Of a stretch of 46,660 bases of DNA, positions 1-46,660 are shown in pieces. The stretch covers positions 70,709 through 117,368 of the forward strand of contig JAHDVX010000011.1 of the NCBI GenBank assembly GCA_023382455.1, given 5' to 3'. Origin of the DNA: Flavobacteriales bacterium. Lineage in GTDB: Bacteria; Bacteroidota; Bacteroidia; Flavobacteriales_F; PHOS-HE28. Every line of letters begins with the position of its first letter. The stretch's first letter is position 1. Under the pieces are notes generated by a model. It was given only the letters and a program-made list of their open reading frames with translations. It made no database searches and was not told where the DNA came from. Position numbers and translations under genes: made by a program.

Positions 1-876
1 AGCATCAACGGGGTGACCCCTGACATCATGGCCCTGGAGCACCAGGAAATGGTCAGCGGGCGGTTCATCAACCAATCCGACCAGGAACAGACACGCAAGG
101 TGATCGTGATCGCCGAGGACAGCCGGGATGCGTTATTCAAGGGCGAGGACCCGATCGACCAATGGGTGCAGGTGAACAACATCCCGTTCCAGGTGGTGGG
201 CGTGTACCGCTTCGAGGGCGGGGGCCGCGGCCAGAACCAGAGCAGCTCGGTGTACATCCCACTGAGCGTGGCGCAACGCGTGTTCAATGCCCAGGACAGG
301 GTGGACAAGATCAGTTTCAGCTTCAGCGACGGCTCCTTGCGAGGCAGCGAGGAAGCGGAAAAGCGGGCGCTGGCGGTGCTGTCGCAGCGACACCGTTTCG
401 ACCCCACGGACGACCAGGCGGTCTATCTGAACAACAATGTGGAGAACACCGAGATGTTCGGCAAGGTGTTCAGCGGCATCAATGCCTTCCTGTGGGTCAT
501 CGGCATCGGCACCATCATTGCCGGTATCGTGGGGGTGAGCAACATCATGCTGATCGTGGTGAAGGAGCGCACACGGGAGATCGGCATCCGCAAGGCGCTG
601 GGCGCCACCCCGGCCAACGTCACCGGGCAAGTGATCATGGAGGCGGTGTTCGTGAGCGCGGTGGCGGGCTACCTGGGCCTGGTGTGCGGCGTGGGCCTGC
701 TGGAAGGGCTGAGCAGCGTGATCCCCGGCAGCGAGATGTTCCGCAACCCCACCATCGACATCCGGGTGGCGCTGTATGCCACGGCGGTGCTCATCATCAG
801 CGGGGCGCTGGCCGGCCTGATCCCCGCGAGACGCGCTGCCGCCATCCGGCCCATTGAAGCGTTGAGGGATGAATGA
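1..876 (+). CDS. MacB-type ABC transporter permease (5' end outside window)
   Basis: This is the C-terminal 291 codons of a FtsX/MacB-like permease. The reading frame is open to the first base, so the true start lies left of the window. Visible parts are the end of the periplasmic MacB_PCD core (about the first 150 residues) and a FtsX domain with three membrane spans. The family motif VKERTREIGIRKALGAT follows the first of these spans. Proteins of this family couple a cytoplasmic ATPase to export of macrolides, peptides or lipoproteins, with a periplasmic adaptor. A paralogous permease (1041-2285) and a HlyD adaptor (2303-3418) follow, so this is most likely one efflux operon. The ATPase is not visible and may lie upstream. 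The substrate cannot be told from sequence. Confidence 0.9.
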   Translation, partial: SINGVTPDIMALEHQEMVSGRFINQSDQEQTRKVIVIAEDSRDALFKGEDPIDQWVQVNNIPFQVVGVYRFEGGGRGQNQSSSVYIPLSVAQRVFNAQDRVDKISFSFSDGSLRGSEEAEKRALAVLSQRHRFDPTDDQAVYLNNNVENTEMFGKVFSGINAFLWVIGIGTIIAGIVGVSNIMLIVVKERTREIGIRKALGATPANVTGQVIMEAVFVSAVAGYLGLVCGVGLLEGLSSVIPGSEMFRNPTIDIRVALYATAVLIISGALAGLIPARRAAAIRPIEALRDE

Positions 877-925
877 GGAAACTGGAACCATGAAACAGGA
901 AAATTGAAAGCTGAGAGAAGAAAAT
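877..925 (+). repeat. Degenerate 7-bp tandem tract directly after a stop codon
   Basis: Seven consecutive heptamers with consensus KGAAAMN follow each other without gaps, the first starting on the base after the TGA of the upstream permease. Units include GGAAACT, GGAACCA, TGAAACA, GGAAAAT and TGAAAGC. The tract is purine rich and lies in the 164-base gap between the two permease genes. No protein frame or terminator hairpin explains it. Confidence 0.7.
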
Positions 926-1040
926 GGGGGTTGCAGATGGCGGTGGTGGAGCCGTGAGCTCTGCGCCATGATCGCCTCGATCGCCCCACGCCCCTACGAA
1001 CTGCCAACTGCTTCAGCCCCCGCCAACCGCCTAACCTCCC

Positions 1041-2285
1041 ATGTTCGACACGGAACGCTGGAACGAGATCTGGATGACCCTGCGGCGCAACAAGCTTCGC
1101 AGCGTGCTCACCATGTTCGGCGTGTTCTGGGGCATCTTCATGCTGGTGATCATGCTGGGCATGGGCCGCGGGCTGAACAACGGCGTGATGGGCGGGTTCG
1201 AGGGCTGGGCCACCAACAGCTGCTTCATGTGGACACAGGTCACCTCCCTGCCCTATGCCGGTTTCAAGCGGGGCCGGTCCTTCGACTTTGACAACAGCGA
1301 CATCGCCGCGTTGCAGAAAGTGGAAGGCGTGGACAAGGTGGCGCCGCGGCTGCAACTCGGGGGCTGGCGCGGCAGCAACAACGTGAGCTACAAAGGCAGG
1401 AACGCGGCATTCAACGTGAACGGCGACATGCCCGAGGTGATGGAATTCCAGGCGGCATACATTCCCAGGGGGCGTTTCCTCAACCGGAAGGACATCCTCG
1501 AGGCCCGGAAGGTCTGCGTCATCGGGCCCAAGGTGGTGGAGGCCCTGTTCAAGAACGAGGACCCCATCGGGAAGCACATCCGGATCCAGGGCGTGTACTT
1601 CCAGGTGGTGGGTGAGCACAAGCCCAAGGCCACGGCCCAGATGGACGAAGGAGACCAGAGCACCATCTACATCCCGTTCAGCACCTTCCAGCGGGCCTTC
1701 AACAGCATGAACCTGGTGCATTGGTTCAGCATCAGCGCCAAGCCCGGCGTGAACGTGGCCGATGTGCAGGCACGCGCGAAGGCGATGCTGGCCAAGCGCC
1801 ACAAGGTGGACCCGAAGGACCCGTTGGCGTTCGGCGGCTTCAACCTGCAGGAAATGTTCCAGCAGATGAGCATGCTCTTCGTGGCCATCTCCGGCCTGAG
1901 CTGGTTCGTGGGTGTACTCACGCTCATCGCCGGTGTGATCGGTATCGGCAACATCATGCTGGTGATCGTGAAGGAGCGCACCAAGGAGATCGGCATCCGG
2001 CGCAGCATCGGCGCCCGCCCGGGCAACATCGCCGGGCAGATCGTGCAGGAGGCTGCGGCCCTCACCTTCATCGCCGGCTATTTCGGCCTGCTGGCCGGCA
2101 TCGGCGTACTGGAGCTGATCAACGGCATGCACCTCGAATCCGGCTTCTTCAAGAACCCCGAAGTGGACCTGGGCGTGGCCCTGACCGCCCTGGCCGTACT
2201 CATCATCAGCGGCCTCATCGCCGGCTACATCCCGGCCAAACGCGCCCTCAGCATCAAACCCGTGGACGCCCTCCGGGCGGAATGA
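1041..2285 (+). CDS. MacB-type ABC transporter permease
   Basis: A 414-residue permease paralogous to the gene before it. An N-terminal membrane span (about residues 20-42) is followed by a MacB_PCD periplasmic core up to about residue 270. A C-terminal FtsX domain with three spans carries VKERTKEIGIRRSIGA. The length is normal for this family when the ATPase is a separate polypeptide. The ATG at 1041 is the first in frame that keeps the N-terminal span complete. The adaptor gene starts 17 bases after its stop, so the two are surely cotranscribed. Two different permeases in one unit suggest a heterodimeric pump. The substrate is unknown. Confidence 0.92.
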   Translation: MFDTERWNEIWMTLRRNKLRSVLTMFGVFWGIFMLVIMLGMGRGLNNGVMGGFEGWATNSCFMWTQVTSLPYAGFKRGRSFDFDNSDIAALQKVEGVDKVAPRLQLGGWRGSNNVSYKGRNAAFNVNGDMPEVMEFQAAYIPRGRFLNRKDILEARKVCVIGPKVVEALFKNEDPIGKHIRIQGVYFQVVGEHKPKATAQMDEGDQSTIYIPFSTFQRAFNSMNLVHWFSISAKPGVNVADVQARAKAMLAKRHKVDPKDPLAFGGFNLQEMFQQMSMLFVAISGLSWFVGVLTLIAGVIGIGNIMLVIVKERTKEIGIRRSIGARPGNIAGQIVQEAAALTFIAGYFGLLAGIGVLELINGMHLESGFFKNPEVDLGVALTALAVLIISGLIAGYIPAKRALSIKPVDALRAE

Positions 2286-2302
2286 CACCAGAGCGAACTC
2301 CC

Positions 2303-3418
2303 ATGAAAAAAGCGATCAAGTACATCATCCTCGGCCTGCTGGCCTTCCTGTTCATCTGGACCTTGTGGTTCCTCTACCAGAAAAGCGTGAGCAAGCCGCC
2401 GGAGTTCACCCTGGAAAAGCCGCGCAAGGCCACCATCGTGAAAAAGACCGTGGCCAACGGCGCCATCGAACCGCGGCAGGAGATCGCCATCAAGCCGGTG
2501 GTGAGCGGGGTGATCCGTGAGTTGCTCGTGGAGGCCGGCCAGTCGGTGAAGGAAGGCGACAAGCTGGCGGTGATCCAGATCGTGCCGGACATGCTCTCGC
2601 TCAGCCAGGCGGAAAGCCGCGTGAGCAGCGCCAACATTGCGCTGAGCAACGCCCAGATGAGCTACGACCGCAACAAGCCCCTGGCGGACAAAGGGGTGAT
2701 CGCGGCCAGCGACATGCAGACCTTCGACATCGCCCTGCGCAACGCCCGCCAGGAACTGGATGCGGCCCAGGACGCCCTGCAGCTGGTGCGCGACGGCATC
2801 AGCAAGAACAGCAAGGGCGCCAGCAACACCATCGTTCGCAGCACCATCACCGGCATGGTGCTCGATGTGCCGATCAAGGTGGGCAGCAGCGTGATCGAGC
2901 GGAACAACTTCAACGAGGGCACCACCATCGCCACGGTGGCCGACATGAACGACCTGATCTTCAAGGGCAAGGTGGATGAAAGCGAGGTGGGCAAGGTGCG
3001 CATCGGCATGCCGGTGGTGATCACCGTGGGCGCGGTGGACAGCGCCAACTGGAACGCCGAGGTGGAATACATCGCCCCGAAGGGCGTGGAGGAGAACGGA
3101 GCCATCCAATTCGAGATCCGCGCCGCCGTGAAGGTGAAGGAAGGCCAGACCCTGCGTGCCGGATACAGCGCCAATGCGGACATCGTGCTGGACCGCCGCG
3201 ACAGCGTGCTCAGCGTCCCCGAGAGCGTGCTCAGCTTCAACGACAAGGGCGACAGCAGCTTCGTGGAGGTGAGGAACGGCCCGGGCTGGAAGAAGACTTA
3301 CGTGAAGACCGGCCTGAGCGACGGCGTGAACATCGAGGTGCTCGGAGGCATCACCGACACCACCACCGTGAAGGGTGCACGGATCATGGAGCAGATACCC
3401 GGACCGGGCATGGATTGA
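2303..3418 (+). CDS. HlyD/RND-type periplasmic adaptor subunit
   Basis: A 371-residue membrane fusion protein. One N-terminal span (about residues 5-25) anchors it. It is followed by a lipoyl/barrel-sandwich half (VVSGVIRELLVEAGQSVKEG), an alpha-helical hairpin (about residues 100-170), the second sandwich half and a beta-barrel domain. Such adaptors bridge an ABC or RND inner-membrane pump to an outer-membrane channel. The ATG at 2303 was chosen because an open frame further upstream overlaps the permease and encodes no recognisable sequence. It follows two MacB-type permeases, which fits a MacAB-like tripartite pump. No outer-membrane TolC gene is next to it. Confidence 0.92.
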   Translation: MKKAIKYIILGLLAFLFIWTLWFLYQKSVSKPPEFTLEKPRKATIVKKTVANGAIEPRQEIAIKPVVSGVIRELLVEAGQSVKEGDKLAVIQIVPDMLSLSQAESRVSSANIALSNAQMSYDRNKPLADKGVIAASDMQTFDIALRNARQELDAAQDALQLVRDGISKNSKGASNTIVRSTITGMVLDVPIKVGSSVIERNNFNEGTTIATVADMNDLIFKGKVDESEVGKVRIGMPVVITVGAVDSANWNAEVEYIAPKGVEENGAIQFEIRAAVKVKEGQTLRAGYSANADIVLDRRDSVLSVPESVLSFNDKGDSSFVEVRNGPGWKKTYVKTGLSDGVNIEVLGGITDTTTVKGARIMEQIPGPGMD

Positions 3419-3440
3419 TCCGCTGCGCGAGCTTTGCGGC

Positions 3441-4136
3441 ATGCACCTGTTCCATTGCGCCGACCTGGGCACCGGTACCGTTTCCCTGCCCGACGAGGAG
3501 GCCCACCACGCCTTGCACGTGCTGCGCCTGCGCGCCGGCAGCACGGTGGGCCTACTGGACGGCAAGGGCGGCTTCGCCGAGGCGGAGCTCACCACAGTGG
3601 ACAAGAAGCAATGTCTGGCCACGGTGATCCGGCGCGATCAGGCAATTCCGGAGCGGGCGGCACGCATCCACCTGGCTGTGGCGCCCACCAAGCAGATGGA
3701 ACGCTTCGAGTGGTTCCTGGAGAAGGCAACCGAGCTCGGTGTGGACCGCATCACACCGCTGCAAACGGAACGCACTGAACGCACCAAGCTGCGGCACGAC
3801 CGCTTGGAGCGCGTGCTGATCGGCGCCATGAAGCAGAGCCGACGCCGCTGGTTGCCCCAACTGGACGGATTGACCCGGCTTAGCGAACTGGAGAGCGGTG
3901 CCCCGCAGAAATTCTTCGGCTGGTGCGAAGGGCAACGTATGGAACTGGCGCGGACCTACAACCCTGTGAAGGATGCGTTGATCGCCATCGGCCCGGAAGG
4001 TGATTTTACCCCGGAAGAAGCGGAAATGCTCACCGCCAACGGATTCCGGGCCGTCAGCCTGGGCACCAGCCGCCTGCGCACGGAGACCGCCGCACTGGCG
4101 GCCTGCGCGGGGATGAACTTCGCACAGCTCCGGTAG
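3441..4136 (+). CDS. rsmE: 16S rRNA (uracil-1498-N3)-methyltransferase RsmE
   Basis: A 231-residue SPOUT-class methyltransferase that methylates N3 of U1498 in 16S rRNA with S-adenosylmethionine. An N-terminal PUA-like domain occupies about residues 1-70. The SPOUT domain carries the family signatures GPEGDF (about residue 184) and LGTSRLRTETAA near the C-terminus, which form the trefoil-knot cofactor site. The length is slightly below the usual 235-245 residues. The ATG at 3441 begins exactly where family proteins begin (MHLFHC), so a longer upstream frame that reads into the adaptor gene was rejected. It starts 22 bases after the adaptor stop, and DUF4159 follows 14 bases after its end. Confidence 0.95.
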   Translation: MHLFHCADLGTGTVSLPDEEAHHALHVLRLRAGSTVGLLDGKGGFAEAELTTVDKKQCLATVIRRDQAIPERAARIHLAVAPTKQMERFEWFLEKATELGVDRITPLQTERTERTKLRHDRLERVLIGAMKQSRRRWLPQLDGLTRLSELESGAPQKFFGWCEGQRMELARTYNPVKDALIAIGPEGDFTPEEAEMLTANGFRAVSLGTSRLRTETAALAACAGMNFAQLR

Positions 4137-4138
4137 CC

Positions 4139-4146
4139 GAACTTTG
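4139..4146 (+). promoter_or_regulatory. -7-like box GAACTTTG, 4 bases before a start codon
   Basis: GAACTTTG resembles the Bacteroidota TAnnTTTG element and is followed by four bases and the ATG of the DUF4159 gene. The spacing equals that between the same element and the 5' end of the SRP RNA at 19927. It straddles the end of rsmE. No -33 element is evident. Confidence 0.4.
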
Positions 4147-4150
4147 CACC

Positions 4151-4810
4151 ATGCGCAGCCTGATCACCGCAATGGCCCTTTGCCTGTGCAGCTGGGTCTT
4201 TCCGCAAGGCACCTTCCAGCTGGCCGTGCTGAAGTACAACGGCGGAGGAGACTGGTATGGCAACCCCACCGCCGTGCCCAACCTGGTGAAGTTCTGCAAC
4301 GAACAGCTCGGCATGAAGATCAACACCGAAGTGCCCAACGTGGAGGTGGGCAGCCCGGACATCTTCAACTTCCCCTGGCTGGACGTGACGGGCCATGGCA
4401 ACATCACCTTGAGCCCGCAGGAAGCGCAGAACTTGCGCAACTACCTCCTCGGGGGAGGATTCCTGCATGTGAGCGACAACTACGGCATCGACAAGTTCCT
4501 GCGGCCCGCCATGAAGATGGTGTTCCCGGAACTGGACCTCGTGGAGCTGCCCTTCGCGCATCCGGTGTTCCACCAGAAGTTCGATTTCCCCAACGGCCTG
4601 CCGAAGATCCACGAACACGATGGCCTGCCTGCGCAAGGCTTCGGGCTCATTTGGGAAGGAAGGCTGGTCTGCTTCTACGACTACCAGTGCGACCTTGGCG
4701 ACGGCTGGGAGGACCCGGAGGTGCACAACGACCCGCCGGAGAAGCACCTCGCCGCGTTGCGAATGGGGGCCAACCTGGTGCAGTACGTTTTCGGGGGCGC
4801 GGAACAATAA
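4151..4810 (+). CDS. DUF4159 domain-containing secreted protein
   Basis: A 219-residue protein with a cleavable signal peptide (about residues 1-19, ending CSWVFPQG). A single DUF4159 domain follows, recognisable by AVLKYNGGGDWYGNP near the start, a central GGGFLHVSDNYG stretch and a GLIWEGRLVCFYDYQCDLGDGW segment. DUF4159 proteins in Bacteroidota are often found near MoxR/von Willebrand factor gene clusters; here it stands alone behind rsmE. The fold is thought to be related to glutamine-amidotransferase-like domains, but no catalytic function is established. A promoter-like box lies 4 bases before its ATG. Confidence 0.85.
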   Translation: MRSLITAMALCLCSWVFPQGTFQLAVLKYNGGGDWYGNPTAVPNLVKFCNEQLGMKINTEVPNVEVGSPDIFNFPWLDVTGHGNITLSPQEAQNLRNYLLGGGFLHVSDNYGIDKFLRPAMKMVFPELDLVELPFAHPVFHQKFDFPNGLPKIHEHDGLPAQGFGLIWEGRLVCFYDYQCDLGDGWEDPEVHNDPPEKHLAALRMGANLVQYVFGGAEQ

Positions 4811-4854
4811 GCGCCGTCCTGCCGGGGAACGGACGCGGACCTTCACCCTGCGGA

Positions 4855-5499
4855 TCAGGATTGCTCCATCACGGCGGCCCGCACCCAGTGCGAGATCTCC
4901 GCTGCCCGGGTAAGCACCATGATGTGCGCCCCGCCCGGCACCACATGGTCGGCGGGAAAGCGCAAGGGGATCACATGGTCCGCGCTGCCGTGGATGCGCA
5001 CCACGGGCCCGGTCCAGCGCGAACCGCTCCAGCGTAACACGGCCTGCACCCCGTGGCGGATCTTGGTGGCCGTCTGCTGCCTGGCCATGTCGAACAGCAG
5101 GCGGTCCGTGGCCCGGTCACGCTGCCCGAGTATGCGCTTCAGTGGCCAGGTGGCGCGCATGGTGAACCCGGTGATGAGCACGGACAAGCCCAAGGTCCTG
5201 GCCATCCGCACGAACGGCGTGAACTCCTGCGGACCCTTCCACGTGGAGATCAGGATCACCTTTTGCGGTTTCGTAAGCAGCGCCAATTCCTGCGCCACCA
5301 TGCCGCCCATGCTCACCCCGCCGAGGATGTGCGGACGGTCGGCATCCACCTGCGGGCGCATGGCCTGCGCCAACTCCACCAAGGTGCATCCCTTTGGGAA
5401 GGGCGGCCATTCCAGGTAGCGCACATCCAAGCCCGCAAGCTCCAGCCGGCCGAAGAGCCGATGATCGCAGCCCACGCCGGGAAGGAGGTAGAGGGTCAT
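4855..5499 (-). CDS. alpha/beta hydrolase
   Basis: A 214-residue alpha/beta hydrolase without signal peptide. The nucleophile elbow is GVSMGG with Ser63. The likely acid is Asp174 in HGSADHVIP and the likely base His192 in GGAHIM, which gives a complete triad. The N-terminus (LLPGVGCDHRLF) forms the oxyanion region. The substrate is unknown. The start codon lies only 4 bases from a period-8 repeat tract (5504-5557) that separates it from hutH upstream on the same strand. It converges with the DUF4159 gene; the gap is 44 bases. Confidence 0.88.
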   Translation of the reverse strand: MTLYLLPGVGCDHRLFGRLELAGLDVRYLEWPPFPKGCTLVELAQAMRPQVDADRPHILGGVSMGGMVAQELALLTKPQKVILISTWKGPQEFTPFVRMARTLGLSVLITGFTMRATWPLKRILGQRDRATDRLLFDMARQQTATKIRHGVQAVLRWSGSRWTGPVVRIHGSADHVIPLRFPADHVVPGGAHIMVLTRAAEISHWVRAAVMEQS

Positions 5500-5503
5500 G
5501 GGC

Positions 5504-5557
5504 GATCAGAGGATCAGAAGATCAGACAATCAGAAAATCAGAAGATCAGACGATCAG
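5504..5557. repeat. Period-8 tandem tract RATCAGAN between hutH and a hydrolase gene
   Basis: Six full octamers and a partial one of consensus RATCAGAN run without interruption (GATCAGAG, GATCAGAA, GATCAGAC, AATCAGAA twice, GATCAGAC, GATCAG). The TGA stop codon of hutH (5556-5554, minus strand) is made from the terminal repeat unit. The tract ends 4 bases before the ATG of the hydrolase. A second tract of the same unit lies at 46572-46630. Confidence 0.85.
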
Positions 5558-7041
5558 TTGCGGGAGGAACGGATGAAGGCAAGCGACTTCTCCATCAGGT
5601 CGTGCATCACCACATCGGCCTTCACGAAGGGCACGTGCTTGCGGAAGGCGGCATGCAGCTCATCCAATCCCTTGGCGCTCTTCAGCGGCCTGCGGAAATC
5701 CAGCGCCTGGGCGGCGGTGAGGAGTTCGATGGCGAGGATGCGTTCCACATCCTCCGCCACGGCCCAGGTCTTGAGCGCGGCGGCGGCGCCCATGCTCACA
5801 TGGTCCTCCTGGCCGTTGCTGCTGTCGATGGTATCCACGCTGTTGGGCATGCAGCGCTGCTTGTTGGCGCTCACCAGCGCGGCGCTGGCGTATTGCGGGA
5901 TCATGAAGCCGCTGTTGATGCCCGGCTCGGCCACCAAGTAGGCCGGCAGGCCGCGCTGCCCTCCGATCAGCTTGTAGGTGCGGCGCTCGCTGATGCTGCC
6001 CAGTTCCGCCAACGCGATGGCCAGGAAATCCAGCGCCAAGGCCAAGGGTTGGCCGTGGAAGTTGCCCGCGCTCACGATCAGGTCCTCATCGTCGAACACG
6101 GTGGGGTTGTCGGTCACGCTCTCCATCTCGCGGCCCACCACGCGTTCCACGTAGGCGAAGGCATCGCGACTGGCCCCGTGCACCTGCGGGATGCAGCGGA
6201 AGGAATACGGGTCCTGCACATGTTTCTTGGCGCGCTTGGCGATGGCGCTGCCCTGCAGCAGTTCGCGCATGCGCGCGGCCACCACGGCCTGCCCGGGATG
6301 CGGGCGCACGGCATGCACCGAGGCGTTGAACGGTTCCGTGCGTCCATCGTAGGCGTCCAGTGACATCGCCGCGATGGTATCGGCCAGGTCGGCCAGGCGC
6401 GCGGCCTTCAGGCTGAGCAGCGCCGCAAAGGCGCACATGAACTGCGTGCCGTTGAGCAAGGCCAGGCCTTCCTTGGGGCCGAGTTCCAAGGTCTCCCAGC
6501 CCAGTTGCTTCAGCGCTTTCGCGGAAGGCATGCGCGTGCCCTTCAGCACCACCTCGCCCAGGCCAAGCAACGGCAAGGCCAGGTGCGCCAGCGGGGCCAG
6601 GTCGCCACTGGCGCCGAGCGAACCGCGCTCGTACACCACGGGCAGCATGTCCGCATTGTACATGTCGATGTAGCGCTTCACGGTGGCCGGGGCCACGGCG
6701 CTGTGGCCGAAGGCCATGTTCTGCACCTTCAGCACCAGCATGGCGCGCACCACTTCCGCGTCCACCGGTTCACCGGTGCCGCAGGCGTGGCTCATCACCA
6801 GGTTCTTCTGCAGCTGCGCCAGCTTGTCCTTGGGCACGGAGGTATCGGCCAGGGAGCCGAATCCGGTGTTGATGCCGTAGATCGGCGCATCGCTCTTCTT
6901 CAAGCGGTCGCGCAGGTAAGCATGGCTGCGCTTCACGGCCTGTTGCGCATCCTTGGCCAAGGCGATGGGCCTGCGTTCGGACAAGATCAGCTCCAGCTCA
7001 TTGAGCTTGACGCCGATGGTAGTGATGGGGTGGGTGGGCAT
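5554..7041 (-). CDS. hutH: Histidine ammonia-lyase
   Basis: A 495-residue enzyme of the MIO aromatic ammonia-lyase family, about the usual 500-510 residues. The Ala144-Ser-Gly triad (GSLGASGDLAP) cyclises to the methylidene-imidazolone cofactor. Tyr55 lies in YGINTGFG. The selectivity motif SHACGTG (residues 84-90) and QEDHVSM near the C-terminus are of histidine type rather than tyrosine or phenylalanine type. The reaction is L-histidine to urocanate plus ammonia. No hutU, hutI or hutG is near. The ATG at 7041 was preferred to a TTG at 7056 that would overlap the upstream gene; the gap to higA is then 11 bases. Its stop codon lies inside a repeat tract. Confidence 0.92.
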   Translation of the reverse strand: MPTHPITTIGVKLNELELILSERRPIALAKDAQQAVKRSHAYLRDRLKKSDAPIYGINTGFGSLADTSVPKDKLAQLQKNLVMSHACGTGEPVDAEVVRAMLVLKVQNMAFGHSAVAPATVKRYIDMYNADMLPVVYERGSLGASGDLAPLAHLALPLLGLGEVVLKGTRMPSAKALKQLGWETLELGPKEGLALLNGTQFMCAFAALLSLKAARLADLADTIAAMSLDAYDGRTEPFNASVHAVRPHPGQAVVAARMRELLQGSAIAKRAKKHVQDPYSFRCIPQVHGASRDAFAYVERVVGREMESVTDNPTVFDDEDLIVSAGNFHGQPLALALDFLAIALAELGSISERRTYKLIGGQRGLPAYLVAEPGINSGFMIPQYASAALVSANKQRCMPNSVDTIDSSNGQEDHVSMGAAAALKTWAVAEDVERILAIELLTAAQALDFRRPLKSAKGLDELHAAFRKHVPFVKADVVMHDLMEKSLAFIRSSRN

Positions 7042-7052
7042 GGATGAGGTGA

Positions 7053-7409
7053 TCAATATTTCTGCACCAGGACCTCGGTAGGGATCCGTAACACTTCGTT
7101 GAGCCTCCTGATCATATCCAAGGTGAGCTTCCGTTTCCTGTTGAGCACCTCGCTCACGCGGCTCTTGAATCCCATGGCTTCGGAAAGGTCCTTCTGCTTC
7201 ATGCCCATTTGCTCCATGCGGTACTTGATCGCCTCGATCGGGTCCGGCATGCCGATCGGGAAATGCTTGTTCTCGTAAGTATCCACCAAGATCGACAGCA
7301 CCTCAAGCTCATCGCCTTCCCTGGTTCCGCGCTTGGCATCAAAGATGTCCTCCATACGGGCCAAGGCCTTCCGGTAGTCCTTTTCGTTCCTGATCGGTGT
7401 GATGGCCAT
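7053..7409 (-). CDS. higA: HigA-family antitoxin / XRE helix-turn-helix protein, orphan
   Basis: A 118-residue protein that matches HigA antitoxins of the HigB (PF09907)-HigA type. The N-terminal half has the family pattern MAITPIRNEKDYRKAL and a stretch rich in GDELEVL. The C-terminal half is a Cro/C1-type helix-turn-helix (about residues 62-112, QKDLSEAMGFKSRVSEVLN). HigA normally neutralises the HigB mRNA interferase and represses the operon. Here only the last 14 codons of a HigB gene remain just upstream (7411-7455), so no toxin can be made from this locus. With the operon's own promoter region gone, expression probably depends on read-through from hisS. It may now act as a free-standing regulator. 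Confidence 0.88.
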   Translation of the reverse strand: MAITPIRNEKDYRKALARMEDIFDAKRGTREGDELEVLSILVDTYENKHFPIGMPDPIEAIKYRMEQMGMKQKDLSEAMGFKSRVSEVLNRKRKLTLDMIRRLNEVLRIPTEVLVQKY

Positions 7410-7410
7410 G

Positions 7411-7455
7411 TCATACGGTGTTGGCGTCGATCTTGTCGTATTCTCCGTATTCTGG
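7411..7455 (-). pseudogene. Residual 3' end of a HigB toxin gene
   Basis: Between the hisS stop (TAG at 7458-7456) and the higA start there is a 14-codon open stretch ending in TGA one base before the higA ATG. It encodes PEYGEYDKIDANTV. This closely matches the conserved C-terminus of HigB toxins, which typically end in EYDKIDANKI or EYDKIDATTI. The one-base toxin-antitoxin spacing is also normal for higBA. The remaining ~80 codons of the toxin are missing. The remnant happens to be in frame with hisS after its stop codon. Confidence 0.72.
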
Positions 7456-8838
7456 CTACCCGCCCAGAAGCGCCGGCAACCCTTCTTCCTTCACCGCCTT
7501 CTGCTCCCCGCTCCGCATGTCCTTCACGGTCACGATGCCCTGCTTCATCTCGTTCTCGCCGATGATGGCCACGAAGGGGATGCCCTTGTCGTCAGCGTAC
7601 TTGAATTGCTTGGCCATTTTAGCGGCATCCGGATAGAGCTCCGCGGCGATACCGGCCTCGCGCACCTGGCGTAGGAGCTTCAGGGCGTGCAGCGCCTCGG
7701 CCTCGCCGAAGTTGGCGAAGAGCACCCGGGTGCTGCTGCCGAGCTCCGCCGGGAATTTTCCCGTTTCCATCAGCACATCATAGATGCGGTCGGCGCCGAA
7801 GCTGATGCCCACGCCGCTCATGCCTTTGAGGCCGAAGATCCCGGTGAGGTCGTCGTAGCGGCCACCACCGCAAATACTGCTGCCCAGGCTGCCCTCGGCC
7901 GCCTTCACCTCGAAGATGGCGCCGGTGTAGTAGTCCAGGCCGCGGGCTAGCGTGGGGTCGAACTCCAGCGTGGCGCCGCCGAGCTGTCCGGCCTGGTCGA
8001 AGAGGAAGCCGAGGTTCTTCAGGCCTTCCTGTGCCACGGGCAGGCTGCCGAGCCACCGCTCCAGTTTTTCCTGCTGCTCCGGCCAGGTGCCGCTGAGGCG
8101 GAAGAGCGGCGCGATGCTGGCGATGGCGGTATCGGTGATGCCCTTCATGCGCATCTCGTCCTCCACCTTGTCCTGGCCGATCTTGTCCAGTTTGTCGATG
8201 GCGGTCACCATCTCCACCACCTTGTCCGGCTGGCCGCTGATGGCGGCGATGGCGGTGAGCAGCTTGCGGTCGTTCACCTTGATGGCCACGCGCAGGCCCA
8301 AGGCGGCGAACACCTCGTCGATCAGTTGCACCAGCTCCACTTCATTCAGCAGGCTCTTGCTGCCGATCACGTCGGCATCGCACTGGTAGAACTCGCGGTA
8401 GCGGCCTTTCTGCGGGCGGTCGGCGCGCCACACGGGCTGTATCTGGTAGCGCTTGAAGGGGAAGGTGAGCTCGCTTTGGTGCTGCACCACGTAGCGCGCA
8501 AAGGGCACGGTGAGGTCGTAGCGCAGGGCCTTGTCGGCCAGTTCGGCCGCCAGCTTGCCGGGGTGTACCTCCTCCCCTTTCTGCAGTTTCGCCTTGGTGT
8601 CGGCACTTACTTCCTTCCACGCATCGCCGCTGTTGAGCACCTTGAAGATGAGCCGGTCGCCCTCCTCGCCGTACTTGCCGGTGAGGGTCTCCAGGTTCTC
8701 CATGGCGGGTGTCTCCAGCGGCAGGTAGCCGTACTTGCGGAACACCTGTTCGATGGTGCCGAAGATGTGCTTGCGGCGCAGCATCTCCTGCGGGGAGAAA
8801 TCGCGCGTGCCCTTGGGAATGGAAGCTTTGGTGGCCAT
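7456..8838 (-). CDS. hisS: Histidine--tRNA ligase
   Basis: A 460-residue class II aminoacyl-tRNA synthetase that charges tRNA-His. The N-terminus has IPKGTRDFSP. Motif 2 is in the PVWRADRPQKGRYREFYQCD segment, and the histidine-specific signature ARGLDYYTGAIFE lies in the centre. The C-terminal anticodon-binding domain covers about the last 90 residues (RVLFANFGEAEAL onward). The ATG at 8838 was chosen because it matches family N-termini and is preceded, 7 bases away, by TACCTTCG; a longer frame to 8895 has no such support. The gene is followed on the same strand by the higB remnant, higA and hutH. Confidence 0.96.
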   Translation of the reverse strand: MATKASIPKGTRDFSPQEMLRRKHIFGTIEQVFRKYGYLPLETPAMENLETLTGKYGEEGDRLIFKVLNSGDAWKEVSADTKAKLQKGEEVHPGKLAAELADKALRYDLTVPFARYVVQHQSELTFPFKRYQIQPVWRADRPQKGRYREFYQCDADVIGSKSLLNEVELVQLIDEVFAALGLRVAIKVNDRKLLTAIAAISGQPDKVVEMVTAIDKLDKIGQDKVEDEMRMKGITDTAIASIAPLFRLSGTWPEQQEKLERWLGSLPVAQEGLKNLGFLFDQAGQLGGATLEFDPTLARGLDYYTGAIFEVKAAEGSLGSSICGGGRYDDLTGIFGLKGMSGVGISFGADRIYDVLMETGKFPAELGSSTRVLFANFGEAEALHALKLLRQVREAGIAAELYPDAAKMAKQFKYADDKGIPFVAIIGENEMKQGIVTVKDMRSGEQKAVKEEGLPALLGG

Positions 8839-8845
8839 GCGGCGG

Positions 8846-8853
8846 CGAAGGTA
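8846..8853 (-). promoter_or_regulatory. -7-like box TACCTTCG before hisS
   Basis: TACCTTCG on the minus strand differs by one base from TAnnTTTG and sits 7 bases before the hisS ATG. The same octamer stands before the genes starting at 9948 and 26881. No -33 element is evident. Confidence 0.5.
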
Positions 8854-8910
8854 ACGGGTGCCTTTGTGCCCACGGAATGAACTGTCGCGGCTCAACTACA
8901 CGCCTCCGTT

Positions 8911-9948
8911 TCAGCCCGCCAGCAACTCCCTTACCCGCGGCGCCACCTGCGTGCCATAGAGCTCAATGCTGCGCATCAGCATGGCATGGGGCATGGTGCC
9001 GCTGCTGTATTTCAGGTCGAAGCGGTCGGCATCCAGCACGCGGATGGCACGGGCCACCTTGCGGGCCACGGTCTCCGGGCTGCCCACGCAGAGCGCGCCG
9101 TGGGGCCCGCACATCTGCTCGAAGCCCTCGCGGGTCAGGGGTGGCCAGCCGCGCTCGCGGCCGATGCGGTTGTGCATGGCCTCGTAGTGCGGAAAGATCT
9201 CCTCCTTGGCCTGCTGGTCGGTGGCGGCCACATGTCCGGGCGAGTGCACGCCCACGGGCCGGCTGCCCTTGCCCTGCTCCGCCAAGGCCTGCCTGTACAG
9301 TTGGGCCAAGGGTGCGAAGCGGTCCACGCTGCCGCCGATGATGGCCAGCATCAGCGGCAGACCGTAATGCGCGGCGCGCACCACGCTTTGCGGCGTGCCG
9401 CCCACGGCCACCCAGGTCTTCAGACTGCCGCCAGCGGTGCGCGGGTAAACGGTTTGTTCCTTCAGCGGGGCGCGGGTTTGTCCGCTCCAGGTAACGGGTT
9501 GTTCCTTCAGCAGTTCCACCAGCAGCTCCAGACGTTCCTCGAAGAGCAGCTCGTAGTCCTGCAGGTTGAAGCCGAAGAGCGGGAAGGATTCGATGAAGGA
9601 ACCGCGCCCCACGATGATCTCGGCGCGGCCGTTGGAGAGGGCGTCCAGCGTGGCGAAGCGCTCGTACACGCGCACGGGGTCGTCGCTGCTGAGCACGGTA
9701 ACGGCGCTGCCGAGGTGGATCTTCTTGGTGCGCCCTGCGATGGCGGCCAGCACCATGTCCGGCGCGGGGATGGCGAAATCCGCGCGGTGGTGCTCGCCTA
9801 CACCGAAGAAGTGGAGACCTACCTGGTCCGCCAGCACGGCCTGCTCCACCACGTTGCGGATCACCTGCGGTTGCGGCACGGGTTTTCCGGCGTCATCCAC
9901 CTGCACATCGCCGAAGGTGTCCAGGCCCAGTTCGATCGTTTTCGCCAT
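8911..9948 (-). CDS. LLM-class (luciferase-like) flavin-dependent oxidoreductase
   Basis: A 345-residue bacterial luciferase-like monooxygenase, a TIM barrel that uses reduced flavin supplied by a partner reductase. The order of motifs (ELGLDTFGDV at the N-terminus, GVGEHHRADFAIPAPD, LGSAVTVLSSDDPVRVYERF, then GRGSFIESFPLFG) is typical of the LLM subgroup often called 2I7G-like. The physiological substrate is unknown. It starts with ATG at 9948, 4 bases after TACCTTCG. It lies between hisS and an SDR gene on the same strand, with gaps of about 70 and 30 bases. No flavin reductase gene is adjacent. Confidence 0.88.
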   Translation of the reverse strand: MAKTIELGLDTFGDVQVDDAGKPVPQPQVIRNVVEQAVLADQVGLHFFGVGEHHRADFAIPAPDMVLAAIAGRTKKIHLGSAVTVLSSDDPVRVYERFATLDALSNGRAEIIVGRGSFIESFPLFGFNLQDYELLFEERLELLVELLKEQPVTWSGQTRAPLKEQTVYPRTAGGSLKTWVAVGGTPQSVVRAAHYGLPLMLAIIGGSVDRFAPLAQLYRQALAEQGKGSRPVGVHSPGHVAATDQQAKEEIFPHYEAMHNRIGRERGWPPLTREGFEQMCGPHGALCVGSPETVARKVARAIRVLDADRFDLKYSSGTMPHAMLMRSIELYGTQVAPRVRELLAG

Positions 9949-9952
9949 GGCG

Positions 9953-9960
9953 CGAAGGTA
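9953..9960 (-). promoter_or_regulatory. -7-like box TACCTTCG, 4 bases before a start codon
   Basis: TACCTTCG on the minus strand is followed by CGCC and the ATG of the LLM gene. If the transcription start falls where it does for the SRP RNA, transcription would begin at the A of the ATG. Confidence 0.5.
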
Positions 9961-9977
9961 CCGGCCCGGCCCCTCAC

Positions 9978-10778
9978 CTATTTCAGGATCTGCGACAGCA
10001 CCCCACCGTCCACGGCCACGTCGGTGCCGGTGATGAAGCCGGCCCGGTCACTGAGCAGGAAGCGCACGAGCCGGGCCACATCCTCCGGTTGTCCGTAGCG
10101 GCCCGCAGGCGTCATGTCCAACGTTTGCTTCATCACCGCCGGATGTTCCTCCAAAGCCTTTTTAGCCATGGCGGTCATGATCACGCCGGGTGAAACAGTG
10201 ACGATGCGTGCACCTCGTTTGCCATAGCGCATCGCGTTGTCCTTGCAGATCAGCAGCACACCGCGCTTGGTGAAATTGTACATGGTGTCCGCATTGCCTT
10301 GGACGAAAGGCTCAACGACCGTGAATGCACCATCCTTGAGCGGATCGCGCAGAGCGGCGTCATAGCGCGGGTCGGGTGGTATGGTATGGCCCATCATGGA
10401 GCCGAACAGCACGAAGGCGGTACCGGGTGCTGCCAACTCCGAGAACTCATCCACGATGGTGGCCGTGGCCGCCAGGTTGATGTCGAACACTTTTCGGGGA
10501 TCCCCGACGGTGCCGCTGACCCCGGCGGTATGCACCATTCCTTTGAAATCGCCCTGATTGGCGGTGAACTCCCGGAGCCTGCGCACAGCGCCGGGGTCGG
10601 TGATGTCGCAGGCCATGCCCACAGCTTCGATGCCTTGTGCATTCAGCTCCGCCACGGCGCGGTCCACGGGTTCCTGGGCATAGTCGGCGATCACAATCCG
10701 GTGGTCCTTCAAGGCGTATGCGCAGCTGCTTCCCAAGCCTCCGGCGCCGCCAGTGATCAAGATGGTTCCTTGCTTCAT
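9978..10778 (-). CDS. SDR-family NAD(P)-dependent oxidoreductase
   Basis: A Rossmann-fold short-chain dehydrogenase of 266 residues. The cofactor motif is TGGAGGLG (residues 9-16). The active-site pair is Tyr-x-x-x-Lys in YNFTK, with a Ser in the VLFGSMMG segment before it. The C-terminal pattern (FLLSDRAGFITGTDVAVDGG) is typical of classical SDRs. The substrate is unknown. I take the ATG at 10778 because the Rossmann strand begins immediately after it; an ATG 24 bases further upstream is possible. A TAGCTTTG box lies 23 bases before the chosen start. It is on the same strand as the LLM gene. Confidence 0.88.
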   Translation of the reverse strand: MKQGTILITGGAGGLGSSCAYALKDHRIVIADYAQEPVDRAVAELNAQGIEAVGMACDITDPGAVRRLREFTANQGDFKGMVHTAGVSGTVGDPRKVFDINLAATATIVDEFSELAAPGTAFVLFGSMMGHTIPPDPRYDAALRDPLKDGAFTVVEPFVQGNADTMYNFTKRGVLLICKDNAMRYGKRGARIVTVSPGVIMTAMAKKALEEHPAVMKQTLDMTPAGRYGQPEDVARLVRFLLSDRAGFITGTDVAVDGGVLSQILK

Positions 10779-10801
10779 TGCAGTTCCAATTGGAGTTTCC
10801 A

Positions 10802-10809
10802 CAAAGCTA
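10802..10809 (-). promoter_or_regulatory. Promoter -7 box TAGCTTTG for the SDR gene
   Basis: TAGCTTTG on the minus strand fits TAnnTTTG exactly. A TTG about 19 bases further upstream could be the -33 element. The predicted leader to the ATG at 10778 is about 20 bases. Confidence 0.55.
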
Positions 10810-10884
10810 CCCCCGATGCCGCATCCACAAGGTGCCTCCCGTCAGCTTCAAAACTGACGAGCGGCAATGATGGTGCGAGACGCA

Positions 10885-12000
10885 TCAACCGGTCCGCCGA
10901 AGCCACCGTTTCCTGAATCCTTGGAAAAACCCCTCGAAATACCGGAATGATAGCGCGGAGACACCGATGGTGGCGCCGAACACCAACGGATAGAGGAGCA
11001 CATCATGCACCCGGCCGATGGCAAGGAGCACGTTGACCACCCCCACGATGACCGCCAGGTGGTACATGTAGATGCCGTAGGAGATGCGCCCCAAGTAGCG
11101 GAGGGGCTCCCATTCCAACGGCTTGCCCACCGCAGGGTTGACGGCCAGGTTCAAAATGATGAAGCCGAACAGGAAGGTGCCCACCTTGTAGGCACGGGGC
11201 CCGAGGGGCATGCCGAACACCACCAGGATGACCGCTGCCACCACGGCAACTCGGAACAGGTGCCTGTTGAGCAGCAGGTCCAGCGGCCTTCCCCCTCGGA
11301 AGGCCAAGATGGCACACAGGGCTCCCAAGCCCAGGCTTTCCACGTTGGCCTGCGACCAGTAGAGCAACACCAGTTGTTGGTGCGGCACCGCCACGGCTGC
11401 CCAGGCCGAGCCCAGCATGCGCATGCCCAAGGGATAGCTGAGCATGACGGCCACCGCCAGCCACAGCCGATGCTTGCGCACCAGGAGGAGCAGCAAGGGC
11501 CAAAGCAGGTAGAAATGCACCTCCGTGCCGATGCTCCACAAATGGCCCGCATGGGGAACGGCCCCAGCGAGGGAGGGCACCAGCGAAGGGACGAAGAGCG
11601 TATACAACAGCAGCTTCCAGGGCCGCCCTGTCGTGATGGCATCCGCCGGGAGATCCGGCATGTCCATCCATGGAAGTGCAGGAAACACATAAAGTGACAG
11701 CAGTACGATCAAGAAATACAGGGGCCAGATGCGCAGCACCCTTCGCATCTGGAAGCGGCCGTAGGCGATGCGGCCCGTATCGCGTTCCTCCTCCAGCAAC
11801 AGGTAAGTGATCAGAAATCCGCTGAGCACGAAAAAGAGCAGTACGCCCAGGCGACCGATCATGTCCCAGTGGTATGTGTTGCCCCAGTAGGGCAGGCCCA
11901 TGTTGGCCTTGTGGTGTTCCACATGGTCCAGGATCACGGCGGCGGCAGCAATGAACCGCAGGCCGTCCAGGTTGGGGAAGCGGGTGTGCGTGCCGGCCAT
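10885..12000 (-). CDS. Acyltransferase family 3 membrane protein
   Basis: A 371-residue integral membrane acyltransferase (Acyl_transf_3, OafA/NodX-like) with about ten hydrophobic spans. The N-terminus is typical (FPNLDGLRFIAAAAVILDHVEHH), and its His residues are thought to be catalytic. The family transfers acyl groups, usually acetyl, to carbohydrate moieties of polysaccharides, lipopolysaccharide or peptidoglycan. There is no SGNH extension, so it is the short form. The acceptor is not known, and no polysaccharide gene is adjacent. It is divergent from the symporter gene; the gap is 170 bases. Confidence 0.88.
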   Translation of the reverse strand: MAGTHTRFPNLDGLRFIAAAAVILDHVEHHKANMGLPYWGNTYHWDMIGRLGVLLFFVLSGFLITYLLLEEERDTGRIAYGRFQMRRVLRIWPLYFLIVLLSLYVFPALPWMDMPDLPADAITTGRPWKLLLYTLFVPSLVPSLAGAVPHAGHLWSIGTEVHFYLLWPLLLLLVRKHRLWLAVAVMLSYPLGMRMLGSAWAAVAVPHQQLVLLYWSQANVESLGLGALCAILAFRGGRPLDLLLNRHLFRVAVVAAVILVVFGMPLGPRAYKVGTFLFGFIILNLAVNPAVGKPLEWEPLRYLGRISYGIYMYHLAVIVGVVNVLLAIGRVHDVLLYPLVFGATIGVSALSFRYFEGFFQGFRKRWLRRTG

Positions 12001-12170
12001 GGTCGGCTAAGCTATTCCGGGCGGGCGCTTCCCCCACCCCAGCCAGGCTGTAGCATGGGCAAGCCGAACAGGTGATCCGCGTTTCATCCGCCGCACCGTT
12101 GAAAACTGCCAAGCGGCCTGCCGCACGGCATGGCCTCGCCGCCGCAACTTGCCGCCGCCAAAACACCCGC

Positions 12171-13625
12171 ATGACCCCGACGCTCCTGCTCGCCATCGTC
12201 ATCGGCTACTTCCTGGTGCTGCTGGGCATCGCATGGTGGACCTCACGCGGCGCGGGCGAGCACAGCTTTTACAGCGGCGACCGCAAGAGCCTGTGGTACG
12301 TGGTGGCCTTCGGCATGATCGGCACCAGCCTCAGCGGGGTCACCTTCATCAGCGTGCCGGGGTACGTACAGGCCAAGGCGTGGACCTACTTCCAGCTGGT
12401 GTTCGGCTTCGCCATCGGCTATTGGGTGGTGGCGGGCGTGTTGCTGCCACTGTATTACCGCTTGAAGCTCACCAGCATCTATGGCTACCTGCGCGAGCGC
12501 TTCGGGCTGCACAGCTACCGCACGGGCGCGTCGTTCTTCATCCTCAGCCGCCTGGCCGGGGCCACCATCCGCATCTTTGTGGTACTGAACGTGATCCACC
12601 TCTTCGTGCTGAAGGCCATGGGGATCAGTTTCGAGGTGACCGCCTTGGCCATCATGGTCATGATCGTCCTGTACACCCTGAAGGGCGGCGTAAAGACGAT
12701 CGTGTGGACCGATACGCTGCAGACCCTTTTCATGCTGGGGGCCTTGGTGGGCACGGTAGTGTACATCATCCAGCAGCCGGGCATGGGCGATTGGCTGCCC
12801 GCCCTGCAGGCCAACGGGAGCATGCGCATCCTGGACCTGGACTGGCGCAGCGACAGCTTTTTCCTGAAACAGGTGCTGGCGGGCATCTTCATCACCATCG
12901 CCATGACCGGGTTGGACCAGGAGATGATGCAGAAGAACCTGAGCGTGTCCACCGTGGAAGGCTCGCAGAAGAACATGCGCACCTTCAGCGTGATCCTGCT
13001 CGGGGTGAACCTGCTTTTCCTGCTATTGGGCTCCTTGCTGTACCTGTACATGCGGCGCAACGGGCTGCCGATGCCGGCCCATTCGGATGACGTATTCCCC
13101 ACGTTGGCCTTGCAGCATTTCCCGCCGTGGCTGGGGCTGCTGTTCATCATCGGGCTCATCAGTGCCCTGTTCCCCAGCGCTGACGGCGCGCTCACCGCGC
13201 TCACCGCCAGCACCTGCATCGATCTGATCGGCATCCGGGACCGCGGCTGGGACGATGCCCGGCAAAAGCGCGTCCGCCAACGGGTACACCTGGGCATGGC
13301 CGCGCTTTTCCTCCTTTTCATCCTTTACTTCCACTGGCTGGCCACGCCCACGGTGATCAAGACGCTGTTCGACATCGCAGGCTTCACCTACGGGCCGCTG
13401 CTGGGGCTGTTCGCCTTCGGCATCCTCTTCAAGGGAAAGCCGAGGGAGCAATGGGTGCCTTGGATCTGCGTGGCTGCGCCCGTGATCACCTACTTCATCC
13501 GCGCCCATTCCGAAACGCTGCTCTTCGGCTACAAAATGGGCTTTGAGGTGCTGCTGGTGGTGGCGGGGTTGACGATGCTGGGGCTGTGGGCCGCCAGGGG
13601 GAAGGCCACTCCCCGCCCCCATTGA
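12171..13625 (+). CDS. Sodium:solute symporter family transporter
   Basis: A 484-residue protein with about thirteen hydrophobic helices belonging to the SSS (SLC5-like) family. Family features include WWTSRGAGEHSFYSGDRKS after helix 1, GTSLSGVTFISVPG in helix 2, and GLISALFPSADGALTALTAS in the helix containing the Na2-site Ser/Thr. It imports a small solute with sodium. The solute cannot be assigned from sequence. The ATG at 12171 is the start that leaves a short N-terminal tail before helix 1; the open frame continues upstream into low-similarity sequence. It is divergent from the acyltransferase and is followed 89 bases later by a cytochrome gene. Confidence 0.9.
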   Translation: MTPTLLLAIVIGYFLVLLGIAWWTSRGAGEHSFYSGDRKSLWYVVAFGMIGTSLSGVTFISVPGYVQAKAWTYFQLVFGFAIGYWVVAGVLLPLYYRLKLTSIYGYLRERFGLHSYRTGASFFILSRLAGATIRIFVVLNVIHLFVLKAMGISFEVTALAIMVMIVLYTLKGGVKTIVWTDTLQTLFMLGALVGTVVYIIQQPGMGDWLPALQANGSMRILDLDWRSDSFFLKQVLAGIFITIAMTGLDQEMMQKNLSVSTVEGSQKNMRTFSVILLGVNLLFLLLGSLLYLYMRRNGLPMPAHSDDVFPTLALQHFPPWLGLLFIIGLISALFPSADGALTALTASTCIDLIGIRDRGWDDARQKRVRQRVHLGMAALFLLFILYFHWLATPTVIKTLFDIAGFTYGPLLGLFAFGILFKGKPREQWVPWICVAAPVITYFIRAHSETLLFGYKMGFEVLLVVAGLTMLGLWAARGKATPRPH

Positions 13626-13714
13626 TCCAAGGGCGTTGAAAAATACCCGGGCAACGGTCACCGGGCCGGATGCGTCCCACCGACGATCCGCTTTTCGTAT
13701 TCTTGTTAGACCAA

Positions 13715-14818
13715 ATGAACAGGAAGGGACCGGTTCTCATTGCCGTAGGGGCTGTGGTGGCCATTTTCCTCGGCTGCCGAAAGGATGAGGCCCTGCCTCC
13801 CGGCGGCGTCGAGGGGGGTACGCCGGTATCTCCGGTAGTGCTTGACCTGGGCAGCGTACCCTACCCGACGCTATCGCAATATCATTTCTTCGAGGGCCTC
13901 ATGGCGGACCTGGAACCGGCGACGGGTGTGCTGCCTTACACCCCGATCACTCCGGCCTTCGGCGACTATGCGGAGAAATACCGCTTCGTGTGGATGCCGG
14001 CCGGCCAGAAGGCCAGCTATGTGGCGGACGGGCAGGCGCTCGAATTCCCGGAAGGCGCGGTGCTGATCAAGACGGCCTTCTATCCCAAGGTGCTGCCCAC
14101 CCTGGAGCGGCGCATCCTGGACACGCGGTTGATGATCCGCAAGGGCGGTACCTGGGTGTTCGCTGAATATGTGTGGAACGAGGAGCAGACCGAGGCTTAC
14201 TTGGACATGCAGGGCAGCAATGTGCCCTTGACCTGGGCGGATGAGAACGGATTGCCGCACGATGTGGCGTTCCGGATCCCCTCGGAGGGGGAATGCATCG
14301 CCTGCCATAGCCGGTATGATGAGCGTGTCCCCATCGGCCCCAAGCCGCAAAACCTGAACACCGTGCGCCAATACCCGGAAGGCCCCATGAACCAACTGGC
14401 CAAATGGGTGGCGGCGGGTTATCTGGAAAGCGGATACCCGGCGGCAATAGAGACGGTGGCCGCATGGGATGACCCGCAGGAAAGCCTGGAGCGCCGTGTC
14501 CGCGCTTACCTGGACATGAACTGCTCACACTGCCACAACGAAGGCGGCTTCTGCGGCTACCGCCCCATGCGATTCTCCTGGAGTGAATCCGCCGACCCGG
14601 CCGCCTTGGGCGTCTGCATCCCCCCGGATGACCCGTTCGCCCAGGGTGTGGACTACATCGTGCATGCCGGCAACGCGAACCGCTCCATGCTGTACTACCG
14701 CCTGAGCTCCACGGAGGAAGCCGTACGCATGCCCTTGTTGGAGCGGACCTTGCGCCATGAGGAGGCCATCCAACTGGTGGCCGACTGGATCAATTCCATG
14801 CCCGAACCCTGTCCCTGA
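13715..14818 (+). CDS. SO2930-type diheme c-type cytochrome lipoprotein
   Basis: A 367-residue exported protein. From the ATG at 13715 it has a lipoprotein signal with lipobox IFLGC, so it is probably anchored in a membrane on the periplasmic side or at the surface. Two CxxCH haem-binding motifs are seen: CIACH near residue 200 and CSHCH near residue 270. Overall similarity is to the SO2930 family of diheme proteins, of unknown redox partner. A GTG/ATG alternative further upstream would mask the lipobox and is not used. It lies 26 bases before a secreted T9SS cargo gene, so cotranscription is possible. The role is inferred to be electron transfer. Confidence 0.82.
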   Translation: MNRKGPVLIAVGAVVAIFLGCRKDEALPPGGVEGGTPVSPVVLDLGSVPYPTLSQYHFFEGLMADLEPATGVLPYTPITPAFGDYAEKYRFVWMPAGQKASYVADGQALEFPEGAVLIKTAFYPKVLPTLERRILDTRLMIRKGGTWVFAEYVWNEEQTEAYLDMQGSNVPLTWADENGLPHDVAFRIPSEGECIACHSRYDERVPIGPKPQNLNTVRQYPEGPMNQLAKWVAAGYLESGYPAAIETVAAWDDPQESLERRVRAYLDMNCSHCHNEGGFCGYRPMRFSWSESADPAALGVCIPPDDPFAQGVDYIVHAGNANRSMLYYRLSSTEEAVRMPLLERTLRHEEAIQLVADWINSMPEPCP

Positions 14819-14844
14819 ACCCCGACACCACCAACCTGCAACCG

Positions 14845-16836
14845 ATGAAAAAACCCGTACTCACCCTGGCCATGGGCCTGCTGGCCTGGCAAGCACAAGC
14901 CCAAGGCACCTGTGCCACCGCCGTGCCGATCCAGCTGGGCAACTATTATGTGACGGCGATCGATGGGTCCCAAGCCCCCACCACCATCTGCACCGGTGAT
15001 GCCGTGGTGGGCCAACACGGCCGCTGGTACAGCTACACCGCCGACCAGGACACCTCCATCACCATCACCACCGACCTGCCGCAGAACGCCGGTGGTGACA
15101 CACGTGTACACGTGTACACCGGCAGTTGCGGCAACCTGGTCTGCCAGGCCGGTGACGATGACTCCGGCAGCGGTTATTTGTCCATCACCACCTTCGTCGT
15201 TGAAGCGGGCACCACCTACATCATCGCCTTCGACGACCGGTGGAACGCGAACGGCTTCACGTTCTCCATCCAGAACGCCGCACCGCCTCCGCCGGTGAAC
15301 GGGTTCATCGCCCAAGCGGTGCCCATCACGGGCTCCGCATACTGCATCGTGGACATGAACGCCGACGGCCTGGATGATGCCGTCTCCGTGTCCTCCACGG
15401 TGATCAACATCAACTACCAAAATGCCGGTGGCGGGTTCACCAACCAGCAGCACACCACCACCCCGGCGGACTACCTGCCCTCCTGGAGCCTGTGCGCGGG
15501 CGACCTGGACGGGAACGGCTACAACGACCTCGTATACGCAGGCAGCGGGCTCACCTTCATGCTGGCCAACAACGACGGCACGGGATACACCGAGCTATCC
15601 CACCCGCAATACATCTTCTGCCAGCGCTCCAACCTGGTGGACATCAACAACGACGGGCTGTTGGACGCCTTTAGCTGCCATGACGTACAGCCCAACGTGT
15701 ACTACATCAACAACGGCAACGGCACCTGGACCTGGCACCAGGGCGGCCTGGGCGACCAGCCGGACGGCGGCAACTACGGGTCCATCTGGATCGATTACAA
15801 CAACGACGGCAACCTGGACATGTTCATTGCCAAATGCCGCGGAGGCAACTCCCCTGCCAGCATTGATGAGCTGTGGCGGAACAACGGCGACGGCACCTTC
15901 ACCAACGTGGCCTCCGCGGCGAACGGCCTGGCGGACTTCCAGCAGAGCTGGTCCTCCGCCTGGGCGGATTTCGACAACGACGGCGACATGGACGTGATGA
16001 TCGGCGCCAGTTCCTTCAGCGGCGGCGGGCACAAGCTGATGCGTAATGACGGCACCACCTTCACCAACATCACGGCGGGTTCGGGCTTCGACCTCTTCAA
16101 CGGCACCAGCATCGAGTTCATCGCCCGCGACTTCGACAACGACGGCTACGTGGACGTGCTGGGTGGCGGCGGCCTGATGCACAACAACGGCGACATGACC
16201 TTCACGCTCACCACCGTGCCCTGCAGCAATGGCCCCACCGGGGATGTAAACAACGACGGCTTCGTGGACGTGCAGAACAACAACACCGTGTATCTCAATG
16301 CGGGGAATGAAAACAACTGGGTGAAGGTGATCACCCAGGGCACCCTGAGCAACAAGAACGGCATTGGCGCCCGAGTGGAGGTCACCACCCCGGCAGGCAC
16401 CCAGATCCGCGACATCGTGAGCGGCGACGGCTTCCGCTACATGAGCACGCTCACCGCCATGTTCGGCCTGGGCACGCAGGAGAGCATCACCAGCATCACC
16501 GTGCGCTGGCCCTCGGGCCTGGTGGACGTGGTGAACAGCCCGGATATCAACAGCACCATCACCATCGTCGAGAACGGCACCACCACGGGCGTGTCCAGCG
16601 TGCCCGCCACGGCATTGAGCCTCTTCCCCTCACCGGCGCACAACACCCTGCACATCACCGGTCCGCGCGACCTGGCAGGCAGCCGCATCACCATCCTGGA
16701 TGCCACGGGCAAGACGGTGGCCCTGGTCCCGGCGGTGCAAGGCGCCATTGATGTGGAAAGCCTGATGCCCGGCCTCTACATGCTGCGGATCGAAGGGCCT
16801 TCCGGAACGGCCACCGGCAAATTCATCAAGGAATAA
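14845..16836 (+). CDS. CRTAC1-like FG-GAP/ASPIC protein with T9SS sorting domain
   Basis: A 663-residue secreted protein. A signal peptide (about residues 1-19, ending WQAQAQ) is followed by a beta-sandwich region resembling pre-peptidase domains (about 20-150). A series of FG-GAP/VCBS repeats then carries calcium-loop-like D-x-D/N-x-D-G motifs (DMNADGLDDA, DINNDGLLDA, DYNNDGNLDM, DFDNDGDMDV, DFDNDGYVDV). An ASPIC/UnbV domain lies at about 495-575 (IGARVEVTTPAG to FGLGTQ), and a type A T9SS C-terminal domain occupies about the last 75 residues (LFPSPAHNTLHI). It is exported to the outer surface, probably for adhesion or binding. The ligand is unknown. Confidence 0.88.
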   Translation: MKKPVLTLAMGLLAWQAQAQGTCATAVPIQLGNYYVTAIDGSQAPTTICTGDAVVGQHGRWYSYTADQDTSITITTDLPQNAGGDTRVHVYTGSCGNLVCQAGDDDSGSGYLSITTFVVEAGTTYIIAFDDRWNANGFTFSIQNAAPPPPVNGFIAQAVPITGSAYCIVDMNADGLDDAVSVSSTVININYQNAGGGFTNQQHTTTPADYLPSWSLCAGDLDGNGYNDLVYAGSGLTFMLANNDGTGYTELSHPQYIFCQRSNLVDINNDGLLDAFSCHDVQPNVYYINNGNGTWTWHQGGLGDQPDGGNYGSIWIDYNNDGNLDMFIAKCRGGNSPASIDELWRNNGDGTFTNVASAANGLADFQQSWSSAWADFDNDGDMDVMIGASSFSGGGHKLMRNDGTTFTNITAGSGFDLFNGTSIEFIARDFDNDGYVDVLGGGGLMHNNGDMTFTLTTVPCSNGPTGDVNNDGFVDVQNNNTVYLNAGNENNWVKVITQGTLSNKNGIGARVEVTTPAGTQIRDIVSGDGFRYMSTLTAMFGLGTQESITSITVRWPSGLVDVVNSPDINSTITIVENGTTTGVSSVPATALSLFPSPAHNTLHITGPRDLAGSRITILDATGKTVALVPAVQGAIDVESLMPGLYMLRIEGPSGTATGKFIKE

Positions 16837-16850
16837 CCACACCCTGTGCA

Positions 16851-16890
16851 CGAAGGCCGCTGCCGGGCACATTGCCGGTGGCGGCCTTCG
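16851..16890 (+). terminator. Hairpin after the FG-GAP gene
   Basis: A perfect 10-base stem (CGAAGGCCGC / GCGGCCTTCG) starts 14 bases after the stop codon. There is no T run after it, so the call rests on position and stem strength. It also precedes the Gre-like gene promoter. Confidence 0.5.
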
Positions 16891-16905
16891 CCGTTCACCG
16901 GGAAC

Positions 16906-16912
16906 TATCTTG
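16906..16912 (+). promoter_or_regulatory. -7-like box TATCTTG before the Gre-like gene
   Basis: TATCTTG is followed by CCGC and the ATG at 16917. It lacks one T compared with TAnnTTTG but has the same 4-base distance to the start codon as several other genes here. Confidence 0.35.
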
Positions 16913-16916
16913 CCGC

Positions 16917-17426
16917 ATGAGCCGTGGATTCGTTCGCGAGGATGACCAGGAGGAGCCGGTGTTCATTCCGCCGCGGGCACCGCTGCCGGCCGGTGTGGAC
17001 AACCTGGTGACCCCGCGCGGCCTTGGGCTATTGCAAGAGGAACGTTCCGCCTTGGAGCTTCAGCGGACCCGCTTGGACTTGCCCGAAGGTCCGGCCCGCC
17101 GCCGTGAACTGGCCGAGATCAACGGACGGATCCACTTGTTGGAGGAACGCATTGCCAGTGCACGGGTGGTGGAACCGGGCGATACCGGCACGCCGGCTGT
17201 CCGGTTCGGCACCACCGTCACCTTCCGCATCATCGCCGGGCCGCAGAGCGGTACCGTACGGCGCTTCACCTTGGTGGGTGTGGACGAGGCCCGCGTGGCG
17301 GAAGGGCGCATCGCGTTCACCTCACCCTTGGCAAAAGCCCTGTTGGGCATGCGGACCGGGGAGCAGACCGACTTCCAGTTGGGCCCACAACGGCAACGAC
17401 TGGAAGTGGTGTCCGTGGCCCGGTAA
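16917..17426 (+). CDS. GreA/GreB-family transcription factor-like protein
   Basis: A 169-residue protein with Gre architecture. A helical region (about residues 35-85) predicts a short coiled-coil hairpin. The C-terminal FKBP-like domain has VRFGTTVTFRII, TLVGVDEARVAEGRIAFTSPLAKALLGMRTGE, a pattern typical of GreA/GreB/Rnk proteins that bind RNA polymerase. The hairpin tip (RLDLPEGPARRREL) has acidic residues but not the usual GDLSENAEY motif, so transcript-cleavage activity is uncertain. It could instead be an anti-pause or regulator variant. Its box TATCTTG lies 4 bases before the ATG, giving almost no leader. It is monocistronic as far as seen. Confidence 0.78.
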   Translation: MSRGFVREDDQEEPVFIPPRAPLPAGVDNLVTPRGLGLLQEERSALELQRTRLDLPEGPARRRELAEINGRIHLLEERIASARVVEPGDTGTPAVRFGTTVTFRIIAGPQSGTVRRFTLVGVDEARVAEGRIAFTSPLAKALLGMRTGEQTDFQLGPQRQRLEVVSVAR

Positions 17427-17531
17427 GGCAACCGCACATCCGAAGCCTCTCTCACTCAAGCCTTCATTGGCCACCTATTGATCCGGCATCATTGTATTGC
17501 ACGATCATCCAGTATCCGCTTGGCATGAGAG

Positions 17532-17609
17532 GAAAGAGCGCAAGAGTGCGAGGGTGCAAGAGATCAAGAGTGACAAATTCCCGGCCCTCGCACGCTTGCA
17601 CCCTCGCAC
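17532..17609. repeat. Converging inverted octamer arrays, period 8
   Basis: On the plus strand, units GAAAGAGC, GCAAGAGT, GCGAGGGT, GCAAGAGA and TCAAGAGT follow at period 8 (17532-17571). After a 14-base gap, the complement-strand units CCTCGCAC, GCTTGCAC and CCTCGCAC follow (17586-17609). Within these, 17546-17560 and 17595-17609 form a perfect 15-base inverted repeat with a 34-base spacer. It could fold into a hairpin or act as a protein-binding array. Confidence 0.75.
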
Positions 17610-17695
17610 CCCAGATCACCGCCCTCAGGTGTAACGGGTCGCCTCGAGCGTTCAACGTCCGGAACATGCGTGCCGACGCAATAAGGGTGAATTGG

Positions 17696-17704
17696 TATAA
17701 TTTG
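17696..17704 (+). promoter_or_regulatory. AT-rich promoter element TATAATTTG
   Basis: TATAATTTG lies 26 bases before the ATG at 17730 in an otherwise GC-rich background. It fits TAnnTTTG only with one extra base, and also contains a TATAAT core. No clear upstream element was found. Confidence 0.4.
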
Positions 17705-17729
17705 CACACCCTTCGTGAAAAGTCCGGCC

Positions 17730-19889
17730 ATGAAAACTCCCGTTACCCTCCTTCGCTCCTTTGCTGCCATAACGCTGACCTTCCTTGTTGCCAAGGGCAC
17801 TTGGGCGCAGTCCGGCTGCACGGCCTATGCAGGTAACATCGAGGTGGACTTCGGCCCGGCCTGCCTGCAAAACGGGGCGGCCACCCTGAGCGGAACGCCC
17901 TCCCCGGATGCCGTGGTGCCGCCCGGCTTCACCAGCACCTACCTCCTCTCGCGCACCAACGGCCTGATCATTGAGCAGATGGGGCCTGCACCCTCCTTCA
18001 CGGTGAACAGCGTGGATGTCTGGCGGATCCACCGTCTGGTATCGGACCCCTCCACGCTGGACCTTGACATGGTGCAGCCAGGCACCACCACGATCTACGA
18101 CCTGCAGGCCCTCACCACGCAAGGCGGCGGTGCGGCATGTGCCAGCATCAGCATGACCGGGGCCGCGGCCAAGACCATGGAATGCGAGGAACCGTGCATG
18201 GCCTTTGCGTCGGGCATGATGATGGATTCCTCCCTGATCTGCCTGGACCAAGGCACGGCCACCTTCACCGCAACCACCGCGGGGGCCAGCACCATCCCGC
18301 CCGGCTTCCAGCAAACCTTCCTGCTCACGCGCACCAACGGCCTGATCATCGAAGGCATCGCGGCCACACCCACCTTCACCGTCAACAGCGAGGACGTGTG
18401 GCGGATCCACAACCTCATCTACGACCCGGCCACACTCGACCTGGGCATGATCGACCTGGGCGTGACCACGGCCTACGACCTGCAAGCCCAACTGCTACAA
18501 GGCGGCGGGGAGATCTGTGCGAGCCTGGACATCAGCGGGGCTCCTGTGAAGACCGGCAATTGCCCGCCAGCCTGCACCGCCGGTGCGGGTACGGTCTATA
18601 CCGACCAGCCTGACGTGTGCCTTTGGGACGGTACCGCCGAATTGAACGCCCAACCCGCCGGTGATGCAGTCATTCCCGCCGGGTTCAACCTGGCCTACTA
18701 CCTGGCGGAAGGCGATGACCCGGCCGTACTCATCGGTATCAGCACGGACCCCACATTCACGGTCGGTTCCACCGGCCAGTACAGCATCCATGCCTTCGTG
18801 TACGACCCGAACACCTTCGATCCGGCCTCCGTGGTGATCTACGGCAGCACGGTGATGGAGCTCAATGCCTTGCTGATGCAGGGCGGTGGCGGCATTTGCG
18901 CCAGCCTCGACCTCACCGGCACCTCCTTCCTGGTAACCGATTGCACCCCGGCCTGCGACGCGGATGCGGGCGCCATGCTGAGCGAGGACCCGACACCTTG
19001 CCTTGTCGATGGCACGGCCCAGCTGATGGCCGTATCCTTCGGCGACACGGTGGTACCACCGGGCTTCACCTTGGGCTTCCTGCTATCCGAAGGCTCCGAT
19101 CTGGTGGTGGAGGCGATCAGCGGCGATCCCTCCTTCACCGTGGATGGGGTCGGGCTCTATCACATCCATGCTTTCGTGTACGACCCGGCCACCTGGGATC
19201 CCGCCATGATGGACTTCGGCACCACCACGATCTATGACCTGAACGCCACGCTGGTGCAGGGCGGCGGCTCGTTGTGCGCAAGCTTGGACGTGCTCGGGGC
19301 CGTGTTCGAAGTGGCCATCTGCGTCCCCCCTTGCGATGCCGGCCTGGACAGCACCATCACGGTCTGCTTGTCAGACCCCGCCTTCCCACTGTTTCCGATC
19401 CTTGGCGGCACTCCCTGCCCAGGCGGCATGTGGCTCTCGCCATTTGCGGAAGTGCTGAACGGCGAGTTCGACCCATCCGCCAACACGGCCGGGGTGTACA
19501 TGTACGTGGTGACCCTCCCGAACGGGCTGATGGACACGGCCTTTGTGACGGTGAATGTGCTGGAATGCCCTGACCTGGCGCCCACGGCCAAGCCTTTTGC
19601 ACCTGGACGAACGAACTCCACGGTTTCGGTTGGAACCGTGGATTGCGCGGATGTGCTGGTCCTTTTCCCCAACCCGGCCACGGACCACGTGCAGATCACC
19701 CTCCCGTCCGGCCTGTCCGCATGGGGACGGATCACCTTGGTGGATGTCGGCGGCCGCACGGTGAACCCGCGCGTGGAGCAGGTGGCAACCGGCACCTTCC
19801 GCCTGGATGTCCGCAACCTGTCCACCGGTGTGTGGACCGTACGGATCACCAGCGGCAAGGAGCAGTTCACCGCACGCTTTGTGCGTTAG
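17730..19889 (+). CDS. Four-repeat secreted protein with T9SS sorting domain
   Basis: A 719-residue exported protein. A signal peptide is cut near residue 26 (VAKGTWAQ). Four tandem repeats of about 125 residues cover residues ~28-530. Each has PPGF or PAGF, then LL or YL, SFTV or TFTV, IH, YDP or SDP, G.T, L.A, QGGG and CAS followed by L or I. Two Cys per repeat suggest disulfides. Residues ~530-610 look like an Ig-like domain, and the last 75 are a type A T9SS tail (VLFPNPATDHVQI). I cannot place the repeat in a named family. It is probably a surface or secreted protein, perhaps binding to a host or matrix. The ATG at 17730 gives the best signal peptide; a GTG at 17715 is an alternative. 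Confidence 0.8.
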   Translation: MKTPVTLLRSFAAITLTFLVAKGTWAQSGCTAYAGNIEVDFGPACLQNGAATLSGTPSPDAVVPPGFTSTYLLSRTNGLIIEQMGPAPSFTVNSVDVWRIHRLVSDPSTLDLDMVQPGTTTIYDLQALTTQGGGAACASISMTGAAAKTMECEEPCMAFASGMMMDSSLICLDQGTATFTATTAGASTIPPGFQQTFLLTRTNGLIIEGIAATPTFTVNSEDVWRIHNLIYDPATLDLGMIDLGVTTAYDLQAQLLQGGGEICASLDISGAPVKTGNCPPACTAGAGTVYTDQPDVCLWDGTAELNAQPAGDAVIPAGFNLAYYLAEGDDPAVLIGISTDPTFTVGSTGQYSIHAFVYDPNTFDPASVVIYGSTVMELNALLMQGGGGICASLDLTGTSFLVTDCTPACDADAGAMLSEDPTPCLVDGTAQLMAVSFGDTVVPPGFTLGFLLSEGSDLVVEAISGDPSFTVDGVGLYHIHAFVYDPATWDPAMMDFGTTTIYDLNATLVQGGGSLCASLDVLGAVFEVAICVPPCDAGLDSTITVCLSDPAFPLFPILGGTPCPGGMWLSPFAEVLNGEFDPSANTAGVYMYVVTLPNGLMDTAFVTVNVLECPDLAPTAKPFAPGRTNSTVSVGTVDCADVLVLFPNPATDHVQITLPSGLSAWGRITLVDVGGRTVNPRVEQVATGTFRLDVRNLSTGVWTVRITSGKEQFTARFVR

Positions 19890-19914
19890 GCTGTTCCGGT
19901 TCGGGCGGAAAGTC

Positions 19915-19922
19915 TACCTTTG
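19915..19922 (+). promoter_or_regulatory. Promoter -7 box TACCTTTG of the SRP RNA
   Basis: TACCTTTG is an exact match to TAnnTTTG. Four bases follow before the first paired base of the SRP RNA (19927), which gives an internal calibration of start-site spacing for this genome. Confidence 0.7.
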
Positions 19923-19926
19923 TCGC

Positions 19927-20024
19927 GGGGCAAGTCTTGTACGTCCAGCTCCTGCTGAACCCCCCAGGGCCGGAAGGCAGCAAGGGTAGGCGGTTGTAGC
20001 GGAGCGATATAAGGAGCTTGCCCC
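19927..20024 (+). ncRNA. ffs: Signal recognition particle RNA (4.5S-like)
   Basis: The RNA component of the signal recognition particle, which binds Ffh and directs nascent membrane proteins to FtsY. The 5' and 3' ends pair over eight bases (GGGGCAAG at 19927-19934 with CTTGCCCC at 20017-20024). The conserved Ffh-binding hairpin is visible at 19967-19986, with a GGAA tetraloop at 19972-19975 and the AGCA bulge side (GGCAGCAAGGG). About 98 bases is close to the usual ~100 for the bacterial short form. A TACCTTTG promoter lies 4 bases upstream, and a T-rich stretch (20025-20033) follows. It sits between a T9SS cargo gene and an SDR gene on the same strand. Confidence 0.85.
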
Positions 20025-20033
20025 TCTTCTTTT
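20017..20033 (+). terminator. 3' end and T-rich tail of the SRP RNA
   Basis: The terminal helix of the SRP RNA is followed by TCTTCTTTT, which would act as a U-rich release tract. The SDR gene begins 11 bases further on, so some read-through into it is likely. Confidence 0.5.
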
Positions 20034-20043
20034 CCCCTGATCG

Positions 20044-20847
20044 ATGCCCTCCCCTTCCAAGGTCGTCCTGGTCACCGGCGGGTCCAGCGGTATCGGCAAG
20101 GCCATCTGCGAACGCTTGGCCGCGGAAGGGCATCGCGTCTTTGGCACCTCACGCAAGCCCGGTGATGCACCTCAAGGCTTTTCCATGCTGGCCATGGACC
20201 TGTCGGACGAGGCATCGGTGCGCCGGGCCATGGACCAGGTGATCGCGCAAGCCGGCCGGATTGATGTGGTGGTGAACAATGCCGGCCTGGGCATTCAAGG
20301 CGCCACGGAAGACCTGACGCCCGTGCAGGCCGCCTCCCTGCTGGACACCAACGTGCTCGGCGCGCACCGTGTGTGCCTGGCCGCGCTGCCGCACATGCGC
20401 GCCCAAGGCAGCGGTCTCCTCATCAACGTCACCAGCCTGGCGGCCAACTTCGGCCTGCCGTACCGGGGCTTCTACAGCGCCAGCAAAGCCGCGTTGGAGC
20501 GGTACACCGAAACCCTGAGCATGGAGGTGCGGCCCTTCGGGATCCATGCGGTGACGCTGCAGCCCGGCGAGTACAAGACCAACATCGGCGACAACCGCAT
20601 CCGCCCCGCCGTGGCCAGCGAGCCGTACCGTAAAGGCTACGAGCGCGCCATGGAACTGCTGGGCGGCAGCCTGCACTATAGCCGCGACCCCGATGAAGTG
20701 GGCCGCCTGGTGCTGCGGATCATGGCCAAACGCAATCCCGTTGGCGTCTACTACGCCGCCCATGGCAAGCAGCGGCTGGCCGTGCTGTTGAAGAAAGTAT
20801 TGCCTGCCGCCCTGTTCCAACGGCTGATGATGCAGGAATACCGCTGA
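20044..20847 (+). CDS. SDR-family oxidoreductase
   Basis: A 267-residue classical/extended short-chain dehydrogenase. The cofactor motif TGGSSGIG is at residues 11-18, NNAG at 78-81, the catalytic Ser near 131 in NVTSLA, and Tyr144-x-x-x-Lys148 in YSASK. The C-terminal part (YYAAHGKQRLAVLLKKVLP) resembles membrane-associated SDRs acting on lipids or retinoid-like substrates, but the substrate is not known. The start at 20044 lies 19 bases after the SRP RNA, so it may be transcribed by read-through. It converges with the gene at 20865; the gap is 17 bases. Confidence 0.88.
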   Translation: MPSPSKVVLVTGGSSGIGKAICERLAAEGHRVFGTSRKPGDAPQGFSMLAMDLSDEASVRRAMDQVIAQAGRIDVVVNNAGLGIQGATEDLTPVQAASLLDTNVLGAHRVCLAALPHMRAQGSGLLINVTSLAANFGLPYRGFYSASKAALERYTETLSMEVRPFGIHAVTLQPGEYKTNIGDNRIRPAVASEPYRKGYERAMELLGGSLHYSRDPDEVGRLVLRIMAKRNPVGVYYAAHGKQRLAVLLKKVLPAALFQRLMMQEYR

Positions 20848-20864
20848 GAGCCCGTTGCCGCAGC

Positions 20865-21797
20865 CTATTGCCCTGCCTTGATCACCACCGCCCGGGACGC
20901 GGTCCCGTCCGCAGCCACCACGCCCAGCACGTAAGTCCCGGCGGGCAACCCGGAAACATCCAGGTCCAATTGCAGCCCGTTGAACGCCGCGTGCAACACC
21001 CGCCGGCCGGCCATGTCCGCCAGCAACACGTTGGAATTCCATTGGGGAAGCGTTGACCGGACCTGGAGCTGGTCCGTGAACGGCATGGGGGAAACTGTCC
21101 AGGCCGTGCCATTTCCCAGGTCCGGCCCCCGCACCGATGCCGTGGACCCGCACGGCAATGTGGACGGCGGGTAGCGGATCTCGTCATCGCCGTAGCAGCC
21201 GAAGAAATTCAACGCCTCGTTGATGAAACAGAGATAGGGCGGATCCGGGAAGAAATACTGCAACGTATTTCCCGCCCGCTCCATGATCGTGAAGGAAAGG
21301 TCCGTGTCCGTGGCGTTCAAATGCCGTTCCAGGCCCAAGGTGCGCAAGGACACGCCATCCACCACCACGGACCCCGTGTCCACCACCTGCAAATAGGCCT
21401 GTGCGGCACAGCCGTCCCCGGGGAATTGCTGCTCCCAGCCCGGCGACCATCGGTCACCCGGCCCCGCACCGAACCAATAGAGCGTGTCCCATGCCTGCGC
21501 TTGGTCCAACCACCACAGCACCATGCCCGGCTCAGTCCGTGTTACGATGTCCGCCCCCGGTACCACGATAATGGAGTCCGGGTTCCAGGGGATCACCACG
21601 GTGCCCCATTGCGTGATCCGTTGGCCGAGGAAGCCATCCACGAGCGTATCCCCTGCATAAGTCAAGGTGGTGCCCGTGCCATTCCCAATGCTCGCATGGT
21701 ACCCCCACCGGGCGCCGGGTGGGCACCAGCTTTGGGCGTGGCCTGCGCCGCACACGGCAACCAGCAGGAATATGCCGACGAAACCGCGCTTCCTCAT
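20865..21797 (-). CDS. Secreted protein with T9SS-type C-terminal domain
   Basis: A 310-residue exported protein of unknown function. A signal peptide (about residues 1-21, ending GAGHAQS) is followed by a cysteine-containing beta-rich region and, in the last ~75 residues, a T9SS-like tail (VRSTLPQWNSNVLLADMAGRR, then GLPAGTYVLGVVAADGTASRAVV). The tail is type A in outline but lacks the usual PNPA start. The ATG at 21797 is preferred to one at 21809 because it gives a compact signal peptide. It overlaps by 4 bases the stop codon of a decayed T9SS tail upstream (21794-21997). No domain outside the tail was recognised. Confidence 0.78.
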   Translation of the reverse strand: MRKRGFVGIFLLVAVCGAGHAQSWCPPGARWGYHASIGNGTGTTLTYAGDTLVDGFLGQRITQWGTVVIPWNPDSIIVVPGADIVTRTEPGMVLWWLDQAQAWDTLYWFGAGPGDRWSPGWEQQFPGDGCAAQAYLQVVDTGSVVVDGVSLRTLGLERHLNATDTDLSFTIMERAGNTLQYFFPDPPYLCFINEALNFFGCYGDDEIRYPPSTLPCGSTASVRGPDLGNGTAWTVSPMPFTDQLQVRSTLPQWNSNVLLADMAGRRVLHAAFNGLQLDLDVSGLPAGTYVLGVVAADGTASRAVVIKAGQ

Positions 21798-21997
21798 TGC
21801 CTGATCCATTTGGCTGTTGCCCGTTTCCCGTCAGGGGCAATCAGCAGCAGGTTGTACAATGGTTGAAATCCCTTCCTTGGCGCAACACCCACAAGAACCC
21901 GTAGGGTGCAAGCACCCCGGGCCTCCATGCCGGCCATGCCGGAATCGAAGCCCGTCCTCGCAAACATCGCCTGCCCGGGGTTGGGCGCGAAGAACAT
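21794..21997 (-). pseudogene. Decayed T9SS sorting-domain fragment
   Basis: A 67-codon frame ends in the stop TGA that overlaps the start codon of the gene at 21797. It begins FFAPNPGQAMF, like the PNPxxGxF start of T9SS type A tails. A strand-like CTLRVLV segment lies in the middle, and the end is LLLIAPDGKRATAKWIRQ, the typical terminal strands and basic end of such tails. The middle lacks the D.xGR segment, and the body of the protein is missing upstream, where the frame stops after a few codons. It is most simply read as the broken end of a lost cargo gene. Confidence 0.6.
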
Positions 21998-22317
21998 GTC
22001 ATGCCTTCGGTTCGTTCTCATCGCCTGGACTCAATGAGCATCAAGCCTGCATCGGTTGTTGGGACAGCGCCATTGCGGACTTTGTTGTCCAACGGTCCCG
22101 GCTTGGGTGAATATACCACTACCACTTGAAAGATGCGACGAGGCTTTGGTGCCCGGACCCGATGTGAGCATGACCCGGCCGTGAAGGCGATCATGCATGC
22201 CTGCGCCAACATCCGCGGACAAACCACCTCCTAGCCTCAGCTCGCCCCAATGCGAAATAGATCGAACAGAAGGGCGCCCCAGGGCCAAGGCGGTACCTTT
22301 ATCACTCAAGGCCATCC
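21998..22317. other. 320-base intergenic region with little structure
   Basis: Short frames on both strands match nothing I recognise. A TACCTTTA element near the right end (22294-22301) probably serves the gene at 22318. The region may hold remains of the body of the lost T9SS protein that left the tail at 21794-21997, but I cannot see it. Confidence 0.5.
22294..22301 (+). promoter_or_regulatory. -7-like box TACCTTTA
   Basis: TACCTTTA differs by one base from TAnnTTTG and lies 16 bases before the ATG at 22318. Confidence 0.4.
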
Positions 22318-23979
22318 ATGATGAAAACACCCATACTCGTAATGCTCGCGGTTTCGCCGCTGGCCACCCTTCAGGCCCAATGGACCACGGACGTCTCGAT
22401 GAACACCCCCGTGCGTACCGTCAACGCCGGGGAGGCATCCGTGCCGTTGGTGGCCGATGGGCCGGATGGCAGCACCTACGTGTGCTGGTTTGAGAACGGT
22501 AGCGGTACCTACCAACTGCGCATGCAGCGGCTGGATGCACAGGGCAACCGCCTGTGGCCCGATACGGGCCTAGTGGTGAGCGCCCATCCGCAAAACAGCG
22601 CCATATACCGGTACGACATGAAGGCCGATGCGGACGGCAACGCCGTGGTGGCCTTCCAGGATGAACGCACGGGCAGCCTCGATGTGGTGGCCTACAAGAT
22701 CGCGCCCGATGGATCGTTCCTCTGGGGCCCGGACGGCGTGGAGCTGCCTTCACCGGGAACAACCGGAATCGCGCCCGCTGTGGCACCGCTTTCCAACGGC
22801 AACACAGCCATCTCCTGGAACATGAACGCGAGCCCGCGTACGGTCGGCGTGCAATTGGTGGGACCGGCCGGCGACCTGCTCCTGGCCTCGCCCATCGTGG
22901 TTTCCGCCAACGTGAATGTGAGCAACCTGGAACCCGTGGCCACTTCCGACGGCGGCTTCATGTTGTTCCATGGCGTGAGTGCCGGCGGCTCCGGCCTGGC
23001 GCCGTGGCTACTCCACGCCCAGCGCTATGATGCGGCAGGGTCGGCGGTTTGGGCACAACCGGTGCAAGTCTCCTCCAGATCGATCCCCTTTTTCCATTTC
23101 CCCAATGCGGTTCCGGATGGGCACGGCGGCTTCTACGTGGCCTTCAACACCAGTAACCCCGACAATGCCAGCCTGTCCGACGTGTACCTGCAGCGCGTGC
23201 ACGGGAACGGAACCCTGTGGTCCACGGATGGTACCCGCCTGGACAACGGCAGCTCCACACAGAAGTTCTGCGGGGGCCGTGGCGTGGCGCTCATCAATGA
23301 CGAGGACGGCGTGATGGTGGCCATGCAGGTCACGGACATCAACCAGAACCAATCCGGCTTCTCCGTGCAGCGCGTGGACACCGCTGGTGCGCCTCAACTC
23401 GGCAGCCAGGCCGTGGTGGTGATCCCGGTCGCCGCACCGGGCGTGCAGCCGTGGGATGTTTCCGCCACCGGCGATGGAGCCGTGGTCCTGCATGCCACCG
23501 GCGGTTTCGGCCAGATGACGCTCGCCGCCACCCGCGTGGCCTTGGACGGCACCACCGTGTGGGATCCGGCGCAAATGGCCATCTGCACCCTGGCCAGCGG
23601 GAAGGACGATATGGCCCTTTCCGGGATGCAGGACGGACAGATCGTTGCCGTGTGGCAGGATGACCGCAGCCCGGCCGGGATCTACGCCCAGAACATCCCC
23701 GGCCTGGACATCGGCACAGTGGTAACACAACGGCCGCCCGATGATGCAGGCGTCCAGCTGGAACAAAACCCGGCGACAAAACCGGTGGTGCTGTTTCCCT
23801 CCGGTTCGCTCGGCGGCAAGCTGGATGTCTTCGACCTGCTGGGCCGGCAGGTGTACAGCCGGGTCGTTCCCCCATCCACTCACCGGGTGGAATTGCCCCT
23901 GGACGGCCAGCCTTCGGGAATGTACACCGTGCGCTTTTCACAGGATGGCGGGGAAAGCGTGGTGCGCTGGATGAAGTAG
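22318..23979 (+). CDS. Secreted beta-rich protein with T9SS sorting domain
   Basis: A 553-residue exported protein. A signal peptide is seen at residues ~1-21 (SPLATLQAQ). The body has repeated beta-strand patterns such as [23 protein letters not shown] and [12 protein letters not shown], resembling blade repeats that commonly end in WxxDG. This suggests a beta-propeller. The last ~75 residues form a type A T9SS tail ([26 protein letters not shown] to VVRWMK), although the usual PNP motif is replaced by FPSGS. The function is unknown. Two ATGs stand side by side at 22318 and 22321; either may be used. Confidence 0.8.
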
Positions 23980-24026
23980 GCCGGGTGTCCCGGACGTGGA
24001 CCATCCCATGCGGCATGGCCGCCCCT

Positions 24027-24034
24027 TACCTTTG
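24027..24034 (+). promoter_or_regulatory. Promoter -7 box TACCTTTG, 4 bases before the transaldolase ATG
   Basis: TACCTTTG, identical to the SRP RNA promoter box, is followed by CCGC and the ATG at 24039. With the spacing shown by the SRP RNA, the transcript would start on the A of the start codon. No -33 element is evident. Confidence 0.6.
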
Positions 24035-24038
24035 CCGC

Positions 24039-24716
24039 ATGAAATTCTTCATCGACACCGCCAGCCTCGCCCAGATCAAGGAAGCCCAAGAGCTGGGCAT
24101 CCTGGACGGCGTAACCACCAATCCGTCGCTGATGGCGAAGGAAGGCATCACCGGCACGGACCGGGTGATGAAGCACTATGTGGACATCTGCAACATCGTG
24201 GTGAACGGCGACGTGAGCGCCGAGGTGATTGCCACGGACTTCGACGGGATGGTGCGTGAAGGGGAGGACCTCGCCGCGCTGCACCCCAATATCACGGTGA
24301 AATTGCCGATGACGCGCGATGGCGTGAAGGCGATCAAATACTTCGCCGACAAGGGCATCAAGACCAACTGCACCCTGATCTTCAGCGCCGGGCAGGCCCT
24401 GCTGGCCGCCAAGGCGGGTGCCACATACGTTTCGCCGTTCGTGGGCCGATTGGACGACATCAGCACCGATGGTCTCCAGTTGATCGAGCAGATCCGCACG
24501 GTCTTCGACAACTACGGGTTCAAGACCGAGATCCTGGCGGCCAGCATCCGCCACCCCATGCACATCGTGCAGTGCGCCGAGATCGGTGCCGACGTGGCCA
24601 CTTGCCCCCTGAGCGCCATCCTGGCCCTCTTCGATCACCCGCTCACCACCATCGGGCTGGAGAAATTCCTGGCGGACCACAAGAAGGCCGCCCAGAAGAC
24701 GGCGGCGGCTAAATAG
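24039..24716 (+). CDS. Transaldolase / fructose-6-phosphate aldolase family protein
   Basis: A 225-residue member of the small TalC/MipB/FSA class I aldolase family, a TIM barrel. The Schiff-base lysine is Lys88 in ITVKLPMT, Asp6 lies in FIDTA, and TTNPS is at 26-30. The region [19 protein letters not shown] is closer to true transaldolases of the TalC type than to FSA. The reaction would be transfer of a dihydroxyacetone unit between sugar phosphates in the non-oxidative pentose phosphate pathway. The ATG at 24039 matches family starts, and a promoter box lies 4 bases before it. The next gene starts 2 bases after the stop, so the pair is cotranscribed. Confidence 0.92.
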
Positions 24717-24718
24717 GC

Positions 24719-25339
24719 ATGCTGCTGGCGATCCACCCGAAGAACCCCGAGCCCCGCAAGGTGCTCGACGTGGTGAAACGGCTGAATGACGGGGCCGTGG
24801 TGGTGTGCCCCACGGACACGGTCTATGCCTTCGCCTGCAGCGCCCACCAGCCTCGGGCCATGGAAGCCATCGCCCGGCTGAAGGGCACCAAGGCGCACAA
24901 GACCAACCTGTCGTTGATCTGCAAGGACCTCAGCCAGCTCAGCCTCTACGCCCGCGCCATCGACACACCCGGTTTCCGGGTGATGAAGAAGGCGTTGCCT
25001 GGGCCGTACACCTTCATCGTGCCGGCCAGCAACGAGATCCCCAAGCTCTTCAAGAACAAGAAACACGCCGTGGGTATCCGCGTGCCGGACCATCCCATCC
25101 CCTTGGCCATCGTGGAGGAACTCGGGCATGCCCTGGTGGTCACCAGCGTGCACGATGAGGATGAACTGCTGGACCACACCACGGACCCGGAACTGATCCA
25201 TGAGCGCATCGGCCATCAGGTGGAATTGGTGATCGACGGCGGCATGGGCGGCATGCAAGGCTCCACCGTGATCAACCTCACCGGCCCGGAACCCGAGGTG
25301 CTGCGCGTAGGAAAAGGCCCGGTGGACGGCCTGCTGTGA
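24719..25339 (+). CDS. YciO/Sua5/YrdC-family protein (L-threonylcarbamoyladenylate synthase-like)
   Basis: A 206-residue protein of the Sua5/YciO/YrdC superfamily. The pattern VVCPTDTVYAFAC, then KGTKAHKTNLSLICKDLSQLS, LPGPYTFIVPAS, VGIRVPDHPI and STVINLT matches the YciO subgroup. TsaC/Sua5 enzymes make threonylcarbamoyl-AMP for tRNA t6A37, but the role of YciO is less certain. With no other TsaC seen in this window I cannot decide. It begins 2 bases after the transaldolase stop and converges with nnr at 12 bases distance. Confidence 0.85.
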   Translation: MLLAIHPKNPEPRKVLDVVKRLNDGAVVVCPTDTVYAFACSAHQPRAMEAIARLKGTKAHKTNLSLICKDLSQLSLYARAIDTPGFRVMKKALPGPYTFIVPASNEIPKLFKNKKHAVGIRVPDHPIPLAIVEELGHALVVTSVHDEDELLDHTTDPELIHERIGHQVELVIDGGMGGMQGSTVINLTGPEPEVLRVGKGPVDGLL

Positions 25340-25351
25340 CCTGCACCCAAT

Positions 25352-26881
25352 TCAGGACCCTCGTTGTTCCTGCTTTTCGCGCAGTTGGCACCAGGCCTTC
25401 GGCAAGGCCGCGATCAGGTCGCCCGGCAGCATGCCGTCCATGCCGAGCTCCGCAGCGGCGATGTTCCCGGCCAAGCCATGCGTGTACACGCCCAGGATGG
25501 CGGCATCCAATGCACCCAGACCTTGGGCGCGCAACCCGGTGAGGATGCCCGTGAGCGCATCCCCGCTTCCGCCCTTGGCCATCCCTGGATTGCCCGTGGT
25601 GTTGAAGAAGGTATGGCCATCGGGTGTGCAGATCGCCGTGTAAGCCCCTTTCAGGATCACCACCACTTGGTGGCGGCGCGCCAGCTCCACGGCCTGGGCC
25701 AAGCGCTCCTGGTCACTGCCGGCCTTGCCCGCCAGGCGCTCCAGTTCCTTGGGGTGCGGAGTGAGGATGGTTCCGGGTGGCAGGAACGCGAGCCATGTCT
25801 TGTTCGCCGCCAACAGGTTCAGCGCATCGGCATCCACCACCAGCGGTGCCGGAGCCTCTTGGATCAAGAGCTTCAAAAGCCGCCCGGACCCCTCATCGGT
25901 GCCCATGCCCGGCCCGATCCCGATGGCATCCACCCGGCCAAACCGCGGCATGTTCTCCAAATGTCCCGCCGGGTCACTGGACACCATGGCCTCGGGAATG
26001 TGGCCATGCACCACGGCTTCCTGGCCTGCCGGTATGCGCAAGGTGAGCAGCCCGCAACCGGACCTTAGGCACGCCTTCGCAGCCAGCAGGGCCGCCCCCA
26101 TCTTGCCGGGGCCGCCCGCCAGCAGCCAGGCATGGCCATGGTCGCCCTTGTGGGCCACCCGGGCGCGGCCTGGGAGGCGGTCCACCGCATCGGCCTCTTC
26201 CAACACAGCGGCTTTTGAGGGAAAGGAAGCGATGAAGGCCTTGTCCAATCCGATATCCACCACTTCCCAGTCACCGGTGAACCGGTGGTTTTCCGCCAGC
26301 AGCAGGGCGTGCTTGGGCAATTCCAAGGTCAACGTGCGAACGGCGCGGACGATGGCCTCGGGATCATTGCCCGTGTTGTCGTCGGCAAAGAGGCCGGAGG
26401 GCAGGTCGATGGACACCACGTTGCAGCGGCGCGCATTGAGGCTGTGCACCAGTTGCTTGATCCAACCGGCCAAGGGGCGCTGCAGGCCGGTACCGAAGAG
26501 TGCGTCCACCAGCACGGTGCCCGGCATGAAGGATGGCAGGGCCGATCCCTCCTCCAGCCACACAACGGATACACCGGCATCCCGGGCCCGTTGCAGGTTG
26601 GCCTCAAAGTCCGGGCTTCCCGTGGATTTGTAACGGGGCACCAACACCTGCACGGGTCGGGCCGCAGCGTGCATGATCCGCGCGATGGCCAGGCCATCGC
26701 CGCCATTATTGCCCATGCCGGCCAGCAGCACAACGGGCACATCGCGGGCAAGCCACCCCAGCAGGCGAACGGTGCAGCGCTCCGCCGCCCGCTCCATCAG
26801 GTCCAAGGAGCTTATCGCCTCCCGGGCGATGGTGTGTGCATCAGCTTGCCGCAGCTGCTCGGCGGAAAGCAGTGGGATCAT
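25352..26881 (-). CDS. nnr: Bifunctional NAD(P)H-hydrate repair enzyme Nnr
   Basis: A 509-residue fusion that repairs hydrated NAD(P)H. The N-terminal YjeF_N epimerase domain is at about residues 1-215 (LLAGMGNNGGDGLAIARIM). The C-terminal ADP-dependent dehydratase domain of the ribokinase-like fold is at about 230-509 (IGPGMGTDEGSGRLL, VDADALN, GNPGMAKGGSGDALTGILTG). The reaction is ADP-dependent dehydration of (S)-NADHX, after epimerisation of the R form. The ATG at 26881 matches family N-termini, with TACCTTCG 5 bases upstream; a longer frame to 27019 would run through terminator hairpins and was rejected. Confidence 0.95.
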   Translation of the reverse strand: MIPLLSAEQLRQADAHTIAREAISSLDLMERAAERCTVRLLGWLARDVPVVLLAGMGNNGGDGLAIARIMHAAARPVQVLVPRYKSTGSPDFEANLQRARDAGVSVVWLEEGSALPSFMPGTVLVDALFGTGLQRPLAGWIKQLVHSLNARRCNVVSIDLPSGLFADDNTGNDPEAIVRAVRTLTLELPKHALLLAENHRFTGDWEVVDIGLDKAFIASFPSKAAVLEEADAVDRLPGRARVAHKGDHGHAWLLAGGPGKMGAALLAAKACLRSGCGLLTLRIPAGQEAVVHGHIPEAMVSSDPAGHLENMPRFGRVDAIGIGPGMGTDEGSGRLLKLLIQEAPAPLVVDADALNLLAANKTWLAFLPPGTILTPHPKELERLAGKAGSDQERLAQAVELARRHQVVVILKGAYTAICTPDGHTFFNTTGNPGMAKGGSGDALTGILTGLRAQGLGALDAAILGVYTHGLAGNIAAAELGMDGMLPGDLIAALPKAWCQLREKQEQRGS

Positions 26882-26886
26882 GGGAG

Positions 26887-26894
26887 CGAAGGTA
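26887..26894 (-). promoter_or_regulatory. -7-like box TACCTTCG, 5 bases before the nnr start
   Basis: TACCTTCG on the minus strand stands 5 bases before the nnr ATG, as in the genes starting at 8838 and 9948. Confidence 0.5.
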
Positions 26895-26951
26895 CTTCCC
26901 TGCCTTATCGATCCATTGGCCTGCAATGGACAGGCCAGCCCATTGCCCAAG

Positions 26952-27010
26952 CCCCCGGCCGGAGAGTGGCCGGGGGCATAAACGAGAAAGCCCCCGTTTC
27001 CGGGGGCTTT
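26952..27010 (-). terminator. Two hairpins between nnr and the outer-membrane protein gene
   Basis: Two perfect stems lie here: CCCCCGGCC / GGCCGGGGG (26952-26976) and AAAGCCCCCG / CGGGGGCTTT (26987-27010), with short loops. On the minus strand the outer-membrane protein gene ends at 27033, so the second stem with its flanking T runs is a plausible rho-independent terminator for it. Confidence 0.7.
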
Positions 27011-27032
27011 CAGGACCAAAGCAAATCTTTGC

Positions 27033-27869
27033 TTATTGGAAGTAGAAGTTCACGCCGATGCTGGCACCGCTCACGCCGGTGTCGAGGCTGAAGCTGTTCT
27101 TCTTGTTGGTGGTGCCGTCCACGGTGGTGGTGGTCACGCTGCTGCCGTCCCAACCCTCAGAGGTCTGAGAGCCGAAGCCGGTGCTGCTGAGGGCCAGTCC
27201 CCAGGTGTACTCACCGCTCAGGGAGATCTTCGGGGCGCAGAACCACTCCACACCGGCGAAGGCCTGCAGGCCAACGGCCATGGTGGAACCGTTCTTGGTC
27301 TCGGTCACGCGGCTGGCAACCGGGTTGGTGGCGCTGATGGCGTTGCCGTACTCGTAGGTGGTCTTGCTGCTGCCGAAGCCCACATTGAGCATGGCACCAT
27401 AGACACCCACAACGCGGGTGCTGCCCACGCGCTTCTCCAGGCCGAAGCCGAGGTCGATGCCCATGAAGCCGTTCTTGGTCACGTCATCCACCAACACTTC
27501 GGGATCGGTGCTGGCCACGTCGTCCACCTTGGCGGTCTCCTTATTGCTGCCGAAGCCCAAGCGAACGCGGCCGCGGTAGGCGGTGTTGGCGTCGATCAGC
27601 TTCTTGCCACCGATCACCACTTGGTTGCCGTTGATGCCGGCAGCGCCAGCGGTGCTGAACAGGCTGCCCAAAGCCACTCCGCCGTTGCCGGCGTTGCCGT
27701 TGAACAGGTTACCAGCGTAGTTCAGCAAGGGGGTAGCCTCGAAGGTCAGGCCCCAATCGCCGTCCTGGGACAGCCAGTTTTCGCCACGGTTGCTGGTGAT
27801 CTCCCCCGTTTGGGCGCTCACGGCCGTTACGGCGAAGAGCGCTGCGGTGAACAGTACAGTCTTCTTCAT
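27033..27869 (-). CDS. Outer-membrane beta-barrel protein
   Basis: A 278-residue protein with a signal peptide (about residues 1-19, ending TAVSAQ) and alternating beta-strand patterns. It ends in GVNFYFQ with aromatic residues near the C-terminus, as in many outer-membrane barrels. The middle has GFGLEKRVGSTRVVGVYGAMLNVGFG and GEYTWGLALSSTGFGS, typical of eight-stranded OmpA/OmpW-like barrels in Bacteroidota, with no peptidoglycan-binding domain. The function is unknown and may be structural. The gene has its own terminator and a promoter (27923-27930), so it is probably monocistronic. The upstream region is AT richer than the surroundings. Confidence 0.85.
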   Translation of the reverse strand: MKKTVLFTAALFAVTAVSAQTGEITSNRGENWLSQDGDWGLTFEATPLLNYAGNLFNGNAGNGGVALGSLFSTAGAAGINGNQVVIGGKKLIDANTAYRGRVRLGFGSNKETAKVDDVASTDPEVLVDDVTKNGFMGIDLGFGLEKRVGSTRVVGVYGAMLNVGFGSSKTTYEYGNAISATNPVASRVTETKNGSTMAVGLQAFAGVEWFCAPKISLSGEYTWGLALSSTGFGSQTSEGWDGSSVTTTTVDGTTNKKNSFSLDTGVSGASIGVNFYFQ

Positions 27870-27922
27870 GACTTTTTGGTTTTTCGTGTGCTTTGGTTTG
27901 AGGTTCTTTCTGCTTGGTCGAT

Positions 27923-27930
27923 CAAATCTA
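27923..27930 (-). promoter_or_regulatory. Promoter -7 box TAGATTTG of the outer-membrane protein gene
   Basis: TAGATTTG on the minus strand is an exact TAnnTTTG match about 53 bases before the ATG at 27869. A further box TACATTCG (28065-28072, minus) lies upstream and may be a second start. A TTTG near 27947 is too close to be a regular -33 element. Confidence 0.5.
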
Positions 27931-28094
27931 ACTGATCGGGGGCGCAAACTTATAAACATTCCGTCCACATATCAACCGCAAAGTGTTGATCGTGTATCCG
28001 GCTGCCCATTTGTTCGTTGCCCCATATCAGGTGAATGTCCGTCGGTTTTTTCGGAATTCGGGGGCGAATGTAGCACATCCGTGAAATACCGTAG

Positions 28095-28745
28095 TTAGCC
28101 TCCGACTTTGTTTTCAACCATGGGCACAAAGCTGAAGGCTCCATGGGCTGTATGCCGCACGCCATCCGCCGTGCGCACGACGCTCATCATGGACTGCCCG
28201 CCTTCCCCGCCCACCGGGATCACCAAAGTACCCCCGGCGACCAACTGGTCCACCAAGGCCGCCGGGATCTCCGGAGCGCCGCAGGTGACGATGACCTTGT
28301 TGAAAGGAGCATGCACCGGCAGACCTTTATATCCGTCGCCATGCACCAGGTGGGCCTTGTAGCCCATGGCCGAAAGCCTGGTCTTGGTGGACAGGTAGAG
28401 CGGCTTGTGCCGTTCGATGCTGTACACCTTGGCCCCGAGCTCGCAGAGGATGGCGGTCTGGTAGCCGCAGCCGGTGCCGATCTCCAGCACCTTCTCTCCC
28501 GGCTTCACGCCCAACAACTGGCTTTGGAACGCCACGGTGTAGGGCTGGGAGATGGTTTGCCCGCACCCGATAGGAAAGGCTTGGTCCACGTAGGCGAAAC
28601 GATCGAAGGCACTATCGTCTATGAACTGGTGGCGGGGCACCTTGCCGATGGCGGCAAGCACGCGCTGGTCGGTGATGCCCTTCCCTTTCAGCTCGTCCAC
28701 CAGCTTGCGGCGCATGCCTTGGTGGCGGAATTCATCTGGTCGCAT
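28095..28745 (-). CDS. pcm: Protein-L-isoaspartate O-methyltransferase
   Basis: A 216-residue enzyme that methylates isoaspartyl residues with S-adenosylmethionine for protein repair. Motif I of the SAM fold is VLEIGTGCGYQTAIL. The N-terminal active-site region has GCGQTISQPYTVAFQ, and GAPEIPAALVDQLVAGGTLVIPVG lies near the C-terminus. The start at 28745 (MRPDEFRHQGMRRKL) fits family proteins. TAGCTTTG lies 9 bases upstream on the same strand; a longer frame to 28823 adds no conserved sequence. It is divergent from the Gfo/Idh gene. Confidence 0.93.
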   Translation of the reverse strand: MRPDEFRHQGMRRKLVDELKGKGITDQRVLAAIGKVPRHQFIDDSAFDRFAYVDQAFPIGCGQTISQPYTVAFQSQLLGVKPGEKVLEIGTGCGYQTAILCELGAKVYSIERHKPLYLSTKTRLSAMGYKAHLVHGDGYKGLPVHAPFNKVIVTCGAPEIPAALVDQLVAGGTLVIPVGGEGGQSMMSVVRTADGVRHTAHGAFSFVPMVENKVGG

Positions 28746-28754
28746 GATCCGCCG

Positions 28755-28762
28755 CAAAGCTA
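28755..28762 (-). promoter_or_regulatory. Promoter -7 box TAGCTTTG of pcm
   Basis: TAGCTTTG on the minus strand is an exact TAnnTTTG match 9 bases before the pcm start codon, predicting a leader of about 5 bases. Confidence 0.5.
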
Positions 28763-28866
28763 ATCCAGGGGTGAGGCAGGCCCGCTTCCGGAAGGTTGCC
28801 GCCGGGTGCATCCACGCAGCCAAGGTGGCGGCAGGGCCCGAATGGGCGGCCTTTGCCCGCTTGGTC

Positions 28867-28874
28867 TACTTTTG
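28867..28874 (+). promoter_or_regulatory. Promoter -7 box TACTTTTG of the Gfo/Idh gene
   Basis: TACTTTTG is an exact TAnnTTTG match, 9 bases before the ATG at 28884, predicting a leader of about 5 bases. Confidence 0.5.
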
Positions 28875-28883
28875 CCGCCCTCC

Positions 28884-29867
28884 ATGGAAAAACCCCTTCG
28901 CATCGGCGTTCTGGGTGCCGGCCACTTGGGCCGGATCCACGTGCAGCAGCTCCGGGAGCTACCGCAGTTTGAGTTGGTGGGTGTATACGACCCGCATGCG
29001 GAGAAATCCGCACGGCTGCACGAGGAATTCCAGGTTCCTGTGCTGGGCGGCATCGCCGAACTGATCGCGGCCGTTGATGCGGTGGATGTGGTGACCCCCA
29101 CGCTGGCCCACCATGCTTGCGCCATGCAGGCCTTGGATGCAGGGAAGCACGTGTTCATCGAGAAGCCGATCGCCCACACCCTGGATGAAGCCCGCCAGAT
29201 GGTGGCCCGAGAGGCCGAAACAGGGCTGAAGGTGCAGGTGGGCCATGTGGAGCGGTTCAACCCGGCCTTCCTGGCCGCCCGTGCGGCCTTGCGTACGCCG
29301 ATGTTCATCGAGACGCACCGCCTTGCCCAGTTCGATCCGCGCGGCACCGATGTAAGCGTGGTGCTGGACCTGATGATCCACGACCTGGACATCATTCTTC
29401 ATGTGGTAGGCGCAGAAGTGGCGGATGTCCATGCCAGTGGTGTGGCCGTAGTGAGCGACACCCCGGACATCGCCAATGCGCGCATCGCCTTTGCCAACGG
29501 GTGCGTGGCCAACCTCACGGCGAGCCGCATCAGCATGAAGAAGATGCGCAAGAGCCGCTTCTTCCAGAAGGATGCCTATATCGCGGTGGACATGTTGAAA
29601 AAGGAGACGGAGATCATGCGGATGCGCACGGTGGAGAGCGCCGACCCGTTCGCCGTCACCCTGGACCTGGGCCCCGGCAAGGGCCTGCGCGAGATCGATT
29701 TCGAGAAACCGGAGATACCGGCCACCAATGCCATCCGTGAGGAACTGCGCGCCTTCGGTACCGCCATCACGGAGGGCCGCACCCCGGAGGTGCCCGCCAC
29801 GGACGGCCTTGCCGCGCTTGCCCTGGCGCACCGTGTGCTGGAGGCCATGGACGTACGCAAAGGCTGA
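28884..29867 (+). CDS. Gfo/Idh/MocA-family oxidoreductase
   Basis: A 327-residue NAD(P)-dependent sugar-type oxidoreductase. The Rossmann motif GVLGAGHLGRIHV is near the start, GKHVFIEKPIAHTLDEA contains the family EKP, and a C-terminal alpha/beta domain follows (HVERFNPAF, IHDLDIILHVVG). The family oxidises or reduces sugars or sugar nucleotides. The substrate is not assigned. The ATG at 28884 follows a clear promoter box by 9 bases. A lipoprotein and a polyprenyl glycosylphosphotransferase gene follow on the same strand, hinting at polysaccharide metabolism, but the gap of 48 bases leaves operon membership open. Confidence 0.88.
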   Translation: MEKPLRIGVLGAGHLGRIHVQQLRELPQFELVGVYDPHAEKSARLHEEFQVPVLGGIAELIAAVDAVDVVTPTLAHHACAMQALDAGKHVFIEKPIAHTLDEARQMVAREAETGLKVQVGHVERFNPAFLAARAALRTPMFIETHRLAQFDPRGTDVSVVLDLMIHDLDIILHVVGAEVADVHASGVAVVSDTPDIANARIAFANGCVANLTASRISMKKMRKSRFFQKDAYIAVDMLKKETEIMRMRTVESADPFAVTLDLGPGKGLREIDFEKPEIPATNAIREELRAFGTAITEGRTPEVPATDGLAALALAHRVLEAMDVRKG

Positions 29868-29915
29868 GCATCCATACTGATCCACGGCACCATGCGTTAC
29901 CCGCAGAGGAACATC

Positions 29916-30764
29916 ATGACCCGCATCCTGCCGCTGGTAGGCCTTTTGGGGCTTCTCTTTTCCGCCTGCAAGAAGGAAGGCGCCATCCCGGCCTACCTCA
30001 CGGTGGCCACTCCCGTGGTGCAGGACGCCTCGGGCAACGGCATCTCCTCGAAGATCACCGACCTGTGGGTGTACGTGAACGACCAGCCCGTGGGGGTTTG
30101 GGAGCCGGGCAGGCAGGTGCCGGTGATCGCCGAAGGCAGCGCCCAGGTGAAGCTGATCGCGGGAATCCGCCGGAACGGCATTGTGGACAACCGCATCCAG
30201 TACCCCTTCTATGCCACTTGGCAGGCAGCGGTGAACCTGGCATCCGGGCAAACCACGGCCTTGGCACCCGTGTTCCGTTATTACGACAACCTCGACATCT
30301 GGCTTTCCGACTTCAACACCGGTCAGCGGTTCGACACCGTGGATTGCACGGCCATCATGGAACTGGTGCCGTCGGACAGCACCTTGGTCGGGCAAGGCTC
30401 GCGCCATGGACGGATCACCCTCGACACCGACCATGCGGACTACCGGGGCGTGAGCAGCGGTGATGCCTTCACCCCCACCACCGGGAACGCCTTCCTGGAG
30501 ATGGACTACCGCAGCGACACCCGCCTGCTGGTGGGCGTACGCTACACCTTGTCCGGCGTGCAGAAGGAAGTGGCCTGGGTGTATGCCAACCCCACCAAGC
30601 GCAGCGACGGCAGCATGCCCTGGAACAAGATCTACGTGGACCTGGCCGAACCGTGGAACGTGGGCGGCGCACTGGATAAACGGTTCTACATACGGGCCCA
30701 GCTGGAGAACGGGGCCACCACAGGCTTGGTGGAGGTGGACAACATCAAGGTGGTGCAGCCCTGA
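29916..30764 (+). CDS. Putative lipoprotein of unknown function
   Basis: A 282-residue exported protein. From the ATG at 29916 it has a lipoprotein signal with lipobox LFSAC. The rest is beta-rich, with patterns such as SSKITDLWVYVNDQPVGVWEPGRQVPVI and GAFLEMDYRS-like strands, ending EVDNIKVVQP. No catalytic motif is seen. A start at 29892 is possible but would lengthen the n-region. It ends 3 bases before the glycosyltransferase start, so it is cotranscribed with it; it may be an outer-membrane or cell-surface partner of polysaccharide export, but this is inference only. Confidence 0.72.
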   Translation: MTRILPLVGLLGLLFSACKKEGAIPAYLTVATPVVQDASGNGISSKITDLWVYVNDQPVGVWEPGRQVPVIAEGSAQVKLIAGIRRNGIVDNRIQYPFYATWQAAVNLASGQTTALAPVFRYYDNLDIWLSDFNTGQRFDTVDCTAIMELVPSDSTLVGQGSRHGRITLDTDHADYRGVSSGDAFTPTTGNAFLEMDYRSDTRLLVGVRYTLSGVQKEVAWVYANPTKRSDGSMPWNKIYVDLAEPWNVGGALDKRFYIRAQLENGATTGLVEVDNIKVVQP

Positions 30765-30767
30765 GCC

Positions 30768-32183
30768 ATGGACAAGAGGTCGCTAACGGCACAATATGTG
30801 GCAGCGGACCTGTTGGCCAGCGGAATAGCCTGGACCCTCTTCTTCCTCTTCCGCAAGGTGTACCTGGAACCCCTGAAGTTCCAGCATCCGGTGCCGGTGG
30901 AACTGGACCACCGCTATTGGCTGGGGCTTGTGCTGGTGCCCCTGTTCTGGCTTTTCCTGTTCGTTTCCGTGGGCGGCTACACCGACATCTTCCGGCGCTT
31001 CCGCACCAAGGAGCTCGGGCAAACCCTGCTGATCAGCTTCATCGGCTCGCTGGTGATCTTCTTCGCCCTGCTGCTGGACGACACCATCGCCAGCCCCACC
31101 TATTACTATCAGTCCTTCGGGGTACTGTTCCTGCTCAACTTCGGTCTGCTCTTCCTGTTCCGCTTCCTCCTCACCAGCCGCACGGTGAGGCGGGTGCATG
31201 ACCGGCGGATCGGGTTCAACACCCTGCTGGTGGGGGGCAATGAGCGGGCCATCGCCATCCATCAGGAGATCGAGGGCCTGCCGCGCTCGCCTGGCAACCG
31301 CTTCGTGGGTTTCGTGAGCGTGAACGGCTGCGACCAGCATTTGGTGGACTCGGGCGTGCCGATGCTGGGGCGCTGGACGGACCTGCGGGCGTTGATCCCC
31401 AAGTACAAGGTGGAAGAGGCCATCATCGCGGTGGAAAGCAGCGAGCACGCCCACATCAGCAAGATCCTGAACGAGCTGGACGGCACGGCGGTGCGGGTGA
31501 AGATCATCCCGGACATGTACGACATCCTTGCCGGCAGCGTGAAGATGACCAGCATTTTCGGCGCGCCGCTGATCGAGGTGAACCCGCAGATCATGCCGGC
31601 GTGGCAGTTCTCGCTGAAGCGCGCCATGGACATCCTCTTCAGCCTGTTGGCCCTGGTGCTGCTCTCGCCGGTGCTGCTGGTCTTCGCCATCCTGGTGAAG
31701 CTCTCCAGCCCGGGCCCGGTGTTGTTCAGCCAGGAGCGCATCGGCAAGTTCGGCCGCCCATTCCGGATCCACAAGTTCCGCACCATGTACACCGATGCTG
31801 AGCGCAACGGCCCGCAGCTCAGCAGCCGCACCGACCCGCGGATCACCCCCATCGGCCGGTGGCTGCGCCGCACGCGCATGGATGAGCTGCCCCAGTTCTG
31901 GAACGTGCTGATCGGCGACATGAGCCTGGTGGGCCCGCGGCCCGAGCGGCAGTACTTCATCGACGCCATCGTGAAGACGGCCCCGCACTACCGGCACCTG
32001 CACAAGGTGCGGCCCGGCATCACCAGCTGGGGGCAGGTGAAATTCGGCTACGCCGAGAACGTGGAGCAGATGGTGCGCCGGCTGAAGTACGACATCCTCT
32101 ACATCGAGAACATGAGCTTGGCCGTGGACCTGAAGATCCTGGCCTATACGGTGCTCATCATCATCCGGGGCGACGGCAAATAG
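30768..32183 (+). CDS. Polyprenyl glycosylphosphotransferase (sugar transferase)
   Basis: A 471-residue membrane enzyme of the WbaP/WcaJ type that transfers a sugar-1-phosphate to undecaprenyl phosphate, the first step of exopolysaccharide or O-antigen assembly. Four or five N-terminal membrane spans (up to about residue 130) are followed by a Rossmann-like domain (about 140-240). A further span and the bacterial sugar transferase domain close it (about 285-471, ERIGKFGRPFRIHKFRTMY, LRRTRMDELPQFWNVL, SLVGPRPERQYF). The start is 3 bases after the lipoprotein stop. No further polysaccharide genes are seen. Confidence 0.92.
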   Translation: MDKRSLTAQYVAADLLASGIAWTLFFLFRKVYLEPLKFQHPVPVELDHRYWLGLVLVPLFWLFLFVSVGGYTDIFRRFRTKELGQTLLISFIGSLVIFFALLLDDTIASPTYYYQSFGVLFLLNFGLLFLFRFLLTSRTVRRVHDRRIGFNTLLVGGNERAIAIHQEIEGLPRSPGNRFVGFVSVNGCDQHLVDSGVPMLGRWTDLRALIPKYKVEEAIIAVESSEHAHISKILNELDGTAVRVKIIPDMYDILAGSVKMTSIFGAPLIEVNPQIMPAWQFSLKRAMDILFSLLALVLLSPVLLVFAILVKLSSPGPVLFSQERIGKFGRPFRIHKFRTMYTDAERNGPQLSSRTDPRITPIGRWLRRTRMDELPQFWNVLIGDMSLVGPRPERQYFIDAIVKTAPHYRHLHKVRPGITSWGQVKFGYAENVEQMVRRLKYDILYIENMSLAVDLKILAYTVLIIIRGDGK

Positions 32184-32204
32184 GCCCCGATCAGCGGCCT
32201 CCCC

Positions 32205-32211
32205 TACCTTG
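32205..32211 (+). promoter_or_regulatory. -7-like box TACCTTG
   Basis: TACCTTG followed by CCGCC lies 22 bases before the ATG at 32234. It is one base short of TAnnTTTG. Confidence 0.35.
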
Positions 32212-32233
32212 CCGCCCCAATTTTCTCCCTGTC

Positions 32234-33121
32234 ATGAAGATTTCCGTTATCGGTGCCGGCCAGATGGGCAACGGCATTGCGCACGTGTTTGCACAAGGCG
32301 GCCACCAGGTGGTCCTGGTCGACATCGCCCAGGCCAGCCTGGACAAGGGCATGGCCACCATCGCGAAGAACATGGACCGCCAAGTGGCCAAAGACAGCCT
32401 GACCGAGGCGGACAAGCAGGCCGCCTTGGCGCGCATCACCACCAGCACCGACACGGCCAGCGGGGTGAAACAGGCCGAGCTGGTGGTGGAGGCCGCCACG
32501 GAGAACACCGACCTGAAGTTGAAGATCTTCCGGGACATCGATGCCAACGCCCCGGCGGGCTGCATCCTGGCCACCAACACCAGCAGCATCAGCATCACAC
32601 GCATCGCAGCGGCCACCAAGCGCCCGGCGCAGGTGATCGGTATGCACTTCATGAACCCGGTGCCGGTGATGAAGCTGGTGGAGGTGATCCGCGGCTACGA
32701 CACCAGCGATGCCGTGACCCAGGCCGTGATGGACCTGAGCCGCGCCATCGGCAAGGTGCCCGTGGAGGTGAACGACTACGCGGGCTTCGTGGCCAACCGC
32801 ATCCTGATGCCGATGATCAACGAGGCCATCGAGACCCTGTTCCAAGGCGTGGGCGGCGTGGAGGAGATCGACACGGTGATGAAGCTCGGCATGGCCCACC
32901 CCATGGGCCCCCTGCAACTGGCCGACTTCATCGGGCTGGACACCTGCCTGGCCATCCTGCGCGTGCTGCACGAAGGCTTCGGCCAACCGAAATATGCCCC
33001 CTGCCCCCTGCTGGTGCAGATGGTCACCGCCGGGAAGCTCGGCGTGAAGAGCGGTGAAGGCTTCTACAGCTACACCCCCGGCAGCAAGGACCTGAAGGTG
33101 GCGCCTGCCTTCGCCCGTTGA
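32234..33121 (+). CDS. 3-hydroxybutyryl-CoA dehydrogenase family protein
   Basis: A 295-residue dehydrogenase that oxidises 3-hydroxyacyl-CoA, or reduces acetoacetyl-CoA, using NAD(P). Rossmann motif GAGQMG at residues 7-12. The catalytic His lies in GMHFMNPVP (about residue 139), and the family motif ANRILMPMINEA is near residue 190. The C-terminal helical domain (LGMAHPMGPLQLADFIGLDTC) is complete. Function in fatty-acid or butyrate/PHB-type metabolism is likely. The start at 32234 fits family length. It is followed 2 bases after its stop by a small lipoprotein gene. Confidence 0.93.
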   Translation: MKISVIGAGQMGNGIAHVFAQGGHQVVLVDIAQASLDKGMATIAKNMDRQVAKDSLTEADKQAALARITTSTDTASGVKQAELVVEAATENTDLKLKIFRDIDANAPAGCILATNTSSISITRIAAATKRPAQVIGMHFMNPVPVMKLVEVIRGYDTSDAVTQAVMDLSRAIGKVPVEVNDYAGFVANRILMPMINEAIETLFQGVGGVEEIDTVMKLGMAHPMGPLQLADFIGLDTCLAILRVLHEGFGQPKYAPCPLLVQMVTAGKLGVKSGEGFYSYTPGSKDLKVAPAFAR

Positions 33122-33123
33122 CC

Positions 33124-33612
33124 ATGCCCCGCACCGTGATCCCCTTGCTGGTGGCCATCATGGCCTTCGTCGGGTGCAGCGGACCCTCAGCTTCCGAAGG
33201 TGATGCCTCGCCGCCTGAACAGGCACCGACCATCTCGCGCTGCTTCCTGCAGGTCACCACGGGTGAACCCATGGTGGTGGACGGGGACACCCTGAAAGGC
33301 CCCGTGGATTCATTGGTGGTCCATCTGGACATCACCGGTGAGCTGGTGAACGGCCGGTACGATTGGCTTCCGCAGGAGAAGGACCACATGACGGGCAGTA
33401 TCACCGGCCATCTGGAAAACGGCCTGGTCACCGCACTTTACACCTACCAAGCAGAGGGCACCACCGGCAAAATGGAAGTGCTCTTCCGGCTGGAGGACGA
33501 CGGGCTACGCATAGGCACCGGCGACATGGTGGAGGCCCAAGGCTACAGCGTTTTCCGGGATCCATCCAAGGCTGTTTTCGGCCCGCTGGTGCCTCCAGTG
33601 GATTGCCCTTGA
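33124..33612 (+). CDS. Small putative lipoprotein
   Basis: A 162-residue exported protein. The signal peptide ends in lipobox FVGC, giving a lipid-anchored protein. The remainder (about residues 40-162) is beta-rich with HLDITGELVNGRYDWLP, SITGHLENGLVTALYTY, and VLFRLEDDGLRIGTG. I do not recognise the family; small lipid-binding-like domains in Bacteroidota resemble it. The start is 2 bases after the dehydrogenase stop, so cotranscription is likely. The function is unknown. Confidence 0.72.
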   Translation: MPRTVIPLLVAIMAFVGCSGPSASEGDASPPEQAPTISRCFLQVTTGEPMVVDGDTLKGPVDSLVVHLDITGELVNGRYDWLPQEKDHMTGSITGHLENGLVTALYTYQAEGTTGKMEVLFRLEDDGLRIGTGDMVEAQGYSVFRDPSKAVFGPLVPPVDCP

Positions 33613-33889
33613 AAAATCCTTCTTGGCATTCCAAGGTTATCCGGGCGTGAAGGGCCGGTAAACACCACTTCCACCGCAAGGGGCAAGGCCCGAGGGACCG
33701 TCGGACGGGCTTTCAGCCCCGGATACGGGGCAATGATGCGCGGAAATGCGGAGGTCCTGGGCATCCATGCATTCCAGGCGCGGATACATTCGCGCCCGCC
33801 AAAACCGGGGTTCAGGGTCCTTCTGATCCATGGAAGCGCCTCCTTGGTCCGGCACCTGCAACCGAAAATCCATTAGGCCCACACTCTCC
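33613..33889. other. 277-base intergenic region with small palindromes
   Basis: No gene is supported. Around 33690-33735 there are GC-rich short palindromes, such as GGGCTTTCAGCCC next to CCCCGGATACGGGGC, which may form stems. No tract with a period is seen, and no promoter box close to the ATG at 33890 was found. Confidence 0.5.
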
Positions 33890-34390
33890 ATGAACCTGCG
33901 TCTCCCGATCGCCCTGGCTCTCCTGCTCGCAACCTTCACCCTGCAACCGGCACAGGCAGCCCCTCCGGCCCGCACGGCCTCGGACAAGCTGTCGGTGATC
34001 GCCTGGTTGGATGCGGCGAACGGCCGTATGGACGACATCATCGTGGAGGTGGAGGTGAACGGCGTGAAGGACTGGGGACGGCCCAATGCGGAAGGACGGG
34101 TGGAATTCCAGCTGCCCGCCGACCAGGTGGCATTGATCCACTTCCGGAAACCGGGGCACATCACCAAATCCGTGCAGGTGGACACCCACCACATGCAGGA
34201 CGGTGCGTACAAGGGCAAGCGCCGCAGCATCGATTTCGGGGTGCGGATGGAGACCGAATCCACCCTTCCCGGCCAGGTGTTCGACGGGCCTGTGGGCATC
34301 TTCGACTTTGCTGACGGGGCAGATGACCTGAGCGTGCAGGTGGACCGGCATGTGGTGCCCGCCACGCGGAAGCAGACCATCGTGTTCTAA
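33890..34390 (+). CDS. Small secreted protein of unknown function
   Basis: A 166-residue exported protein with a signal peptide of ~25 residues (LQPAQAAPPA). The mature part has a beta-sandwich-like pattern (VIAWLDAANGRMDDIIVEVEVNGV, GRVEFQLPADQVALIHFRKPGH). It may resemble carboxypeptidase-regulatory-like (CarboxypepD_reg) folds but no family assignment is made. A longer frame from 33830 lacks a signal and is rejected. A terminator hairpin follows. Confidence 0.65.
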   Translation: MNLRLPIALALLLATFTLQPAQAAPPARTASDKLSVIAWLDAANGRMDDIIVEVEVNGVKDWGRPNAEGRVEFQLPADQVALIHFRKPGHITKSVQVDTHHMQDGAYKGKRRSIDFGVRMETESTLPGQVFDGPVGIFDFADGADDLSVQVDRHVVPATRKQTIVF

Positions 34391-34405
34391 CTACGAGCTT
34401 GGTGT

Positions 34406-34436
34406 ACGGCACCGGTCCCCATGGGGCAGGTGCCGT
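34406..34436 (+). terminator. Hairpin after the secreted-protein gene
   Basis: A stem ACGGCACC / GGTGCCGT (34406-34413 with 34429-34436) contains the inner palindrome CCCCATGGGG and lies 15 bases after the stop codon. A short T-containing stretch (TCGCTTTCC) follows. It is a plausible rho-independent terminator. Confidence 0.65.
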
Positions 34437-34575
34437 TCGCTTTCCATACACCGTGATCGGCTTCGGCCGGCATCGATTTGGCCGGGAAGGCGATCGAACA
34501 GAACGGTGTGGCAGCCTGAAGCAAGCGACCGTTTGCCCTGTTGCATGCCTGGAAGACCCGGTCCCTGACCCGTGA

Positions 34576-35277
34576 TCAATTGGTGGATGCCTCCGGTGGC
34601 GCGATCCCGTACTTCCTGTACAGCCGGGCTTTGCGCTTGGCCAGGCGGGCAGAGGCCTTCTCGGTGCGCGGCGTGCGCGGCACGGTGGCCAATTCACCGT
34701 TCTCTATCCGCAGCACGATGGATTCCACGAGGCGGTCATCGCCCTCAGGGTCGTACTCGCCCTTGAGGTCGTTGCCGAAAAGCTTGGCGATACCCTGCCA
34801 CATCCAGGCCTGGAAAGATCCGCGCAACTGCCTCACCAGGTCATAGCTGGTCTGTCCGGTCTCGCGGTCGATCAGCTTCACCAGGATGCGGCCTTGTGAA
34901 ACGGTGAGTTCCTTGATCTCCTCCTCGAACTCGGCCCGCAGTTCGGCCTCGGCCAGTTTCAGGTAGAGTTCACGGTCGCTGCGGTTATCAATGTCGGCCA
35001 GGTCGTGGCCATATTCCTCCAGCAGTTGGGCGGTGATGCGGGCGTAGGGGTAGACCTTCTGGACGTGGCGCATGAGGCGGTCCGCCTTGGCGGCATTCCG
35101 CTTGGCCTTCCCCGTGGCCACGGCCTCCACCCGCACGGGCTCCAGGATGTACAGGGGCATGGTGTCCGCACCCATCACGGCCACGGGCACCAGGTCGCCA
35201 TCGGTCTGCGCGGCCAACGGCATGGCCGTGGCCATGCCGCACACGCAGGCGAACAGGATCATGGCTTGCCTGATCAT
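34576..35277 (-). CDS. DUF4294 domain-containing protein
   Basis: A 233-residue protein with a signal peptide (about residues 1-23, CGMATAMPLAAQ). The DUF4294 domain covers about residues 60-195; its pattern includes RHVQKVYPYARITAQLLEEY and GQTSYDLVRQLRGSFQAWMWQGIAKLFG. This family is limited to Bacteroidota, and its function is unknown, though an envelope role is likely. The ATG at 35277 is 2 bases after TACCTCTG on the minus strand, so the leader is very short. It is tandem with accC, whose end lies 73 bases upstream. Confidence 0.88.
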   Translation of the reverse strand: MIRQAMILFACVCGMATAMPLAAQTDGDLVPVAVMGADTMPLYILEPVRVEAVATGKAKRNAAKADRLMRHVQKVYPYARITAQLLEEYGHDLADIDNRSDRELYLKLAEAELRAEFEEEIKELTVSQGRILVKLIDRETGQTSYDLVRQLRGSFQAWMWQGIAKLFGNDLKGEYDPEGDDRLVESIVLRIENGELATVPRTPRTEKASARLAKRKARLYRKYGIAPPEASTN

Positions 35278-35350
35278 GGCAGAGGTACCAAGTTACGCTT
35301 GAACGCGGGAAAAGGCCGCATGGTTTGCGGCCGCGTCACAGCGGATGGAC

Positions 35351-36847
35351 TCACCGCCTCATCAGCCACCAGGGCGACGGCAAGTGCGCATCTTCGGGCG
35401 ACACGGCCGGCACCTGGCTGTTTTCATCCCCGATGTGTGCGGCCACCAGGACAGCAGCGGCCATCTCCCCCGGATCGGTGCCCTGGAGCAGTTCCGGCCT
35501 GAAGTGATCTCGGACAAAGAGCGTGTCGTAACGCCCCGAGCGGAAGGCAGCATGGCCCATCACGAAACGGCAGAAGGGCAACGTGGTCTCCACACCGCTG
35601 ATGGCGTACTCGTCGATGGCCCGTTCCATGCGGGCGATGGCCTCTTCCCGCATGGCCCCGTGGACGATCAGCTTGGCGATCATGGGGTCGTAATGGATGG
35701 GGATGGCCATGCCTTCGGCGAAGCCGTCGTCCACGCGAACCCCGGGCCCTTGCGGGGGGCGGTAGGTGGTGAGGGTACCGATGTCGGGCAGGAAGTTGTT
35801 GGCAGGGTCCTCGGCGTACACGCGCACCTCGATGGCGTGGCCGTTGATCTTCAGGTCGTCCTGCGCGAAGGACAGTTTCTCCCCTTGGGCCACCCGGATC
35901 TGCTCGCGCACCAGGTCGAGCCCGCTGATCATCTCGGTGACGGGATGTTCCACCTGCAGGCGGGTGTTCATCTCCATGAAGTAGAACTCGCCGCTGGCAT
36001 CGAGCAGGAACTCCACGGTGCCCGCCCCGACGTAGTTCACGCTCCTGGCCACGTTGACGGCGGCCTCGCCCATCCGCTTGCGCATGGCCGGTGTGAGTGC
36101 CGCGCTGGGGGCCTCCTCCACCACTTTCTGGTAGCGCCGCTGGATGCTGCACTCGCGCTCGAAGACGTACACCGTGTTGCCGTGCGTGTCCGCCAACACC
36201 TGCACCTCGATGTGGCGCGGGCCGGTGACGAACTTCTCGATGAAGACACTGCCGTCGCCAAAAGCGTTCTGCGCCTCGCTGATGGCCCTTTCCAGCGCCT
36301 CGCGCAGCTCTTCCGGCTTCTCCACGATGCGCATGCCCTTGCCCCCGCCCCCGGCGGCGGCCTTGATCAGGATGGGGAACGTGATGGTCTTCGCCACGGC
36401 CTCGGCCTCCTCCAACCCGCTCACCGCGCCTTCGGTGCCGGGCACCAGGGGCACGCCGAATTTGCGCACGGCCTCCTTGGCGGCGAGCTTGTCGCCCATG
36501 ACGTGCATGGCCTCCGGCGTGGGCCCGATGAACACAATGCCCGCCTGCTCCAAGGCCTGGGCGAAATCGCCGTTCTCGCTCAGGAAGCCGTAGCCCGGGT
36601 GCACGGCGTCCACATGCAGGTCCTTGCACACCTGCACCACCTTGTCGATCACCAGGTAGCTTTCCTTGCTGGGCGGCGGCCCGATGCACACGGCCTCATC
36701 GGCAAAGCGGACGAAGGGCGCCTGGCGGTCGGCCTCGGAAAACACGGCCACCGTGGCGATGCCCATCTCCTTGCAGGTGCGCATCACGCGCAGGGCGATC
36801 TCGCCGCGGTTGGCGATGAGGATCTTCTTGAAAGCACGCTTTCCCAT
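35351..36847 (-). CDS. accC: Biotin carboxylase subunit AccC (acetyl-CoA carboxylase)
   Basis: A 498-residue ATP-grasp enzyme that carboxylates the biotin of its carrier protein with bicarbonate and ATP. The N-terminal FKKILIANRGEIALR, the ATP-grasp loop AAAGGGGKGMRIV, and the C-terminal signature EMNTRLQVEHPVTE are present. The length is slightly above the usual ~450-495 residues. The start at 36847 (MGKRAFKK) matches family proteins; a longer frame towards 37024 adds only sequence unlike the family. It is not adjacent to accB, so it could belong to acetyl-CoA, propionyl-CoA or methylcrotonyl-CoA carboxylase. It is divergent from the antiporter gene. Confidence 0.92.
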   Translation of the reverse strand: MGKRAFKKILIANRGEIALRVMRTCKEMGIATVAVFSEADRQAPFVRFADEAVCIGPPPSKESYLVIDKVVQVCKDLHVDAVHPGYGFLSENGDFAQALEQAGIVFIGPTPEAMHVMGDKLAAKEAVRKFGVPLVPGTEGAVSGLEEAEAVAKTITFPILIKAAAGGGGKGMRIVEKPEELREALERAISEAQNAFGDGSVFIEKFVTGPRHIEVQVLADTHGNTVYVFERECSIQRRYQKVVEEAPSAALTPAMRKRMGEAAVNVARSVNYVGAGTVEFLLDASGEFYFMEMNTRLQVEHPVTEMISGLDLVREQIRVAQGEKLSFAQDDLKINGHAIEVRVYAEDPANNFLPDIGTLTTYRPPQGPGVRVDDGFAEGMAIPIHYDPMIAKLIVHGAMREEAIARMERAIDEYAISGVETTLPFCRFVMGHAAFRSGRYDTLFVRDHFRPELLQGTDPGEMAAAVLVAAHIGDENSQVPAVSPEDAHLPSPWWLMRR

Positions 36848-37058
36848 ATCGTTCACGAACTTCGGATAAGGGCACGAAGATGCGAAGCGGGCGGTTGGGG
36901 CGGAAATGACCGCCCACGGCGAGGCCTCCATCGAGGCTGCACGGCGGATCCCGATGGATGGGAGCATATCCGCAAGGCGTCCACCTTCTGCAAGCCTACC
37001 CGCCGCGGCGTTGAACTTGCGCACGGATTACCTTGGCACCACTTCCATCACGGCACCG

Positions 37059-39302
37059 ATGCACCACACTCCCGCCCTGATCTCGGACCTGGGCCTGATC
37101 CTCTCCGTGGCCGCAGTGACCACGCTGGTCTTCAAGAAGATCAAGCAGCCGCTGGTGCTGGGCTACATCATCGCGGGCATGCTCGTGGGCCCCAACGTCC
37201 CGCTGCTGCCCTCGGTGCTGGATGAGGCCAGCATCCAGGTGTGGTCCCAGCTGGGGGTGATCTTCCTGCTGTTCAGCCTGGGCTTGGAATTCAGTTTCAA
37301 GAAGGTGATGAAGGTGGGCGGCTCCGCGGGCATAACGGCGTTGTTCACCGTGGTGTTCATGTCCGTTGCAGGCTGGTTCGTGGGGCGTATGCTGGGCTGG
37401 AGCACCATGGACAGCCTGTTCCTGGGCGGCATCATCTGCATGAGCTCCACCACCATCATTGCGCGGGCCTTGGATGAGCTGGGGTTGAAGACGCAGGTGT
37501 TCGCCGCCATCGTGGTGGGCATGCTGGTGATCGAGGACGTGGTGGCCGTGCTGCTGATGGTGCTGCTGGGCAGCTTGGCAGTGAGCCAGCATTTTTCCGG
37601 GGCCACCCTGCTTTGGGAATTGGGCAAGTTGGGCTTCTTCCTCATCCTGTGGTTCGCCGTGGGCATCTACTTGATCCCCACCCTGCTGCAGCGCACCCGC
37701 AAGCTGATGAACGACGAAACCCTGCTGGTGGTGGCCCTGGGGCTGTGCCTGGCCATGGCCGTTTTCGCCAGCCACGCCGGTTTCAGCTCGGCCTTGGGGG
37801 CGTTCATCATGGGCGCGCTGCTAGCCGAGACCGTTCAGGCGGAACGCATTGAACACCTGGTGAAACCGGTGAAGGACCTCTTCGGGGCCGTCTTCTTCGT
37901 GTCGGTTGGCATGATGCTCGACCCCCAGGTGCTGGTGGACCATTGGCCCACCGTGCTGCTGCTCTCGGCCGTGGTGGTGGTGGGCCAGTCACTGAGCGTT
38001 ACCGCGGGGTCGCTGATCGCCGGGGAACCCCTGCCGCGGGCGGTGCGCGTGGGCATGAGCCTCTCCCAGATCGGCGAATTCTCCTTCATCATCGCCACGC
38101 TGGGCATGACGCTGAAAGTGACCAGCGACTTCCTCTACCCCATCGTCATCGGGGTGGCGGCGGTCACCACCTTCACCACGCCTTACATGATCAAGTCCTC
38201 GGCACCCTTTGCCGATTGGCTGGGGCGGGTGTTGCCCAAGCGCTGGCTGCAGGCCTTGGAGCGATATGGCCAACAGGCCGACCAAGTGAAGGAGACCAGC
38301 GCGTGGCGCACCCTGCTCCGCCTCTACATCATCAACCTGGCCGTGTTCGCCGTGCTGTGCATCGCGATCATCTTCGCCGTGGGCCCCCTGCTGATCGAGG
38401 TGTTCGGCAAAGGCTTCCTGGGGCTGGGCGGGGCCTTCTGGGGCGGGATCACCACCTTCATCCTGGTGCTCCCCTTCATCTGGGCCATGAGCTTCCGGCG
38501 CATTGGGCGCAATGCCTACCGGCAACTCTGGCTGAACAAGCGGCACATGCGCGGCCCGTTGGTGATCCTGGAACTGGTGCGCGTTTCGGCGGCCGTGTTG
38601 ATCATCTTCCTGTTGGTGAGCATGTTCTTCAGCCCCGGGTGGTCGTTGGTCGCGCTGCTCCTGCTCACCGTGGTGTCCATCCTGGTGTTCCGCCAGCGGC
38701 TCCATCGCTTCTACCTGCTCATGGAGCAGCGCTTCTTCCGGAACCTGAACCAGCGCGAGCTGAGCATGCGGCGCACGGACCTCGCACCTTGGGACATGCA
38801 CCTGGCCCAAGTGCGCCTTCGGCCGGAATCGGTCGCTGCGGGCCAAAGCCTGAAGGAGCTGCAGCTCCGTGAGAAATACGGGGTGAACATCGCCCTGATC
38901 GAACGCAGCAGCGGGCTCACCATCACCGCGCCCGGCGCCGACCACCACCTGTTCCCGGGGGACAACCTGATGGTGATCGGTACCGACCAGCAACTGGCCG
39001 ACCTGCAAGCTGCATTGGACGTACCCCGAACCACCCCCGACCAACCCCACTTGGCCAAGGAGGACCTGCGCATGAAGCGCTTCCGCATCACCCCGCAATC
39101 GCCCTTGGCGGGCAGGCGCATCCACGACAGCGGCATCCGCGATCAGGCCGGGGCCATGGTGGCGGGCGTGGAGCGCGGCCAGGAACGGATCATGAACCCC
39201 AACGGCACCTTCACCATGGATGTGAACGACGTGCTGTGGTTGGTGGGCAACGGGGAGAAGATCAAGGAATTCATGGAGGAGCAGAAAGCGGTGCGGGAGT
39301 AA
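37059..39302 (+). CDS. Kef-type cation:proton antiporter with two RCK_C domains
   Basis: A 747-residue protein. Residues ~1-385 are a Na+/H+ exchanger-type membrane domain (KQPLVLGYIIAGMLVGP, GLEFSFKK, ADCLG-free helix with STTIIARALDELG). A second membrane segment with about five helices (about 410-560) is followed by two TrkA-C/RCK_C domains (about 590-665 and 675-747). The usual NAD-binding RCK_N (TrkA-N) domain is missing. Such proteins exchange K+ or Na+ for protons and are gated by ligands of the RCK parts. The ATG at 37059 is used because the first helix begins right after it. It is followed by repeat hairpins (39316-39410). Confidence 0.88.
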   Translation: MHHTPALISDLGLILSVAAVTTLVFKKIKQPLVLGYIIAGMLVGPNVPLLPSVLDEASIQVWSQLGVIFLLFSLGLEFSFKKVMKVGGSAGITALFTVVFMSVAGWFVGRMLGWSTMDSLFLGGIICMSSTTIIARALDELGLKTQVFAAIVVGMLVIEDVVAVLLMVLLGSLAVSQHFSGATLLWELGKLGFFLILWFAVGIYLIPTLLQRTRKLMNDETLLVVALGLCLAMAVFASHAGFSSALGAFIMGALLAETVQAERIEHLVKPVKDLFGAVFFVSVGMMLDPQVLVDHWPTVLLLSAVVVVGQSLSVTAGSLIAGEPLPRAVRVGMSLSQIGEFSFIIATLGMTLKVTSDFLYPIVIGVAAVTTFTTPYMIKSSAPFADWLGRVLPKRWLQALERYGQQADQVKETSAWRTLLRLYIINLAVFAVLCIAIIFAVGPLLIEVFGKGFLGLGGAFWGGITTFILVLPFIWAMSFRRIGRNAYRQLWLNKRHMRGPLVILELVRVSAAVLIIFLLVSMFFSPGWSLVALLLLTVVSILVFRQRLHRFYLLMEQRFFRNLNQRELSMRRTDLAPWDMHLAQVRLRPESVAAGQSLKELQLREKYGVNIALIERSSGLTITAPGADHHLFPGDNLMVIGTDQQLADLQAALDVPRTTPDQPHLAKEDLRMKRFRITPQSPLAGRRIHDSGIRDQAGAMVAGVERGQERIMNPNGTFTMDVNDVLWLVGNGEKIKEFMEEQKAVRE

Positions 39303-39315
39303 CGACCCGACGCGT

Positions 39316-39410
39316 GTTCTCTCTGTCCCTCAGGGTCCCCTCCTGCGTCGGGAGACCCTGAGGTAGTTCTCTCCTCTGGGTCCCCTCGTTCCTCGGGAGA
39401 CCCTGAGGAG
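39316..39410 (+). repeat. Twofold tandem hairpin repeat after the antiporter gene
   Basis: Two copies of about 50 and 45 bases begin GTTCTCTC. The first contains a perfect 10-base inverted repeat CCTCAGGGTC / GACCCTGAGG (39328-39337 with 39354-39363). The second has the same with one mismatch (39373-39382 with 39399-39408). Each carries an inner GC-rich loop (CCCCTC...CGGGAG). It starts 13 bases after the stop codon and may end transcription. It looks like a REP-type intergenic element. Confidence 0.75.
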
Positions 39411-39484
39411 CACAGGGAGTACAAATCGCCCTTGCTGTGTGACTCGTTGGCGGCGGCATACACCACCCTATGGGCCGGGTTCAG

Positions 39485-39492
39485 TACTTTTC
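39485..39492 (+). promoter_or_regulatory. -7-like box TACTTTTC, 4 bases before the MscS start
   Basis: TACTTTTC differs by one base from TAnnTTTG and is followed by GGCG and the ATG at 39497. Confidence 0.45.
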
Positions 39493-39496
39493 GGCG

Positions 39497-40444
39497 ATGG
39501 CCACGCGTGAAGCGGTACCGCAACCGGGAGGATCCGGACATCATGCCAACATCGCGGGACTGGTGGTCGGCGCAATCGCGGCCCTTGTCCTGCACTACGC
39601 GTTGAACCTGGGGTTCTTCCAGCGCTTGGGCAACTACCTGCCCTTGATGGAGAAGCTCAGCATGAGCGTGTTCCTGGTGCTGGTGATCCAGGTTGCAGGC
39701 CGGTTGGTGGTGCGCACCATCGAACGCGGGGTGGCATCGCCCGGCCACCGGTACAACCTGCTGCGCATCGCCCGCCTGGTCACGGTGATCCTGATGCTGA
39801 TCGTGGCCGCATCGTTCCTGTTCCAGAACCTGTATGCGGCCGCGGTGAGCTTCGGCCTGATCTCCCTGGTGCTCGGCTTTGCGTTGCAGGCGCCCATCAC
39901 CTCGTTCATCGCCTGGCTGTACCTCATCTTCCGCAGGCCGTTCCATGTGGGCGACCGCATCGAGGTGGCCAGGTTCCGGGGCGATGTGGTGGAGGTGAAC
40001 TACCTGGACACCGTGATCCTGGAGTGCAGCGGGGTGTACCTGGGCAACGACCGAAGGAGCGGCCGCGTGCTGTACATCCCCAACAGCCTCTTCCTGAAGG
40101 AGCAGGTGGTGAATTACGCCGGGCCGCTGGAACCGTTCATCTGGAATGAGACCCCGCTGCAGATCGCCTTCGACAGCGACCTTGCCTTTGTGGAACAGTG
40201 CCTGCACCAAGCCGCCACCGATGACTTCAAGGAACGCTACCCGGACCTCGATGCCGAATTGCCGGAGCACCGTCCGGAGGTGTATTTCCGGGTGAACACC
40301 TATGCCTGGCTGGAGGCTGTGATCTCCTACCCGGTGGAGCCCACCGACACCACCGGCCGCCGCACGCGCATCCTGGTACGGGCTTTGGAAACCCTGAACC
40401 GTGCACCCGACCGGGTGAAATTCCCCGAGGGCAGTGCACGTTGA
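39497..40444 (+). CDS. Mechanosensitive ion channel (MscS family)
   Basis: A 315-residue membrane protein. Three or four N-terminal helices (about residues 20-145) end in the pore-lining TM3 with the family motif FGLISLVLGFALQAPITSFIAWLYLIF. A cytosolic beta domain follows, with VGDRIEV and VVEVNYLDTVILECSG. MscS channels open on membrane tension and release solutes after hypo-osmotic shock. The ATG at 39497 was chosen over an earlier GTG-type start because of its box TACTTTTC. It starts after the repeat hairpins that follow the antiporter. Confidence 0.9.
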   Translation: MATREAVPQPGGSGHHANIAGLVVGAIAALVLHYALNLGFFQRLGNYLPLMEKLSMSVFLVLVIQVAGRLVVRTIERGVASPGHRYNLLRIARLVTVILMLIVAASFLFQNLYAAAVSFGLISLVLGFALQAPITSFIAWLYLIFRRPFHVGDRIEVARFRGDVVEVNYLDTVILECSGVYLGNDRRSGRVLYIPNSLFLKEQVVNYAGPLEPFIWNETPLQIAFDSDLAFVEQCLHQAATDDFKERYPDLDAELPEHRPEVYFRVNTYAWLEAVISYPVEPTDTTGRRTRILVRALETLNRAPDRVKFPEGSAR

Positions 40445-40495
40445 CCCACCCGCGGCCCCGGTCCTTCTTGGCCCGGTCTTTGGGATTCTTCCGGC

Positions 40496-41254
40496 ATGAG
40501 GTACACTTCCACGCTCCTGTTCTTGACCATTTCGGTGCTGGCCCACGCCCAAGGCACCGTTCAGCGCTACACGAACGACTCCGGCAGTTTCGTGCTGCAC
40601 CGCTTCACCACCGGGCAGATCAGCAGCAGGGAGTGGATGGACCTGGACAACCGCTGGGGCCGCAGTTGGGCCTATGACCGACAAGGCCACGTGATCTACG
40701 AACAACAGACGCGCCGCATAGCCGGCCATGCCACGGTGGACTTCCGCTACCACCCCAACGGGGCGGTAAGCCGGGCGGACTACAGCACTATGCCCGATGG
40801 CGGTATCCAATGGTACGAGAGCACCACCACCTTCGATGAAAACGGCAAGCAGACCGGTTTCACCGAGCAAGGGCAGGATGACCACGGCCCCGTTCCGGGG
40901 CCCACCGTGCCGGGCGCACCGAAGCACTACCCCAAGGAGATCGTGCAGGAGCAGCGCCTGTTCACCAATGAATACTTCGTGGTGAACGGGTACCGGAAGC
41001 CGGTGCGGTTAAAGCTGCAGCCGAAGCAAACTTCCCCGGCGGCAAAGGACATCGATGCCACGCTGCTCCACGGCGACACGTTGCTCGGCGGCACCTACAG
41101 CATGGGCGAGCAATGGGTGGAGCCCCTGTCGCAGGTGGTGGTGAATGTGCGCCCGGCCAAGGGCCGGAAGAAACTGGCGATCTCACGGACGGACACGGTG
41201 CAGGTATCGCCGGAACACCGGCGGTACTTCCTGGTAATCGGGAGAGTGCGCTGA
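40496..41254 (+). CDS. Secreted MORN-like repeat protein of unknown function
   Basis: A 252-residue exported protein with a signal peptide (about residues 1-18, TISVLAHAQG). The mature part has repeated patterns such as YDRQGHVIYEQQ, RYHPNGAVSRAD and FDENGKQTGF, close to the MORN-variant or YwqK-like repeats seen in Bacteroidota proteins. The C-terminal half (RKPVRLKLQPKQ) is basic and unassigned. GATTCTTC lies 4 bases before the ATG, and the gene begins 51 bases after the MscS stop. The function is unknown. Confidence 0.72.
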   Translation: MRYTSTLLFLTISVLAHAQGTVQRYTNDSGSFVLHRFTTGQISSREWMDLDNRWGRSWAYDRQGHVIYEQQTRRIAGHATVDFRYHPNGAVSRADYSTMPDGGIQWYESTTTFDENGKQTGFTEQGQDDHGPVPGPTVPGAPKHYPKEIVQEQRLFTNEYFVVNGYRKPVRLKLQPKQTSPAAKDIDATLLHGDTLLGGTYSMGEQWVEPLSQVVVNVRPAKGRKKLAISRTDTVQVSPEHRRYFLVIGRVR

Positions 41255-41271
41255 TCAAACAGCAAACCCGC

Positions 41272-42471
41272 TCAAGGCTTCTTCAACCTGAACACCTTGG
41301 TCTCATGGGGTTGAAGCATGCCCTTCCACCCCGGGGCCACACCGATGACCGCGTGCTGCCAAAGGTCCCTTACCTCGTAGGCGCCCGATAGGCCCAGTGC
41401 TGAAAACTCCAAGTCGAACTGCTGCTCCGTGTCCGACCGGTTCAGGATCGCCACGGCATGGTCGCCGTTGGCCAAGGACTTCAGGAACACATCCCAAAGT
41501 TCATCGTGGAGCAGCCTGGCGGCCTGTTTTCCCAAGGGGTCCTGGTCCACCGCGATGACCTCCTCGTTCAACAGGATCTCGCGGGTCGCGGCGTTCATGC
41601 GGCGCAGGTCATTGCTGGCGTACAGGGGTGCGCCCATCATGGCCCAGAGCGAGAACTGCGACCGGTATTCCACATCGGTGCAGCCGGTGCCGCCGCCATC
41701 GCCTGAGGGGCCGGGCTTTCCATAGAGGCCGGCAACAAGCATGTCGGCATCGTTCCAGTGGCCAGGGCCGGCATAATCATCCAGCGTGGCGTTGATGTCG
41801 AGAATGTCGATCATGCCCTCACCCCCGGATTCATCGCTCCTTCTCCGCCACTTGTCCCGGATGTCGTAGGTGGTGCGCCACAGATGGCCGCCCACCTCGG
41901 CACCCCAGAGCCACGGCTTGCGCGGGCCCCATTCGCAGATGCCGAGCACGATATCCCTGCCGGAAGCGCGCAATGCGTCGGCCATCCTTTTGTACCGCGC
42001 CTTGGCGGTATTGACATCCTCCGGGGCGTGGCAATAGTCGTACTTCAGGTAGTCGATGCCCCAGGCCGCGAAGGTGCGGGCGTCCTGTTCTTCGTGCCCG
42101 AGGCTTCCGGCGTATCCTGCGCAGGTCTGCGGTGCTGCATCGCTGTATATGCCGAGCTTCAGTCCCCTATCATGCATGTAGTCCGCAAGGGCCTTGATCC
42201 CCGATGGGAACTTCACGCTATCGGCCACCAGGTTGCCCAAGCGGTCCCTTCCGCCCTGCCAGCCGTCATCGATGAAGATGTACCGGTACCCCGCTTCGGC
42301 CATGCCGCTGCCGATCATGGCATCGGCCATCTGCTTCAGGTCCTGCTCGTTGACCTTGTCTGCCAGCAAATTCCAGCTCATCCAGCCCATGGGCGGGGTG
42401 GGCGCCATTGGCTCCGCTTGCGCTAGCAGGAACGCCGGGAACAGCAGACTACCGAGCAAGGGCAGCTTCAT
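41272..42471 (-). CDS. Glycoside hydrolase family 27 alpha-galactosidase
   Basis: A 399-residue secreted enzyme that cleaves terminal alpha-galactosyl residues. The signal peptide covers about residues 1-18 (LLFPAFLLAQ). The GH27 TIM barrel follows: PPMGWMSWN (about 26-34), IFIDDGWQ, the nucleophile Asp145 in YLKYDYC, and the acid/base Asp241 in GHWNDADML. A C-terminal beta domain (about 310-399) completes it. The length matches family members with one TIM barrel and a small beta domain. The ATG at 42471 gives the signal peptide; the frame continues upstream to 42714 without further recognisable sequence. A perfect 9-base inverted repeat lies 64-113 bases upstream (42535-42584). Confidence 0.92.
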   Translation of the reverse strand: MKLPLLGSLLFPAFLLAQAEPMAPTPPMGWMSWNLLADKVNEQDLKQMADAMIGSGMAEAGYRYIFIDDGWQGGRDRLGNLVADSVKFPSGIKALADYMHDRGLKLGIYSDAAPQTCAGYAGSLGHEEQDARTFAAWGIDYLKYDYCHAPEDVNTAKARYKRMADALRASGRDIVLGICEWGPRKPWLWGAEVGGHLWRTTYDIRDKWRRRSDESGGEGMIDILDINATLDDYAGPGHWNDADMLVAGLYGKPGPSGDGGGTGCTDVEYRSQFSLWAMMGAPLYASNDLRRMNAATREILLNEEVIAVDQDPLGKQAARLLHDELWDVFLKSLANGDHAVAILNRSDTEQQFDLEFSALGLSGAYEVRDLWQHAVIGVAPGWKGMLQPHETKVFRLKKP

Positions 42472-42534
42472 GCCTTTCAAGTCCCTGATCAGGAAATCCG
42501 GTTCTCGCCACGGCCCATTCATTGGGGATCGACC

Positions 42535-42584
42535 ATCAATATCGCATTGAAGATATGAGAGGAACCCCGGTATCGGATATTGAT
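42535..42584. promoter_or_regulatory. Possible operator: 9-base inverted repeat before the alpha-galactosidase gene
   Basis: ATCAATATC at 42535-42543 and GATATTGAT at 42576-42584 are perfect inverted repeats with a 32-base spacer, in a locally AT-rich patch that also holds TATCTTCA on the minus strand. It could be a binding site for a sugar-responsive regulator. No regulator gene is adjacent. Confidence 0.4.
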
Positions 42585-42755
42585 AGCACAGCCACCGTTC
42601 ACCTGATCCGCGGTTCACCGAGGCCGATCCCGGAATGGGCGCCACGTGAATGCTTTCACCACCCCGTACACCGCCCAACTCCACCATGCACGTGACGCCG
42701 TTGAGCGGCCCCACTGGTCGGGCCGGGCATGTTCACGCGTCCGACCGGCACAAGC

Positions 42756-43163
42756 TCAGTGCTTCTTCTTCTCCTTGCGGCTATCGCCCTTCTCCTTCTG
42801 TTCGGACTGGTCCACGGGCAGCAGCTTGTAGTAGGTGGCCTTGAAGCGGCCATCCACCACCTCGCCCTGCACCTCGGCTTTCCGCAACGCCAGGCAATAG
42901 CCATGTTCCCCATGGGGATTGCCGAACTCGCTGATGCCAACGCCATCCACATAGAACGTACCCTCGGGCAAGCGCACGGCCACATCGCAGCCGGTGCCTT
43001 CCATGCCGTAGCTGCATTCCCCGCAGGAGGTCTCCAGCGTCATCAGCGGTTTGCCCGGGTCCGGTGTTTGGGCCAGTTTGGCGGCCACTTGGCCAAATCC
43101 TACGAGGGGGAACAGGGCGGCAGCGGCCAAGGTGCAGACGGAACCGATCAGCTTATGGTACAT
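42756..43163 (-). CDS. DUF6370-like secreted protein
   Basis: A 135-residue exported protein with a signal peptide (about residues 1-23). The mature part resembles DUF6370 proteins of Bacteroidota: TSCGECSYGMEGTGCDVAVRL, FYVDGVGISEFG, HGYCLALRKAEVQGEVVDG and YKLLPVD. Four conserved Cys suggest disulfides or metal binding. The C-terminus is a lysine/glutamate-rich tail (KEKGDSRKEKKKH). The ATG at 43163 matches family starts; an upstream frame from 43217 has no signal peptide. The function is unknown. Confidence 0.8.
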   Translation of the reverse strand: MYHKLIGSVCTLAAAALFPLVGFGQVAAKLAQTPDPGKPLMTLETSCGECSYGMEGTGCDVAVRLPEGTFYVDGVGISEFGNPHGEHGYCLALRKAEVQGEVVDGRFKATYYKLLPVDQSEQKEKGDSRKEKKKH

Positions 43164-43301
43164 GGTAAGGGTCTTTGCGCGCAAGTTAGGCCCCGGCCGC
43201 GGCCCGAAACCTGCCAAGAGTCAGGACGGCTGATACGGCTATATGAGCGCTGCCCGCACCAATGGGCCATGGGAAATGCGCAGGGCTTGGCGCATCCAGG
43301 C

Positions 43302-44492
43302 TCACCCCAGCACCTCCTTCACCCGGTCCGCAGCCTCTTGCAAGGCCACGGCGCCGAGCACCTTCAGGCCGCTGTTGTCGATGAGGTCCTTGGCTTCCTT
43401 GGCGTTGGTGCCTTGGAGGCGCACGATGATGGGCACCTTGATGTCGCCGATGTTCTTGTAGGCGTCCACGATGCCTTGGGCCACGCGGTCGCAGCGCACG
43501 ATGCCGCCGAAGATGTTCACCAGGATGGCCTTCACGTTGGCATCCTTGAGGATGATGCGGAAGGCTTTCTCCACGCGGGCCGCGTCGGCGGTGCCGCCCA
43601 CGTCCAGGAAGTTGGCGGGGCTTCCGCCGCTGAGCTTGATGATGTCCATGGTGGCCATGGCCAGGCCGGCGCCGTTCACCATGCAGCCCACGTTCCCGTC
43701 CAGCTTCACGTAGTTCAAGCCTGCTTCACCGGCTTCCACCTCGGTGGGGTCCTCCTCGGTCTTGTCGCGCATCTCCACATAGTCGGGATGGCGGTACAGG
43801 GCGTTGCCGTCCAGGCGCACCTTGGCGTCCACGGCGATCACCTTGTCGTCGCTGGTCTTCAGCACGGGGTTGATCTCGAAGAGGGCGGCATCGCTGCCTT
43901 CGTAGGCCTTGTACAGGGCGGCCACGAACTTGGCCATCTCCTTCTTGGCGGCGCCGGTGACGCCGAGGTTGGTGGCGATCTTGTTGCACTGGAAGGGGCG
44001 CAGGCCCACGCGGGGATCGATCTCCTCCTTGAAGATCTTCTCCGGGGTGGTCTCGGCCACATGCTCGATGTCCATACCGCCCTCGGTGCTGTACATGATG
44101 ATGTTGCGGGCCTTGGCACGGTCCAGCAGCACGCTCATGTAAAACTCCTTGGGCTCGCTGGGGCCGGGGTAGTACACGTCCTCGGCGATGAGCACCTTGT
44201 TCACCTTCTTGCCCTGGGGCGGCGTCTGCGGCGTCTTCAGCATCATGCCGATGATGGCTCCGGCCTTCTCGCGCACCTCGTCGATGTTCTTGGCCAGTTT
44301 CACACCGCCGCCCTTTCCACGGCCGCCGGCGTGGATCTGGGCCTTCACCACCCACCACTTGGTGCCGGTCTCCTGGCTGAGGCGCTTGGCCTGGTCCACG
44401 GCCTCATCGGCGTTGTAGGCCACCAGGCCGCGTTGCACGGCCACGCCGTATTTGCTGAGGATGCTCTTTCCTTGATACTCGTGAAGGTTCAT
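43302..44492 (-). CDS. sucC: Succinate--CoA ligase (ADP-forming) subunit beta
   Basis: A 396-residue ATP-grasp subunit of succinyl-CoA synthetase, which forms succinate and ATP from succinyl-CoA in the citric acid cycle. The N-terminal MNLHEYQGKSILSKYGVAV, the region KAQIHAGGRGKGGGVKLAKN, and the C-terminal GGTADAARVEKAFRIIL and NIFGGIVRCDRVAQGI segments are diagnostic. The length is normal. The alpha subunit sucD is not seen in the window. The ATG is at 44492, with TACATTCG about 28 bases upstream. Confidence 0.95.
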   Translation of the reverse strand: MNLHEYQGKSILSKYGVAVQRGLVAYNADEAVDQAKRLSQETGTKWWVVKAQIHAGGRGKGGGVKLAKNIDEVREKAGAIIGMMLKTPQTPPQGKKVNKVLIAEDVYYPGPSEPKEFYMSVLLDRAKARNIIMYSTEGGMDIEHVAETTPEKIFKEEIDPRVGLRPFQCNKIATNLGVTGAAKKEMAKFVAALYKAYEGSDAALFEINPVLKTSDDKVIAVDAKVRLDGNALYRHPDYVEMRDKTEEDPTEVEAGEAGLNYVKLDGNVGCMVNGAGLAMATMDIIKLSGGSPANFLDVGGTADAARVEKAFRIILKDANVKAILVNIFGGIVRCDRVAQGIVDAYKNIGDIKVPIIVRLQGTNAKEAKDLIDNSGLKVLGAVALQEAADRVKEVLG

Positions 44493-44520
44493 CTACCGCG
44501 GTCTGGTTTGGATTCCGGCG

Positions 44521-44528
44521 CGAATGTA
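44521..44528 (-). promoter_or_regulatory. -7-like box TACATTCG before sucC
   Basis: TACATTCG on the minus strand, about 28 bases before the sucC ATG. The same octamer occurs at 28065-28072 upstream of the outer-membrane protein gene. Confidence 0.4.
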
Positions 44529-44624
44529 CAGGCCGCCGGCAAGATGGGCCATGGGTGATGGATGCCAGGACCCTGAAGGCCGGGCCGTGGGTGCTTTCTT
44601 TGCACCGGCCTTCCTGTCCACGCC

Positions 44625-45926
44625 ATGCACACCCCGGACCAACCGCTCTTCCACGACTTCTTCACGGTGCATCTGCCGCGTTTCCTTGCCCGGCTGGGCC
44701 TGGGCGGCGGCCAATTGGACTGGCTGACCACCACGGCGGGCGTGCTGCTGGTGGCATTGGCCTTGTGGCTGCTCACCCTGGTGCTCAGCTGGTCGCTACA
44801 GCGCCTGCTGTCGCGGATCTCCCTGACCACGGATTCCAACTTCGACGACAACCTGGAGGCGCAGGACGTGCCGCGCTACCTGGCGCGCATCATCCCACTG
44901 GTGCTCGGCTTCAACCTGATCCCGTCCGTGCTGGAGCTCCACCCGCGGTTGATCGGCGTAACGGAGAAGCTCTTCGCCATCTTCTTCGTGGTGCTCGCCG
45001 TGCGCATTGCGCGGGCGGTGCTGTATGCGGGCCTTGACACGCTGCAGCAGATGGACAACTACCGGGGCAAGCCCTTGGGCAGCTACGCCCAAGTGATCTC
45101 CCTGCTGCTGTACATCATCGGGGGACTGGCAGTTTTCTCCCTGTTGACCGGGCGGTCGGTGATCACCTTCCTGGTGAGCATGGGAGCGGCCTCGGCGGTG
45201 CTGCTGCTCATTTTCAAGGACACCATCCTGGGCTTCGTGGCCAGCATCCAGATCAGCGCCAACAACATGGTGCGCATCGGCGACTGGATCGAGATGCCGA
45301 AGTACGGCGCGGACGGCGATGTGGTGGAGATCAATCTCACCACGGTGAAGGTGGAGAACTGGGACAAGACGATCACCACGGTGCCCACCTACGCGCTGAT
45401 CAGCGACTCCTTCAAGAACTGGCGGGGCATGCAGCAGTCGGGCGGGCGGCGCATCAAGCGGAGCATCCGCATCAAGATGAGCTCCATCCGCTACCTCAAC
45501 GAAGCCGAGGTGGATGAACTGCGGAAGATCGAGCTCCTGACGGATTACATCGATGAGCGCCGCGAGGAGATCAGGCAGTACAACGCCACACACCAGGTGG
45601 ACAAGAGCGTGCTTGTGAACGGCCGGAACCTGACGAACGTGGGCCTCTTCCGCCGCTACATGGAGCGCTATGCGCTGGAAAACCCGGGCATCAATCCGGA
45701 CATGTCGCGCATGGTGCGCCAACTCCAACCCGATGACAAGGGCCTGCCCTTGGAGTTGTATTGCTTCACCAGTGACGTACGCTGGGTACCGCATGAGCAA
45801 TTGACGGCCGACATATTCGACCATTTGCTGGCCTCCATCTCGTATTTCGGGCTGGAGGTGTTCGAGTCGCCGGCGTCGGATGACCTGCGCTCACTCACCA
45901 AAGACCTTCAACCCCGATCGACATGA
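44625..45926 (+). CDS. Mechanosensitive ion channel (MscS family), longer form
   Basis: A 433-residue MscS-like channel. Four or five membrane helices (about residues 35-190) end with the pore helix [27 protein letters not shown] cytosolic domain follows ([32 protein letters not shown]), and a longer C-terminal region of about 130 residues includes [13 protein letters not shown]. It is related to the gene at 39497 only by family. It overlaps lolD by 4 bases (ATGA), so the two form one translation-coupled pair. It opens under membrane tension. Confidence 0.9.
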
Positions 45927-46570
45927 TCAAGGCAATAGGGATCCGCAAGCGCTTTGGTGACCTGGACGTGCTCAAGGGCGTGGACCTGCACGTGGTCCAA
46001 GGCGAGGTGGTGAGCATCGTGGGGGCCAGCGGCGCGGGCAAGACCACGCTGCTGCAGATCATCGGTACGCTGGAAAAGGCCGATGCCGGCACCTTGTTGA
46101 TCGATGGCACGGAGCTGACCAAGCTGGGCGGCAAAGCCTTGGGCAATTTCCGCAACCAGCGCATCGGGTTCGTGTTCCAGTTCCACCATCTGCTGCCGGA
46201 GTTTTCCGCACTGGAGAACGTGATGATGCCGGGCCTGATCGCGGGGCGCAGCATGAAGGAATGCACGCCGCGCGCCGAGGAACTGCTGCAACGCCTGAAT
46301 GTGCTGGCCCGCAAGGAACACAAGCCCAACCAGCTCAGCGGCGGCGAGCAACAGCGCGTGGCCGTGGCCCGGGCGCTCTTCAACAACCCGGCCGTGGTGC
46401 TGGCCGATGAGCCCAGCGGTAATCTGGACAGCGCCCATGCCAAGGAGCTGCACCAGCTCTTCTTCGACCTGCGCAAGGAGCTGGGCCAAACCTTCGTGAT
46501 AGTGACGCACAACGAGGAGCTGGCCAACATGGCCGACCGGAAGCTGGTGATGCGGGACGGGGTGATCTGA
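45923..46570 (+). CDS. lolD: ABC transporter ATP-binding protein, LolD-like
   Basis: A 215-residue ATPase of the MacB/LolD group. The Walker A motif is GASGAGKT (about residues 34-41), the Q-loop [18 protein letters not shown], the signature LSGGEQQR, Walker B VVLADEP, and the H-loop VTHNEEL. LolD works with LolC/E to release lipoproteins from the inner membrane, and the fit in length and ALENVMMP region is good; MacB/FtsE-type ATPases look similar. The start overlaps the MscS stop by 4 bases. The period-8 repeat follows the stop by one base. No membrane partner is in the window, so it could also serve the permeases at the left end, but this is unlikely. Confidence 0.85.
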
Positions 46571-46571
46571 T

Positions 46572-46630
46572 GATCAGAAGATCAGAAAATCAGAGGATCA
46601 GAAGATCAGACAATCAGACGATCAGATCAG
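46572..46630. repeat. Period-8 tandem tract RATCAGAN after lolD
   Basis: Seven octamers of the same unit as at 5504-5557 (GATCAGAA twice, AATCAGAG, GATCAGAA, GATCAGAC, AATCAGAC, GATCAGAT) begin one base after the TGA of lolD and end CAG. The orientation relative to the gene before it is opposite to that at hutH, where the tract is antisense to the gene. Confidence 0.85.
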
Positions 46631-46660
46631 GGTGTCGGTTGATCGGATGATGGAAGTGCC

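Follow-up and report, generated by a model that had tools for sequence, protein, structure and literature searches.

A tract of tandem octamers was found directly behind a lolD-like gene of a Flavobacteriales bacterium, and the chances are about even that it forms an arm of a dispersed element with inverted repeats, similar in structure to the intervening sequences (IVSs) of 23S rRNA; the arm would stand either alone or with a partner beyond the contig end. A full element would consist of two arrays inverted relative to each other, both built from a 7-8 bp word and reading RATCAGAN...spacer...NTCTGATY in this species. Longer copies would hold between the arms a gene of the S23p family (the 23S rRNA intervening-sequence-protein family PF05635/TIGR02436, a four-helix-bundle protein); most copies would be gene-less and many would be single arms. 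The element family is probably mobile and palindromic, with a word that turns over between species, and the dispersed hairpin element is probably selfish. The relevant features of the analyzed stretch of 46,660 nucleotides (the window) are as follows.

4855..5499, minus strand: alpha/beta hydrolase gene, 4 bp from the front end of the 5504 tract
5504..5559, plus strand: second RATCAGAN tract of seven units, with no visible partner
5554..7041, minus strand: hutH (histidine ammonia-lyase), at the rear end of the 5504 tract
45923..46570, plus strand: lolD-like ABC ATPase gene, at the front of the 46572 tract, best model TIGR02211 (match below the model's curated cut-off)
46564..46571, plus strand: degenerate in-phase unit GATCTGAT, overlapping the end and the stop of the lolD-like gene
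46572..46627, plus strand: RATCAGAN tract, seven units, putatively one arm, with its NTCTGATY strand reading leftward into the lolD-like gene at its 3′ end
46646..46660, plus strand: GATGATGGAAGTGCC, weakly like the AATGGAATGCC word found behind some tracts (3 mismatches in 10)

The lolD-like gene ends with the stop codon TGA at 46568-46570 and the units start at 46572, so that the tract does begin one base after the stop, as the initial annotation had stated. The units run in the order GATCAGAA GATCAGAA AATCAGAG GATCAGAA GATCAGAC AATCAGAC GATCAGAT. Eight in-phase 8-bp steps span 46564-46627, the seven from 46572 being exact RATCAGAN, and Tandem Repeats Finder reports a repeat of period 8 at 46564-46626. 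GTGATCTGA is the usual end of the lolD-like gene in the genus. Since the contig ends 33 bp past 46627 (window position 46660), a partner of the tract, if there is any, lies beyond the contig end. In 30 orthologous lolD ends read by eye, the array has 7 units in G000 and 8 in G031, is shorter in G027, G017, and G036, and is left only as remnants in G034, G006, and G018; at most of the other ends it is absent or unlike. In four genomes (G036, G024, G044, and G037), the region upstream of lolD contains a TIGR02436 match, at a distance of about 170-340 bp.

Both the reading of the units and Tandem Repeats Finder bear out that the same octamer recurs at 5504. The annotation had also given both tracts an edge at a stop codon. 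This is not a shared rule, because the front of the 5504 tract faces the hydrolase gene, whose start codon is 4 bp away, and the tract meets the hutH stop only with its rear end, which overlaps it. A scan of 15 sources against Rfam gave no family over the tracts and no rRNA around them; the sole match was an SRP RNA, the Bacteroidales small SRP RNA (RF04183, 106 bits) at 19921-20027 of the window (plus strand).

It had been argued that two tracts of one unit are unlikely to arise by chance, and the whole genome supports this, with 57 two-unit and 31 three-unit exact matches to RATCAGAN versus none to the reversed pattern. There are many tracts beyond the two; my grouping of the two-unit matches gives 22 clusters. 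Of 45 genomes of the genus, 34 carry three-unit tracts; in a sample of 396 genomes from the class, 18 do so, namely 17 of 20 genomes of the genus itself and one of 376 others. The first base of the unit was G in 373, A in 78, and another base in 4 of 455 units from 18 genomes, and the last base was A in 175, C in 111, G in 42, and T in 127. Unit positions 2, 3, and 6 were each altered in at most 2 of the 455 units, a constancy that is overstated because the detector rejects any unit with more than one core mismatch. Thus the first and last bases vary and the ATCAGA core is kept within this genome, as proposed, but the core is not universal, since G024, another species of the genus, has RATGTGAN arrays instead (32 three-unit matches). 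Arrays resembling RAGGTGAN were seen by eye in G018 as well. Some spacers of G024 (L296, L304, L307, and L309) contain GCGAGCGAAGCGAAGCAA-like repeats.

One word at many loci of a species does imply spread or homogenization between loci. Between the arms of a pair, however, no homogenization was found in 11 pairs, 526 of 2000 random pairings being equally similar. In 287 kb of this genome comprising 146 intergenic regions, a lag-8 array was found in one region only, at 5504, while 100 regions around lolD or hutH of relatives gave a lag-8 signal 8 times and a lag-7 signal 7 times. Heptamer arrays of GGTACNG and GACAACY lie between genes near the lolD or hutH of relatives (L174, L175, L182, L195, and L198), and some of them stand in inverted pairs. 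Arrays of ATTTGA are nearly absent (1 of 33 genomes).

The placement statistics rest on 105 tracts of at least three units in 18 genomes. The sample comprised 68 stretches from 17 genomes, among the clusters listed, with nine omitted that all lie less than 2 kb from a contig start; genes were called by my own script, and arms were read by eye in several of the comparisons below. Eleven tracts lie inside genes and three have no neighbour, leaving 91 intergenic tracts. Their NTCTGATY-reading (front) end lies at a median distance of 7 bp from a gene and the rear end at 138 bp, and the front gap is the smaller one in 74 of the 91. The front often stands 3-4 nt before an ATG or 0-6 nt after a stop; other front gaps are 16-25 nt with a possible -7 promoter word between. 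The front gene edge is a start in 57 cases and a stop in 34, close to the background availability, so that stop codons were rejected as the anchor that the annotation had seen in them. Seventeen tracts lie between divergent starts and eight between convergent stops.

Where two tracts lie on opposite strands less than 250 bp apart, they invariably read RATCAGAN...NTCTGATY (17 of 17), and each of these arm pairs folds better than shuffles (z from -3.4 to -8.1). No compensation was found between the variable bases of paired arms. A partner arm is present in 26 of the 76 rear flanks of at least 30 bp. In the remaining 50, opposite-strand units numbered 28, against 32 on the same strand and 24 in shuffles, which is no excess. 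Thus, worn partners at single tracts were rejected, as the opposite-strand excess stems from the 26 paired flanks, and confidence in the IVS-like explanation was lowered. The inverted pair is the rule where a pair exists, and solo tracts are the majority. A word resembling AATGGAATGCC (0-2 mismatches, offset 0-2) stands directly behind 17 of the 105 tracts versus 5 of 5000 random places, the word having been chosen from the same tract data; within 70 nt behind the tract it is found in 24 of 105. A longer repeat, GGGCGTGCC...CACGC, is common in spacers (L235, L236, L279, and the HPPD upstream loci), and Rfam gave no match for it in L235, L236, and L279. Two other ideas on the arrays were discarded: stops in three frames on the inward strand are not a general rule, since RATGTGAN and RAGGTGAN lack them there, and Rho loading or insulation was dropped by argument, as it would agree with the pyrimidine richness of the inward strand but not with the presence of tracts within genes.

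All 11 tracts inside genes are in frame, with RATCAGAN on the coding strand every time, as expected from the TGA that the opposite strand carries in each unit. The genes include mfd and that of DNA polymerase III alpha, dnaE (both by Pfam matches), and a beta-ketoacyl-synthase-like gene (named by eye) has the tract at the same place in G002 and G018. In mfd, a linker after LGFRKVF (L316-L345) has RATCAGAN...NTCTGATY arms in G000, G038, G022, and G017 and the left arm only in G025, whereas most other species have inverted arrays of different 7-8 bp words there and G015, G039, G003, G029, and G023 have none or little, all as read by eye. Inverted arms of the linker exceed all 30 controls in 21 of 29 parsed genomes (G000 is not among them). 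Laid on the mfd tree, the arm word requires 20 changes, the shuffled mean being 21.3 and 40 of 200 shuffles being as low. Judged from these sequences, with many forks of the tree weak and the word labels assigned by eye, the arm word does not follow the mfd tree but changes faster than it.

Upstream of HPPD, the arms enclose a gene in some genomes. The order in seven of the 30 examined (G000, G018, G031, G038, G043, G001, and G002) is HMGD, a RATCAGAN arm, an S23p gene, an NTCTGATY arm, and HPPD. The gene matches TIGR02436 (E 4.8e-21) and PF05635 (E 1.2e-17) and has a solved relative, 2rld (E 1.6e-19). The same interval has arms around another ORF in G023, is 32-35 bp long in G014, G025, G032, and G015 (with two leftover units in G025), is 120 and 234 bp long without arms in G017 and G005, and holds 764-1344 bp of other sequence in G034, G033, G019, and G040. 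At 12 of the 30 HPPD loci, HMGD was not found within the stretch examined. TIGR02436 matches occur in 44 of 45 genomes of the genus versus none of 14 control genomes, and include all seven HMGD-HPPD copies. The flanks of TIGR02436 genes reach an inverted-repeat score of at least 18 in 17 of 30 cases; among 113 other small genes, 4 do so (p 3.6e-7). When compared with shuffles, 15 of 27 loci exceed all 40 controls and 12 do not (three of the 30 are without an ORF). The arms around these genes are mostly arrays of 7-8-mers of various words. A subterminal sequence is common to the gene-bearing L254 and the gene-less L257, L255, and L260, with 0-1 mismatch in 20 fixed places, this shared word too having been picked from the data in which it was counted.

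Within the genus, the link between RATCAGAN and S23p rests on one locus and possibly goes back to one old insertion. Few tracts are close to an S23p gene; with my own model for the gene, this was the case at 4 of the 106 loci among the matches listed (which stay outside the tract statistics) and at 4 of 86 loci of the genus. In L032, from a metagenome-assembled genome (MAG) labelled Saprospiraceae, nine AATCAGAC units lie 6 bp from an S23p ORF. In L123 (4500-5930), from a MAG labelled Levyibacteriota, four AATCAGAC units are in frame in a thioredoxin-reductase-like ORF (named by eye), and about 370 bp past the array there is an S23p gene between inverted heptamer arms. Among the matches listed from the open-access PMC literature, no link of S23p genes outside rRNA with short tandem arms was found.

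The element resembles the 23S rRNA IVS of Coxiella, which, in the available excerpts of PMC4990558, has complementary ends with an S23p-family gene between them, and tandem heptamers in strain-dependent number near the 5′ end, before that gene. In the same way, the ends of the present element would pair as an RNA stem, with an S23p gene optional in the loop; ends able to form such a stem are seen at the 17 paired tracts but not at solo tracts, and the gene at the HMGD-HPPD locus. It differs in its many and mostly gene-less copies, in its longer end arrays, and in its location in intergenic and protein-coding DNA. The copies that were examined are located within protein genes or between them, not in 23S rRNA, and so they are not IVSs proper. 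Copies would move or be copied between loci and be tolerated in intergenic DNA and in in-frame coding linkers, the S23p protein or a partner may act on the arms, and array length would change by slippage.

Rickettsia palindromic elements (RPEs) were reportedly described by Ogata in 2000. Like RPEs and bacterial MITEs, which according to the excerpted text of PMC2229807 are short palindromes found in intergenic DNA and, in frame, within conserved protein genes, the present element occurs as a palindromic in-frame insert in a conserved protein gene (mfd of G000 and G017). RPEs are families of fixed sequence, whereas the present arms are built of tandem arrays and differ in their word from species to species. 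The paired tracts have the terminal inverted repeats and dispersed non-autonomous copies of MITEs, but many copies are single-armed. No target-site duplication, transposase, or sign of movement was noticed at the copies examined.

The anatomy of the tracts, their fixed orientation and pairing potential, the filled and unfilled sites, the in-frame copies, and the turnover of the word were observed. Since arms are inverted, forms with and without the gene exist, sites are filled or unfilled, copies are in frame, and each species has one word, a dispersed IVS-like element is the simplest explanation. The solo tracts are a real weakness of it; they may be worn copies or arrays of another role. They would fit better if the arrays were cis-regulatory, with an RNA- or DNA-binding factor near gene edges setting translation or insulating genes. 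The close spacing of tracts from starts (often 3 nt) and from stops (2-6 nt), with its fixed orientation, also speaks for such a role. A close parallel comes from Beggiatoaceae, cyanobacteria, and five Bacteroidetes, whose TAACTGA direct repeats (MacGregor 2015, PMC4679880, as far as the excerpted text goes) are a short tandem word mostly just upstream of genes and oriented toward their starts, for which a regulatory role was proposed in Beggiatoaceae. In Flexibacter litoralis one set is reversed just after a stop. These repeats differ in being 7 bp long, uniform in word, and mostly at starts, while the present word is RATCAGAN with period 8 at 57 starts and 34 stops; the excerpts report one inverted repeat, in BOGUAY, and draw no link to S23p. 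A regulatory array would hardly track the mere availability of starts and stops (57:34), lie inside coding genes (11 of 105), or change its word between species of a genus and, at one site, between near relatives, so this explanation is unlikely.

Neutral local satellites, born by slippage in unconstrained DNA and thereby ending at gene edges and varying in length, would account for the tract before the hydrolase gene, with 7 units here and 11 in G034, and for the 30 lolD ends with the array present, degenerate, or absent (by eye). Independent births would yield neither one word at 22 clusters nor a fixed orientation (17 of 17 pairs) nor a gene between arms, which makes such an origin rather improbable. 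Bidirectional terminators or other selected intergenic hairpins are very unlikely: the arm pairs fold strongly and one symmetric case lies between two stop codons (L282), but of the 91 tracts, 17 are flanked by divergent starts and just 8 by convergent stops, copies are found inside mfd and dnaE, and the arms show no compensation at the variable bases.

The IVS-like explanation can be taken further, with decreasing confidence. Tentatively, a general class of IVS-like tandem-arm elements could explain many orphan four-helix-bundle genes and intergenic heptamer arrays, though the odds are somewhat against it. It is highly doubtful that these belong to a widespread class of RNA-based selfish elements outside rRNA genes, in which an Avd-like S23p protein would bind the stem and hand it to a reverse transcriptase in trans; repeated short-template synthesis would then copy the arms, giving a constant core, two variable bases, and drift of the word between species. 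The excerpts of PMC10053308 liken Avd of diversity-generating retroelements to PF05635, to which the gene between the arms belongs. If true, the IVS-like explanation would join three puzzles, namely the orphan four-helix-bundle (23S IVP) genes, the oriented intergenic heptamer and octamer arrays of no known function, and the unusual low-complexity linkers of Mfd and other conserved proteins, all of which one kind of element could explain. The mfd linker is a site at which the turnover of the element may be followed species by species.
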